NCBI GenBank assembly: GCA_039545315.1
Contig: BCIM01000003.1
Span: 938,147-1,002,146, forward strand
Reading direction: 5' to 3'
Origin: Kondoa malvinella
Lineage: Eukaryota; Basidiomycota; Agaricostilbomycetes; Agaricostilbales; Kondoaceae
Length of the DNA stretch: 64,000 nucleotides
Positions within the stretch are counted from its first letter, which is position 1; every line of letters begins with the position of its first letter. Positions 1 through 64,000 of the stretch are shown piece after piece. The notes under the pieces were generated by a model. It saw only the letters and a list, made by a program, of their open reading frames with translations, was not told the DNA's origin and did not search any database. The position numbers and the translations under genes are program-made.

Positions 1-1484
1 AATTCTCTAGAATCTCTCGCTGGCGTTCCCGCTCAATCTCCAAAGCTTCGATGTCTTCAACGCTGGTGCTCTTGTCTGCCATGATGCGTTTTTGCACCGC
101 CCAGACTGTACCACATCAATCGCGTCCTCGTATGAGAGCACAAGAGTAGTCACCTTGCTTGATGTAATTGTCTAATCGCTTGAGACCTTTGAATCCTTTC
201 AAGAAGCTGTAGGTTTCCCAAGTGTCGTGCAGATGACTGTATTGCTGCCATTTGATGAGGAACTATGCAAGGAAGTCAGCGCTGACTGAACAATCTCGGC
301 CTATCAACGTACTTTGAGATTAGTAAAAGGGTCATCAGGTTTGGCAGCATCCTCTTCGTCATCTGTGGCAGATAGATGAGTAGCATTCGAGCAGTAGACA
401 TGATGGCACAGACCTGCATTGTCTACCCTGCGATGATCAAAGACTCCATCTATAGCATCACCACCAGCCTCGGTAGCTATTACTAGATGTCAGACAGGCC
501 GACAGACTCCAGAAAAGGCGCAACTTACGATGCTGCGAATCATTGACGTATTCCCATTCCGCGACATCGCTGTCGCTAAATTGCATCGTCATGTCTTCTT
601 CGTTGTAATTCGGACCTTCCCTGCCATTGCGAGAGATGCGAGGAATACCATGATCGGAAAAGTTATCGGAGTCAGAGTTAGATTTGCGCATCCGCTTCTT
701 GGTCATCTTCCGTCTGCTCGGACCGGCAGTACGCTTGCGAGTAGGTTTGCCAAACTCAGCATCGTCGGAATTGTCTTCAGTATCAAAGTCTTGTTCATAG
801 CTAGTGAATTGCTGCTGAGCTGCTCATACCAAGGACAGTCAGACCTGATGTAAGGGGAGTCTTGAAGACTACCTTTTGCTTTCCCTTTGGCTTTCGATGA
901 TTTCTTGCGCGATTTCGGCTCGTCACTATCGTCCTGTTCGTCAAAGCTTTCTTCGTAGCCCTGTATGAAATCCGTCAGCTGTATTCCAATGTTAGAGCAC
1001 GGTACCGTACCTTGGATACAGCAGCTCGGCCCTTTCCACGAATGTCAGTGATCGCCGTTTAAAGCTGAAAATGACTTACAGATCGCCTCAACCCGTACAA
1101 GTCAGCATCAATGTCAGACCCGAGATCAAGCTTGCTGTTGCGTTTCTTCTTTTTATGCGCACCAGGTCGTTGAACAGGCTCAGACTCGTCGTCGTCCGTG
1201 TCTGGCCGAGCAGCTTCATCAGGAGACATCTGAAAGTCGTCGTCGATCCCTGCGACATCTGGTGAGCCAGCAGCTGATTCGTCTGTCTGCACAGATATGT
1301 TGGCATGATGACCGTTCTGCGAGCCTTGAGGATAGGCTGGAGATGGAGGTGAAGCTGAACGCGAAGACATGTTCTCATCGTGACTTGTCAGACCGTGGTT
1401 GTACTGCGGAATGGGGATGTGGGTAGGCAGAATGAAGGACTGAGGCTGTTGCGTGACGCTGTGAGCAGGTCCATCTAATGGCAT
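1..1484 (-). CDS. CHD1: CHD1-type chromodomain helicase, N-terminal part (gene runs off the left edge)
   Basis: ATP-dependent nucleosome remodeller of transcribed chromatin, nuclear. Only the N-terminal part is in the window, in several exons. Reading down the minus strand: an acidic, Ser/Asp-rich N-terminus from the Met at 1484, basic KKKKR/KSRKK stretches, then a chromodomain exon (about 340-170) with [23 protein letters not shown] text ending [11 protein letters not shown], and at the very edge an exon reading [19 protein letters not shown]. Those two strings match the linker between the tandem chromodomains of the Chd1 family. The SNF2 ATPase and DNA-binding domains would lie to the left, outside the window. 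An upstream exon before 1484 cannot be excluded. Confidence 0.85.
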
Positions 1485-2254
1485 AGCATCAATGGCTTGG
1501 TGACCACCAGTAAGGTTATCTGCCAGGACAGAAACACGCAGCAGATCAGTACAGGCTCGACACGCTACCGTCTGCGACGAGACGCGAGAGAAATGACTTT
1601 CAAGCGACGAAGCCCGCTCGGACGGACATTGGCAAGCAGAATCGAAGGGAATGTATCGCGAGCGTTGCTAGAGAGTGTATATAGGCATCTGGCTTACCTA
1701 GATCCATCATGCTGGGCCAAACAGTTGCCGAAATCGTTTGACCTTCTGGAGCAATTTCCCGCCAGAGACCTCGCTTTGAAAAGCTGCAAAGGTCTCGAGA
1801 GGCTTCTAGGGTTACCAGCAGACTATATGCGAGTGTCTAGAGCTAGAAAAATAGTGATGTGAAGCCTGTGTAGGTCCAGTCAAGTTTGCTGTTTGAAACA
1901 GCAGGGCGAGCGAAAAGCGAATGAGAAGAGCCGGGCAACGGGAACAAGTAAGTCAGGTCTACGCTTCCAAACGATGTATCTAGTATTACAAGTGCTCCAA
2001 TACTGCCAGAGCGACGCATCCGCGAAAGTCCCATCACCCGTAGCCGAATCTGAAGCTTCGACAGACCTTTGGCGGTGTCGAAGGGAACAGTTCATCTTGT
2101 AAGCAACAGAGGCCGAAAAGGAGAAGCAACAGAAGGTAGCAAAGAGCCAGAAAGCGTGTCAGATGACCGATCTGAGTAGTTTGAACCGTCGCCTTCTTAC
2201 AAAAAGTCGAGCAAATTGGCAGGGGTGTCAGATCGGGTAAGCAGATGAGCATTC
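1485..2254. other. Intergenic stretch between CHD1 start and CPA1 stop
   Basis: About 770 bases lying 5' of CHD1 and 3' of CPA1, both on the minus strand. The open frames here (for example 1497-1862 plus) have no recognisable motif and no splice continuation, so I regard this as CHD1 promoter/5'UTR plus the CPA1 3'UTR. Confidence 0.5.
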
Positions 2255-3820
2255 TTAAGCCTCGACGGCTACAGTCTTGCCGCGGACGATCTTGTGTACT
2301 GGCGAATGAAAGATAGCCGATGGCTGGCTCATGTTGCTGTTTGCCATGGCACGACATACACCGACGAAGTCGTCGAAGAGAGTCCTGTGAGGAAGGAAAC
2401 CAATCAGCTTTATCGGACAGCTGTGACACCCAGAGACGAACATTGTGTCAAGAGGTCCACCGGCAGATCTGCGAGGACTGGTCAGCGAAAGATCCAAACA
2501 CACCAGGCTATCGGGCACTCACTCTGGATGGAATTGCGCAGCCCATACGAACTTTCCACTCTCCTTTGTGCTTTTGATGCCTTCAATACTCGAGTCCTGA
2601 AACAAATTGGCAATCAGTTCAGGTCGGCACACCGGCAGCAATGACATACATTGGCATTGATGAACCATGGCTCCCAGCCTTGCGGGAAGGGGTCGACCAG
2701 CTTGAGCGCATATTGATCTGCACAAGATCAGCAACGCAGATGTGTTGAGCACAAACAACTCACGGTTCTGGCTGGTAATGTAGACGCGACCAGCAACAAT
2801 GGAGCCAGACGATGCCAAAGCAAGCACAGGCTGGTTGTGACCACGGTTGCCAAACGCCATTCTGTACGCCTCCAATCCAGCTGCCAATCCCAAGACCTGA
2901 TTGCCCATGCAGATACCAAAGATTGGTTTCCGCCATTCATCCAAAGTCTTTCTCAACTTCAACGCAGCTGGCATAGCATGCATCGGGTCACCAGGACCAT
3001 TGGTGAGGAAAAGCCCGTCGAATTTGTCGCGAACCGAGTTGAAATCATAGTCCCAAGGGAAAACAGTGACGGCGGCATTGCGCTTGACTAAAGAGCGAAG
3101 GATATTGGCTTTCGATCCAAAGTCGAGAACGGCAATCTTGACATCGCCATCAGGGTTCAAAGTGTACGGTTCGGGCGTAGAGACTTGGGCGATGAGATTC
3201 TCGACGCTTGGATCATAGTAGCCATCTTGAGCGACTGGTACATCGGCCTCTTCTGCGCCGATAGCGAGCTTGCCAAGTGTTGTACCTTGTTGTCGAAGCA
3301 AAGTAGTAATGGCTCGAGTGTCGACGCCGGTGATGCCGGGGATGCCATGTCGCTTGCACCATTGGGAAATGCTCTCAACAGCCTGGTAATGCGAAAACTT
3401 GTCGGCCACATCGCCAACAATCACACCCGCACATTTGATGCCATCGCTTTCGAGAAAGACGGGTGGACCGTTTGCTGCAGCTGACGCGGACAGGTTGTTT
3501 GTTGGCACTCCGTAATTACCGATCATTGGTGTCGTGAAGACGAGCAGTTGCTTCAAGTAGGACGGATCGGTCATTGATTCCGTGTACGAAGTGATGGAGG
3601 TGGAAAATACGGTTTCGCCAAAAGCTGATTGAGGTGCACCAAAGCTTCGACCTTTGAAGACTTGACCTGATCGAAGGTGAAGAGCAGCAGGCTGACCATC
3701 GCTTTCGACAAGCTTTGACCCGCTCGCTTTAGGCGTCCCGTTTTGTACAGTCGCAAAGCAACGGCAGGCAGGCATCGCTCGGACGAACCGAGGGGCTGAG
3801 AGAGGTAGACGTGCAATCAT
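2255..3820 (-). CDS. CPA1: Carbamoyl-phosphate synthase, arginine-specific small (glutaminase) subunit
   Basis: Hydrolyses glutamine and hands ammonia to the large subunit for carbamoyl phosphate synthesis in arginine formation. The first exon (3820 down to about 2770) begins with a basic, Arg/Ala-rich presequence suggesting mitochondrial import, then the small-chain domain (ALHLRSGQVFKGRSFGAPQS, GETVFSTSITSYTESMTDPS) and the class I amidotransferase domain with the nucleophile region FGICMGNQVLGLAAG and FHPES near the end. Short introns join the last exons (SQNH|QYALKLVDPFPQGWEPWFINAN|DSSIEG...AAQFHPE|SAGGPLDTMF|DSLFDDF). The protein ends ...KIVRGKTVAVEA. A short upstream ORF in the leader suggests translational control by arginine. 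Confidence 0.95.
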
Positions 3821-3876
3821 GATATGTCACGAAAGCAGGCAAGAGAGTTGAAAAAGGGAAGGGCAAGCGAAGCTTT

Positions 3877-3988
3877 TTAAGGCGAGATACACCACACTTG
3901 AATCGAAATATAGTCTAAAGATGTGGTGCCGGCTGTGTTCTAAGTCAGGCAGGTCCTCGTTGTGCGACAAGGGCTACTCACTGAACAT
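3877..3988 (-). promoter_or_regulatory. Spliced upstream ORF: arginine attenuator peptide of CPA1
   Basis: In the CPA1 leader, 56 nt before the main ATG, a two-exon uORF can be read: ATGTTCA (3988-3982), a 49-nt intron (3981-3933, GTGAGT..CACAG), then 3932-3877 ending in TAA. It encodes MFTGTTSLDYISIQVWCISP. The TS-x-DY-I-S-x-x-V-W core matches the fungal arginine attenuator peptide (AAP), including the Asp and Trp needed for arginine-dependent ribosome stalling. In known fungi AAP represses CPA1/arg-2 translation when arginine is high. Seen: the sequence and splice signals. Inferred: function and splicing. Without splicing the ATG meets a stop after four codons. Confidence 0.8.
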
Positions 3989-4810
3989 ACAAAGCGGTGT
4001 CGTTGATGCGGGAGAAAGGACTTTGGGCTCGTCGAGTCAAAATTCTCGGTGAACCTCGGAATCTCTTTAACGCCTTGTGCAGACCACAGACTATGCTAAT
4101 GTATATTGGAAATGCTCTACGAGTGATTTGCAGTGTTCCGAAAGTCTATTCCGACGATAACGCTTCACCCAATGTTCACTTGCTCGGAGTCACTGAGGCG
4201 GGTCACTCTTTATAGGCATTGAAGGCTGGGGATTGAGATAGCTGCGTGAGGACCATGTTGTATCAAGTGACCGCAGAAGTACGTGGGCGTACATGAACGG
4301 ACGCAAAAGGCAGTCGCGTCTCTCAAAGTGACAGCATGAAAGACACGAGAGACAGAGGAAGAGCCTCTGAGTAGGAGCAGTACGGTAGAGCAACAACTTT
4401 CCACACTGACCAGGACATTCGAACGCAGTGCAAGTACTGAGGTCGAATAGCAAGATGACCACACTGGCTTGTGTGACAATGATCTCGAAAAAAAGAGAAA
4501 GGAGATCGAGGAGATGGATTGTACAGACTGTGGGAGCAAATTATAGCGCAGAAGAGTGCATCAATTCATCGGCAAGATTTGACTGCTTGAACTCCAGCTC
4601 GCTAAGAGCCGTCTCCGAGCAGCTCTCGCTGGAAAGACGGTGAAAGTATAGCATTCGCTATACCTGGGAGGCTCTGGATCAGAACCACTCACCTGTGAGG
4701 CGCAACGTCTGAGAAATGACGACAGCCGTCGCTTGTCGAGCAGCGGATCACGTCGAGCTGAACTATATAATACCGCCTGGCTGTGTGTAGATACCTAAAG
4801 CTTTCGCTGG
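3989..4810. other. Intergenic region between CPA1 leader and the F-box gene
   Basis: About 820 bases between two divergent genes. Only short unsupported frames are present. It presumably holds both promoters; I see no RNA gene or repeat in it. Confidence 0.5.
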
Positions 4811-5935
4811 ATGACACCTGCACTACCCTTTGAGCTACTTCAAGATATATTCCAATACCCCTTCTCGCAAGCAGACCATGCAAACTTCTCACTTGTATCA
4901 AGCGACTGGCGCTTAGCCAGTCAGATAGAGCTCTTCCGCCATGTTTCCTTCAGACAACATTGTACGCTCTCGTCAACAGGATTGAAAGCCAGATCTCATG
5001 CTCGATGAATAGGGACTCGTAAACGGATCGATGTCTTCGCATCAGCCCTGCTGAACAGCTCTGTCGGATGTCTCGTCTCACATCTCGAGATTGGAGTCGA
5101 TGCTCCGATCAGCGACAGCGAAATTCAAGACAGAGAAACACTCATGACGCTATTCAAGCTTATGCCGAACGTCCGTACCCTGCGAGTGACCAACTCTTCT
5201 TTGCGCTTGGCTCCGAGGATTAGGTCTAGCAAAGCATTCTTGCGAGTGGAGAAGCTGTACGCGGATTACAGCGTCGATTCCAAAATCTCTCGCCTCAGAA
5301 ATTTCGTTCATGCATTACCGTCTTGTACCGATGTCACCATTACACAAACCTCATCTGGCCGTACATCTGAAGCAACTGCTCTGCCTGGAAACTTCATTGC
5401 TCTCGATCGCAAGCTCAACAGGCTACAATTGGTTCAATCGCAATCACTCTGGAAGCCATCATTCGTTGACTTGCTGGCGCTGTTTCCAAAATACGATCAT
5501 CTAGAAATCAACGCCGTCTTAGGAGGACACGATATTTTCGACTCTTCTCGTTTCCCACCTTACGAAATGATTACTTCTGCAACTCTGCTAGTATTTGCCG
5601 ACTACAGACGACATCTCTCCCGCCTAGCTCGCCTCACCTCTCTGACAAGCTTCAAAGTCGCTCAAACCAAATCGGCCGAATTCGCTTTCGATACCCTTGT
5701 GCAACAAAACAAGATTCCAAACGCAAAACACCTCACTTCATTAGCATTGACGAAAAGGCAAACAGTCAAACGTGAACCTATACCGAATTCCTTCTTCTCT
5801 ATCAAGCATCATCTCCCTGTTTTGCGCTTGGTGGAAATGTCAGATTCTTTTGGCGAACAAGTGTCGCAAGAGGAATTGAGGGCTGTCTTGCATCACCAGA
5901 ACGTCAGATTGGAGTTGCTCGAGACGTACTATTGA
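4811..5935 (+). CDS. F-box domain protein
   Basis: Likely substrate receptor of an SCF ubiquitin ligase. The N-terminus reads LPFELLQDIFQYPFSQADHA followed by FSLVSSDWRLASQIELFRHVSF, a typical F-box in which an LP start, a conserved helix and the Ser-x-x-W are visible. An in-frame TGA at 5006-5008 is removed by a 51-nt intron (4962-5012, GTACGC..ATAG), giving one frame from 4811 to 5935. The rest (LRVTNSSLRLAPR, LNRLQLVQSQSL, HLTSLALTKRQ) is Leu-rich and may form irregular LRR-like repeats; no other domain is recognised. The substrate is unknown. Confidence 0.7.
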
Positions 5936-6140
5936 TTTGGGCGGGGAATACATACACGAGAAGGCGTATTGAAGTCAGAGATGCGGTGCAAGCGGTGCGG
6001 TAGTCAATTCAATTTGATGGCATTTCATTCCGATACGACCGTCATTGGGATGGGTCAAAGCTGTGGTTGTGCTGCCCCATATTCATCGGTAAGTGCTTGT
6101 AATATCGAACTTCACTGCACCTCATGCTGAGCAGCCGCAG

Positions 6141-8069
6141 ATGGACCCACGACAGCTAGAAGAATCGAGATCGCCGCAGCTGATCACAGGCAATCGGACG
6201 ATGCCTTTCCCACTACATCAAGTGAGCAGGCCTGCAGAAGAGCAGAAGAAAGAGGAAGCGCCAAAGACAGGAGATGAAGCGCCCAAGCCAGCACAGCCTT
6301 CTGCTCCTGCTACTTTACCTCCCGCTCCTGTTCCACCAATACCTCATGGTCCACCTCCACTTCCTTTGCCCTTGCATCATCCTGTGGCACCTTTCATCCC
6401 GAACCCTCCGCTTCTTGAACCGGTTTACCCGATTGTACAAGCAGCACCTCGATCGTACAGTCAGCCTGTTCCCACTCCCATTCATACTATCCAGCCTATC
6501 TTGTTCCCCTTCCCTTCCAATGGTCTTCAGAAAGACGAGCAGGTTCAACCTCGATTACGCAAGGGGCGTGATCAGGCAGTGAAGAGCGACGAGGAGCTAG
6601 ACAATGGACCTTGGAACAGAGAAAGAGCGAGAAGGGATCATATGCCTGCGCCAGCCCCTTATCACGAATATCTACCGGTATGTCAGGCCTCTTATGTTGT
6701 GTTTGACGCTAACGTGAAGATTCAGGCTCGCCAGCTAAAGTCCGCTCTAAAGAGTAGCTCGTCCACACCTCTTTCTTCTCCACACCTATCGTCTAGGCAG
6801 TTCTCCGATTCCGACCTGTCGGCTGACGTGGCAGCGAAGCGCGGGCCAGCAGATATCTACGAACGAGAAAGACTGTTTGGTCCTCCGGAACCTGATGCCA
6901 CATCGGACGGAATCTACTCAGCAGATCCGGTAGCTCGTCTCGATACAACTTTGCCTGATCCTTTGGACGAGTCCGCTTGGACGTTATGGCAAGAACCGCA
7001 AAAGGATTACAAGGCGCACTACAACCAGTCTTGTTCTCCGCTTATACCTTCAGTCGCGCCAGTCTATACACGTGTCACACCGAGTCGACTGGTGCTGCGA
7101 GATGGAGGCGCAGTTTCCGACTATCCCGAGTTAGATAATGATCTGCAAGCATTCGTCGAACAATTTTACACTGAAAAATCACCTACGACATCATCTCGGC
7201 GCGACAGGCCAAAGTCTTCTGCTCGATCGCCATCTGTCAAGCTAGAATCACCACAGGTCCCGAGAGTGCCAATAGCACACCTAGGCGAGGAGAATGCTCC
7301 CGAGCCAGAGGCCCTACCTGTAGAAGTGCACGAGGATCTGCCCATACAGCAGCAGCACTCTGAAGGCAATCAAGACCTACCATATCTCGAACCTGTCCCC
7401 ACCGAGAATGAAGAATCACTTTCTGCACATCAACTGCCGCCACAATTGCCGGTCAGCGTTCCTTCGCATGAACTGACCGACATGCCCTGGAGGTACAGAG
7501 CGCCAGCACCTTCACCGTGTCGACCACAGTCACAAGCACGCGATCAAGCATTCACTTCTGACTACTCTGGCTTCCACATCCCTGATGACTGGGAGACTTC
7601 GGTGTAAGCTGTCGTTCCGACCCCCTTGTACAATATCTGACAGGTCTGTAGGTCTTTCCAATACCAACCGAAGCTCGATAGGCCTCATCAATCTCAACCA
7701 CCGACAGCTTATCACGAATTTCGGCCAGACGAGCCTTTCTTGATACCTATCGACTACCCGACAAGACCTCAGGCTTTCTCGTACAGCGGAGATCTTACTA
7801 GATCACCCACAGAGGGGCTCTCGCCGTTCTACTCACAGCCCACTCGATTAGAGGTGTCAGAAGAAGAACTTCATACCGGATACTTTGGCTCGCTCGGACG
7901 CGGCGAAGAGAACAATTTGACCACGCAGAACGTGCATTGTCGAGAAGCAAGCGACGGGCGTCTAGCTACGGATTTGGTGCGCGATGAAGCGAAGGAACCG
8001 AGGGGCGCAGATGCCGCAGATCCCAGGTCGGAAGGCAATACTGTACAATTGAGAGGGCAACGTATGTAG
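6141..8069 (+). CDS. Proline-rich, probably disordered protein of unknown function
   Basis: I do not recognise a family. The likely start is MDPRQLEESRSPQL at 6141, because the frame upstream (6093-6140) looks like an intron ending ..GAGCAG. A 48-nt intron (GTATGT..TTCAG, around 6678-6725) lies within the long frame. A second intron starts at GTAAGC near 7606 and joins WETSV to SFQYQPKLDRPHQSQPP, after which the frame runs to a stop at 8069. The product is about 600 residues, with a long Pro/Ala stretch near residues 40-140 (PAPVPPIPHGPPPLPLPLHH) and scattered Ser/Glu-rich segments. No signal peptide or membrane segment is obvious. It could be a scaffold or regulator, but that is speculation. 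Confidence 0.55.
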
Positions 8070-8391
8070 ATTAGGACCTGCTACTTAGCTTCTGCTGTGC
8101 TATAGATTTGCCTTGGTCTCTTCATCTCTTGTTTCGAACCTTTGCCTCGAAGCTACACCCATAGTCTTGACAGATGTCAACAATCATTAAAAGCTTGCTC
8201 AGAAGGGTGATGAGAGGACCCAGGTATAAGGAAGAGCGAGCTGCGGCATTTGGAAGGTTCAAACAATGGGGGATTGCATGACAGCAAAGCTAGATACATG
8301 CATGCTTCAAGCCTATGAATAGTCCAACCAGCGTGTGTAATAGCTGAAGAGACCACATCAATATCGACTAAGTCATGAAGAGCCATAGCAC

Positions 8392-10165
8392 TCACTCGCA
8401 ATCTCTTGGATTCACCGCGCCAACTCTTTGCTTTCCTCGAGTTCCACCACCCATCCACTGTTTCGGTGGTTCAAACATGCCATTGGGTGGTTTGAGCCTA
8501 ATCAACGCCTCATCGTCTTCATCATTTCTGGTTCGCTTCCTTTGCACCGTCACGCCTGTTCCCACGAGTGAATCCACATCCGCTAAACTTCTTTCAGGCA
8601 TGGAAGGTTTCTCTTTGTTATCGCATTCGTGTCGGACTGGACAAACACCACAAGGCGTATCTGTGATTCCGATTTTCATAGGGTGTTCCCAAATAGGTCG
8701 AGCCAAAGCGCGGTAGACGTAATAATGTTTGCCTCTGCCAGGAGGTCCAGGTCGCTTCTTGAAGTTCTTCAACGCTTCGCCATTCTCATCGAGCGGTGGT
8801 GGGAGTTCATCCTCGTCTTCTTCTTCAATCTCGCCTGCTGATTCTTCTTCGGAAGCATTATCAATCGCATCAGAATCGTCTCCTTCGATCTTTGCTTTCT
8901 TTCCCTTCCGCCCTCCGCCAGAAGACCGTTTGCGTTTCTTGTTATCTTCAGGCTCGGAATCATAATCCCCTTCTTGCCTGGTGATTCTGATTTCTTGTAA
9001 TTCACCATCAAAGACGAGCAAGCGAAGGACAGTCTCGATATGAGCAGGTGAGAGGTCAATGGCGACGGCTTTAGTTTCTTTGATTCGTTTGGCGACTTCA
9101 TGCGCGGTAGGCAAATAAGGTGTATGTCCGACGGGAAAGAATTTGTCAATGTTATTCTCGTCGCCTGCTGACTGTACGTCGAAGCGCAAAGGCATCAGTA
9201 CTAGCCTGAAAGTCGCAGCGTCAAACGCACAAGCTGAACCACGAAACGGTGACATAGCTTGGAGACCATTTCGATCAGTTCCGTGTCGAGATCATTGTCC
9301 GTATACCAGGGACCACCAGTGAGTTCAATAGAAGGAGTCAATCCTTCGAGCATGTACATTTTTCTGGTCGGATTCTGTGCGAGCAGGTCACCCTCAGTTC
9401 AGACTGAACAAAGGTGTAATTCGGCGCACCTTGACCGACTTGACACTCTTGATCTTTTTCAATCCTTCTAGTTGAGAGATGCATTTGGTCAAGACGGATT
9501 GATGTAGACCAGACTTTGCTTTGAGCGTCTTTGACCAAACACCTCTATCGCCTGATTCCTTGATGAATCCTAATACCATAGCAGTCTCATCTGATACGGT
9601 CCCAGTTCTGTACGACCACAATCTCTCTATCAGGAAAGCCTGATGTAGAATGGCCGGACGTACGATTTGGCTTCGACGGGAGTTTGGACCCTCCATACCA
9701 AAGACCCGTCTTTCGCTTGCGCACCTACGAAGAGTCGCTGGACGAACACGGAAGCGGATTTAGGCTGGGAATAGCCATAGTAGCACAGAGCAGCGTACCT
9801 TCTTTGTGAGAGATGCAATAGCATTCATGATTTCAGTGTCCATAGCATCAACATGCAAAGCATCTTGCAGGAACTCCTGCGTGACGAGCTGACCATCAAA
9901 CAGCAGATGAGCCATGTCCCAAGACATGCAGAGTATTTCGACCGACAGCATCTTTCTGGCTTTTACCAAGTTCATAAATTTCTTTCTCCTTTGGTGTGAG
10001 CTTCTTTGCACTGGTAGCTGCCCTGCATTGTGAGTGGTAGTCAGCCTAAAGGGTCGTTAGACACTTTGAACAGAATATCTCGTACGGAGGTTTATCAGCC
10101 GCAGCGGGCTTCTTTGGCGCTGCTTTGCTTGTAGAAGCCTTGGGCGCTGTGGGCTTAGGCGGCAT
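8392..10165 (-). CDS. RPC34: DNA-directed RNA polymerase III subunit RPC6/RPC34 (C39)
   Basis: Pol III-specific subunit that helps recruit TFIIIB and open promoters of tRNA and 5S genes. Start MPPKPTAPKASTSKAA at 10165. Winged-helix segments are visible: TQEFLQDALHVDAMDTEIMNAI (about 9950-9815), then VLGFIKESGDRGVWSKTLKA...SGLHQSVLTKCISQLEG and KKIKSVKSVK (about 9660-9430), followed by KMYMLEGLTPSIELTGGPWYTDNDLD. This is the classic RPC34 core. The C-terminal exon contains an acidic, Lys-rich insertion (EEESAGEIEEEDEDE) and the cysteine motif CGVCPVRHEC, the position of the Fe-S cluster in C39 homologues. The second exon probably needs a non-standard splice site. RSC7/NPL6 is divergent, only 69 bp away. 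Confidence 0.9.
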
Positions 10166-10234
10166 AGTCCTTTTGCTATCTGCTATGTTTGAGAATTTGA
10201 CTCGCTCGTCTTGGAACAACCGTGTCTCACGGCA

Positions 10235-11916
10235 ATGGTGACCATCAAATTCAATCTCGCTGGAGCAGCAGAGAACAGGAAGCGTAGTCGTTCAGTAGAC
10301 ACGTATCAAGGAAATGAAGAAGACCAAGATTCAATCATTAGCGATGGGAGCGAGGCTGGCGACACATCTCAAGTTCTGCCTGCACACGCTTTGCCTCCCT
10401 CTGTAGCTGCTGGTCGTATGTCTCCCCTCGTATGTTCAGTGATATTAGCTGATCAACGAACGCAGCGGCACCGAAACGAGGCAGAGGTAGACCACGCAAG
10501 AAACCTCGAACTGAAGATCTAGCTGCTCAAGGAGGATACAGCGGAGCAAGCACGCCAATCTCAGTAGGTACACCTGGCTCTGTGGACTCGCCTCTTCCTG
10601 GCACACCTTCGTACTCGCTGGCACCGCAAACGGATCGTTTCGACCGGAGGAAATCTGTGCCTATGCGTGTTGTTGAAGGTCGCACTTATCCTCTTGTGGG
10701 CGATGAGCTTGAACTGGATGAGAATGATGCTGGCGAGGAAAAGATTGACAGAGATGGGAATTTGCTAGGCGGTATGTTCAACTGTTCTCGAGGCGTCTTG
10801 CACAAGCTCAATGTTATTCGCTCAGGCCGAGAGTTCAAATTCGCTACCTTCAACTCTTCCTCTCGACCAAACAAAGATAGACAATACTGTTTATCGATAG
10901 ATGCAGCTCGATGCGTAGGCTACCGAGATTCGCTCTACTTCTTTCGCAAACATCCTCTAGTCTATAAAGTCAATTGCGTCCAAGGCGAAAAAGAGCTCCT
11001 CATCCAACAAGGCAAACTACATCCTAACCTCCGTTCACGCGCTGTTACAATGGTTACTGCTCATAACCTTTTCAAACTGTTTGGTGCGAAAATCATTCGA
11101 AACGGAAAGAATGTGACAGACGATTATGATGAAGTTGCTGCTTTAGCCCAAGGCTTGATTCGAGGTACACCAGCATTACATGAAAGTTATTCAAAAGCGG
11201 AATCGACTTCAGTAGGTAAAGGTATTCAAGACGTTTACCAAACCGAATCGAAAAGCGGTAGACCAGCTGGTAGTACTATGCCTAGGGATTTAGGAGGCGA
11301 GATTATCAAGATTCAATTTGGGGGTAGTGGGATTGCACCGTGGGCGAAATGGGATCCTTCGGGCAAGCAGAGGAAACCTCCGAAAGATTTGGGCGAGCAA
11401 GATTGGATGGTGAAATATGCTCAAGGGGTTGAAGTGAGTAACAAGGCAATCAGGAAATGGAGGACAGGACATTGGAGTGAATTGGAAGGTTGGCAGGTTG
11501 AAGAAGGTCAGAAGAAGCCCAAAGGTGTTGTGTGAGTTCAAAAAAAATCTATCACTCCTACTTTCGTGCTCATTGCTTACAGAAATATGCATACGGCAAT
11601 ACCACACGTCATAGCAGCTTCCCAACCAACATCAGCATCGGTCGAAAGAGTTCACCCTCATCCTGTGATCGACTCGGCAGACACCCGCAATGCTTCTACA
11701 CTTGGATTTTCGTCTGTAGAAGTGGTCACGCAAACAATCGAAGCTCAAGATGAAGAGTCAGAGTTTGAAGCTGCAAAGAGGCTGAGATGGCAGTGTCCTG
11801 GTGGATGGGATTTTCCGACTGACTTTGGACTGGATGTGTGAGCTCTATCTTGCCATACGTGATTGATAGCTGAATTTGTCCGTTGCAGAGGTATGGCTAG
11901 TGCTGAGCAGGCTTGA
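10235..11916 (+). CDS. NPL6: Chromatin-remodelling complex subunit RSC7/Swp82 family
   Basis: Nuclear subunit of RSC/SWI-SNF type remodellers. Start MVTIKFNLAG at 10235. An intron (GTATGT..CGCAG, about 10418-10465) joins an acidic N-terminal exon to APKRGRGRPRKKP, an AT-hook. The large exon carries the family domain: GRTYPLVGDELELDE, KIDRDGNLLGG, FATFNSSSRPNKDRQYCLSIDAARCVGYRDSLYFFRKHPLVYKV and RAVTMVTAHNLFKLFGAKIIRNGKNVTDDYDE. Two more introns follow (after KKPKGV and after FGLD), and the protein ends GMASAEQA at 11916; without the last splice it would end at 11841. It is divergent from RPC34. Confidence 0.85.
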
Positions 11917-12104
11917 TAGACGGGGGATTCTAAGGCTGTTTTTGGGTCGAAGGTGTAACGATGCAAGCGACGAGTGTCAGCGAGTAGATCTAGAAGCTGC
12001 CATTCTTCTGCTCTGTCTGTAGGCCGACTGTGACCATTGCCACTATTTCGGCCTGCTTTGTGATTTTGGCCAAGTTCTGTTTTCAGACAGACACCGAGCT
12101 CAAC

Positions 12105-14255
12105 ATGCCTTTGATAGACTATGAATCAGATGAAGGGCAACCTTCCAACACTACAGCTGCCCCTGAGCTAGAGCAAGAGGACAATGAACAGCCAGATGCT
12201 TCAAATCCCTTCAATATTCTGCAGTCGACCTCAAGCGCTGCCTCGAGAGCTCAAGATGCAAAGCCAGCTGCTGCAAATGCGGCCCCTTTCATTCTCGAGA
12301 AGGTCAGTGCCTGTTTGATGCCATTCGAGACGACTTTGACTGATATTCTGTCGTTTCTAGGATTTGATGAATAGCAGCGCCAACAGCATGATACTCCGTC
12401 CTACCGACACTCAAATGAACGTCAATGTCACCTATGAAGCTATGATGCAGCCTACGCAAGGTCCTGTGAATCCATACGACACTCGAGTGCTAGAGAAGCA
12501 AAACACCCTCACGGGCCATGTAGAAGACCATGCCATGTCTGCAAGCGATTTCAAGATGCAACAGCGCTCTTTCAACGTCAATGGCTATGCACGGAATCCT
12601 TCTTTGCTACAACAAGGCGAGTTCACGGGCGATATGAAAGCGCTGGCTGCGAATGGCGGATTGAGTTTGGAAGATATGCGACCCACTGCTGCACTTACTA
12701 GAGCTACAAAGCGAAAGAGACACAACAAGGGTCAGCTAGGCGTGTTTGATGAGCCTCCGCCGGAGGGAGAAGAAGATCTGAGGGATCCCAACGCACCGAA
12801 AGAGTACAAGGGACCTTGGGCTGCGTGGGAAGAAGAGAAAGTTGAGGATGGGCCTGAATATGAGGAAGTGGAAGAGGAGCATGTCAAGAGAGCCAAAGTC
12901 GCACCTATCAAAGAGCGCTCGAAACGAGATGTTGGGTTCGGCGAGGAGAAGAGTGTGTTCCACGGATCAGAAATGCGCGATTATCAAGGCAGAACATACA
13001 TGTCAATACCGACCGATGCTGGCGTCGATTTACAACCAGAAGATCCAGGGCAGCAGCAGTGCTATATTCCGAAAAAGTGCATCCATACCTGGTCAGGCCA
13101 CACCAAAGCCGTCTCTGCTATCCAGCTCTTTCCCAAATCAGGTCATCTTATTCTGTCCGCCTCTATGGACACTCGAGTCAAGCTATGGGATATCTATCAC
13201 GAAGGCAAATGCTTGCGAACTTTCATGGGTCATTCAGCGGCTGTTCGCGATGTCGACTTTTCGCCTGATGGAACAGAGTTCTTGTCTGCTGGTTTTGATA
13301 GGCAGATGAAGCTATGGGATACAGAAACAGGTTCGTCAGAATACCAATGAACCGGTTTATTTGGCTAAGTCACATCTTCGTAATGTACAGGACAATGCAA
13401 ACAAGCCTTCACCAATGGCAAGATCCCATACTGTATTCGATTCCAGCCTGATCCTCAAAAGCCCAACGTCTTCCTTGCGGGCATGTCTGACAAGAAGATC
13501 ATCCAGTACGATACTCGGTCGGGCGAAATCACACAAGAATACGATCAGCATTTGGGTCCTGTCAATACTATCACATTCACCGATGAGGGTCGCAGGTCCG
13601 TCGTGTGTCAGATTAGTCAGATGATTGACTTACCTCTCCGCGTATTCGGACAGATTCGTTACTACTTCAGATGACAAGAGCATGCGGGCTTGGGACTTTG
13701 ACATTCCAGTCGTCATCAAATACATTGCCGAACCAACCATGCACAGTATGCCAGCATGTGCGACATCGCCAAATCGTGCGTCCATGTCCTTGAATGCGAA
13801 ACAGAGCTGACGTCTTTTGCAGAAAAATGGCTAGCAATGCAATCTCTCGACAACCAAATCCTCATCTACTCCTCCGATACCTTCAAGCAGAACAGAAAGA
13901 AGCGTTTCGCTGGTCATACAGTAGCAGGATACGCCTGTGTTCCAGCTTTCTCGCCAGATGGTCGATTCATCTCTTCAGGCGATGGCAGCGGCAACGTTCA
14001 CTTTTGGGATTTCAAGAGCGGTAAGAAATACCCCAACAGGCTGCAGGCGCACAGGCAGGTCGTCATTGCGCAGAAATGGTTGCCTCATGAGACGGTAAGT
14101 TCAGTACTCGCTTTGGCAAAGTCTGGTATTGATGCCTAGGTTCTCTAGTCGAAGCTGGTGACTGCGAGCTGGGATTCGACGATTAAGCTGTCCGCTCTAA
14201 GCTGCTTTCTTTCTGTTCTAGTGCTGATTGCTTCTTTCGATACAGATGGGATTGA
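12105..14255 (+). CDS. CDC40: Pre-mRNA-processing factor 17 (second-step splicing factor, WD40)
   Basis: Spliceosomal WD40 protein acting in the second step of splicing. Start [11 protein letters not shown] at 12105. The second large exon carries Prp17 signatures: [48 protein letters not shown]. Then WD40 repeats: [21 protein letters not shown]...[24 protein letters not shown]...[79 protein letters not shown]...HFWDFKSGK, and [12 protein letters not shown]. At least five introns. The final intron (after AAGCT, GTCCGC..TACAG) leaves a last coding exon of only 10 nt, restoring the terminal LWD and stop at 14253-14255. Confidence 0.95.
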
Positions 14256-14590
14256 TTTTGTGCCAAACTTTTGCCAAAGCAATTGCGCCTGTCAAGTGGA
14301 GACAGCGTCTGGGCACGGCTATTCTATCAGTGATCAAGTGGGAGCAACGGTCCGATTGTACGTTGAATGTAAAGACGCGACGGTGCATGTTTGTTTTCAA
14401 CTTGAACTCGCCGATTACTACCTCTCTTCTCAACCCATCAACAATTTTGACAAGCTTTCAGATACCTACACTGGCTCTACAGCCGCTCACTGCTCTCCAG
14501 CACCCCACACTCGTTTAATAGGCATAACTTTACCTAAGTCCGTTCCTGAAGATCTCGCGCTCGCGAAGCAAAATAAACAAGAAGACTGGC

Positions 14591-17500
14591 ATGCGCATAA
14601 CCACCTTAATAGCTCTAGCGAGCTTCGGCCTAGCTCGAGCTGCACCTGGCGCAGACACGGACGATTCTGGCAAGCTTGATCAAACTTTAGTTGGGCAAGA
14701 TACTTCCATCGTTCCAAATGCTTGGATCGTTCAATTGGATGCCACTGAAGATCTAGCTCGTCTAGGCAGGCGAGCGCTGTGGTCCAGACGTAAAGGCGAT
14801 GGCCTTGATGTGTGTCTGCCTGTTCGATTCGTCGGACATGCCCTGAAACCCTCGAACACAGGGATGCAAGAAGCTCTTCTCAAGTTTGGATCAGAAGAAG
14901 GTCAAATACGACCTGAGGCATCAATTCGATGAGAAGCCTGATATCTTCTATGGCGCTTCCATCGATGTGTCCGATAGCGCCGAAGTCGAGGCGATCCGAA
15001 AGATGCCTAACGTCATGGTCGGCCTTTCTGCGTTCGCGTGTTGCGCCAAAGACTCATTGCATACGCAGAATGTCTGGCCTGTTCACAAATTCATACATCC
15101 TAATTACAAGCCAGAAGCGCAACACCCGAAGCGAGACTTTGTTGAAAAGCGTGCTGTTGCATCCGACATCTATCGTATGTACGAATGATAGTCTCTTACA
15201 GCTTGCCTGACGCAAATTTCCAATAGCTCCTCACGAACAGCTAGGTATCAACAGATTGCAGTCCCAAGGCTTGACAGGCAAGGGCGTCAAGGTCGGTATC
15301 CTGGACTATGGCGTAGACTACCTTCATCCAGCTCTTGGTGGCTGTTTCGGCCCAGGCTGCAAGATTGCTTTCGGTATGCACCAGTGCTTCACTATAGAAT
15401 CTGCTGATCAATGATTCAGGCTATGACGTTCTCAGAAACTGTGGGTGCTATAGAAGACGAAGACCGCGTGAAGCTGACGAATGCAAATCTATAGCTGCTG
15501 ATCCCTACGACGATTGCGCTGCTGCCGCGCATGGAACCTCTGTGACCGGCCTCATCGGTGCCAATCGCAATGAGACAGGATTCCTGGGCGTTGCTCCGGA
15601 TGTAAGTGTCTCGTCAGTCTGTAGTCGCCAAAGCTAACAAGATATTAGTCCACTCTCGGTGGTAAACACATCCTTGCGTGCTCAGAGACGGCAGCTCACT
15701 TTGATATAGTTTACAGAGTCTTTGGCTGCCAGGGCGAATCGACAACAGATGCTCTCATACAAGGCTTACTCCGAGCAGCTCAAGACGGTGTAGATGTTAT
15801 CAACCTCTCTGGTGGATCTGCCGGAACCTGGACTTCAGATGCAGTTGCCGTGGTTGCGGACAATGTAGTAAAGCAAGGAATTACTGTAGTCGTGAGTCAA
15901 TGTCTTTGTCGTCCTGGCTCTCTTACTCAAGATTTCTAAAGGTAGCTGCAGGAAACTTTGGCAACCAAGGTTAGAACGGCAAGTCAGACAGCCTGCTCTT
16001 TACTGATCTGTCATTCATAGGCCAATTCTACACGGATCAGCCAGCGAGTGGAAAGAACGTTCTGTCCGTCGGTAGCTCTGCGCCTCGGTAAGCTCTCTTC
16101 TCGCTGTAGAACACATTGACTGACGGGCGCCTAGAAAATTCACCCAATTCACTGCTACCATCACCAACAACGGAAGGGAGCTCGTAAGCGCCCATCTAGT
16201 CTGTCCGAGTTTTCGAGGCTGACTTCGCCCAGCGATACTATGGCTCCCATGCTTTTGTCCCACGCCAACTTAGCCTCTACGTCTTGACAAAAGATACGAC
16301 ACAAGTAGCAGATGGTTGCGCTGCTCTTCCGGCATCGACTCCAGATCTTAGCGGCAACGTTGTTCTCATTCGCAGAGTGCGTTCATTGGTAAGTACTTCG
16401 ACAAGATACTTATTCCTATTTCAGGGTGGATGTGCTGTCATCGACAAGATCCTGAATGCGGCTGCCAAAGGAGTCAGTTGTCCGCTCTTGCATTGTACTA
16501 GGCTGATGCATCTTCATCATCAGGCAGCTGGCGTTCTCAGTGAGTCTGGATGATAGTAAGCGAAGGAGTGACTGAACCTTGTCTAGTCTACAACCAGCCA
16601 GGCGATCCCGTCTTGTATGAAGACGGAGCTCTTTCTGGTTACCCCAGCGGCGATGCAGGTCTGCTGTCTGCTGACGATGGTGAATATGTACGCATTTCTT
16701 GTCAAAATGTTTGGACAGGGCTGAAAATGTGACAGCTGGTCTACCGCGCTAAACAGAATTGGGGAACAACAATCCAGTTCAACAATCCTTTAGTTGGCAT
16801 TGCTAACCAGGAGAATCCTGGTCAAATCACGTATGTAGATCTTACCTCTGTTAAAATACCGCTCACGACTGGACAGCGAACTTCTCGGGGCGGCTTCGCC
16901 ATATGGACCGACTTACGATATGTATCCAGTCCCCAAAGTTCTGGCTCCAGGTGGTGAGTAGATTCATAGCACGTCAGCCCGAGCTGACAGAACGTCCAGA
17001 AAATATCCTCTCCACATTCCCGCGAGTGTTTGGCTATTACTCCTACTTCTCGGGAAGCTCCTTTGCAACACCATTCGTCTCGGTTCGTCTGCAAGCAATT
17101 TGCTGGCTGTCCAGACTTTGACGATGCATGATAGGGAGCTGCCGCGCTTTACATTCAACAAGCAAGGATGATGGGCAAAGATGCCTCGCCGAAAGCTGTA
17201 ATGCAAGCATTCACTACGACAGCAAGACCTGTCTCAGCAGGCAGAGGTCCCGTCACGGTATCTCGTCAAGGCGCTGGTATTTTGGACGCATTCACTGCGG
17301 TCACTGCTACAACTTCAGTGGACAACTCTTTCCTGCTGCTCAACGACACAAACTACTTCCAGGGGAACCAGCAGATCACTCGTCAGTGTCGTCACTTGAT
17401 CTCGTCTAGCTTCTGCTGAACCAAAGACTATAGTCCGCAATGACGGGAAAGATGCTCGCACTTACAGCGTGCTGCACGTTCCAGCGATTACCAGCCTACC

Positions 17501-18420
17501 TTTCCAAGCTGTATGTTGAGCTCAGGGATTCAAACAATGGTCTAAACTTCTGTCTTCAGGGTATCTTCTACCCTTTGCTCAACCCAGACATGTCCGGTGC
17601 CGCTGCTCAAGTAGACATCTCCAACACCAATCTCAGCTTACAACCGGGCGCTTCAACCACTGTGTCAGTCCGCTTCACACCTCCCACTGGGCTCAACAAG
17701 ACGACCTTCCCGATCTACTCAGGCTTCATCTACTTACTGTCGAACGATGCCATTTTACTTAAAGTCCCTTATCTTGGCATGGCTGCTGCGATGCGCGACA
17801 TGCAAGTCATCGATACCGGAGCTGTCATCGCTGGTGCGAAACTGCCTCTCATTGCCGATGGCAACTTCAACATCCAGTCTGGCGAGAAGACGTATACATT
17901 CATGGGTGCAAGTGTACCGAACATCTTTCTGCGGCTTGTCGGTAGGTCTGAGAACACTGTGTGATGTCTCCCGCTGAAGAACGTTTCTAGCGGGCACACC
18001 TAGTCTGATACTGGATGTTCAAGCCGTGCCCGCAGCAGCACCAGGCAGCCGCAACGCTCCACCGCCATACACTGTTGGCACATTCGCGACTGCCAACTAT
18101 GTCGCGAGAAATCCCTCTACGCAGCCAGCATCACCTTTCCAAGTCATAACACAACAGATACCTTGGGACGGCACTGCCAACACAGCTACGGGAAGAGTGG
18201 TCCTGCCAAACGGCTCGTATCGATTGCGATTATTGTTAGTCTCGGCCATCTCACACAACGCTCAGTCACTCATCTTGCCCATCTAGTGCTCTCAAGATTA
18301 CAGGAAACCCAGACGTTCAGGCAGACTATGAGTGAGTTTCTCCCACGGAGGTGATTGGCCGACGATTGAGGAACATATCACAGATCATGGAGTTCGCCTT
18401 TAATCACCATCGCACGCTGA
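14591..18420 (+). CDS. Secreted subtilisin-like serine protease (S8) with I9-type propeptide
   Basis: Extracellular or vesicular endopeptidase. Signal peptide MRITTLIALASFGLARA, then an I9-like propeptide (WIVQLDATEDL..., KKVKYDLRHQFDEKPDIFYGAS, SAEVEAIRKMPNV). Catalytic triad: Asp in VGILDYGVDYLHP (15304-15306), His in AAHGTSVTGLIGAN (15530-15532), Ser in FSGSSFATPFVS (17059-17061); the oxyanion Asn region reads AAGNFGNQG. A PA-like insert with GGCAVIDKI lies between His and Ser. The C-terminal part is the beta-rich region of Vpr/cucumisin-like fungal subtilases. More than a dozen short introns; the last joins DYE|SWSSPLITIAR with stop at 18420. It sits 767 bp upstream of, and in the same direction as, the repeat-peptide precursor. 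Some splice sites remain uncertain. Confidence 0.9.
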
Positions 18421-19187
18421 CCTACTCCTTCGCTAATTCTACGTGGTGCTACTCTTCGTTTTTACTGTACATGTTTGGTCTCTGATGATGCCTGGCGGGA
18501 GTTGGGGTAATAATAAGGTGCCTGAAGATCCGGGGGAGACGCGTTCTCTGACGAGATGCAATCTCATGGCGATGGCTTGCGCATGCAAGAACTGCGCTCA
18601 ACAGATGTGAATCAAATGGTTTGTACGAGATGATTGGATTGAAACAAAGTCCGAGATATTGTCATGCATGATTTCGATCTGTTCCTTCCCCTGCGCTGTA
18701 GTTCTCTTGTTGCGATCAGCCTTCACGAGCGACGATCAAAGACCACCGAGGCGCTCTTCAGCCTTGTGTGACGCCCCTTGGCGCTGAGACACATCTTTCA
18801 AGCGTCATACTTCGACGCGGCAGCAATCCTTGCCGCGTGTCTCTCGTCGACGCTCTTAGCGTTGTCTCCGATCTGCGCCTGTATACGTCTTTCTGCTTGC
18901 TTGCTGCTTCCTCTGCAGTGCTCACACACGTTCCAAAAAGGCCATCTTGACACGAAAACGAAAAAAACCGTTCAGAACGTCAACTTTCGCGAACATCTTG
19001 TTTCTACCTTAGCGTGAACGCCTCATTGCACACGCCGAAAGACTATTTGAGTTCACCCGCTGTCTGCCGGACGCCCATTGAGCCTCGAGTACCCTTCGCT
19101 CGACGACGAATACTGCTTGTTCACCAATTGTCAACTTGCACACGACCTAACGAGCCACTCTTTTAACGACTTCGTATACGAATCATA
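18421..19187. promoter_or_regulatory. Probable promoter and 5'UTR of the repeat-peptide gene
   Basis: 767 bases between the subtilase stop and the peptide-precursor start. No coding frame is convincing. The last 200 bases contain CT-rich and A-rich tracts, as in many fungal leaders. No specific factor site is claimed. Confidence 0.4.
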
Positions 19188-20197
19188 ATGAAGTTCTTCG
19201 CCATCTTCGCTGCTTTGGCCGTGGCCTCGGTCTCCGCCATGCCTGCTCCTACCCAAGCACCAGCCGTATGTTTCTTACAGCATTGTCATCTAGCATCGAT
19301 CTGATGTAAGCTGCAGGTTGAAGCTCGTCAATTCGGTGCTGAGACCACTGGCGCTGGACCCAATGGAGCTCGCCCATGGAGAGCATGGAAGAAGGATGTA
19401 AGTCTCGCCTCAGCCTGATCGAGCGCAAGCTCATTTTGAGCCAGGAGATTGAGGAGCGTCAATTTGGTGCTGAAACCACTGGTGCTGGACCAAACGGAGC
19501 TCGCCCATGGAGAGCCTGGAAGAAGGACGTGAGTCTCTATATAGCCGTNNTGCAAANNNNAGCTCNCTNTTGAGCCAGGAGATTGAGGAGCGTCAATTTG
19601 GTGCTGAAACTACTGGTGCTGGACCCAACGGAGCTCGCCCATGGAGAGCATGGAAGAAGGATGTAAGTTTGCACGGCCATCACCCGTAACCAAACTTACG
19701 ATCAAACCAGGAGATCGAAGAGCGTCAATTCGGTGCTGAGACCACAGGCGCCGGACCCAACGGAGCTCGCCCATGGAGAGCCTGGAAGAAGGACGTAAGC
19801 GTCTCATTGGTCGTGATCCCAGACATAGACTTATTTTATCAACGAAACAGGAGATTGAGGGGCGTCAATTCGGTGCCGAAACCACTGGCGCTGGACCAAA
19901 TGGGGCCCGTCCATGGAGAGCATGGAAGAAGGATGTAGGTCTTCACATAGTCGTGCTCCGAAACAAAATCTGACTGTTAATTCAGGAGATCGAAGAGCGC
20001 CAATTCGGTGCTGAAACCACTGGAGCTGGACCCAACGGAGCTCGCCCATGGAGAGCCTGGAAGAAGGATGTATGCCTCTCCTTAGCCATTATCGGGACAC
20101 AGTCTCATTGACGAAACAGGAAATTGAAGAGCGTCAATTCGGTGCTGAAACCACTGGAGCTGGGCCCAACGGAGCTCGCCCATGGAGAGCCTGGTGA
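19188..20197 (+). CDS. Secreted precursor with seven tandem copies of a 20-residue peptide
   Basis: Eight exons: 19188-19265, 19317-19397, 19445-19528, 19579-19662, 19711-19794, 19851-19934, 19986-20069 and 20120-20197, giving 218 residues. Exon 1 encodes the signal peptide MKFFAIFAALAVASVSA and a short pro-region. Each of the other seven exons encodes one QFGAETTGAGPNGARPWRAW unit. Copies are separated by KKDEIEER (one EIEGR variant; the first copy follows VEAR), so a dibasic KK suits a Kex2-type protease and Arg precedes each Gln. All introns are phase 0 and their sequences differ, while exons vary mainly at silent positions, so selection acts on the peptide. The layout is that of kexin-processed fungal peptides. 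The start (polar-Phe-Gly-Ala) and Gly-Ala-x-Pro-Trp resemble the Cryptococcus quorum-sensing peptide Qsp1. Function is inferred. Several n bases lie in the intron at 19529-19578. Confidence 0.85.
19317..20194 (+). repeat. Seven tandem exon repeats of about 130 bp (exon 81-84 nt plus intron 47-56 nt)
   Basis: The exon parts are near identical; the intervening introns are of unequal length (47, 50, 48, 56, 51 and 50 nt) and little alike apart from splice sites. The array grew by duplication of a symmetrical phase-0 exon, after which introns diverged. Confidence 0.85.
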
Positions 20198-20455
20198 TTC
20201 AATCCGCCCTCGCAACGTGAGTAATGCATCACAAAGCTTCAAAATGGCGCGCTGAAACAACTTTAGGTCCGATCATCTGTTCCCTCGTTATTACATCGGT
20301 CCAAAGTTATGTGTAAGGCTGTATCACGGTGCAGGGATGTACATATGATACCGCTTGGCCAATACAGTCTTTCATTCGTATACGGACACATTATCCCTCT
20401 ACTTCGTGACTCATGCGTTCACTTTTACCAAATCCCTAAATCGCCTTGTTGGCTA

Positions 20456-21394
20456 CTAGTTGTCACACCTAGAAGGCCTCCTACGATTGCAGAACCACGT
20501 GCGTACTTGCTTCTCGGTCTAGCGGAGACACATCAGCTACGAATCCCAGTGATTTAGGAATTTCCAGCGACTTACCAAACCAGTAGCAGACGCGACTTCC
20601 GACACCTCGTCATACACAGGGTACTGCACTCTAGCCCACAGTTGCTCCAACCGCATGATCTGGAACGTCGAAAAGTTACTCCTTGATCTTCCTTGCCAAG
20701 GAGATCCCGAAACCCTTCGAGGTGATTGCTCGAATTGCTGCTCTGGTATTTCTGGTTCTTGATATATTCGAGGGATTGGGCTTTGAGCTGGAGAGCCATT
20801 CGAATTGAGCGAAGGTGGGTAAGAAGAATATGGTGAGGAAGGGTCATAGCTTGATCCTTGGTCGATACTGCCGCGGCTGCTAAAGTAGGAGCGACTTGTT
20901 GAAGCCGAGTACGCGGAAGGAGAAGGTGCAGGGTAGTTGTAGCTGAAGGAAGATGAGCTGGAATATGAAGGCTTGCGAAGCATAGCGTTTTCTGGGTCTG
21001 TGATGGAAGTCGATCTGGGGAACAAGTTGTCTTGCATGCTGGATCTGGTCACTGATTGACGCGGAGCTCTGTAGGATGTAGGAGACGCGTTTGAGGTGTC
21101 CAATTGAGTATCTGCTGTGCTCCATCTACGAGCTCGTGAAGGCGGTAGAAATGCAGAGTCGCCAGTTGGGTAAGGCGAGAGTAAATGTGGAGAGGTCTCG
21201 CCTGGAAAGCTTTGGATAGGAGGTAGTAGCTGCTCTTGAACTTCACTTGGGTCGTAGTCGAGCAATGATAAGGAGCGAAGTGGAGGCAGTTGAGTGCGAG
21301 ATCTTGTTCGATCTGAACCTTGAGGGCGAGCGGGAAATGTGTAATCCATTTCAGGCAATGGAGGCAGGAGCAAAACGCCAAAAGGATATTGCAA
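20456..21394 (-). CDS. Homeodomain transcription factor (homeodomain at the extreme C-terminus)
   Basis: Predicted nuclear DNA-binding regulator of 293 residues (or 278 from the Met at 21349). Exon 1 (21394-20576) is Ser/Pro/Tyr-rich and disordered, then enters the homeodomain: RSNFSTFQIMRLEQLWARVQYPVYDEVSEVASATGL (helices 1 and 2, with conserved Leu and Tyr-Pro). A 57-nt intron (20519-20575) leads to exon 2, which supplies the recognition helix TEKQVRTWFCNRRRPSRCDN and a stop. The WF-x-N-R-R signature is intact; Cys at the variable position is unusual. The protein ends straight after helix 3. No partner homeodomain gene, CaaX pheromone or receptor is nearby, so I do not call it a mating-type gene. 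It converges on the peptide-precursor gene (258 bp between stops). Confidence 0.8.
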
Positions 21395-21894
21395 AGCAAC
21401 TTTGGAATCTGAATTAAGACAAAGTGAACAGTCACAGGACTTCGGTAGTCATCGAATCTATGACAAGAGTCAGAGCGCTGCCGGAAGTAATCCTTCGGGA
21501 GTCCGCCAATCTGCGCTATGGCGGCTGTTTCCTATTTCTTCGCAAGAGGTGTGCATGGCTGAGGAATCAACTTGCGATGAATGTAGAACTCTAATGGCAT
21601 AGCAACAGAACAGATAAGACAGGCAAGTGACCAGTAAAGCTCAACACGCGAGACAGTAGTGGACCAGCGCACGGACAAGGCACGACAGGCGCCCGCATGA
21701 CCTGCGAAGGGAAAGGTAGGAGCGCCGTTTAGACAATTTCGACGTTGACGGATCCACGGCGATAGAGAGATCTGTCATACGGGCCGCTCTAGCGAGAGCA
21801 GCCTGAACAGTTCTTGTAAAGCATATTAGACATGTTGAAGATATTCGACGAGGCCCTCTGATCGATAAGTCACCAGAGAAGGCCGCAAAGAGAG
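21395..21894. other. Intergenic region between homeobox gene and MPV17-family gene
   Basis: About 500 bases 5' of two divergent genes. Short frames on either strand lack motifs. It probably holds both promoters. Confidence 0.45.
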
Positions 21895-23234
21895 ATGGCA
21901 CGAGCATTCTCTCGAGTCTATACGCGCAACTTTGAGCAGTCAGTCTCAGATCTTTGGCTGTAGCGTTATGACGCTGTTCTAATGAAAAACGCGAAATTTC
22001 CCAGGCGTCCAGTAGTCACTCTGACGTGCGTCATAAGCCTTCTGTACTGCATACGATGTGCTTATCTATCTGTTACGATGAAGAATAACCAACTCGCTTC
22101 TTAACGGAATCGGTGATGCAACGGCGCAACTCATACCGATATTAGTGAGTGCATTACAAAGCAGTCTCGTTAGCCCGCTGATCGTGTGCAACGACTGCTG
22201 CGGATCCTGTTGCAAGCGTTGGCTGGGACTTTGCTCGATCCCTGCGTTTCGTAGCTTTCGGTGCTGCAATGGGACCAGTGAGATCTGATTCCCTTCTATA
22301 GACAAGAGGTACTGACTAGATCTGTAGGTAGCTGCGAGATGGAACTACTTCATCGAACACGCTTTCCCTCTTCGACCTGGGCAACCGGTAGCAGTGCCGC
22401 AACAGCTTAACAAGATCAAGATTGACGAAAAGGACGCTACCTTGTCGCCTAAGACTGCACATCACGCTACAGCAAGTGCTTCTTTCTTAGGCAGCGAAGA
22501 TCTGAAAGCGCGATCTCGCTCGCCGAATCTCAGCGAAATTCCTTTGAATGCGAATTCGTTTGGTCCGCCGGTGCTATCGCTGGATCATAAAGCAGAAGTG
22601 TATGCACCGAAAGAGAAAGGAAACGCTTCAGCAAGCGCAGTACCAGGCGCAGCACCGGCTCAAGCTGGTGTCAGTGTACTTCAGCTGTTGAAGCGATTAG
22701 CAGCGGATCAGCTTTTCATGTCAGCTCGCTCGAAAAAGACTGTCCAATCCCTCTGACGAGCTGATATACAGGGCCCCACTTGGTCTGATAGTCTTTATCG
22801 GAGCAATGTGCTGGATGGAAGGTTTCGATTGGCAGCAGACAAAGGCTAAATTCATGAACATGTACTGGCCTGTTCTCAAAGCGAATTGGCAAGTTTGGCC
22901 TTTCCGTGCGTGTTTTATTCTCTTTCGTACCACCTATCCGCTGACAACACATGCAGTCCAACTCTTCAATTTCCGCTTTGTGAGTTGCGCGCAGACTGAT
23001 TCTCGCACATTCGCTGATTACTGTCGCTAGTTGCCCTTGAAATAGTAAGTCTGCAGCCTCTTTGATAGCAGTTGCGGATCGCTCATGCTTGTGCGACAGC
23101 CGTGTACCGTTCTCCGCCAGCTGCGGTATAATGTGAGTTGCATTTGCCCAATAGACATCGCTTGCTCATAATGCCCTAGATGGACTGTCTTCATATCAAC
23201 CAAGTCCGCAAAGAGTTCAGCGACTGTTGCATAG
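21895..23234 (+). CDS. MPV17/PMP22/Sym1 family membrane protein
   Basis: Small integral membrane protein of mitochondria or peroxisomes. Pieces in order: MARAFSR...YDAVLMKNAKFPRRPVVTLT, then NGIGDATAQ, then DFARSLRFVAFGAAMGP, RWNYFIEHAFPLRPGQP, a family-atypical low-complexity insert (about 22400-22690), and APLGLIVFIGAMCWMEG, FMNMYWPVLKANWQVWPF, VQLFNFRFLPLKYRVPFSASCGIMWTVFIS. The NYWPxLKxNWxxWP and NFRFxPLxYRVPF blocks are the family signature. It ends at 23234. The first exon and its splice (GTCTAT donor) are uncertain. The insert of about 100 residues between the two halves is odd for this family, which is usually about 180-200 residues. Muskelin starts only 31 bp downstream. Confidence 0.8.
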
Positions 23235-23265
23235 TACTACACCACATATTGTACAGCTGAGGATA

Positions 23266-26200
23266 ATGTCAGACGTTAGACCTGTAACTCCAGTCACATC
23301 ATCAAATTGGCGAAGGTTGTTCCGCAGCGTCGATATACCTTGTTAAGGAGGAATACCAATTGCCTGAGATGTATACCGAGAAGCTAAACTATACCATTCA
23401 CTCGTGCTCGTCTTATTCTGCTGCATTCAAGCCAGAAAACATTCTCGTAGATCAGCCTTCAGATTGTCCGTCTTGCCTCTTCAGCTCTCTTTGGGTCTAC
23501 AGCAACTGATAGAGGCACAGCTGGAAGCAGATGGAGCTCTGAAGATACACCTGCAGCCCTTGCATCTGGCAGCTCTCGAGGAAGTCAATGGATCTTGCTC
23601 AAGCTGGACAAAATGTCTATCGTACGCACTATTACGTTCGGCAAGACGACAAAGCAACATCCATGCAATACCAAGCACTTTCGTGTTTATGGAGGTCTGA
23701 ATCCAGACGACATGGTTCTGTTGCAGCAAGGCGTTTTGAAGAATGATGCGCAGCCAGAGACTCTTCAGCTCAATATCGACGTCTTTGATCATCTTGTTCG
23801 TATACAACATTCAGCGACCGCGCACAGGCTGATTCGTATACCAGCTTTTGCCTTGTCGTTACATCAAAGTCGAGCCTTTGACCGCTCATGGGTCCTTCTT
23901 CAATCTCAGCATCTGGTACTTGCGCTTCTAGCTGAACGAGATTGATCTCATCTCTTAAAATCAGGCACATTGCACTGCATGGACAGACTGATCCCGAAAT
24001 CGTAGAGCGAGAATTCAGTGACTATGCCTCGGTAAGGCCTGTATCGCGTCATGCCATGGTGCTCTATCTAAGCAAGTTTGCTCTCACACAGCATCGCGGT
24101 AATGAAGCGTTCCGACTGGTACTGAAGCATCTCCGACAACGAGCTCTTCTAGACTCCTTTGACACCTTGCTGGCTACTGTCTCGCAGCCGCCTCATTCTG
24201 TACGACTAGAGCACCCGTTTCTCACGCAACTTCACAAGACTCTAGTCATCGATGGCGCATTCGATCTAGCGGAAGCTCTGTTATCGAAAGCTGCCTTTCG
24301 ATCAGTAGCAAACCTTATGGATGAAGATAGCGAACCAAGCCTTCAAAGCAACGAGCCTTCCCTTTTCGAAATGCACGCGCAGAAGACAACACCACAAGCC
24401 ATCTGGACTCGTTTAGATAGCGATCCTATGACTCTTTCTGTCGATGGCGAGAAACCGGAAAGCAGAGGTGGTCACAGACTCGTATTCGTCCCATCTGATC
24501 TAGAGCAAGAGAATAGCTGTGCTAGTCTGTATTTATTCGGAGGCTTCAACGGTCAAGAAGAGCTAGCAGATTTCTGGCGTTACGATCTCCCATCGGAATC
24601 TCGGCATGATTCTGACCTTCAAGCAAGATGGAATCTCATCAGCCGAGATACGAGAGATCATGGAGGACCGAGTCCAAGAAGCTGTCATGGAACCTGTGTC
24701 GACACTAATACGGGAGACATCTACATTTTGGGTAGATTTGTCAAATTTATGGATGAGGATACGGATGCGGGTGATACTGAGCTGTGGAGATATCACACGA
24801 GAGGGACTTTACGAGGAGCTTGGGATCGCATCAACCGCGACAAATCAGTGAGTGGAAGTCTCGCTGAGAGAAGGAGGTTGGACACTGATGATATACATCA
24901 GCCTGGTACGATTTGGGACCATCAGATGGTAAGTCATCTTGCAAGATGTCGACTTCATCCTTAATGTCGATGCAGGTCATCGACCAAACGTCAAAGCAGC
25001 TCTATGTCTTTGGCGGGAAGAAGGCTAAAAAGCTAGAAGAGCCTCAAGAATACTCTGGCCTGTTTCGATTTGACTTCACGAGTGAGACATGGACTGAACT
25101 CTGGTACGCTGGGTCGTCCATATACGAGCCGTCCTGATCTGTCTGTAGTTCGGATCCAGGCCCGAGCGATCCTTATGAAGCCAACCGCCTTCTTTCTCGT
25201 GCTAGCCACGCTTTGTCTCTGAATTCCGCGCAGCGTCGTCTTCATGTGCTCGGTGGCTCCAGGAACGACTCGTATTTGTCCGACAGCTGGTCTATCGCTT
25301 TGGATACTACCGAGACCGTATGCATCAAAGCTCTCTGGTCTACATGCGCTGATCTAATACAGGCGCCCTTATCGCTCGATTGGGCTCACCAAGGTGGCCC
25401 AAATGGCAACTTCACTTTAAGAGCCGAGATCTGTGGTCAAAATGAGCTGATTGTTCTCTTGGGCTGTATGACTGCAAGTAAGGGAAGAGAAGTGGTCAGC
25501 TCGGTAAGTAGTGCGCTAAAGAGCCTTTGCGTGCTCTCATGGACCACAGCTGGAGGTTTGGACCCATAACCTTCCGGATGGCAGGTGGACGAAGATTCAG
25601 GACTTGGACGGCAACGGTGCTGAAGAGCCCGTACCGCGCTTTGGAGCACAGGTGAGTAGTAACTTGGCGGAAGTAATGGGCTGATTAAACCTGTGAGGCA
25701 GATGGCTCTCGATCCAGCAACGCAAACGCTGTATCTCTTTGGCGGTAATCCGTCTGCCGAATCAAATCCAGCAGACCGTCTAGACGACTTTTGGTCCCTT
25801 CGGCTCGAGCGGTATGTCTGCGCTTAGCTTCGCTAATCTAGCTCACTAAGCTTGTAGCAGCTTCACCCCAGAAATCGTGCTCAATAAAGCCAAATTTGCT
25901 GTGCGCAAGCAAAAGTGAGCTTCTTGCAACGCCCTGATTCGTTCACTCACAAGTTCCTGACAGATTCATCGAGCTCTGCGCAACTCAACCACCTCTGGTC
26001 GCATTACAATACTTGCAAACATCTCTCGCGAAAGTCGTGGGAAAGGAAGCAGAGCAGATCGAAGCCTTCCAGCAGTGCATGCAGCATCTTCTGTCAGCTC
26101 CTTGGGCAGATGCTGATGAAGTCGACATGAACGGGCAGCCGCCTTCACTCGCCTCATCGAAAGACGACATCATGGCATCGTCGCAAGGCCTGCCTCTCCC

Positions 26201-26333
26201 GCTGAATCCAGCGCAGGCTTCCGAGCGATTTTGGGAACAACGAACACGGTTGTTCGAGGACCTATTACAATTCTTCCCGCGCGATGCAATTTCCCAGCAG
26301 CCCGTACAAGAGCTTGTTTCGCTAATACATTAA
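23266..26333 (+). CDS. Muskelin homologue (discoidin, LisH/CTLH and kelch repeats)
   Basis: Muskelin is a subunit of the CTLH/GID E3 ligase in animals. The N-terminal discoidin-like domain reads KLNYTIHSCSSYSAAF, KPENILVDQPSD, SRWSSEDTP, SQWILLKLDKMSIVRTITFGK, CNTKHFRVYGGLNPDDM. Then HRGNEAFRLVLKHLRQRALLDSFDTLL (CTLH-like helices). Kelch blades follow: RGGHRLVFVP...LYLFGGFNGQEELADFWRYDL, GPSPRSCHGTCVDTNTGDIYILGRF, DHQMVIDQTSKQLYVFGGKK, RLHVLGGSRNDSYLSDSW, LYLFGGNPSAESNPADRLDDFWSL. The end RFWEQRTRLFEDLLQFFPRD is typical. About eight introns. Start could be 23266 (MSDVRPV) or an internal Met (MYTEKL). It converges on the PX-protein gene with 39 bp between stops. Confidence 0.85.
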
Positions 26334-26372
26334 AGTCCATGGTCTTTATTGAACACCTTGTAAAATAGCTAC

Positions 26373-28702
26373 TCATAGGGATATCACTCTATTCTGCGTA
26401 AGTAGCGTGTGAAACCTTTCGAGCAAGCTCTTCACGCCATTGACTGGCGGTCTTCCGTCGGGCGTGGCCAACACATCGACCTTTTGTTTGTGCCCGCCAT
26501 TTGCACCTTGAGCGAGCTCTTCTGATTGCTGGCTTGCGTCTTGCACTGATGCATCTCCTCCAAAGCGGCATCTTCCGTCCAAACTAGAAGGTCGAACTGC
26601 CGATTTATCCACCACATCATGCCATATCATAATTGCTGTGCCAGGTCCCATATCTGTTGGCTTACCCTGCAGCATAGCCTGAAACCGTTCTCGCGACAGA
26701 GCATCCGACGAAGCGGAGAAAGCAGCATAATCATCCGCTTCTTTTAACACTGTCTGCCGATCATCTTCATTAAGGGAAGAGAGCAGATCATCGACTACTT
26801 CGGTGAAGGATCCGAGTGGCGCATCGTCTTTTCGCCGGTAGAGCGCTAGACTATCGGCATACCATTGCGCGTAGGCATCGACCAACTTGGGCGAATTGGC
26901 GCAGATGTCATGCAAGAAGACGTGTAAATCTGCTTGGTGCTTCTGGCAAAGATCAAAGAAGCCTTGAGGAGTCTGATTCTGCTTGGCGGTGAGGAGTAGA
27001 GCTCCGATAAATGACTGTAGCGCAGAGACGGCTTCTGGGAGATCTGAAGCCTTGTGTGTCGAGCGGATAATGTCTTTGAAGCTGTCCAAGAGGGTTGACA
27101 GAGCCGAGGTGAGCGAATCGCTGGGATCTGAGCAAACGGATTGTTCCATCAGTTCTCGGCTGTGCATCGTATCAGCTCGACTTTCGCGTGACGAAGAGAA
27201 CAGGACCGACTCTCGACTACCAAGAAGCAGAGTCAATAGCTGCAGTAGCTCTTGATGTACTTTCTCGTCGGTTGGTGCAGAGGCGTTGGCTTGTTCGCAA
27301 ATGATGAGCACGATCGAGCGATTCTCAGCCACTGATCCTATGCATCAGCGTGAAGCACTTTGGGAAGAGCAAGGGGCTGACAGCTCTTCTCCCGTACGGC
27401 TACATGCTGTTCTCGGTTGAATTGGTACACATATCGCCTGATAGCTTCCAATTGATCCGCGGGTGCGATCGCCTTTTTCTGCAAGTCTGCGATTTTGGCA
27501 TCGAGCACTTCTTTGTCCTTTAGTAGCACACCAGAGATGACCCTGTACGGAACAATGTTCCCAGCTATACTTCGAAAAGTAAGAGAAATTCGGCGCACCT
27601 GAGCATTAAATTGCGCTTTGAGCTACCAAGAAAGGCGCTGTTGGAGAAGAGGACTTTGCTAACTATTCTTCCGAGTTCACATCAATCCGCTGATGCTCAA
27701 TAGTACTGCGCCTAACAAACCTGCTGATGCACCAGTGCTGGCATTGACGTATTTCAAGGCTGATCGAAGACTACCATATGGTAATTGCGCATGAACTCGA
27801 TCCACTAGATGGCTATCAGTCAAGCGATGCAAAGTCATCGAGGAGAAAGTACTCACATAGCGTGACGATTGTCGGTCCAGCTGCTGATACGCAAAGGACG
27901 TAGTGAAGCAAGGAAGCGGTTCTTCAGCCTTTGGATTCAGCGATGTTTGTACTTCTAGAGGAAGTATACTGACATGGTAGAAGCATAAACATGAGCTGCT
28001 TGGAGATACGGCGGGATAGATTTGAGGTCGCTCGTCTGCGAAACAAGCTTGACCATTTTGTCCGATCCACCTTCATAGACTAGCTCTTGTATAAAAGCGT
28101 TCCAACCGGCAATCACATCATCCGCATTCTTTAGATCGTATTGATCCTTCTTTACGACTTTTGTTCGAGGTACACCAGAAGTAATGCCTCGGAATGCTTT
28201 TTCTGCAATCACGCATACGCCAACGCCAAGAATCTTTCGACGCGATAGTGATCCTGTACAACCTTAGTATGTTTCAATGCGAGAGAAGAAGCACATACCT
28301 TTGTCGTAGCTATCGGACAGATCGTTCATGGCGAGGGATTCAAGCAACCTCGAGCCATCAAGACACATTTGGTCAATCGGTCCATCCGAAAAACCAGGAC
28401 ACTTGAGTAGAATAGTAAAGAGCTGGTTGAGGATCGGTGATGGAGTTTGTCGAGGGACGTCTGGCACTGCTCAATGGTCAGATAGTTCGACTTCTTTGGC
28501 GTGAGAAGACCTGCATGGCTGAAAGGGAGGACCGCTTGATGAGACACGTCCTGGGATCCTATTTATCGTATTTCGTCAGCTTGCCAAAGAGGTCATGCAA
28601 TTGCCAGGGAACGGACTTGAGGTTTTGGAACTCTTGCAGTGTCTCAGTGGAAGTGAGGATCTCGTACAGCGCCTTGTATTGCGCATCAGTGATTGCTGTC
28701 AT
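26373..28702 (-). CDS. Probable fungal PX-associated protein (PXB / DUF3818-like)
   Basis: Start MTAITDAQYKALYEILTSTETLQEFQNLKSV at 28702, which looks like the N-terminal PXB helix region of fungal PX proteins. Further exons include ILNQLFTILLKCPGF, FRGITSGVPRTKVVKKDQYDLKNADDVIAGWNAFIQELVYEG, and FRSIAGNIVPYRVISGVLLKDKEVLDAKIADLQKK. The long last exon (27330-26373) contains FFDLCQKHQADLHVFLHDICAN, VVDDLLSSLNEDDRQTVLKEADDY and a Ser-rich tail, resembling DUF3818. Such proteins bind phosphoinositides on endosomal membranes. The family call rests on helix patterns rather than a strict motif, and I could not trace a PX core with confidence, so an unrelated helical protein remains possible. Confidence 0.5.
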
Positions 28703-28973
28703 GTTGCTGTTACGCCAAGATATGTCCGGCTATCGCTGTCTTGTATTGAGCGAGGTATTCACATCACGCGCGTGCACGTCATTACAAAAATGTTCCAGTC
28801 GAAGGCAGGTATCCAAGCATCAGCAGCAGAGAATGCTGACAAAGGGTCAACAAAGACAGGTAGCATAGTCGAATGGCAAGTTAGAGATAATAGCGCGCGA
28901 ACAAGCCAAATTATACAAACAGAAAACGATATATACAAGAAGGCTAACCAACACCCGACCCATCATCAGAATT

Positions 28974-30340
<1,367 letters not shown>

Positions 30341-30642
30341 TGAGGGTCTTGGTGTGGTGTCATTTCGTTTCATTGTAAATGCTTGTCTCATTGTATTATG
30401 TTTTGACCTTGACTGCTTTGACTGCTTTCATCCTTCTCTCTCTTTTTGAGCTCCCTTCTCTACCACATTGCCTGCTCCAATAACATCTTCTCGCAGAGCT
30501 CTCCAAATTTCATTCATGAGCAAAGTAATCGTTGCAGCGACACATCTGACCGTTCTTCCACCACTCGACACTGGACCCCCTTGGAAGTCGATGAAGGCTT
30601 GGTCCAAGCCTATTCAAGTCTTGAAGATGAAGGTTATGTGAT

Positions 30643-31841
30643 TCAGACCAGCTTTAGAAGACTGCGATGTTGAGTCAGCGATATGACACTCGTGGTAGAA
30701 AACCTGGTTACAGTAAGGAAAGCTCGTTGTCTCCCGGTGTACCGGCAATTCGACAGGGTTACCGTCATCTCCTGGCCTGCTCCTTCATCATCGACTAGCT
30801 GACCCAGATTGGCCGCCAGTTCCAATGCCGATAGCGGGCACCTGTCCAGCTTCAAAGATGTCACCTTCGGCCCCAGAAACATTAAAGAATCCCATGCTAT
30901 CACGTCGCCGGAGAACCATGCTTCCTCGAGTTTCGAGAAGGACTTTAAGTAATCATGCTGAGTGGGTGGTTCTGAGCCGATGAAGGAGTCCTCGATCTCA
31001 AGCCTACGCAAACTTTTCGTAATGGAGTGATGTCGTAGCAACATGTTGACGAAAGCCTTGGCGGTCAGACCTTTGACGCTTTCCATCTCTAGCCAGGACA
31101 ATTTGCGACATGCTTGCAACAGCTGGCCAAATTCCGCTTCGCTGATTGAGCAGTGCCATAGACCCAAATGGTCGACATTGACCAAGGATTGAGGAGTACT
31201 AGCAGAGTTCAGCACATCGAGTTTTTTTGACTCCACACTGCTCACTACTCCGGCGACAAGACAATCTGATATCCATCGAAGAAAAGCTGGCGCACGTTGC
31301 CGTTGCTTTGACATATTGTGTGTACCTCTTGCAAGCTGAAATGGATCAAAGTCGGCGGGCCAGAATGAGCAGACGTATAGATTTTTGAGCTGAAATCAGT
31401 GAGACATTTCAGTTTGTGGATAGCGGATATCGTAGTTGATTTGTCCGGCAGGTATACAGGTGGATCATACAGCAGACGAACGCCTGTTGTCAACTGCAGG
31501 AGTCGTCCGACTTGCGACAGCGCATAGCAATTAGCGTCTACTTCTTCCGGGGGCAACGGCTTCAACTCGAATCGCAAACATCTTATGTAGGCTGAATGTG
31601 TTGGATTGCGGCCAAGGTACGACACAAGCTGCGGTATTTGAGAGACGGATTGTACGATGACCTCCGCGAGCAGAGCTTGTCCAGACATGCCCGCAAAGAA
31701 TGCCTTGTTGACTGTCAGACAGTCAAACATGACTTTGCTGTCGGCAAAATCGAAGTGATAGAAGACATTTTGCAGCACTTCAGTTGGCAGCTTTGAAATA
31801 GGAGAGGATGAGTTGATTTGCTGTTCCTGTGATGCGGCCAT
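30643..31841 (-). CDS. F-box protein with LRR-like C-terminal half
   Basis: Exon 1 starts MAASQEQQINSSSPISKLPT at 31841; SKLPTEVLQNVFYHFDFADSKVMFDCLTVNKAFF is an F-box. The second frame (about 31270-30643) continues with NVDHLGLWHCSISEAEFGQLL, LSWLEMESVKGLTAKAFVNML, LRRLEIEDSFIG, VTSLKLDRCPLSALEL, i.e. Leu-rich repeats. The two frames overlap around 31245-31314 and must be joined by an intron there whose borders I could not fix (GTACAC or GTGCGC donor). Likely SCF substrate receptor; no known orthologue recognised. Confidence 0.6.
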
Positions 31842-32279
31842 GCTGTAGGCGGGTATTGCTGAGTCGGAAGCTGTTAGACACTCAGCTCAGCGACTGCCTC
31901 CTCAACAGTGGAGACCGCACAACGCAGCAGTCAAGCGGTTCAGCAACCTCTTGCAACTTTTCGAGTCTTTATTCAATGAGCGCGTCTGCAAAGCACAGAT
32001 GGATCCAGAGATGCGGTTATAGGGTCGTTCAGGTATAGCAGAACCGCGAATGTGAGCACGTTGTTAGCGAAAGAGCTAGAGAACGCTCGGATCACGCGAA
32101 GGTCATATAGGTAGAATGTTTGGCAAGTCCAGAAGGACTACAGACTACCTTTACCACTGTGTAATGCTTTGCGATTCTGTGCGTTCCTTGTGCATTTTGA
32201 TACATTTACATCATTTTAGTCCATATGCTTTCCCATCACAATTGTGTTGAAACAGCCATCAGAGCACTACAGCACATAA
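31842..32279. other. Intergenic region, nothing recognised
   Basis: 438 bases between the F-box gene start and the fimbrin stop, both on the minus strand. AT-rich towards the fimbrin end, in keeping with a 3'UTR. No feature seen. Confidence 0.4.
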
Positions 32280-34701
32280 TCAGCTGGGTGTTGCAGGCAC
32301 AAAGAATGCTGCATACCCAGCAAAGGTCATGATGAGCTTCGTGCGGAGCTCAATGAGATCCTCGGGCACGACAAAGATGGTAGTGCCAATTTTACGAGCG
32401 ATAGAGATGGCCAAGCGAGCTAGACATCAGTCAGCCAGATCACACAATATCAGACAGAGCACATACCATTGTTTTTGCACCCTTCGTCAGTGTTGCCTGG
32501 CTGAACAAGCGAATAGTCGACATAACCAGGTTTCATCGCGTCGAGAAGATCCAGCCAGAAAACCGCATCTTTGATAGCAGGGTCCCTGAAGTTGCGCATG
32601 CTTGATTTTTTGCCTGCGCTCTTGACCTTCTCGTTTGCCCATCTCACGATATCCATATCCGACACTTCTTTGCCGCCTTTGGACAAACTCGCCAAAGTCG
32701 CAACTACGTTCTTCCGCATCATTTGCCAAACAAGACCGAGTGTGAGCGTCCTGCTTCCATCGACGATATCAGCACCTTGAATACCGACCATTTGCATGCG
32801 GTTCGCTGAAGCCAGATCAACAGCGTAATTTGTATTTTCGACCGCCTTGAAGCGAGACAGTTCTGGTGCGGGCTCATCTGGGTCGGTCTGTGGCTTGCGC
32901 TTGGTCACTCTTCGCCATGCTACAGTGCCAGGGATGACTTTGTCGAAAGCTTGCAGCAGAATTGTTCCATCCTGCCAAACAGAGTGCTGCCTAAGACATA
33001 CACATGTCGCAAGAAGACTTGTCTGACCTTTAGATTCTCGAACAAATCATATACAGCCGGGTCAACGTCCAGACTGTTCAGCCAAAGCGTAAAGACTCTG
33101 GCTTCACGTTCTCCTTCCGCATCAAATTCTTCAATCACTGGTTTCTCGCTTTCTTCTAGCGCCTGTTTTGTGGATGCGGAGACTTAGCTGTGAAAACGAC
33201 AGGATGTCTATGCAACGCACCTCTAGACCAGGCCAAGTATTGAAGAGATGCGCGACATAAGCCAAGTTCAGCTTTGGGTTACCAGCGACCATAGCAGTCG
33301 GGGTGAGGTATTTGCGACAGCCTATCCGGTCGGCGTTCGAGAGAATCTGTATATGACAAAATACATGAGGAAATTGACTTTCCGCATGGACTTGATCGCA
33401 TACCTGCTCGGCCCTTTTGAGGAGGTCGCTCTGCTGCAGAGGCGCTTTTGAGCATTCATTCGGCTTGAGCTGATTCATGAGAATCGTATAGTTTTCTCCG
33501 TCTGCTACATCTTTGCTGAAGTTCGCTACTCTGTCCACGAAGACAAACGACTATCAGCTCAAGCTGAATGCGGACATCCTCGACCGACCGTTTTTGCCAT
33601 CCCGCTGCCTTCAAGTGGTAGTTGAACCATCTCAACAAAATCTGGTCAGGCGGCAGACGCAAGAATTGCTCGAGCGTCTCATCGTCTTCCAACAAGCGGT
33701 ACAGTTCCGGGTGAACCTTGATATCAATCTTGCTCATCAACCCTCTTCGGATGATTTGCCAGATGAGACCAAGAATCAAATGTTCTGTTCCTTCTGAAAT
33801 ATCGCTCGAACCAATGTTGACGACTGAGCAGCCGATACCTTTTGCTGATGCGATAACAATATTGTTGTTTTCGGTCATTTGGAAGTTGTTTAATCCTGCT
33901 CGACCACCGAGCGAAGGTCCTCGCCGATGACCTGGTGCCGCAGCTTTTGAGGAAGCGCCGGCTGGCTTGTTCAGAACACGCTCGTCGATAGTGTCGGGTA
34001 CAGAGTCGTTGATGAGCTTGGAAAGAACCAGACCGTCTGTGCGAGAATCAGGATAGTCACTGAGACCGTGTCAGGGAAATTCACCTTTGCACTCGTCAAA
34101 GATCTGCATGGTGTCTGTTGGAATTGGTATGCGGCCTCCGATGTCCTTGTCGCCTTCAAGCACCTGTTCGCGCGGGAAAGTCAAGGCATGTTATATACCT
34201 TGACGCAGCGATGACGAACCATATTGATATGCCTAGTGAACTCAGTCCGCTCGTCCTCATTAACCGTATGCGCCGAGCTAGCAGTCGAACCGCCCAGCTT
34301 AACTTTACCCGCTTTCGACTGCGTTGTGCTGGCTCCTCCGCCTTTGAGAATCGAATACAGCTCTGCGAATTCTTCTACATCTACTCGACCTGAGGCATCA
34401 CCAACGTTCTTCATAGCTTCTCGCACTTCATCGTAGGTAAAGTTATGCGCAGTGAAGGCTTTCGAGACTTCCGGTTTCGAGAGCGATGTTGCATTCTCTG
34501 TCGTTAGCGAGCTGTACACGATGAGAGCTCAGCTGTTGAGCTTCTGATGCAAAGGCCGTGGCTCACTTGAACTGATTGACCAAGTCCATCTGCGCCCAGA
34601 ACATGTGTCAGATAACACGCATGCAGCACTCAAAGCAACCTGCGTACCACTTCAGACTCCTCCAATGTCGGGTTCTTCTTCTTTATACGTAGCGCTTGCA
34701 T
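32280..34701 (-). CDS. SAC6: Fimbrin/plastin, actin-bundling protein
   Basis: Cross-links actin filaments at endocytic patches and cables. Start MQALRIKKKNPTLEES at 34701. The N-terminal EF-hand-like region reads LSKPEVSKAFTAHNFTYDEVREAMKNVGDASGRVDVEEFAELYS. Calponin-homology domains follow: LILGLIWQIIRRGLMSKIDIKVHPEL...PPDQILLRWFNYHLKAAGW, PKLNLAYVAHLFNTWPGLE, AEGEREARVFTLWLNSLDVDP, VVDGSRTLTLGLVWQMMRKNV...SDMDIVRWANEKVKSAGK, and C-terminal LAISIARKIGTTIFVVPEDLIELRTKLIMTF. About nine introns. Ends ...YAAFFVPATPS. Full-length and apparently intact. Confidence 0.93.
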
Positions 34702-34868
34702 GTTTGCTTGTGAAGTAAGCGGTTGTTGAGAGCAAGATACAAACAAGCACGAGCGAGGCGAGGTGGTAGTGCCAAATGACGTTTCGGTCAAATAGCCTGC
34801 ATTACTACTGTCCATGTGCACTACAATAGATACTATTTAACGTCCATGATCGTTCCTTCTCTTTCAAC

Positions 34869-35528
34869 CTAGTACTTTGATCCGGCGGGAGGCGCATAAC
34901 GTGCTTGAGGTTGGTGCATAGTCCCATAATGAGCTCCAGTAGCGTGCTGCTGCTGAGGTGCTACATAGGCTGGCTGGGAATAGTTTGGTGCGGCGTGCGT
35001 AGGGTGGTGCGTCGAGTGCGCTACATGCGGTGTGTTTTTCGAGACTATTGCGCAAGTCAGGGCGTATTGCAAGGTATCCCAACGTATACGTACTGATCCA
35101 CCAGGCATGGATGACGCCTGGTATCCACTAGAAGGAGTCATCAGCTTGTTCAATGGTCTTGATAACGGTTCAATGCTCACACCCAGAATGAATAGCGCAA
35201 TGTTGATACTGCAAACGATCTCGAGTCAGAGAAGCTGGTTTCAATAGAGCACATGGCTTACAGGAAGTCAACGCCGCAACCGCGCTTCATCTGCAGACCA
35301 CAATGAACATCTGCTTGGCAAAAGTCATGTCGACGACTCACGAGAACTGGGATGGGTGATATGAACAGAGCAAGAAAGTAAAGACATAATTCGCTCTATT
35401 GCATAAGAAAAGCAGCAAAGACAGAGCGGAAAGGAGAGAATGAAGGAAAATGAGACCAAATGACATCAGTCTCTATTGCTCGGAAAGGCTCTGTCAGGAC
35501 TCACGCCGCTACTGGTTGTCTGTGCCAT
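34869..35528 (-). CDS. PMP3/UPF0057-family small membrane proteolipid with C-terminal extension
   Basis: Reconstructed over five or so tiny exons: MAQTTSSG|..ELCLYFLALFISPIPVL|MKRGCGVDFL|INIALFILG|WIPGVIHAWWI|SKNTPHVAHSTHHPTHAAPN.... The two hydrophobic segments, the KRGCG turn and the WIPGxIHA motif are the PMP3 signature (plasma-membrane proteolipids affecting membrane potential and salt tolerance). Beyond the usual end it has a tail of about 55 residues rich in His, Gln, Pro, Ala and Tyr, as in the SNA-type fungal paralogues. Stop at 34869-34871. Confidence 0.8.
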
Positions 35529-35748
35529 GCTGTAAAGTATCGATTGTCTGCTGGTTCTTGCTTTCGAGTGAGGGATAGGCTTGTTCGTTACCAAACAGCT
35601 TGGCTGCAGAGAACGTCTAAGTACATCGCCTCACCGCATAGCGAACGGCCGAGAGCCGAGGCGATGAATATGATCAGATGAAGTGCATTCCAATGTACAT
35701 GATAGAACATCAGCCCTTTTCAGTCCTTCAATCAACCCAAAAATGAAA

Positions 35749-37489
35749 TCATGGCCAAGCAGCAGGGTTCAGACGGTATACGTCGTACAGGGCTCGCTAC
35801 AAGACAGTCAGACTTGCTCAAAGAGGGGAAGGAGTAAACGTACAATGGAGTGCAAGCTCTGTAATTGAGATCTGACGCCCTCATCCACTGGCTCGACGGT
35901 GTTGGTGAAGGATTGCATGTCTTGTTCCTATGCAAAAGACATCAGATTATCTCCTTACAGACAGAAGTAGACTGACTCTGATGATTCTTGTTTTTTGTCT
36001 ACCTCGACTAGCGATCGCTTGTAATTTAGAAGCCAACTTCCAAGCGACATGAGGGAAGTTTTGGCAGATGTAGTCTCGGACATAGACAAAGTTCGTTCGT
36101 CCATGCACGTCGGTCAGAAGATCAAGATCAGGTTGATCCGCTTCCGGCTGTACCAATATCAGCTTAGTCCCAACTGCTGCGAAAGAACACGAACAAATTC
36201 AGCCCAGGGAGACCCTCCATCCGCCGTATAACGTTCCAAAAGGCTCTTCATGTGTCCCATAACCTTCTTAATGACCAGCATATCGAGGTTCCGGCTTGCA
36301 AGTGATCTTTCGATCGAACTCATGTCTGCTGCTTCGAGTGATGCGCCTCGAGGTCGTTGGCAGATTTTGTCGAATTTAGCAGCGAGGTAGCGTAGAACTA
36401 TCTGGCAACGTTAGACAGTCCTATAGTAGAGAAGATGAGCTCACAACCGGTATTCTCCTCATCATCGAATTTGGTCAAGAATGCCAATACACCTTTTTCA
36501 GTTGATAGTGAATCTGAGTCTGCCGGAGACATGCGAGAGACATTTCGCGCAGGTAGTGGTTCAGAACCAATTCGAGGCGCTGCTGGACGAGAGTAGTATT
36601 CTGATCGTTGGGCAGGGCGAGAAGAGCGGATTGGACCAGTGTAGGTCGGCGCTGGTTTTAGTTGTTGAATGTGCTACGTCCGGGCATTAGTTCAAGATAG
36701 AGGTGACAAAAGGAAGGCATACAGCAATAGGCCACGTAGCAGAGTGGCGAGGCGCTGAAAGAGTCGGTTGACGTTCGTCTAATGCAACCTGTGCAAGCAG
36801 TGCCATGCCATGCTAACAACGAGGTCATTGGTTCAGCACATGGGATGTATCAAGGGACCTACACCGCTCGCATCCATCTTGGGCTGTGTCGATACCTGAT
36901 AGCGGGGTGCAGGTGAGTATCGATAGTCACTGACAGAGCGGAAATGAGGAGGTCGAGAGGGTTGGATAGCCTAGAAGAATGCATCTGAGCCGTTGCGCCG
37001 ATGTCCGAGAAGAAACCTCCTACGGGCTTATGTTCTGAAGAAGTCGAACGCATACTAGAGGAGGAAAGCTCGGAGCTGAACCAGCCAGTCTTGTTTCGCT
37101 ACGACTTGCTGTTAGTACGTGGAACATCTGAAAGAAAAGAAACCTACCAGTAATTCTGCTACGGATGGCTTCAGAAGAAAAAACCTTAATTACTAGAAGA
37201 CAGTCACTTTGTATTTGGGCTTACTAGAGGTCCTGAGGGATGAGATGCATTGAGCACATTCAAGCTGTTGGTAATGTCGCTAGAGAGAAAGGGTCGAGTG
37301 GAAACGTCCCTGTCGAATATGCTGGGCTGCTGAGTTCGTATATCAGCACAAAGTCAAACAGGTAAACTGAAGCAAACTTACATCGCGCATTGAAGGGAGA
37401 GACTGAGTGGAGCAAACAGCTGGCATGTTGAAATGGTGGTAGGTGACAGAAGAGGACCCATCACCAAGAAGCTTTGCGAGAGAGGCCAT
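35749..37489 (-). CDS. Unrecognised multi-exon gene
   Basis: Start MASLAKLLGDGSSSVTYHHF at 37489, then exons reading QPSIFDRDVSTRPFLSSDITNSLNVLNASHP, GGFFSDIGATAQMHSSRLSNPLDLLISAL, HIQQLKPAPTYTGPIRS, GVLAFLTKFDDEENTG, LRYLAAKFDKICQRPRG, SLASRNLDMLVIKKVMGHM, TKLILVQPEADQPDLDLLTD, FVYVRDYICQNFPHVAWKLASKLQAIA, and a final RALYDVYRLNPAAWP. The frames join through standard short introns, so the gene is real. The C-terminal half is helical; no catalytic motif, signal peptide or membrane segment is visible. I do not recognise the family. Confidence 0.55.
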
Positions 37490-38188
37490 GACAAAGAGTC
37501 GAAGGTCACCCGAAGCGGACGTTTTAAGGATCGTCTGGATGCGATAAAGTTGCTGAGCCTTGTAGGCCCCTTGTCAGGATCTTGCTAGTGCTCGGTAAGC
37601 TTTTTTGTTTGAGAGGCTTTAGGTAAAGGGACGATTCAAAGTACAGTACTCGTGAGCTTGAATCCGAGAAGGTGACTTCTTTACGCGATAACGAACGACG
37701 TCGGACGAAAGAGAAAGAGGAAAGCAAGGTCGTGGTCAAGAAGCGAGGCTGCAGTACACGAATGAATTCGTGCATACATAACAGCACCGCACGCCCGCTG
37801 CGACAGGTATCGCCCGATCAATCACGAGATAGATTTGGAAGTAGCTAGACCTGCAGCCATCCGAAAGTGCTAGGTGCATGTAGAGCAGAGGAATAATCTA
37901 GATGCATGATTTGGAAGCGGAAGGCGTGGAAATTATGGTCAGAAGATGAGCGAAAGGTCGATCGAAAAAGGGTTAGGTGCGCCGTGTCACCGCGATGGAT
38001 ACGTGTTGATCTAGGAGAGTCTTGCGCTAGAAACGTCTAGGTCTTATACAGGTCATCGTGTGAGATCAAGAATTTGAGCTTGTCGACAAGCGAGCAACTG
38101 GCCAAAAGGTCCAAGCTGATAGACAGACTTTTGACAAGTCCTAGAGATACCAGAGAAGCGTACGGAATACCCTGTCAAAGCTACAAGC
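37490..38188. other. Intergenic region between divergent genes
   Basis: About 700 bases between the starts of the unrecognised gene and the dehydrogenase. Only short frames without motifs; presumably two promoters. Confidence 0.45.
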
Positions 38189-39332
38189 ATGGCCTCGCAG
38201 CAATATCAAGGATATTTCACCAAAGTCCCCTTCATCGGGCCAGGAAGCCATTTGGGCAGCTGCTCTACTCTGAAATGGCCTAAAGAACCACAAGACCTCT
38301 CTGGGCAGACTGCAATCATTACAGGCAGCAACACGGGCATCGGTGAACAGACAGCGCTATATTTCGCAAATCACGGAGCGCGTGTCATCTTAGCCTGTCG
38401 GACTGCTTCAAAAGCCAAAGCTGCTGCAGAAAGAATACAACAAGCTTGCTCTCGTGAAGCTCAAGTCGAATGCATGTCGCTAGATCTTCTATCATTCGAC
38501 TCGGTGCGCAAGTTTGGGGAAGCCTGGGCAGCAGAAGCCAGATCTAGAGAAGACGGAGGGAGGATCGACTATTTCATTGCAAACGGAGGAGCGCTCTTCC
38601 TAAACAAGCAAACGACTTTAGATGGCCTGGAATCAAACTATCAATGCAACGTCCTATCGCATTTCCTCCTCTCTATTCTTCTTTTACCTTACCTCGTCCT
38701 CTCGCCCAACCCAAAAATCTGCTACGTCTCCTCTTATGCAGCCTTGACCGGAAAACTCGACTTCAACAACCTCAACCTCGAATCCTTACCGAACGAATGG
38801 TCCTTCTTCACTCGCTTTTATCGATCCTTCATGGCGTATGGTCAATCGAAATACGCACAATTGATACTGGCGCTGGCATTACAGGAGAGGTGCTTACAAT
38901 CCGACGATGAGAGGTATAGGAAGATATGCATCACCGCTGTCCATCCTGGTTTGTCTCATCTCTTCTTCTTTGATTTGGCTAACATTGGTACAGGTATGGT
39001 AGATTCGGATATAGGGACGAAAGAGCACTATGGCGTACCACAATGGTTCAACAAGATTATTCGGTTCTGCATGGGTTACATTGCGCGCAGTCAGTATCCG
39101 CGATCAATGTGCTTTCGGACATTAGTGAGAGTGAGTTTTCTGACAGCTACGGAACAAGGAGCGATGCCTACGCTTTGGGCTTGCTTATCTGAAGAAGCAG
39201 TAGACAAGTGCGTTTACATCCTGATCTACAGATCGATGTGCTGATCTGGCTTTTAGGAGAGGATCTTTCTGGGCGGATTGTATACAAGTGCCGTTGCCTG
39301 CTGATGGAGGGGACAAAACATTACAAGAGTAG
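38189..39332 (+). CDS. Short-chain dehydrogenase/reductase
   Basis: NAD(P)-dependent oxidoreductase resembling retinol dehydrogenase/WW-domain oxidoreductase-like fungal SDRs. Start MASQQYQGYFTKVPFIGPGS. Cofactor motif TGSNTGIG (about residues 46-53), ARVILACRTASKA, LDLLSFDSV, ANGGA at the NAG position, catalytic Ser in YVSSYAALTG and YGQSK. After HPG an intron leads to MVDSDIG; two more introns produce the end DKRGSFWADCIQVPLPADGGDKTLQE with stop at 39330-39332. The substrate cannot be told from sequence. Confidence 0.85.
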
Positions 39333-39549
39333 GCTACTGTTCATTTTGCATCGAATATCAGCTAAAGGGGTTTGTCCAGCCGCATGTGGATACGAGCATG
39401 TCAAGATGTTGGTCTTCCTGAGAAGACATTGGCGTAGATAGACGGCCAGGGTAGAGACAGAATAGACAAGAAGAGGGTAGTACAGCAGCATCGCATCACA
39501 CGAAAAGTAGACGAGTAATATACACGAATAGCATTTACACACACAGACC

Positions 39550-40795
39550 TCACCCAGCCAAGCGCATCAACAAGGCAATGGCCAGCACAGCACCAACGAC
39601 ATACATCCATTTCCCACTACCCGCTCGCCCTTTATCTACTTTATGCTCAACCCTAGTCTCCAATCGATGTAAAGGGACTGACTTCTCGTTCGTTGGTGCT
39701 GGTGTAGAAGAAGAGGAAGCGGGTAGGTTGCGTTCTTTTTTGCCCATGTTTGGCAGATCAATCATTTGAGGTAGAGCGTACTCGGGAAAGATGGTCTTGA
39801 ACTTTGCTTGTTTACTATACCAGGCAGTCGTCAATCGATAATAAAGCAGAGTGGAAGCAAGAGAGGGCGTACATGTTCCAAGCATGGCTCTCTTTCGCAC
39901 AACGCTTCTTTTCCGCTTCCGAAGTTCTAATGGCACCAGTCGTTACTTCCTCTTCGAGCATAAAGGAGAGTAGACCGCAGAGAATGGTTTCGATGGACCA
40001 GGCGGGATTCCAGGAACCAGGGTGAAAGTCACTGTCCGCGTGATTGGGTCAGCGATTCGCCCTTCGAGTTGCAGAAGTAATGAAAGTAGGACACAGCTCG
40101 ACAAGCGGATCGAGACAGTGGCATTAGTAATATCAGGCGAGAAACAAGAGCGAAGGAGAAGAGAACGGAGCAGGGCTGAGGAATTACCTCATTGAAGTAC
40201 AAATCTTTCGATCCGGTTGAAATCGACCAGAAGGAGTAAGCATCTTGATTCCAGGTCTGTACAACCTTCAGCCTTTCGAAGCAGCAGCACAGTGCTACGA
40301 AGAGAAGAGCGTACGGTGCGAAAGGATACTGAGCAGTAAAAAGCAGAACACCATAATACCTGTACATCATACAATCTCTTCAGCTAGGTAAAGCAGAAGA
40401 AACCGACTACGCACTCTCCACCTGCATAAGGCGAGTCTTCTGGACCTCGCAGGATGAAGTAGGTCTCAAGTACTATGACACGTTTATCAGCTGCAGGCTG
40501 GAATAGGGACCAAAAGCTTACAATTCGTCTCATTTGGTCTTGCGAGGATGTATGCTGTGTAGAATCTTGTTTATACTAATGCTAGACGAGCAAATAGCGC
40601 CAGGACCTACGAGGTGGTGCCTTGGCCAGGTTCGCGTACTCTGTCAGACAGTGGAGGCTGTAAGCTTGCGAACAAGCTACGGCACGCCTTGCTGACCTTT
40701 CTGTAGCCGCCTGTTCGCCTCTAACAGCAGATAGAGCATATCAGCGTCAGGATACCGCACTCCCTGGAATGTCAACACTTGCGAGTCGGTGCCAT
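39550..40795 (-). CDS. UBC6: Tail-anchored ubiquitin-conjugating enzyme UBC6 type
   Basis: ER-membrane E2 of the ER-associated degradation pathway. Start MAPTRK at 40795, then LQKEYANLAKAPP, YYGVLLFTAQYPFAPY, MLTPSGRFQPDRKICTSM|SDFHPGSWNPAWSIETILCGLLSFML. The active-site Cys is in RKICTSMSDFHP and lies just before an intron. The last exon has a Ser/Pro linker and a C-terminal membrane anchor (KWMYVVGAVLAIALLMRLAG). The order UBC fold, linker, tail anchor is that of Ubc6. TRZ1 diverges from it with a gap of 214 bp. Confidence 0.9.
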
Positions 40796-41009
40796 GATAT
40801 CCTCTCTCTTTCGCTCTATTGCCCTCTTGTCTATTCGTCTATACGGCCTCAGGCGGCAGGTATCTAAGTGTCAAAAGCAACTTGATCGTGGTGTGAGCGC
40901 AACGACGAGTCACCAACAAAGCAAGGCTCAGCAATAAGCGCTGGCCACTTCCTACTGGCAGATCGCAAAGACCTGGCTGCTTCCCTACAAGCGTGTGCCT
41001 CTGTCGCTC

Positions 41010-43985
41010 ATGTCCAAAGTCGCTCAAGACGCCTGGAAAATAACTTCGCTATCGGGTTATACTTCTGACACTGCACCTGCCTTGTCTCTCAATTTCAGCA
41101 ACAAGACTTATTTGTTTGGTGCTGGCGAGAATTTATTGCGAAGTCTGTTGGTGCAGAAACAGACCTTTACGAAATTTGGTCCACTCTTCTTGAGTCAGCT
41201 GGATCAGCAGAATGCAGGTGGTCTGTACGGCAGGTCTCCCTCTAGCCTTGGCAATTTAAATGCTTAGGACGGTGTGTGGATGCTGCAGGCTATGTACATG
41301 GCATGACGGACGCCAAAGTCAAGACAATCGATCTATACGGTCCACAGAATTTGGAATACTATCTAGCTTGCGGTCGTTATGCCCTTAGAAGGTATATTTG
41401 AGCGATTCTATTCCCTTCTTCTCTCATAGGCCGATAGACCAGGGACAACAGTCAATTGTCATCCTGTACCTGCGTTGTCGGCTGATGAACCATTACCTCT
41501 TGCATTGTCCGATACGAACCTCTCCGTCTACGCTATTCCTGCACAATCATCAACTACAACACTAAAACGAAAGCGCTCTCGCTCTTCATCACCTGCACAA
41601 GCAAACAAACGGACCCGTTACGACGACCTGACCACTTCATCATACATCTCGTCCGATCTCCGACAAGCATCTTCTTTCCGCACAGATCAGTTCGACGCCT
41701 CTGAAAGCGAGAATTGGATCAAAATGATCCTAAGCGACATGTTTCGACCCCTAGGCCAGAACTTGGAAGGGAAACGGACACCCGCATGGGATCCACGAAG
41801 ACTTTCACCACCTCCAAGTCAAACAAGGGATGTGGTTTCGTATTTGTGCATAGGACCAAAGATGAGGGGGAAGTTCAAAGTGGAGAAAGCGAAAAGTTTG
41901 GGTGTGAAACCTGGACCTGATTTTGGGAAATTGGTGCAGGGTGAGAGTGTGTTTGTGGATGGACGTGAGGTCAAGCATGATGATGTGGTGGATGTGGGTG
42001 AACCTGCTTCTGTGCGTTTCTTATCTCACAAGGCAGAGGGAAGCTGACATAGATGGAAAGGCGGTCTTGGTGTTGTGTTGTCCGGATGAAAGCTATATCG
42101 AATCTGTATTGGACAACACAGAGAAGATAGAAGATATTTTGGCTCAACAGGAAGCGAAATTGATCTGCGTGGTACATCAGACGTCTTCAAATGTACTGGA
42201 GAACGAGAAATATCAAGAATGGATGCTTTCTTTACCTCAGGGTGTACAGGTCAGTTGCAGGTTTCTCCTTCAGTCTTTGTACTGATGTGGAAGCCTGAAA
42301 TGTGACAGCACTCAATAGCAGCACCAGGGTACAGCTCAGATAGCGTTACATTTGTCAGTACAACTTTACAGCAAATGCGCCGCAGTCGGCTGGATCCTTC
42401 CATGTTCCCTATACCAAAGTACAACCTCGCGCCTCAGAAGAAGCTTGCCGATTGTACGTCTTGCATTCATCCGATCGAAAAAAGCTGACGTTGGTCTAGT
42501 AACTGCTCTTTCATCACTCTCCTTACAACCTCTATCCTCACTCCGCATCTCATCAACCGGTTCATCTCTCCCACCATCGACTCTCCGCTCAATCGATTTC
42601 TCACCAGATGATGCAGAAGCAGAAGCTCATCTCGCCCTATTGAAGCTACCAAGCGAATCTCCGCTTTGGCCGCAGATCAAAGAACGAACAGAGAAAGCTT
42701 GGTCTGACTATATCGACCTAGTGCCGAAAGTCAAAGCTAGTATAGCAGATGCGCCTGCTAGAGAAGCTGTACCCGGCGGCGATATCGTCATCACGACGCT
42801 AGGGACAGGCAGTGCTGTTCCTTCGCAATACCGGAATGGTTCGTCATAAGCAAGCGATTCGGTCTGTTGACTGATTGTGTTTGTCCTGGTGAACAGTCAG
42901 TTCTACCCTCATCCGCGATCCTCAAAAAGGGACAAGCTTCATGCTGGATTGTGGAGAAGCTACTTGGGGTCAGATGTGTCGCCAATTCGGTGTTCACGAA
43001 GCTCGGGATATGCTCTGCGCGCTGGATTTCTTCTTTGTTTCTCATATGCATGGGGATCATCATGGTGGTTTGCCATCCCTCCTAGCTGAACGAGCAAAGG
43101 TGCGCATGCGCTTGAGACTTTGAAAGAAAAGTAGCTGAAAGAGAACAGGCAGCAACTCGTTCACCGCTTTACATCGTCGCGCCACCCTATATCAAGACAT
43201 ATCTATTCGACGTTAACGCACTAGAAGATCTAGGTTTAGACGATATCACGTTCTTTGACGCGAATCGTCTGTTGGCTTCAGAGATAGACTTTGCGGATGT
43301 CCGGTTTCAGCAAATGCTCGATAATTCTGGTCTGACCAGCATGCGGACTGTACTGGTCGAGCATCGAGCCAGATGCTTTGGCCTGGTACTGGAAGGTCGT
43401 GAGGGCTGGAAAATCGTGTAAGTCTCCGAACGAGATCGAAAGTATGGATCTGATGGCAGAAGCAGCTTCTCTGGCGATACTGGACCTTGTTCTGCGCTCG
43501 TTGAGGCTGGCAAGGACGCTACATTGCTCATACACGAAGCCACTATGGAAGATGATCTGGTCCATCTGGCTAAATCAAAAGGGCATAGCACGATTGGACA
43601 AGCATTGTCTGCCGCAAAAGAGTACGCTTTATCTCAACGTTGCGGTCACTCGCAATGATTAATCATCTTGTATAGCATGAATGTTCAGCATGTCCTGCTC
43701 AACCATTTCTCTCAGCGCTATCCCAAAATGGCCAGCTTCGAAGGTCAAGGAACAGACAGCAAGCCCATTATCGCTGTAGCTTTCGACGGCTTCAATATTG
43801 CAATCAAGGACATGTGGAAGATGCATCATCTTTACCCTGCCATATCGGCCATTTCGCAAGAATACGAAGCGGGGCTGAAAGCTGAACCGAATCCACCGAA
43901 AGCAGTCAGAGGCAAAACTAGTACGAAACCGGCTAAGAAACAGAAGAATAAAGCAAAAGAAATTGCAGCACCTGTAATTGTGTAA
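41010..43985 (+). CDS. TRZ1: tRNase Z, long form (tRNA 3'-end endonuclease)
   Basis: Removes 3' trailers from pre-tRNA in nucleus and mitochondria. Start [14 protein letters not shown] at 41010. The degenerate N-terminal half has [20 protein letters not shown] and [25 protein letters not shown], with a Ser/Lys/Arg-rich insertion ([21 protein letters not shown]). The C-terminal half has [38 protein letters not shown] and the metallo-beta-lactamase motif [18 protein letters not shown]; later [17 protein letters not shown] holds a metal ligand, and the tail is Lys-rich. Half a dozen introns. Stop at 43983-43985. Confidence 0.92.
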
Positions 43986-44088
43986 ACTACGCATTTGTAT
44001 CACTTTGCATCGTCGTCACTCATCATGCATTCCTTTCGTTTTGCATTGTCACTCGGATCAATGCGAGCACTTTGCATGCTTCAACAAT

Positions 44089-44118
44089 AGATCTATCAAT
44101 CTTAGATCTATCAATCTT
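44089..44118. repeat. Perfect tandem duplication of a 15-bp unit
   Basis: AGATCTATCAATCTT occurs twice in a row between the convergent TRZ1 and IBA57 genes. No function is implied. Confidence 0.8.
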
Positions 44119-44138
44119 TGTGAAGATCATTTCCGCTT

Positions 44139-45577
44139 TTATACCCGATCTTCCCACCACCCAGGCCTGAAACCCTTCACGCTCCATCCCTCGCCCACAC
44201 TGAAGCTGTTCTCCATCCCTTCCAATCGCAACAACGCTAACCCGATGCTAACCTTTTCACCCGTTTCTCCACTTGTCACACTTAGACTGGACAAGAGTTT
44301 GCCTGCCGGTCTTGGTTTGCTAATTGTTGACGTTAAAGGCCGGACATCTGTATGCAAGCTTGGGAAATTTTCTGGATGTGACGATGGCGAAGGTGAGAGG
44401 AAAGTCGTGGGCAAGAGGGAGGGCGGTTCACTGCACCATGATGAGCTGAAATAAGTGGAAGAGATGAAGGGGACATACGGTTCATCAGAAGGGTAGATTC
44501 GCACAGGCACGATACGCTTTCGAGTCACTCCCGTGTGATGCGTTCTCGACGTCAATTCTTGTCCGACATAGCAACCTTTCTTAAAATCGACTGCAACCGG
44601 ATCAGCTATATCCAGCGCTGAGAAGATAGACATACTGCCTCCCATGTAGTCCAGATTACTTTCCAGCGGTATACTTGTCCCAGGGATCAGATCATCCGGT
44701 CCTTCAGGTATTCCCAATCTAATCCTATGCATATGATAATAGTTCTCATCCACAATCTCCGGTCTAGGTTGTTGTTGCCTCCATTCATTCTCGCTTCTAG
44801 ATTGCTCAGGCCACCAACGTTGAAACACATCTTCAGGTTTTCTCGCTTCATTGGAATACCTCAGAAACCTTTTGCCTAATGTTGCATTTGCGGCGCGAGA
44901 ATCATGTCGAAGACCAGTAGAGTCTTTGAGTTGTTGGTAATCGAGTGTAGAACCTATTTGTCCAGGGAAAGCAACGTCCACACGCCAATCTTGAGAAACG
45001 TCGGTCATTTTCACTTTAGAGCGCAAGATGAATCGTTTGAGAAAGGTCAGCAATGGTGTAGAGATGGCTTCGTGGTGCTCTATGAGAAACTCTTCTTCTG
45101 GTTGAGCGGGAGTGGATAGTTCTGGTGCTGTGCCTTCTCGTGGCGGTATGCCTAGTGTAGGGATGTGATGGATGAAGACATCGTATAGCACACGACCCTG
45201 CATTCACCTATGAACAGAGATCACACGAAAATCAAGAAGAAGAAGCGAACAGCAGCGTTGAAGATTCCCCCATAGATCGTTCCAGCGTATCGACCCTTGA
45301 AAGCATCCATGTCATTCGATATCATGCCTTGTAAGAATTTGGAGCTGTCCCTTCCAGACACACGTAGGAAGCGACGAGAGCTCAGAGGAGCGATTTTGAT
45401 GTTGCGTGCATGACGAGAGGCAGAAAATGCTCGAACAGAGATGCGAATGGAAGGCACGCAAGTACACAGGGGTATCACTGTTCTAGACTTGCTGCTGCTG
45501 CTGCTGCTACCTAATCTGGGTATCATCGTCTTTGGGATATTTGGCTGTTGCTCGCGAACGACCGACAAAAGCAGCAA
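44139..45577 (-). CDS. IBA57: Mitochondrial Fe-S assembly factor IBA57/CAF17 (GcvT-like)
   Basis: Folate-binding-like protein needed for maturation of mitochondrial 4Fe-4S proteins. Start [11 protein letters not shown] at 45577 or, more likely, [16 protein letters not shown] at 45526, a basic Ser-rich presequence for mitochondria. Then [26 protein letters not shown]; after an intron [56 protein letters not shown] and the family signature [24 protein letters not shown] 33-nt in-frame intron (GTATGT..TTCAG) probably follows DEP. The end [10 protein letters not shown] fits the family. Its start is within a few to 54 bp of the ARP4 start. Confidence 0.93.
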
Positions 45578-45580
45578 ACG

Positions 45581-47106
45581 ATGCCTATCTATGGTTCTGA
45601 TGAAGTGTCGGCCGTCGTGCTGGACATGGGCACAAATACAACACGAGCAGGGTCAGTTTTTGAGCGCTGAGCTGGCTGCAAGAGGTGACACTTTCGCGCA
45701 ACAGCTATGCAGGTGAAGACACGCCGAAATCAATCATCCCTTCAAGCTATGGCTACATTCCAGGTCAAAGCGACGATCAGCAAGCGAAATACTTCTTTGG
45801 TCACGCCGGTCCTAACATTTGGCGACCACAGCAACAAATCTTGAACCCGCTTAAAGACTCTATAGTAGAGGATTGGGCCGCTGCAGAGAAGCTCATTGAG
45901 AACGTGTTGCAAGATGGGATGCGCATAGAATCATTGGAAGAGAACCCGTTGTTGGTCAGCGAGCCAGCTTGGAATACGTCTGCAAACAAGGAGAAGATGT
46001 GTGAACTTGCTTTCGAGCAGTGGAAGACTCCTGCGTACTATTCTGTTGACAAGGCTGTGCTGGCGAGTTTTGCTTCTGGGAGAGGAACTGCACTGGTAGT
46101 AGATGTCGGGCAGGATTCGTCCAGCGTGATACCGATCTATGATGGTTTCGTACTCAAGAAAGGTCAGCTTGTCATCACCCCTGATCCTTCTATACTGATG
46201 TCTTCAACAGGCATACAAAGATCACCAATAGGCGGAGATCTCATGTCTCAACTCTTGCAGACCCATCTACGCACCTCACCAGTTCAAATCAATCCACATT
46301 ACCTAGTCAAGCAGAAATTCCCTATCGAACCCCGTCTCGCTTCACGCGCAATACTACACACGAACCGCATACCAAACAGCGGCGATCCTAATTGTCTCAC
46401 TACACCTTCGTTCGCGAACTATGCCGAAATGCAAGTCATGCATGATGTTAAAGAATCCATCTGTGGCATGTTTGAACAAGCGTGGAACGATGCGGGTGCA
46501 CAAGCGAAGGGTGCAAAGCTATACGAGTTTCCGGATGGATATAATGATTATTATGGCGCCAACCCAAGATATGTCGTTCCGGAAATTTTCCATCAACCTC
46601 AGCAATTACTACCTAAAGAGGTGCGCTTTCTCCCTTTCCAAAGTATGCCATTCTAACTGGTCCGATAGTACCTACAAAACCCTCGACCTTCGACAAGCTC
46701 AACTATCCCATTACCGCAACTCTCAGAAGCCGTTCCCTTATCACACATGATCATCAACGCTGTAAACGCCTGCGATGCTGATGTCTTACCTCAACTCCTT
46801 TCCAACATTGTCCTTGTGGGCGGATCGACGCTCTTACCTGGATTCGCGGAACGGTTACAATTCGAAATCAACACTGTCGCCGCTGGAGTAAGCTTCCTAT
46901 ACTTGTACTTTATTTTGTCACATGCTGATACACAATGATAGTTCAAGACGAAACTTCACGCTGCAGGACCGTCAAGCGAGAGGAAATACGCTTCTTGGTT
47001 GGGTGGCAGTATCTTAGCTTCTTTGGGCACGTTTCATCAGCTTTGGATTTCGAAAGCAGAGTATGAGGAGCATGGGAAGAATATCGTTTTGAAGAGGGCA
47101 AAGTGA
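45581..47106 (+). CDS. ARP4: Actin-related protein ARP4
   Basis: Nuclear actin-related subunit shared by NuA4, SWR1 and INO80 complexes. [24 protein letters not shown] is joined by an intron (GTCAGT..AACAG) to [20 protein letters not shown]. Then [80 protein letters not shown] and the actin C-terminal [33 protein letters not shown]. Short introns between. The divergence from actin in the ATP pocket is that of Arp4. Stop at 47104-47106, about 300 bp before the first base of the left arm of the inverted repeat that can be checked. Confidence 0.93.
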
Positions 47107-47651
47107 TGTGGAAGCAAGTAGGGTTTGTTGGTTGAGGTGACGAAATGTACAAGTGGTTTTTCTGCTGTGACCAGCTGTGATGACAAGCTTCACAACCGAT
47201 CTCGTTATCTAGCATGCTGCTCTTCTCAACTCGTTCAGACTCGGGCACGCTAGAGTGAAAATTGTGGATGCCTGAATCAGTTTCCACACGACGGGCAAGG
47301 GAGGTGTCCCGGTCAACCACTTGTTTGTAACTTGACCGGCTGTCAAGTTTGCTGTCAATTGGGCCCACATCGGAGATAAGCTGGAGCGCTTAGATGGGAT
47401 TTTCCAGCGTGAGCCTCTCGAAAAGAACGCTGCATTGAAGCGATAGGTGCTCGCCGGCACACGCGTAAAGCAGTCTGTACACTCGAGCTCGCCTCGTGGT
47501 GTGAGATTAAGCTGAGCATTTTTGTAAATTTCAATTTCAAGACAAGGGAATTTGATACGACTGTATACATTGACAAAGAGTATCCCGCATTGATGTGTGT
47601 GGCAGAGTTTGCGTTTCAGGCTTCGGTCTAGCCATGAAAGCAAATGTCGAG

Positions 47652-48376
47652 CTACATAGAGAAGACTGAGTTCTCAGGATACTCATGTTGCGGCTGCAGC
47701 TTCGTCAGCTGATGACACCCTGCAGCAAGCTGGAAGCCACTCACAGGCAAACTGATGACTCCCGACTTGGCCACTTTAGGCGAGTACGAAACAAAGTGCT
47801 GTTCTCGGTTGTCGTGCTTCGAGTGCCCGTGAGCGTTGACGTGTCGAACAGCAGTGTCGCCGCAGGAGAGTCTTCGAGTGAAATCGTCGATGGTGCCATT
47901 CATAGCGAGACGAAGTTCTTCAGCTGAAAACGTTTGACAGAAAGTCAGCTGCTTTTGTCGTCTGCATGGACATGCGAAGACTTACCAGCATCGCAAATCC
48001 TTTTGACATCAGCGGCCCTGACCTCTGACCATTCTGGCTCATCGAATNATCCATGACCTTTGATTCGCTCTTGCAATTCGTGCATTGCTTGCTTCAATTC
48101 TGCTTTACCACGAGCAACAACCTCTTGATTCACCAGATGAGTCTGTTCTCTTTCCTGATCGGTATGATGCGCCAATCCGTCCTAACAATCACACGAGAAA
48201 GTCAGTGCAGACAATTACTTTCAACAAAGCGACTAACACCTAGCGTGTCGAGCATATCATTGATTGTTCCTCTAATGACTGAGCAGCGGGAGCGAAGACA
48301 CGTCAGATAAAGTGGTGACGGATTAACATGACTCACTTTCACCAGTAGCATGAGCGGTGTGAATGATGTCTTGCAT
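47652..48376 (-). CDS. Small helical protein of an unrecognised paralogous family, left-arm copy A
   Basis: Four exons; intron phases 1, 0, 1. Exon 1 encodes MQDIIHTAHATGE, exon 2 (41 nt) IIRGTINDMLDTLG, exon 3 DGLAHHTDQEREQTHLVNQE...GKAELKQAMHELQERIKGHG...VKRICDA, exon 4 AEELRLAMNGTIDDFTRR followed by a His/Ser-rich tail (182 residues in all). One residue is undetermined (n at 48048). The right-arm copy differs in its tail. I do not recognise the family; no signal peptide or membrane segment is seen, and the middle is probably helical. Confidence 0.6.
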
Positions 48377-48876
48377 AATTGGAGAAGTGAAGAGTGTTAT
48401 CACAGTTTTAATGGTTGTACGAAGAGAGCAAGAGAAAGAGAGAGGAACCGTTCGCTCGCGAGAATTTGGTCATGCGAATGCGTGCGACTGGTGCCGGCGC
48501 GCACGACGTACGACAGAAAGCTTGGGAGAACAAGGATCTCTAGATTCGCACGCTATGGTATGCAACACCTTGGCGTTCCAGAGGTTGTGCCACAGAAGTG
48601 ACTCACAAAACTGACAGAAGAATCGCTGTCAAAGCCTGGGAAGACTAAGCGGCGAAGCCTTGTAGTCAAATGATGTATTCGTATACCACCAATCAATGAC
48701 GAACGTAGCCTTCGTGAGCCAGCAGCGAAAATTTGTCGTCGTCACGTCCANTTGCGACTCGCGAGCAGGAAAAGAGGATCAAGTTGTTTGTACCTGAGGC
48801 TGAGAATGGCTATGACAGACTATCACACTACATATCGTCATTNCATTGCTCCAGAAGACTCGCTCTTATCCCTTAT

Positions 48877-49622
48877 TCACTTGCGAGCTAAACAGCTGGA
48901 AGAAGCATCTGAGGTATCTGAGGAAACCTCGCCGAAATCAGGTGCTGAACGGCGGACAGTCGATCTAAGCGGCTCGTCGGTAGAAGGCGTCCAGATGTGG
49001 TCGGTGAACGGAACAGCCTTGTAATTGTTGCTGAGTTGCGGAAGTGTANTTGACCGGCGAAGGGGAGACAAGCAGTCATCTCGTTTGAAGGGAGCAGAGT
49101 GTGCTAGACCAGTAATAAAGCAATCTATGGTCGAATTGAGGTCGAGTCGTAAGCCCTCCGCTATAAGGTTTGAGTCAGATTGGACGAAGAGTTGAGGAGA
49201 GGTGATGAGAACTCACTTGCGATGTATGCGCTCCTCACACCTGCTTCTATTGCTGTATTCCATTCCTCTCGTCCAGCGATCCTGCAGCCGATTACTGATT
49301 GACCTTTTAGATCGGCCATATTCTTTTGCAAGTCAAGTTTGCCTTGCTGAATGATTTGCATGTTGCGTAAGTGCGCGAACTGAGCGTAGTGAAGCTCGCT
49401 GGGAGAGCTATCGAGTCCGTTCTGTGGTAGCGCAGAGGTTAGTGTGGTTGTTAGGCCATGTATCGCAGGCGATACCTCTAGCGCGTCAAGCATTTCATTG
49501 ATGCTCGCTTTGATGACTGCACATAGCCATGCTTTTTAACCGACATCTCTAAATCATAGAGAAGCAAACGGACTGTAACTTTGGGCTATTGTGATTCGAT
49601 CGACGCAAGCTTGGACGCCCAT
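48877..49622 (-). CDS. Small helical protein of the same family, left-arm copy B
   Basis: Mirror copy of 61790-62535; see that entry for the exon-by-exon reading. 192 residues with undetermined bases at 49049 (in exon 4). Same exon pattern as copy A: 41-nt second exon and intron phases 1, 0, 1. Conserved texts are IIKASINEMLDALE, QQGKLDLQKNMADLKGQ and EGLRLDLNSTIDCF. Confidence 0.6.
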
Positions 49623-50198
49623 TTGATGGAGGCAAAGAGGTGTGGTTTGAGGAGCGTAAGCAACGATGAGAATGGTCAGACGAGAGAAGCAAGCAAGAAG
49701 GAGCAAGATTTTGTCATGCCAAAGGCAATCGCGGAAAGAATCGCACGGGCAGATGAACAACTGCGAGGAGACAAGAGCATCTGCCGTGAGTCGTCGAGGA
49801 ATACGTTGTGCGCCAGCGGATATGTCGATAAGGCAGGAGAGCTTTGTGAACTTGACTGCCACCACTTGTTTCCCCCCTTGCCTCTTTTCAATNGGGATTC
49901 AAGGCCAGCAGCATCAGATCCGATCCTTTGATAAAGCAGAGCAGCCATTAGCAAAACTCGAGTCGTTGATGCGAGCAGAAGGAAGCACTTCTCGATTTTG
50001 TGCAGTGCAACAGCGTTGCCGTATTGACTGGCTCTCTTGCGTGGCTTGAGCTGTGCTTCTTGTGTAGTAATTGCTCTCCCTGGCTACTTTCGGCGGACGC
50101 AATCTCCCGTATCTGTGTTCACAAGATCTACCGATAACGATTTACATACATTGAACGGATATCCTATCTACACACAACAACAGCCCAGTTCAAAGTCA
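49623..50198. other. Arm region without a supported gene (left)
   Basis: 576 bases between copy B and the 189-residue gene, both minus strand. Several overlapping short frames exist on both strands, with one undetermined base at 49893; none shows a motif or splice continuation. Confidence 0.4.
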
Positions 50199-50768
50199 TC
50201 AGATAGACTCTTGTTTCAGCCGCTTCTCAGTTCGCGCTTGCCTGGCTGCTCGTTTGAAGTCCAGCAAGAAGTTTCGGATCAGCAGGCTATCTCGCAAGCC
50301 TGTACTCCTTTCAGCGTTGCTCAGAACGCGATGGCCTGGAAGAAGACGTTTCTTGCTTGGTCGGAATTCAACCATTGTATCCAGCCATTGAACCTCTTCT
50401 GTCGCCGGCCATTGACTGCCCCGTTGCTCATCGATGACCGTCTCGTTTGTCCGACCTCTGCTCGCTGCTTTGCCATCCCATCGAATGATTACGAATCCTA
50501 ATTTAGATTTTGCTGATGACTCTGAAGCTGGAGCTGTTTCTGTTATTGAATTTGAAGCATGACGACTGCGATCTACTACAACTGGAGCCGCTGTTGGTGT
50601 TGTTTGATCGGGTGCTAGGCGAGCTGGGTCGAAATACAGGGAATAGAATTCTTCCTCGATTGGTCTAGTTTCTGCCTGATACCCGATCTGCACAGGCGTT
50701 TGAGGCGTCCAAGTCCCCGCATGGGTGATTTCTAGCGCGATTTGGAAAAGGTTGCCTGATACGAACAT
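50199..50768 (-). CDS. Unrecognised 189-residue protein, left-arm copy
   Basis: Single long frame MFVSGNLFQIALEITHAGTW...RTEKRLKQESI, identical to the right-arm copy at 60644-61213. It has a Ser/Thr/Pro-rich middle and a basic C-terminal helix (FLLDFKRAARQARTEKRLKQ). A splice acceptor (TATAG) lies just 5' of the ATG, so an upstream exon is possible. No family recognised. It diverges from the DUF1275 gene. Confidence 0.5.
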   Translation of the reverse strand: MFVSGNLFQIALEITHAGTWTPQTPVQIGYQAETRPIEEEFYSLYFDPARLAPDQTTPTAAPVVVDRSRHASNSITETAPASESSAKSKLGFVIIRWDGKAASRGRTNETVIDEQRGSQWPATEEVQWLDTMVEFRPSKKRLLPGHRVLSNAERSTGLRDSLLIRNFLLDFKRAARQARTEKRLKQESI

Positions 50769-50970
50769 TCAATCTATACCAGCGCATGTCAGCCAAGCGC
50801 TCCTTCAACTGCCGAACGACAACTCACTTGCAGTAATTCGAGAACAGAATGGTCGTGAGAAGCAGGTCTGACTGTTACTGGAAGAATGATTGAAAATGGC
50901 CAAGGCTTATGTCACTGCTGAGCTGACGCGTAATAAAGTATGCCTGGCCCATCTTTTGCTCACACCGCGA

Positions 50971-52020
50971 ATGCTTTCTTCACCAAGCGCCTTGGAGAGC
51001 CAGCCTTTACTCCCTAATGCTCAGCGTGGATTCTGGGACTGCGCAGTGTGTGAGGATTTCCCAAATGATCCACTTCTACCAGCGCTCATTGGGCTCAGAT
51101 CCACACTCTTGCTTGCCAGCGCTATGTCTGATGTCCATTGTTACTGGCATCACAAGTTTTGTGGCATTTCGTGAGACAGGCGTCTGGAACGGCGTAAATC
51201 TCTCGACCTGCTCTTTTGCTTGAAGCTGCTCAAAACCCTGCGCGACTACAGTTTCTGACTGGATCTACACTTCAATCCTTTGCGAGTATCACGAAGAATG
51301 GAAGCTTGGTTCCTGCAGACTACGATCGAGCACTTTCAATTCTGCTTTTCGGGGTTGGTTGCTCGATTGGTGGCATAACGTGTCGACATGTGGGCGGGCC
51401 GACTCGCAGAGGTCTGGTTACCCGGTCACTCATCTCAGCCTTCGCTATTCTCTGTGCCGCAATCAGTCTCTTTGCAAGTCAAGCTGAAAACACTAATTGG
51501 AATTCCATAGGTGGTCAATTGTGAGCCTTCAACTGTTTGACGGTGTTGGCTCACCAGCTGAAAAGCCCAAAAACAAAAGCTCCTTAGCTGCCTTGTCAAT
51601 GTCGGCTGGTCTTCAAGCTATTGATGGTCTTCTGCTCGACACGTACTTCCAGTGAGGCTCTAACAGGTCATTCGAACGTCCGCTAATGCTGCTCTCCGCC
51701 GGCAGAACGACCGTGGTGCAAACCAATGTTTGGATTGGCCTCTTTACTACTCCGTAAGTGAAGACTCCTTAGCCAAATTTGTACTCTACTCATTGCAGAG
51801 AAGACTACATAAGCTGGCAAGGTTTCGCTACACCCCCGAACGAGATATGCGCATCTTTTCTCTGCTCTTCCTTGGACTCGGCGCAGTCTCAGCTCAGTGG
51901 ATTCTAAATTGTGACAATACTCTACACGGTCAAGCAGGCACGCTCTTTCTCGCGGCAATTTGCAAGATTCTTGTCAGTGCAAGCTGGCTGGTAGTGCGAG
52001 ACGATAAAGATGTTGGATGA
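50971..52020 (+). CDS. DUF1275 (YoaK-like) membrane protein, left-arm copy
   Basis: Multi-pass membrane protein. Exons: MLSSPSALESQPLLPNAQRGFWDCA|RSLGSDPHSCLPALCLMSIVTGITSFVAFRETGVWNG|FLTGSTLQSFASITKNG...RALSILLFGVGCSIGGITCRHVGGPTRRGL...AILCAAISLFASQAE|...SSLAALSMSAGLQAIDG|...RTTVVQTNVWIGLFTTP|KFVLYSLQRRLHKL...MRIFSLLFLGLGAVSAQWIL, ending WLVVRDDKDVG. TGSTL, the GGPTRRG turn, LSMSAGLQA and TTVVQTNVW line up with the DUF1275 motifs TGNT, GPRRR, ALQ-G-Q and TTVVLTSVY. Predicted about six membrane segments. Function of the family is unknown. The family call is from memory of motif order. Confidence 0.7.
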
Positions 52021-52263
52021 AACCTGCTCATTTCAGCTTGTGTGTGCAAATCCTTCGAGATGTCGATAATGTTGCAAATTTCTACCTCTGGCTCCGCTTA
52101 GACAGCATTATGCGCAGTACGCCGCGTGAAATTTACTTCCTTGCGGACAAAGTCGCGGTGATTTGGTCATGCACTTGGTGATCGCTAAAGCTCTTTCGTC
52201 TTCAGCTCTTTCTTCCTCTCCACTCTATCAAGCACTCCACAAGCACCCTAAACTCATACAATT

Positions 52264-52964
52264 ATGCCCGAACGAATGCAAGGGGCCCTTCACATGGCGC
52301 ATGCGACTAGCGAAAGTGAGCGAACCAACTCGCTTTACCATTGTCAATGCTAACCGACTTCTTCAGTTGTCCGCGCTTCAGTTAATAATATCCTCTTGGA
52401 TCTCCCTGTAAGTCTGTCTTCAGCTACTGCTTGTCCAGTTTCTTAAATCGAACTTGCAGGCTGCGCTCGTCAAGAACTACGAGGCTGATCCATCTGCTCA
52501 CGCGCACAATGCGGCCCTACTGGTCGCCGGCAAACAAGAACTCTCACGATCTATGCACGAAATCCGTGGCGACACAGTAGCGGTTGAAGCTATGCCTCGT
52601 TTGTTAGCCTTCGGCGGCAATTTGCCAGAAGCGCAGGTGCAGGAGATTACACGCGTCCAAGAGATATGCGCTGCCGGTCAGTGCTTCTTCAATCTTACTG
52701 AATATCCAATTTGACCTCTTATTGATTTTGACAGCTGAGCAACTTCGCTTGAACATCAATGCGACTATCGATCACTTTTGTCATGGACTCTCCCTGCACA
52801 CCTGTCCACCTGAGTCTCACACTACTGAAGCGGAAGTCGAAGAGAAGAAGACAAACGAGGAGCCTTGGATGGAAGACATTGTTATCATGAATGAGAACAG
52901 CAAAGTGGAAGAGGCGGCCGATACTGACGCTTCACTGGAGCGTGTTGGACGCCACCATCTATGA
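52264..52964 (+). CDS. Small helical protein of the same unrecognised family, spacer copy C
   Basis: Exons 52264-52315, 52367-52407 (41 nt), 52460-52676 and 52735-52964; phases 1, 0, 1; 179 residues. MPERMQGALHMAHATSE|IVRASVNNILLDLP|AALVKNYEADPSAHAHNAAL...GKQELSRSMHEI...ITRVQEICAA|AEQLRLNINATIDHFCHGLS plus an acidic tail (EAEVEEKKTNEEPWMED). It shares exon sizes, phases and the MAHAT, AEQLRLxxNxTID motifs with copies A and B but is clearly diverged from them, so it is an older paralogue. Confidence 0.65.
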
Positions 52965-53564
52965 GTATCTAGGGGCTTATACGGCAGTTTGCTGTCGACT
53001 GCTATTCTTGAAATTAAATCGCACGACCTGTCAGGCTGCTTGTTCCCTCAATTCTCTCATCTGATGGTCTTTGCCTTTTGCTATATTGACTGGAAATATC
53101 ACTCATATCCACTCAGACTTGATCAGCTTCTGCCATGACCAAATGCGAAAACGATGCCCGAATTTCCGGGACGCCCTTGCCTTCTCTTGCTCCTTGTATT
53201 AGGTCAGCAGGGACGTCGTATTGATTCATCCTAGAAGGACGCATCTTTCTTGCTCTAACCTTGGCTCTCAATCATCTCTCTTTCGCGATTCCTTTAATCA
53301 TGACAGGTGCTTCCGCTTCAGAAGAGCAAGGAATGCCCGAGCATCATCAAAGTATGTACTCTGGCAGTTGTGCTCACTACACGACTCTTTCTGACGCTGG
53401 CGGGTAGTCAGACACAGATCAGCAAGCCACGGTGATTCAATCAGATACTCGAAGAGTGTCTGTGATGGTTCGAGTGTCTGTGATGGGAAGAATGAGGAGA
53501 AAGAAGATTGCATTGTTTTCCACTAACGACGGAGAGACCGTGTTGGAATACTGATCCCTGGCTT
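52965..53564. other. Spacer region with a doubtful small ORF and a short duplication
   Basis: Follows copy C. A two-exon frame from ATG 53300 (MTGASASEEQGMPEHHQ, donor GTATGT) can be read to a TAA near 53526, but support is weak. TCGA(A)GAGTGTCTGTGATGG is directly repeated at about 53450-53485. Not called as a gene. Confidence 0.35.
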
Positions 53565-55200
53565 CTAGTGCAGTGCGCCTGAAGTAAAAGGCTCCGCTTG
53601 AACCTGGCTTGCCTGAACGCCCATACCAAGCAATTGAGCCCTTCGCTCCGTCATGAAAGAAGGAGGGCAACAGATGTAATATCGCGTGTTTTTGTCGGCG
53701 AGATGCAGACTGCAATGCGGCTTGTTTGAAGAGCTGGATGCTTACAGGCTGCGAGCTTCTCCCAAATCCATTTGACCACTTTGACATGGTCCAGACTTAC
53801 ACACAGGAGCCAAATCAGAATACCAAGTATGCTGCTTTACTTGAGGATGCTCGCGTATCAAATGCAAGACTTCGCGTCGCTCATAGTGATCAGCTTGAGC
53901 TCGTGTACCATGGAGCCAGGTGATTGGAGCAGTTTCACTTTGCTTGGTCTTGGTCTGAAGCATTGCGTAGAGAGGAGTGGCTCCAATGCCACCAGAGATG
54001 AGACTGTATGATTGTCGTCAACGAATGTATAGTATTCACTTCAAGAGGCTCACACTAGGGGAGAGTCAGGCGGTCCGGCCAAAATAAAGCTTCCAAAAGG
54101 TGCAGATACTTGGATAACATCGCCATTCTGGATGACTCCATGTAAGATGTTGGAAACAGCACCAGGATGAGTTACGCGAGTAGATGCTGTGCTGCATAGG
54201 TCCCCCTTATTCGCGATGTCGCAATCGCTGTCGCGTCGGACGGAGATTCTGAAATGGTCCTCTGAAGCGGCTTCAGACAAGGAGTAGTGACGGGTCTGAG
54301 CGTAGCCAAGCTCTTTTACAAAGACAGAGACTGAAACGAACTCTGCGAAGAGAGTCAGCCTGCGGAAACGCTCGAATGACTGATGGTTGCGTACGTCCAG
54401 CTGCGTATTGAGGAAGTGGCACCATTGTTTTGTCGGTAGGCACAAGGAAGAAGGAGGTGATGTGGTCAGTCTCGACCGTCTTGTCGACGAAAAAGCCTCG
54501 CGTGCCTTTCCAAGCGGCCCGACGAAGTAGCGCTGTGCAGAAGAGGATGGTTAGTTGAACACCGACGGATGATATTCACTGCAAGGCAGCGACTCACAGG
54601 CTTCAGCTTCAATGAAAATGTAGGCCAATTGCCAGTAGGCAGCCGTCTATGCGATTTCCACTGCTGCAGGCAACGCTCCGAGAACTACAAAAGTGTCAGC
54701 GTTCGAGTTCCAAATGCATATAATGTACAACAAACCTTCAACTATGGCTGCCGTCAGGTAGTACCCAACGAGAGCGTATTGTTCAGAAGTGATGGGCAGC
54801 GAAGCATGCTTTTCACTGATGCGAAGGATCTAGGACCAGGCATAAGCGACGTGCGTGAAAGTAAGACCGGCCGGTGATTACAGTAGGCAGCAGCACTTCG
54901 AGATTGTCGATATGCTGGGCATATGACAGGACAGAAGCGGCGAGTGCTTTAGCTTGCCGACCACTGGCCATAAAAAGATGGGCGTCAGTGATCAAGAGCG
55001 GAAGACATGTGAACAGCTGCCTGACTTTACTTGTGAAGCATGATTTAACCTACTGAGCAATTCAGGATTATCGCCAATTCTGTTGTGATAAATCAAGGCG
55101 GTGATGCGAGGGCCATGTTCAATGAGAGCGGGAGCTAAAGACTTGATGATGTTTTGCTGGGCGGTCGTGAGCTGATCCGGCTTGGGTGGAAGTCATGCGG
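53565..55200 (-). CDS. Flavohemoglobin (nitric oxide dioxygenase), start unclear
   Basis: Converts NO to nitrate using O2, heme, FAD and NAD(P)H. Globin part: TAQQNIIKSLAPALIEHGPRITALIYHNRIGDNPELLSRLNHASQ, then RQAKALAASVLSYAQHIDNLEVLLPT, ILRISEKHASLPITSEQYALVGYYL (proximal His in EKHASL; B10 Tyr in ALIYHN). Reductase part: WKGTRGFFVDKTVETDHITSFFL, LPQYAAGQ|FVSVSVFVKELGYAQTRHYSLSEA (RxYSLS flavin motif), HPGAVSNILHG, VIQVSAPFGSFIL, SLISGGIGATPLYAML, ITWLHGTRAQ, and YYICCPPSFMTERRAQLLGMG. Introns throughout; stop 53565-53567. The globin frame has no in-frame ATG: a stop (TGA) precedes it where two out-of-frame ATGACTTCC copies lie, so a 1-bp error or frameshift near 55190 is likely. Confidence 0.85.
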
Positions 55201-55832
55201 AAGTCATGATTGTGTGAATTGAGGAGGGGATGAGTTCGGTAAAAGCAGCGAGCCGATTGAAAACAAGCAAAATGCAGACTTGATGCCTTTCCGGCCTGTT
55301 GACCATGACAGCATGCTGCTTTCCTCTCGAGCTCGTGTCACATGCCAAGAGAAGGAAGAACAGGGCGAGAAGAGCGTGACCAAATCATCTCGCACCAAAA
55401 TCTTCCGCGAGATCAAGCCCTTCAACTGAATGGTACGACAGAAGCGCAGTGCACCCTTTAATGCAATGCATTAGCCTGCGCGCTCGCAAACGTTTGCGTT
55501 GAACTTGGTTGCTCAGATATGCTCGCCCGTGCTAGCGCGCTCGTTGCACAAAGGGGCAACAGAACTTTATCGCAGCCTGCAGGTGATTGCGCTCCTGGAT
55601 CTCAAAAACACCTTGCATAAATTGACTGTCACTGGAAAACAAGTTAATTTCAGACATTTGCAATATCGCTCTATACACAGTTGATCTTGCCAAACAGACA
55701 CTCCGCAAATACTCCGCATCACTAGTCGCACCAATCGAATCTTCCCCTGCATACTATAGCAGATCTTGCTTGCTGTTGCTGTATTCGATTATCGACAAGC
55801 TGGTTGATGTGCGTTCGGAGACCTTGTGCTGC
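55201..55832. other. Intergenic region 5' of flavohemoglobin
   Basis: About 630 bases between the flavohemoglobin start region and the 3' end of family copy D. No supported gene. Confidence 0.4.
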
Positions 55833-56192
55833 TCATGTTGTAGCATTGAGCAATAACCTCATGCTACGGGACAAAACTTTAGACTGACAGAGTTCTCGAA
55901 TTAGTCTGAAGTCCTCTGCCTTGTGTTGAATGGCTTCATTGAGGCTAGGACGCTTCGCTAGACGAGCAGCTGTGAGCTGATAGAGACCGACTGTCAATGC
56001 TGCCTTGGCCTGATTGACATAGATCGAAGCGCTTTCGCCGACATCTAAAGCAGGATCTTCGAGCATTTCATTGACAGATCCTTTGATGACTGTACACGCA
56101 GATAGGTGTTTAGAAAGATGACATGGCGTTGATGAGACGAGTTGGAACCTACTGTGGGCCATTGCTATGCTGACACGTTCAGCGGCTGACAT
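55833..56192 (-). CDS. Small helical protein of the same family, spacer copy D (short form)
   Basis: Exon 1 MSAAERVSIAMAH, a phase-1 intron (GTAGGT..GTACAG), then one exon: IIKGSVNEMLEDPALDVGES...QAKAALTVGLYQLTAARLAKRP...FRLIRELCQ...SMRLLLNATT. The first intron matches copies A-C in phase and in the flanking (I/V)(K/R)xS(V/I)N motif, but introns 2 and 3 are absent and the C-terminus stops at the NATT that matches NATID in copy C. Either a shortened, partly intron-less member or a decaying one. About 98 residues. Confidence 0.5.
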   Translation of the reverse strand: MSAAERVSIAMAHSRFQLVSSTPCHLSKHLSACTVIKGSVNEMLEDPALDVGESASIYVNQAKAALTVGLYQLTAARLAKRPSLNEAIQHKAEDFRLIRELCQSKVLSRSMRLLLNATT

Positions 56193-56538
56193 GGACTTTA
56201 GAAATATGTATGAGTGACTGTGAACAAAGCCCAGCAAAGCTATGGCATCGATAACCCAATATGCCATGACACAAGATTGTAAGGGCTTAAGCGGCAATGA
56301 GTGGAGGGCAAAGCCGCGACGCATTCTTGCTTCAATACAAGATCAATAGAGGACATGCAGCGAAGCGCAAGGCTGCAGCTAAATCTCTCGAGACAATCTT
56401 GAGAGGAGACAAACATGACCGACAGAGGAAAAGCCAACAAGACAGTTTCACATGAGAGAAATCGGTACAACACAAGCAGACATTGAGATGAGTACAACGC
56501 GAAAAGGGATCAAGGTTCTTGAGTCGAGCGCAGCCTCT

Positions 56539-57793
56539 TCAGAACGCGATAGAGTCGACCATTTCTGCAGTCGAAAAACCCTCCGCCTGTCTCACGGTTT
56601 GAGCAGCGCTTTCGCTATCCCAGCAGCCTGACTCACCATGTGTATCTCTACTGGCCACATTGAGGAAGAGCGAGAATGCTTTGCGCGCTCTCCGTAGGCG
56701 TTTGAACAGGCATGAAGGGATTTGCTTTGACATCTGATAGACTCATGCCCATCCTGGTAGACCATTGTGAGCCAAGACAAGCACGCTACAACGTGAGAAG
56801 AGCTTACATGCCAAGATTCGCGACACCCATGTCTGAAGTCTATCTAAGATTAGCCAAGAGATGACAGCAGGTCAGACCAATGCTCACCACCAAGCCGGGA
56901 CTTAAGGCTATCGCTGTCAAAGCTGGCTCCTCGTAGTGAATCTTGCGCGTCAGAAAATTGGCTCCCTACAGTACAGAGTTAGATGCTGGCGACTGAGTCG
57001 GCAACTGAGACGCACAGCTTTGGAGCATCCATAAGAGCCGACAGGATGATCGCCCATCATATTCGCTACCGCACCAGCGGCCGCGGAGCTGCAAGATTAA
57101 GTAAGTCCGACATAGAGAGCGACAGAATCACATATGAATAGCGTACATGAGGCAGAATTGAGCGACCGACGATCGACAAAGCAGGTGATGGGCTGATTGA
57201 TAAAGAACTAACGGCCCAAGAGTGTTCACCTCCCAAAGTCGTCTGATCTCGTTCAGGCTTGCGTTGTTCATAGAGCCGTTAGTATAGTGTATGCCAACCT
57301 GAGACGGTCCAATGTCTAGCTTGTTCTTGGTGCAGTCCGGACCAGACTTACATTCGCAACTGTTCAAGCAGAGAATGAGCAAACACATCCCACAGCGGAT
57401 GACACACAGAGGAAAGATGACACACTCACAATGTCAAGCTGACCTGCTTCGACTTCAATCTTTGCAATTGCAGCTGCGTGTTCTTCTTCCGAATCACTTG
57501 CCAATTGTAGAACGTGAAGTCGTTCAGGATATAGTCGAGCCAGAGCGCGAAGGTTTGATGCGGTCTTGTAGCTGCGAACTCCAGCAAAGACGACTGTTCG
57601 CTCTGAGTCTAAGCGCATGGACCTCTTTCGAGATTAAGCAGACTCACAGGTTTTGGATAGGTTGATGATCGCGTTGACCAGCTGCCATCCAATTCCACGA
57701 CCGAAGCAAAACGACATCAGAAGCGTGCGCGATGTTAGTACTGAGGTCGAGATGGACTCACCTAGCATCGGTGATCAGGTAGACAGTATGCAT
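56539..57793 (-). pseudogene. Short-chain dehydrogenase, probably damaged
   Basis: Start MHTVYLITDA at 57793, then (S)RGIGWQLVNAIINLSKT, TVVFAGVRSYKTASNLRALARLYPERLHVLQLASDSEEEHAAAIAKIEVEAGQLDIV, SLNEIRRLWEVNTLGPLVLYQSA, SAAAGAVANMMGDHPVGSYGCSKA (Ser and Y-x-x-x-K present), ANFLTRKIHYEEPALTAIALSPGLV, TSDMGVANLG. Two problems: the intron before (S)RGIG has GG where AG is expected (tttgcttcGG|T), and near the end the frame SLSDVKANPFMPVQTPTESAQSILAL must shift to reach NVASRDTHGESGCWDSES, a typical SDR tail; unshifted it stops at 56648. The TGxxxGxG Gly is Asp (TDAS). Sequence error is the alternative. The tyrosine-lysine core could still work. Confidence 0.55.
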
Positions 57794-58227
57794 GGTGAGC
57801 GATATGGCAAGATTTTCGCCGTCACGTAAGAAAGAGCCATGAAGCGGGGATCACAAAAAGCTGAGGTTATGCTTATAAATTTGTGAGTTGTGAAATTGGT
57901 CATAGCTCGAGTGTTTCAGAAGGAGAGGCTCGAGTGTTTCAGAACGAGAGGCAAGGACAACAGCGAGCATAGCGCCAGCACTGGCAAAGCGATTGCATTG
58001 ATTCTTGGATGCTTCTGAGCAAGTTGTTGCCACAATGTCGAAATGCAAGTCAGGCCTCTTCGCCTCTTGACGAGAGCCACTCAGTCTCACACGTCTAGTC
58101 ATCTGACCAAGAACTTTACGCGCAGCAGGGCCAAATCCCGTGTAAATGGAAGAACGCTGGCAAGCGATTAAGCGGATCGAAGCTGTTGTTTTGTCAGGTG
58201 ATGTGGGTATATACAGGTGTACAGGTG

Positions 58228-58497
58228 TCAGCAAGTTATCGTTGTGGTTCGGTATACGTTAACAATTCTAAGGGTTTGCTCCCTGTCTGACGTTTGGATG
58301 TCTGCCATCTGCTTAAGGAAATTGCTGGTGACCAATGTATTGTGCAAGTCAGCGCCGCTGTTTGAAGTGCCGGACGGATGTCCTTCACCAAGCAGTGCAG
58401 GGTTTGATCGAAAGTGCGTGAAGGAGTCGGACCATTCAAGCCCATCTGTTGCTTCCTCTATCTCACCTATGGTCATCATAGACGGCTCCCAACGCAT
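58228..58497 (-). CDS. Doubtful small ORF with TATA-like element
   Basis: An 89-residue frame (MRWEPSMMTIGEIEEATDGL..., acidic, unrecognised) starts at 58497. TATATATAAAA on the same strand (about 58527-58517) lies 20-30 bases before it, which would be close for a promoter unless translation starts at the later Met pair. Support is weak. Confidence 0.3.
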   Translation of the reverse strand: MRWEPSMMTIGEIEEATDGLEWSDSFTHFRSNPALLGEGHPSGTSNSGADLHNTLVTSNFLKQMADIQTSDREQTLRIVNVYRTTTITC

Positions 58498-59318
58498 GTG
58501 ATGAGGTTGCTGTTGCTTTTATATATATCGCCGAGCTTGGGCCTTCATCAAACGGGTCATATTCATTTTTCTGGGTCGGTTTGCATTCTGTTTAGCATTG
58601 CATGAGAGAGCTCCGAAGTTGACAGGGTCGAAGAATGAAGCATCGTCGGACGAGCACGTCGGTAGTTCTGGAAGACAACAAGAATCTTGCAATGGGAGCT
58701 TCTCGAAAGACAATAGCGTAGTCCCGTGGTATATGTTGCAGGCGAGCTGTGATATGTATTCTCGTTGCATTCCTGTGACCTCTGACCGCGCAATCAGCTG
58801 GAGGAAAGCTTGTAGGTAGCACCACTACGTACAGAGGTCTGATAGATGAGAGGACAAGAGCTGACTGAACAAGACAAGATGCGACAGACAAGACCTAGAC
58901 GCGCTGATACTAGGACAGCAGACTAGATGACCAAATATGAGTCCGAATGGCCGCGATGAAGCGCTGTTCGCGGTGAAGAATGGTTCGCTTGAAGACAGAG
59001 CTGTTGGACTGGCGAACTCTTGAACGGAACGAGTCGAGCTCGCATGCGGTTGCTCTTGAAAGACTTTTTGGCTTCTTGTTCTTGCGTCCTCTTCTCAGTG
59101 TGGCAAATCTCTGAGCGGCCAATCAGCTAGCCAGTACATAAAGTCCCTGCGCTCAGCAGGTGGCCAAGCGATGGATCTCTATTCTCCCTTTCGTCAGACC
59201 TTTATGTCATGCGCCGTCACCGAGTTCTTTGCCATTCTCTTCCCTTCTTTTCTCTCTACAGTCACACTGTGAAGAACATCCTCAGACGTTCTAGCCTGAC
59301 AATTACTCCAGTCACAAT
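58498..59318. other. Spacer region up to the right arm, no supported gene
   Basis: About 820 bases with several short overlapping frames on both strands and no recognisable motif. Confidence 0.4.
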
Positions 59319-59391
59319 AGCCAGAGGTAGAAATTTGCAACATTATCGACATCTCGAAGGATTTGCACACACAAGCTGAAATGAGCAGGTT

Positions 59392-60441
59392 TCATCCAAC
59401 ATCTTTATCGTCTCGCACTACCAGCCAGCTTGCACTGACAAGAATCTTGCAAATTGCCGCGAGAAAGAGCGTGCCTGCTTGACCGTGTAGAGTATTGTCA
59501 CAATTTAGAATCCACTGAGCTGAGACTGCGCCGAGTCCAAGGAAGAGCAGAGAAAAGATGCGCATATCTCGTTCGGGGGTGTAGCGAAACCTTGCCAGCT
59601 TATGTAGTCTTCTCTGCAATGAGTAGAGTACAAATTTGGCTAAGGAGTCTTCACTTACGGAGTAGTAAAGAGGCCAATCCAAACATTGGTTTGCACCACG
59701 GTCGTTCTGCCGGCGGAGAGCAGCATTAGCGGACGTTCGAATGACCTGTTAGAGCCTCACTGGAAGTACGTGTCGAGCAGAAGACCATCAATAGCTTGAA
59801 GACCAGCCGACATTGACAAGGCAGCTAAGGAGCTTTTGTTTTTGGGCTTTTCAGCTGGTGAGCCAACACCGTCAAACAGTTGAAGGCTCACAATTGACCA
59901 CCTATGGAATTCCAATTAGTGTTTTCAGCTTGACTTGCAAAGAGACTGATTGCGGCACAGAGAATAGCGAAGGCTGAGATGAGTGACCGGGTAACCAGAC
60001 CTCTGCGAGTCGGCCCGCCCACATGTCGACACGTTATGCCACCAATCGAGCAACCAACCCCGAAAAGCAGAATTGAAAGTGCTCGATCGTAGTCTGCAGG
60101 AACCAAGCTTCCATTCTTCGTGATACTCGCAAAGGATTGAAGTGTAGATCCAGTCAGAAACTGTAGTCGCGCAGGGTTTTGAGCAGCTTCAAGCAAAAGA
60201 GCAGGTCGAGAGATTTACGCCGTTCCAGACGCCTGTCTCACGAAATGCCACAAAACTTGTGATGCCAGTAACAATGGACATCAGACATAGCGCTGGCAAG
60301 CAAGAGTGTGGATCTGAGCCCAATGAGCGCTGGTAGAAGTGGATCATTTGGGAAATCCTCACACACTGCGCAGTCCCAGAATCCACGCTGAGCATTAGGG
60401 AGTAAAGGCTGGCTCTCCAAGGCGCTTGGTGAAGAAAGCAT
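59392..60441 (-). CDS. DUF1275 (YoaK-like) membrane protein, right-arm copy
   Basis: Mirror of 50971-52020, with identical reading frames; the domain evidence given there applies. No difference between the two copies was seen in the translated pieces. Confidence 0.7.
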
Positions 60442-60643
60442 TCGCGGTGTGAGCAAAAGATGGGCCAGGCATACTTTATTACGCGTCAGCTCAGCAGTGA
60501 CATAAGCCTTGGCCATTTTCAATCATTCTTCCAGTAACAGTCAGACCTGCTTCTCACGACCATTCTGTTCTCGAATTACTGCAAGTGAGTTGTCGTTCGG
60601 CAGTTGAAGGAGCGCTTGGCTGACATGCGCTGGTATAGATTGA

Positions 60644-61213
60644 ATGTTCGTATCAGGCAACCTTTTCCAAATCGCGCTAGAAATCACCCATGCGGGGACT
60701 TGGACGCCTCAAACGCCTGTGCAGATCGGGTATCAGGCAGAAACTAGACCAATCGAGGAAGAATTCTATTCCCTGTATTTCGACCCAGCTCGCCTAGCAC
60801 CCGATCAAACAACACCAACAGCGGCTCCAGTTGTAGTAGATCGCAGTCGTCATGCTTCAAATTCAATAACAGAAACAGCTCCAGCTTCAGAGTCATCAGC
60901 AAAATCTAAATTAGGATTCGTAATCATTCGATGGGATGGCAAAGCAGCGAGCAGAGGTCGGACAAACGAGACGGTCATCGATGAGCAACGGGGCAGTCAA
61001 TGGCCGGCGACAGAAGAGGTTCAATGGCTGGATACAATGGTTGAATTCCGACCAAGCAAGAAACGTCTTCTTCCAGGCCATCGCGTTCTGAGCAACGCTG
61101 AAAGGAGTACAGGCTTGCGAGATAGCCTGCTGATCCGAAACTTCTTGCTGGACTTCAAACGAGCAGCCAGGCAAGCGCGAACTGAGAAGCGGCTGAAACA
61201 AGAGTCTATCTGA
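60644..61213 (+). CDS. Unrecognised 189-residue protein, right-arm copy
   Basis: Translation identical to the left copy (50768-50199). Divergent from the DUF1275 gene, 202 bp between starts. Confidence 0.5.
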   Translation: MFVSGNLFQIALEITHAGTWTPQTPVQIGYQAETRPIEEEFYSLYFDPARLAPDQTTPTAAPVVVDRSRHASNSITETAPASESSAKSKLGFVIIRWDGKAASRGRTNETVIDEQRGSQWPATEEVQWLDTMVEFRPSKKRLLPGHRVLSNAERSTGLRDSLLIRNFLLDFKRAARQARTEKRLKQESI

Positions 61214-61789
61214 TGACTTTGAACTGGGCTGTTGTTGTGTGTAGATAGGATATCCGTTCAATGTATGTAAATCGTTATCGGTAGATCTTGTGAACACAGA
61301 TACGGGAGATTGCGTCCGCCGAAAGTAGCCAGGGAGAGCAATTACTACACAAGAAGCACAGCTCAAGCCACGCAAGAGAGCCAGTCAATACGGCAACGCT
61401 GTTGCACTGCACAAAATCGAGAAGTGCTTCCTTCTGCTCGCATCAACGACTCGAGTTTTGCTAATGGCTGCTCTGCTTTATCAAAGGATCGGATCTGATG
61501 CTGCTGGCCTTGAATCCCNATTGAAAAGAGGCAAGGGGGGAAACAAGTGGTGGCAGTCAAGTTCACAAAGCTCTCCTGCCTTATCGACATATCCGCTGGC
61601 GCACAACGTATTCCTCGACGACTCACGGCAGATGCTCTTGTCTCCTCGCAGTTGTTCATCTGCCCGTGCGATTCTTTCCGCGATTGCCTTTGGCATGACA
61701 AAATCTTGCTCCTTCTTGCTTGCTTCTCTCGTCTGACCATTCTCATCGTTGCTTACGCTCCTCAAACCACACCTCTTTGCCTCCATCAA
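61214..61789. other. Arm region without a supported gene (right)
   Basis: Mirror of 49623-50198; nothing recognised, one undetermined base at 61519. Confidence 0.4.
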
Positions 61790-62535
61790 ATGGGCGTCCA
61801 AGCTTGCGTCGATCGAATCACAATAGCCCAAAGTTACAGTCCGTTTGCTTCTCTATGATTTAGAGATGTCGGTTAAAAAGCATGGCTATGTGCAGTCATC
61901 AAAGCGAGCATCAATGAAATGCTTGACGCGCTAGAGGTATCGCCTGCGATACATGGCCTAACAACCACACTAACCTCTGCGCTACCACAGAACGGACTCG
62001 ATAGCTCTCCCAGCGAGCTTCACTACGCTCAGTTCGCGCACTTACGCAACATGCAAATCATTCAGCAAGGCAAACTTGACTTGCAAAAGAATATGGCCGA
62101 TCTAAAAGGTCAATCAGTAATCGGCTGCAGGATCGCTGGACGAGAGGAATGGAATACAGCAATAGAAGCAGGTGTGAGGAGCGCATACATCGCAAGTGAG
62201 TTCTCATCACCTCTCCTCAACTCTTCGTCCAATCTGACTCAAACCTTATAGCGGAGGGCTTACGACTCGACCTCAATTCGACCATAGATTGCTTTATTAC
62301 TGGTCTAGCACACTCTGCTCCCTTCAAACGAGATGACTGCTTGTCTCCCCTTCGCCGGTCAANTACACTTCCGCAACTCAGCAACAATTACAAGGCTGTT
62401 CCGTTCACCGACCACATCTGGACGCCTTCTACCGACGAGCCGCTTAGATCGACTGTCCGCCGTTCAGCACCTGATTTCGGCGAGGTTTCCTCAGATACCT
62501 CAGATGCTTCTTCCAGCTGTTTAGCTCGCAAGTGA
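61790..62535 (+). CDS. Small helical protein of the unrecognised family, right-arm copy B
   Basis: Exons 61790-61838, 61896-61936 (41 nt), 61991-62195 and 62252-62535; phases 1, 0, 1; 192 residues. MGVQACVDRITIAQSY|IIKASINEMLDALE|NGLDSSPSELHYAQFAHLRN...QQGKLDLQKNMADLKGQ...AGVRSAYIA|EGLRLDLNSTIDCFITGLAHS plus a Ser/Thr/Pro-rich tail. Intron 2 is 54 nt, so reading through it keeps the frame; the splice is supported by the GTATCG donor, two CTAAC branch sites and alignment with copies A and C. One residue undetermined (n at 62363). Confidence 0.65.
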
Positions 62536-63035
62536 ATAAGGGATAAGAGCGAGTCTTCTGGAGCAATGNAATGACGATATGTAGTGTGATAGTCTGTCAT
62601 AGCCATTCTCAGCCTCAGGTACAAACAACTTGATCCTCTTTTCCTGCTCGCGAGTCGCAANTGGACGTGACGACGACAAATTTTCGCTGCTGGCTCACGA
62701 AGGCTACGTTCGTCATTGATTGGTGGTATACGAATACATCATTTGACTACAAGGCTTCGCCGCTTAGTCTTCCCAGGCTTTGACAGCGATTCTTCTGTCA
62801 GTTTTGTGAGTCACTTCTGTGGCACAACCTCTGGAACGCCAAGGTGTTGCATACCATAGCGTGCGAATCTAGAGATCCTTGTTCTCCCAAGCTTTCTGTC
62901 GTACGTCGTGCGCGCCGGCACCAGTCGCACGCATTCGCATGACCAAATTCTCGCGAGCGAACGGTTCCTCTCTCTTTCTCTTGCTCTCTTCGTACAACCA
63001 TTAAAACTGTGATAACACTCTTCACTTCTCCAATT

Positions 63036-63634
63036 ATGCAAGACATCATTCACACCGCTCATGCTACTGGTGAAAGTGAGTCATGTTAATCCGTCACCAC
63101 TTTATCTGACGTGTCTTCGCTCCCGCTGCTCAGTCATTAGAGGAACAATCAATGATATGCTCGACACGCTAGGTGTTAGTCGCTTTGTTGAAAGTAATTG
63201 TCTGCACTGACTTTCTCGTGTGATTGTTAGGACGGATTGGCGCATCATACCGATCAGGAAAGAGAACAGACTCATCTGGTGAATCAAGAGGTTGTTGCTC
63301 GTGGTAAAGCAGAATTGAAGCAAGCAATGCACGAATTGCAAGAGCGAATCAAAGGTCATGGATNATTCGATGAGCCAGAATGGTCAGAGGTCAGGGCCGC
63401 TGATGTCAAAAGGATTTGCGATGCTGGTAAGTCTTCGCATGTCCATGCAGACGACAAAAGCAGCTGACTTTCTGTCAAACGTTTTCAGCTGAAGAACTTC
63501 GTCTCGCTATGAATGGCACCATCGACGATTTCACTCGAAGACTCCTGCGGCGACACTGCTGTTCGACACGTCAACGCTCACGGGCACTCGAAGCACGACA
63601 ACCGAGAACAGCACTTTGTTTCGTACTCGCCTAA
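63036..63634 (+). CDS. Small helical protein of the unrecognised family, right-arm copy A with altered tail
   Basis: Exons 63036-63075, 63134-63174 (41 nt), 63231-63426 and 63489-63634; 140 residues. Same as the left copy up to TIDDFTRR, after which a 2-bp deletion relative to the left arm (GAGTCTTC against GAGAGTCTTC) shifts the frame to an Arg-rich tail (LLRRHCCSTRQRSRALEARQ) and an earlier stop. In the left copy the tail is 42 residues longer. Confidence 0.6.
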
Positions 63635-64000
63635 AGTGGCCAAGTCGGGAGTCATCAGTTTGCCTGTGAGTGGCTTCCAGCTTGCTGCAGGGTGTCATCA
63701 GCTGACGAAGCTGCAGCCGCAACATGAGTATCCTGAGAACTCAGTCTTCTCTATGTAGCTCGACATTTGCTTTCATGGCTAGACCGAAGCCTGAAACGCA
63801 AACTCTGCCACACACATCAATGCGGGATACTCTTTGTCAATGTATACAGTCGTATCAAATTCCCTTGTCTTGAAATTGAAATTTACAAAAATGCTCAGCT
63901 TAATCTCACACCACGAGGCGAGCTCGAGTGTACAGACTGCTTTACGCGTGTGCCGGCGAGCACCTATCGCTTCAATGCAGCGTTCTTTTCGAGAGGCTCA

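What the first reader, a model, noticed from the sequence alone, without database searches (positions are those of the whole stretch)
19188..20197. Secreted precursor of seven near-identical 20-residue peptides, resembling a quorum-sensing peptide
Signal peptide followed by seven copies of QFGAETTGAGPNGARPWRAW separated by KKDEIEER. Exon differences are almost all synonymous, so the peptide is under selection. Layout is that of kexin-processed peptides. The polar-F-G-A start and G-A-x-P-W near the end recall the Cryptococcus peptide Qsp1, which comes from a single-copy precursor; alpha-factor-like repeat precursors are not the usual pheromone type in basidiomycetes. If real, this is a multi-copy secreted signal or effector not tied to a known family.
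Basis: partly seen in the sequence, partly recalled or inferred. Interest (0 to 1): 0.9.

Follow-up and report, generated by a model that had tools for sequence, protein, structure and literature searches.

The report
Seven-copy Qsp1-like fungal signal peptide gene
A fungus carries an eight-exon gene for a secreted-looking protein that holds seven identical copies of a small peptide resembling the Cryptococcus quorum-sensing peptide Qsp1, right beside a gene for the same general type of protease that matures Qsp1, so it may be a many-copy version of that cell-to-cell signal.

Summary
Window 19188-20197 (+) is an eight-exon gene, all seven introns phase 0, for a 218-aa precursor with seven identical copies of QFGAETTGAGPNGARPWRAW. 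The 15 minimal base changes among the cores are all synonymous. No other locus was found in the 19.09-Mb genome. New here: (1) the next gene upstream, same strand, ending 767 bp before the ATG, is an S8/PA/fn3_5 (pyrolisin-type) subtilase, the only fn3_5 match in the genome; Qsp1 is matured by Pqp1, a pyrolisin-subfamily subtilase. (2) Its residue at the subtilisin Gly166 position is Asp, which fits cutting after Arg; every copy follows E-x-R. Eight of eleven Qsp1 residues are shared, including the Gly changed in the published inactive Qsp1. Best reading: a multi-copy Qsp1-type signal matured by its neighbour and probably re-imported. The kexin reading is weaker: N-side sites are monobasic. 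Homology to Qsp1 and orthology of the protease to Pqp1 are unproven; import and function are inferred.

The parts
19188..19265 (+). exon 1: secretion-signal-like start (MKFFAIFAALAVASVSA, cleavage site judged by eye) and start of the pro-region MPAPTQAPA
   Evidence: hydrophobic core; no signal-peptide predictor was run
19317..19397 (+). exon 2: VEAR + peptide copy 1 (core 19329-19388) + KKD
19445..19528 (+). exon 3: EIEER + copy 2 (core 19460-19519) + KKD
19579..19662 (+). exon 4: EIEER + copy 3 (core 19594-19653) + KKD
19711..19794 (+). exon 5: EIEER + copy 4 (core 19726-19785) + KKD
19851..19934 (+). exon 6: EIEGR + copy 5 (core 19866-19925) + KKD
19986..20069 (+). exon 7: EIEER + copy 6 (core 20001-20060) + KKD
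20120..20197 (+). exon 8: EIEER + copy 7 (core 20135-20194) + stop; no KK tail
19266..20119 (+). span of the seven phase-0 introns (19266-19316, 19398-19444, 19529-19578, 19663-19710, 19795-19850, 19935-19985, 20070-20119). Introns 2, 3, 5, 6 and 7 include pairs that are still related (z above 3); intron 4 reaches z 2.6 at most and intron 1 z 1.5 at most
14591..18420 (+). upstream neighbour: 23-exon gene for a 913-aa pyrolisin-type subtilase (S8 + PA + fn3_5) with a secretion-signal-like start, D/H/S motifs and oxyanion Asn present, Asp349 at the subtilisin Gly166 position; proposed maturation protease
   Evidence: exon model built by hand
18421..19187 (+). 767-bp stretch between subtilase stop and precursor ATG (promoter and 5' UTR of the precursor)

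Best explanation
The gene makes a secreted prepro-protein that is cut outside the cell into up to seven copies of one signalling peptide, a multi-copy counterpart of Cryptococcus Qsp1. SHOWN by sequence: gene architecture, seven identical cores, selection on the cores, the Qsp1-like [N/Q]FGA...PxGAxPW pattern, and the adjacent pyrolisin-type subtilase with an acidic residue at the S1-floor position. INFERRED: (a) the N-terminus directs secretion; (b) the neighbouring subtilase cuts after the Arg of VEAR/EIEER/EIEGR, freeing N-terminal Gln, which may cyclise to pyroglutamate; (c) the C side is made either by cutting at KK with carboxypeptidase trimming (20-mer ...RAW), or by cutting after the internal Arg18 (PWR|AW) with trimming to a 17-mer ending in Pro-Trp as Qsp1 does (Arg15-Pro16 should resist cutting); (d) the peptide is taken back up by an OPT-family transporter (OPT matches at two places in this genome) and acts on transcription as a density signal. 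The array grew by duplication of an exon-plus-intron unit from a one-copy, two-exon ancestor. Because every exon has a length divisible by three, skipping exons would change dose without changing the peptide.
For: Architecture and all-synonymous core changes. The introns diverged while the peptide did not (only 6 of 21 intron pairs above z 3), so identity is not explained by homogenisation alone. 8 of 11 Qsp1 residues identical with one 6-residue insertion; 26 of 20,000 shuffles score as well and 3 of 20,000 carry FGA..GAxPW. The Gly whose change to Ala makes the published inactive Qsp1 is kept. The only fn3_5 match found in the genome lies in the immediate same-strand neighbour; stretches of the four other S8 places were fetched and none is close to it (tblastn best E 0.008). 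Pqp1 = CNAG_00150 is in the pyrolisin subfamily. Asp349 aligns with Gly166 of subtilisin; that column is Ser in 102 of 121 and D/E in 6 of 121 aligned proteins, window included; a passage reports that Asp at Gly166 moves specificity to P1 Lys. In C. neoformans CNAG_03012 (QSP1) shares an intergenic region with CNAG_03013, which is OPT1, so linkage of the peptide gene to a pathway partner has a precedent. OPT and WOPR matches exist.
Against: No homologue found, so neither the peptide nor its linkage could be followed through relatives; that method needs shared 5-residue words and similar length and would not be expected to find a single-copy Qsp1, so the negative says little. The Qsp1 match is short, gapped, in Gly/Ala-rich sequence, and was chosen after the fact. 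The subtilase is not shown to be the Pqp1 orthologue: the paper puts CNAG_00150 in clade sf3 and the Basidiomycota pyrolisins in sf2; the window protein sits on a long branch beside three Mortierella/Linnemannia hits (support 0.90); and the four Kwoniella hits do not carry an acid at the S1 position. In this genome no OPT match lies on the precursor's contig, and three motif patterns found no Qsp1-like frame in the six 10-kb stretches fetched around the two OPT places. OPT and WOPR families are common in fungi, so their presence is weak support. A 17-20-mer is longer than 11-residue Qsp1 for OPT uptake. No expression data.
Confidence: 0.52

Rival explanations
1. An ordinary KEX2-processed repeat protein (KEP) of unknown function: kexin cuts after KK in the linker and carboxy- and aminopeptidases trim the rest; the likeness to Qsp1 is convergent and the subtilase next door is coincidence.
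For: KEPs are widespread (7878 in 1345 of 1461 strains; Tremellomycetes average 1.00 per strain; passages of PMC7329392). The genome has a kexin-like gene: S8 match at C2:630546-631349 with VDDGLD and HGGTSAAAP read by eye in L054.
Against: The N-side of each copy is E-x-R, not KR/RR. After KK cutting, DEIEER would remain on the N side. By my estimate (about 7000 genes, not counted here) a single-copy gene of the expected protease class lands next door with odds near 3 in 10,000, or a few times more if OPT or WOPR neighbours would also have counted.
Confidence: 0.28
2. A secreted antimicrobial or host-directed peptide, made in many copies for dose rather than for signalling.
For: Identical multi-copy cores suit bulk production; the 20-mer is cationic (pI 9.6) and has two Trp.
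Against: The 17-residue part that matches Qsp1 is slightly acidic to neutral (pI 6.0); no cysteines; no UstYa match (but nothing rang in its controls).
Confidence: 0.1
3. An alpha-factor-like mating pheromone acting through a GPCR.
For: Repeat precursor with secretion-signal-like start; alpha-type-looking KEPs are reported in basidiomycetes (passages of PMC6339444).
Against: STE3-type receptor matches at three places and no STE2 match (nothing rang in its controls, so absence is not shown). The spacers between copies carry no XA/XP (STE13-type) pairs and the peptide has no CAAX end.
Confidence: 0.04
4. A repetitive protein that works on the hyphal wall, in the manner of the Rep1-derived peptides of Ustilago maydis, whether or not it is cut.
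For: Repeat structure with polar linkers; Rep1 peptides are said to control hyphal wall properties (passage of PMC6339444).
Against: The 20-mer is strictly identical while a linker varies; it is short and hydrophilic (GRAVY -0.9); the first and last copies mark likely peptide ends.
Confidence: 0.06

Closest known systems
Qsp1/Pqp1/Opt1 quorum-sensing system of Cryptococcus neoformans
   Same: Pro-peptide with xFGA...PxGAxPW core, 8 of 11 residues identical; a subtilase of the same subfamily type (pyrolisin) available for maturation; peptide gene next to a pathway-type partner gene; OPT and WOPR matches in the genome.
   Different: Seven copies, each on its own exon; peptide 17-20 residues instead of 11; linked to the protease rather than to the transporter; orthology of the subtilase to Pqp1 undetermined; import and signalling untested.
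KEX2-processed repeat proteins (KEPs) of fungi
   Same: Secretion-signal-like start and tandem peptide copies separated by short linkers.
   Different: No KR/RR; monobasic E-x-R sites; every repeat on its own phase-0 exon. The terms intron and exon do not occur in the held main texts of PMC6339444 and PMC7329392.
Ascomycete alpha-type pheromone precursors
   Same: Repeat layout of identical short peptides.
   Different: No STE13-type spacer between copies; no STE2 match found in the genome (not conclusive); STE3 receptor matches present.

Membership tests
Qsp1 family | Mature peptide sequence related to NFGAPGGAYPW | tested here: inconclusive
   8 of 11 identical with a 6-residue insertion; 26 of 20,000 shuffles as good; chosen post hoc
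Qsp1 family | Residue needed for activity: second Gly of PGGAYPW (inactive form has Ala) | tested here: met
   PNGARPW keeps that Gly in the alignment; inactive peptide from PMC5959073 passages
Qsp1 family | Secretion-signal-like stretch before the peptide | tested here: met
   by eye and hydropathy; no predictor run and secretion itself not tested
Qsp1 family | Maturation by Pqp1 or its orthologue | tested here: inconclusive
   pyrolisin-type subtilase adjacent; orthology to CNAG_00150 not shown; cleavage not testable
Qsp1 family | Import by Opt1 and intracellular action | not testable with these tools
   OPT matches at two places; function needs experiment
Qsp1 family | Shared synteny with QSP1-OPT1 (CNAG_03012/03013) | tested here: not met
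   OPT matches lie on contigs C5 and C8, the precursor on C3
KEX2-processed repeat proteins | Repeats separated by KEX2 sites (KR/RR, less often KK) | tested here: inconclusive
   only KK, in 6 of 6 linkers; none between the signal-like stretch and copy 1
Dikaritin/ustiloxin RiPPs | UstYa (DUF3328) partner | tested here: inconclusive
   no match in the genome, but no control rang
Alpha-factor pheromones | STE2-type receptor | tested here: inconclusive
   no match, but no control rang
Pfam DUF7406 (PF24155) | score over the curated cut-off | tested here: not met
   19.4 bits against 28.4; no match in the genome, and of the 14 control genomes the family rings in two, both archaea: judged a chance match

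The most novel reading that the evidence does not exclude
Imported-peptide quorum sensing of the Qsp1 type is older and wider than Cryptococcus, and here forms a two-gene cassette: a seven-copy signal precursor with one peptide per exon, so that signal dose can be tuned by splicing or copy number, beside its own Arg-specific pyrolisin maturation protease.
Probability: 0.3. Interest if true: 0.82.

Novelty: new variant of a known kind. Interest (0 to 1): 0.63.

Why it matters
A passage of PMC7537855 calls the Qsp1 system the first described of its kind in a eukaryote; I know of no account of its evolutionary origin and found none in the listings of my searches. A second, divergent form with a different copy number and a physically linked protease would show which parts of the system are essential (the xFGA...GxPW core, the subtilase) and give a simple genomic handle, the neighbours of pyrolisin genes, for finding more such signals. 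Exon-per-peptide architecture would also be a clear case of a signal precursor whose dose can change without any change of the signal.

Tried and rejected
Protein database: a 78-aa two-copy abridged precursor gave 3 candidates, none E<=10; for the full 218 aa the 7997 candidates sharing most words were scored, none E<=10. The database does hold fungal proteins, Kwoniella among them. DUF7406 as a family: rejected as chance. Second Qsp1-like gene beside the OPT places: none by three motif patterns in six 10-kb stretches; an FG-rich tandem repeat in L043 looks like a nucleoporin (by eye). Another Qsp1-like motif in the window: one weak QFGG...APW frame at 11314, inside the ORF with the Rsc7/Swp82 domain, dismissed. 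Antisense ORF 19331-19609 (93 aa): no domain sought, judged spurious because the sense reading explains the sequence. Other S8 genes: read by eye, L054 kexin, L055 proteinase K type, L056 tripeptidyl-peptidase II type, L057 unclassified; not confirmed with Pfam. Window gene content: Pfam was run on 40 ORFs of the 179 stop-to-stop frames of 90 or more codons, so gene content is known in part. Organism: an IMPDH piece is identical in 181 of 247 residues (73%) to chain 4af0 (that 4af0 is from C. neoformans is recalled), and none of the 120 listed of 696 subtilase hits is over 40% identical; I infer a basidiomycete well away from Cryptococcaceae, order unknown. The large-subunit rRNA search never ran. 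No Rfam or tRNA match in the window. Synteny with C. neoformans could only be taken from papers (the listing). Structure prediction was not used: the spliced protein is not readable letter for letter from the DNA, which the tool requires.

Papers: passages only of PMC7537855, PMC6339444, PMC7329392, PMC2848560, PMC5371821, PMC6687208, PMC8092252, PMC8092302, PMC5158083, PMC9296135 (64, only a reference-list line), PMC3378952, PMC5959062, PMC5959073; other titles seen in listings only. No listed title in searches is about a repeat Qsp1 precursor; most of those papers were not opened. The 2018 mating paper and the 2016 Qsp1 paper (its DOI recalled) are not held; the 2007 Qsp1 paper was not looked up.

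Full report
Observation. The gene 19188-20197 (+) has eight exons and seven phase-0 GT-AG introns of 47-56 nt; the spliced frame is MKFFAIFAALAVASVSA-MPAPTQAPAVEAR followed by seven copies of QFGAETTGAGPNGARPWRAW with KKDEIEER (5 of 6) or KKDEIEGR (1 of 6) between them, and ends at the last Trp. Donor sites match GTRNGY in 7 of 7 here and in 16 of 22 introns of my model of the upstream gene. Retention of an intron brings a stop within 15 codons in 6 of 7 cases; intron 5 gave none in the 30 codons printed. All exon lengths are multiples of three.

Is it under selection? The seven cores differ at 14 nucleotide columns, all third positions, with a minimum of 15 changes, none altering a residue; with changes treated as independent the chance is 1e-9 to 5e-9. 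Could it be recent copying? Core DNA identity averages 91% (range 83-98%), while the introns between repeats average 71% in a lax alignment, no better than shuffled sequence (71%). A stricter test shows that some introns are still related: 6 of 21 pairs are above z 3, all among introns 2, 3, 5, 6 and 7; intron 4 reaches 2.6 and intron 1 only 1.5. So the array most likely arose by duplication of an exon-plus-intron unit long enough ago for introns to drift, and the peptide has been kept in each copy. Homogenisation alone does not explain this, though some gene conversion is possible.

Uniqueness. In the 19.09-Mb assembly the degenerate core pattern is found 7 times, all here (reverse 0, control 0), and a protein search at E<=10, in which only the best candidates are scored, gives eight matches, one for each exon of this gene. 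No homologue was found in the large protein set, but that method needs shared 5-residue words and similar length and would not be expected to find a single-copy Qsp1.

What lies beside it. The next gene upstream, same strand, is a subtilase. I assembled 23 exons by hand (14591-18420, 913 aa); Pfam finds Peptidase_S8 (E 7.7e-41), PA (1.6e-12) and fn3_5 (1.2e-15). Asp (ILDYGVDY), His (AHGTSVTG), Ser (SGSSFATP) and the oxyanion Asn are present, although the motif neighbours are unusual (DYG for the common DTG/DSG, GSS for GTS). The fn3_5 family rings only here in the genome (a domain split by introns could be missed). Stretches of the four other S8 places show at best E 0.008 to it and look, by eye, like kexin, a proteinase K type, tripeptidyl peptidase II and one unclassified. 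A paper read in passages gives the pyrolisin subfamily its usual Fn3-like domain and places CNAG_00150 in that subfamily; another states that CNAG_00150 is Pqp1, the peptidase that cuts pro-Qsp1. The flanking genes otherwise look ordinary: a WD40 protein upstream of the subtilase, and a gene on the other strand downstream with a weak homeodomain match below cut-off.

Does the protease fit the sites? All copies are preceded by E-[A/E/G]-R. Residue Asp349 of the subtilase aligns with position 166 of subtilisin, the floor of the S1 pocket; a passage in PMC3378952 says that Asp in place of Gly166 shifts specificity towards P1 Lys. Across 121 aligned proteins (the 120 listed of 696 database hits, plus the window) the column is Ser in 102 and acidic in 6. 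So this enzyme is of an uncommon kind that should prefer a basic P1. Against this: the four Kwoniella relatives are not acidic there, so if they stand for Pqp1, specificity is not shared; and the position is an alignment inference with a one-residue gap nearby, not a structure.

Likeness to Qsp1. The best local alignment pairs FGA------PGGAYPW with FGAETTGAGPNGARPW: 8 identities over 10 aligned residues of the 11-mer. Composition-preserving shuffles reach the score in 26 of 20,000 and the FGA..GAxPW pattern in 3 of 20,000. The Gly whose change to Ala gives the published inactive peptide (NFGAPGAAYPW) is retained. The internal Arg18 gives a second possible cut, PWR|AW, after which trimming would leave a C-terminal Pro-Trp as in Qsp1; Arg15 is followed by Pro and should be spared (established protease behaviour, not tested).

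Linkage in Cryptococcus. [quoted passage not shown] others identify CNAG_03012 as QSP1 and CNAG_03013 as OPT1, the importer. Thus in C. neoformans the peptide gene is next to its importer; here it is next to a protease of the maturation type. The OPT matches of this genome are on other contigs (C5, C8), with no Qsp1-like frame found by three motif patterns in the six 10-kb stretches fetched around them.

Conclusion (odds are my judgement). Gene and selected multi-copy peptide: near certain (about 0.95). Secreted and processed into free peptide: likely (0.85-0.9). Processing by the neighbouring subtilase: more likely than not (0.55). Qsp1-type signal: about 0.5. True homology to Qsp1: open, about 0.5. 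The kexin label should be dropped or kept only for the KK side. The organism is inferred to be a basidiomycete outside the Cryptococcus family (IMPDH piece 73% identical), otherwise unnamed.

Noticed in passing
47410-52093 and 59319-64000: Perfect inverted repeat: arms of 4226 nt and 459 nt, 100% complementary, with 7225 nt between the main arms; it reaches the window end and ambiguous bases sit at mirrored positions in the two arms. Could be an inversion-prone locus or an assembly product; the three ORFs tried in the arms gave no Pfam match.
   Followed up: partly
19549-19569: Eight N calls inside intron 3 of the precursor, the only Ns of the window outside the inverted repeat; hints at assembly trouble or allelic difference in the array.
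   Followed up: no
14591-18420: Very intron-dense subtilase (22 introns in about 2.7 kb of CDS) with unusual motif neighbours (DYG, HGTS, GSSFA) and a long branch in the tree.
   Followed up: partly
20540-21448: Gene on the minus strand just downstream with a weak homeodomain match (E 0.00078, below cut-off).
   Followed up: no
G000 C1:381458, C1:818376, C2:2363711-2364746: STE3-type pheromone receptor matches at three places in the genome, two of them on the same contig.
   Followed up: no
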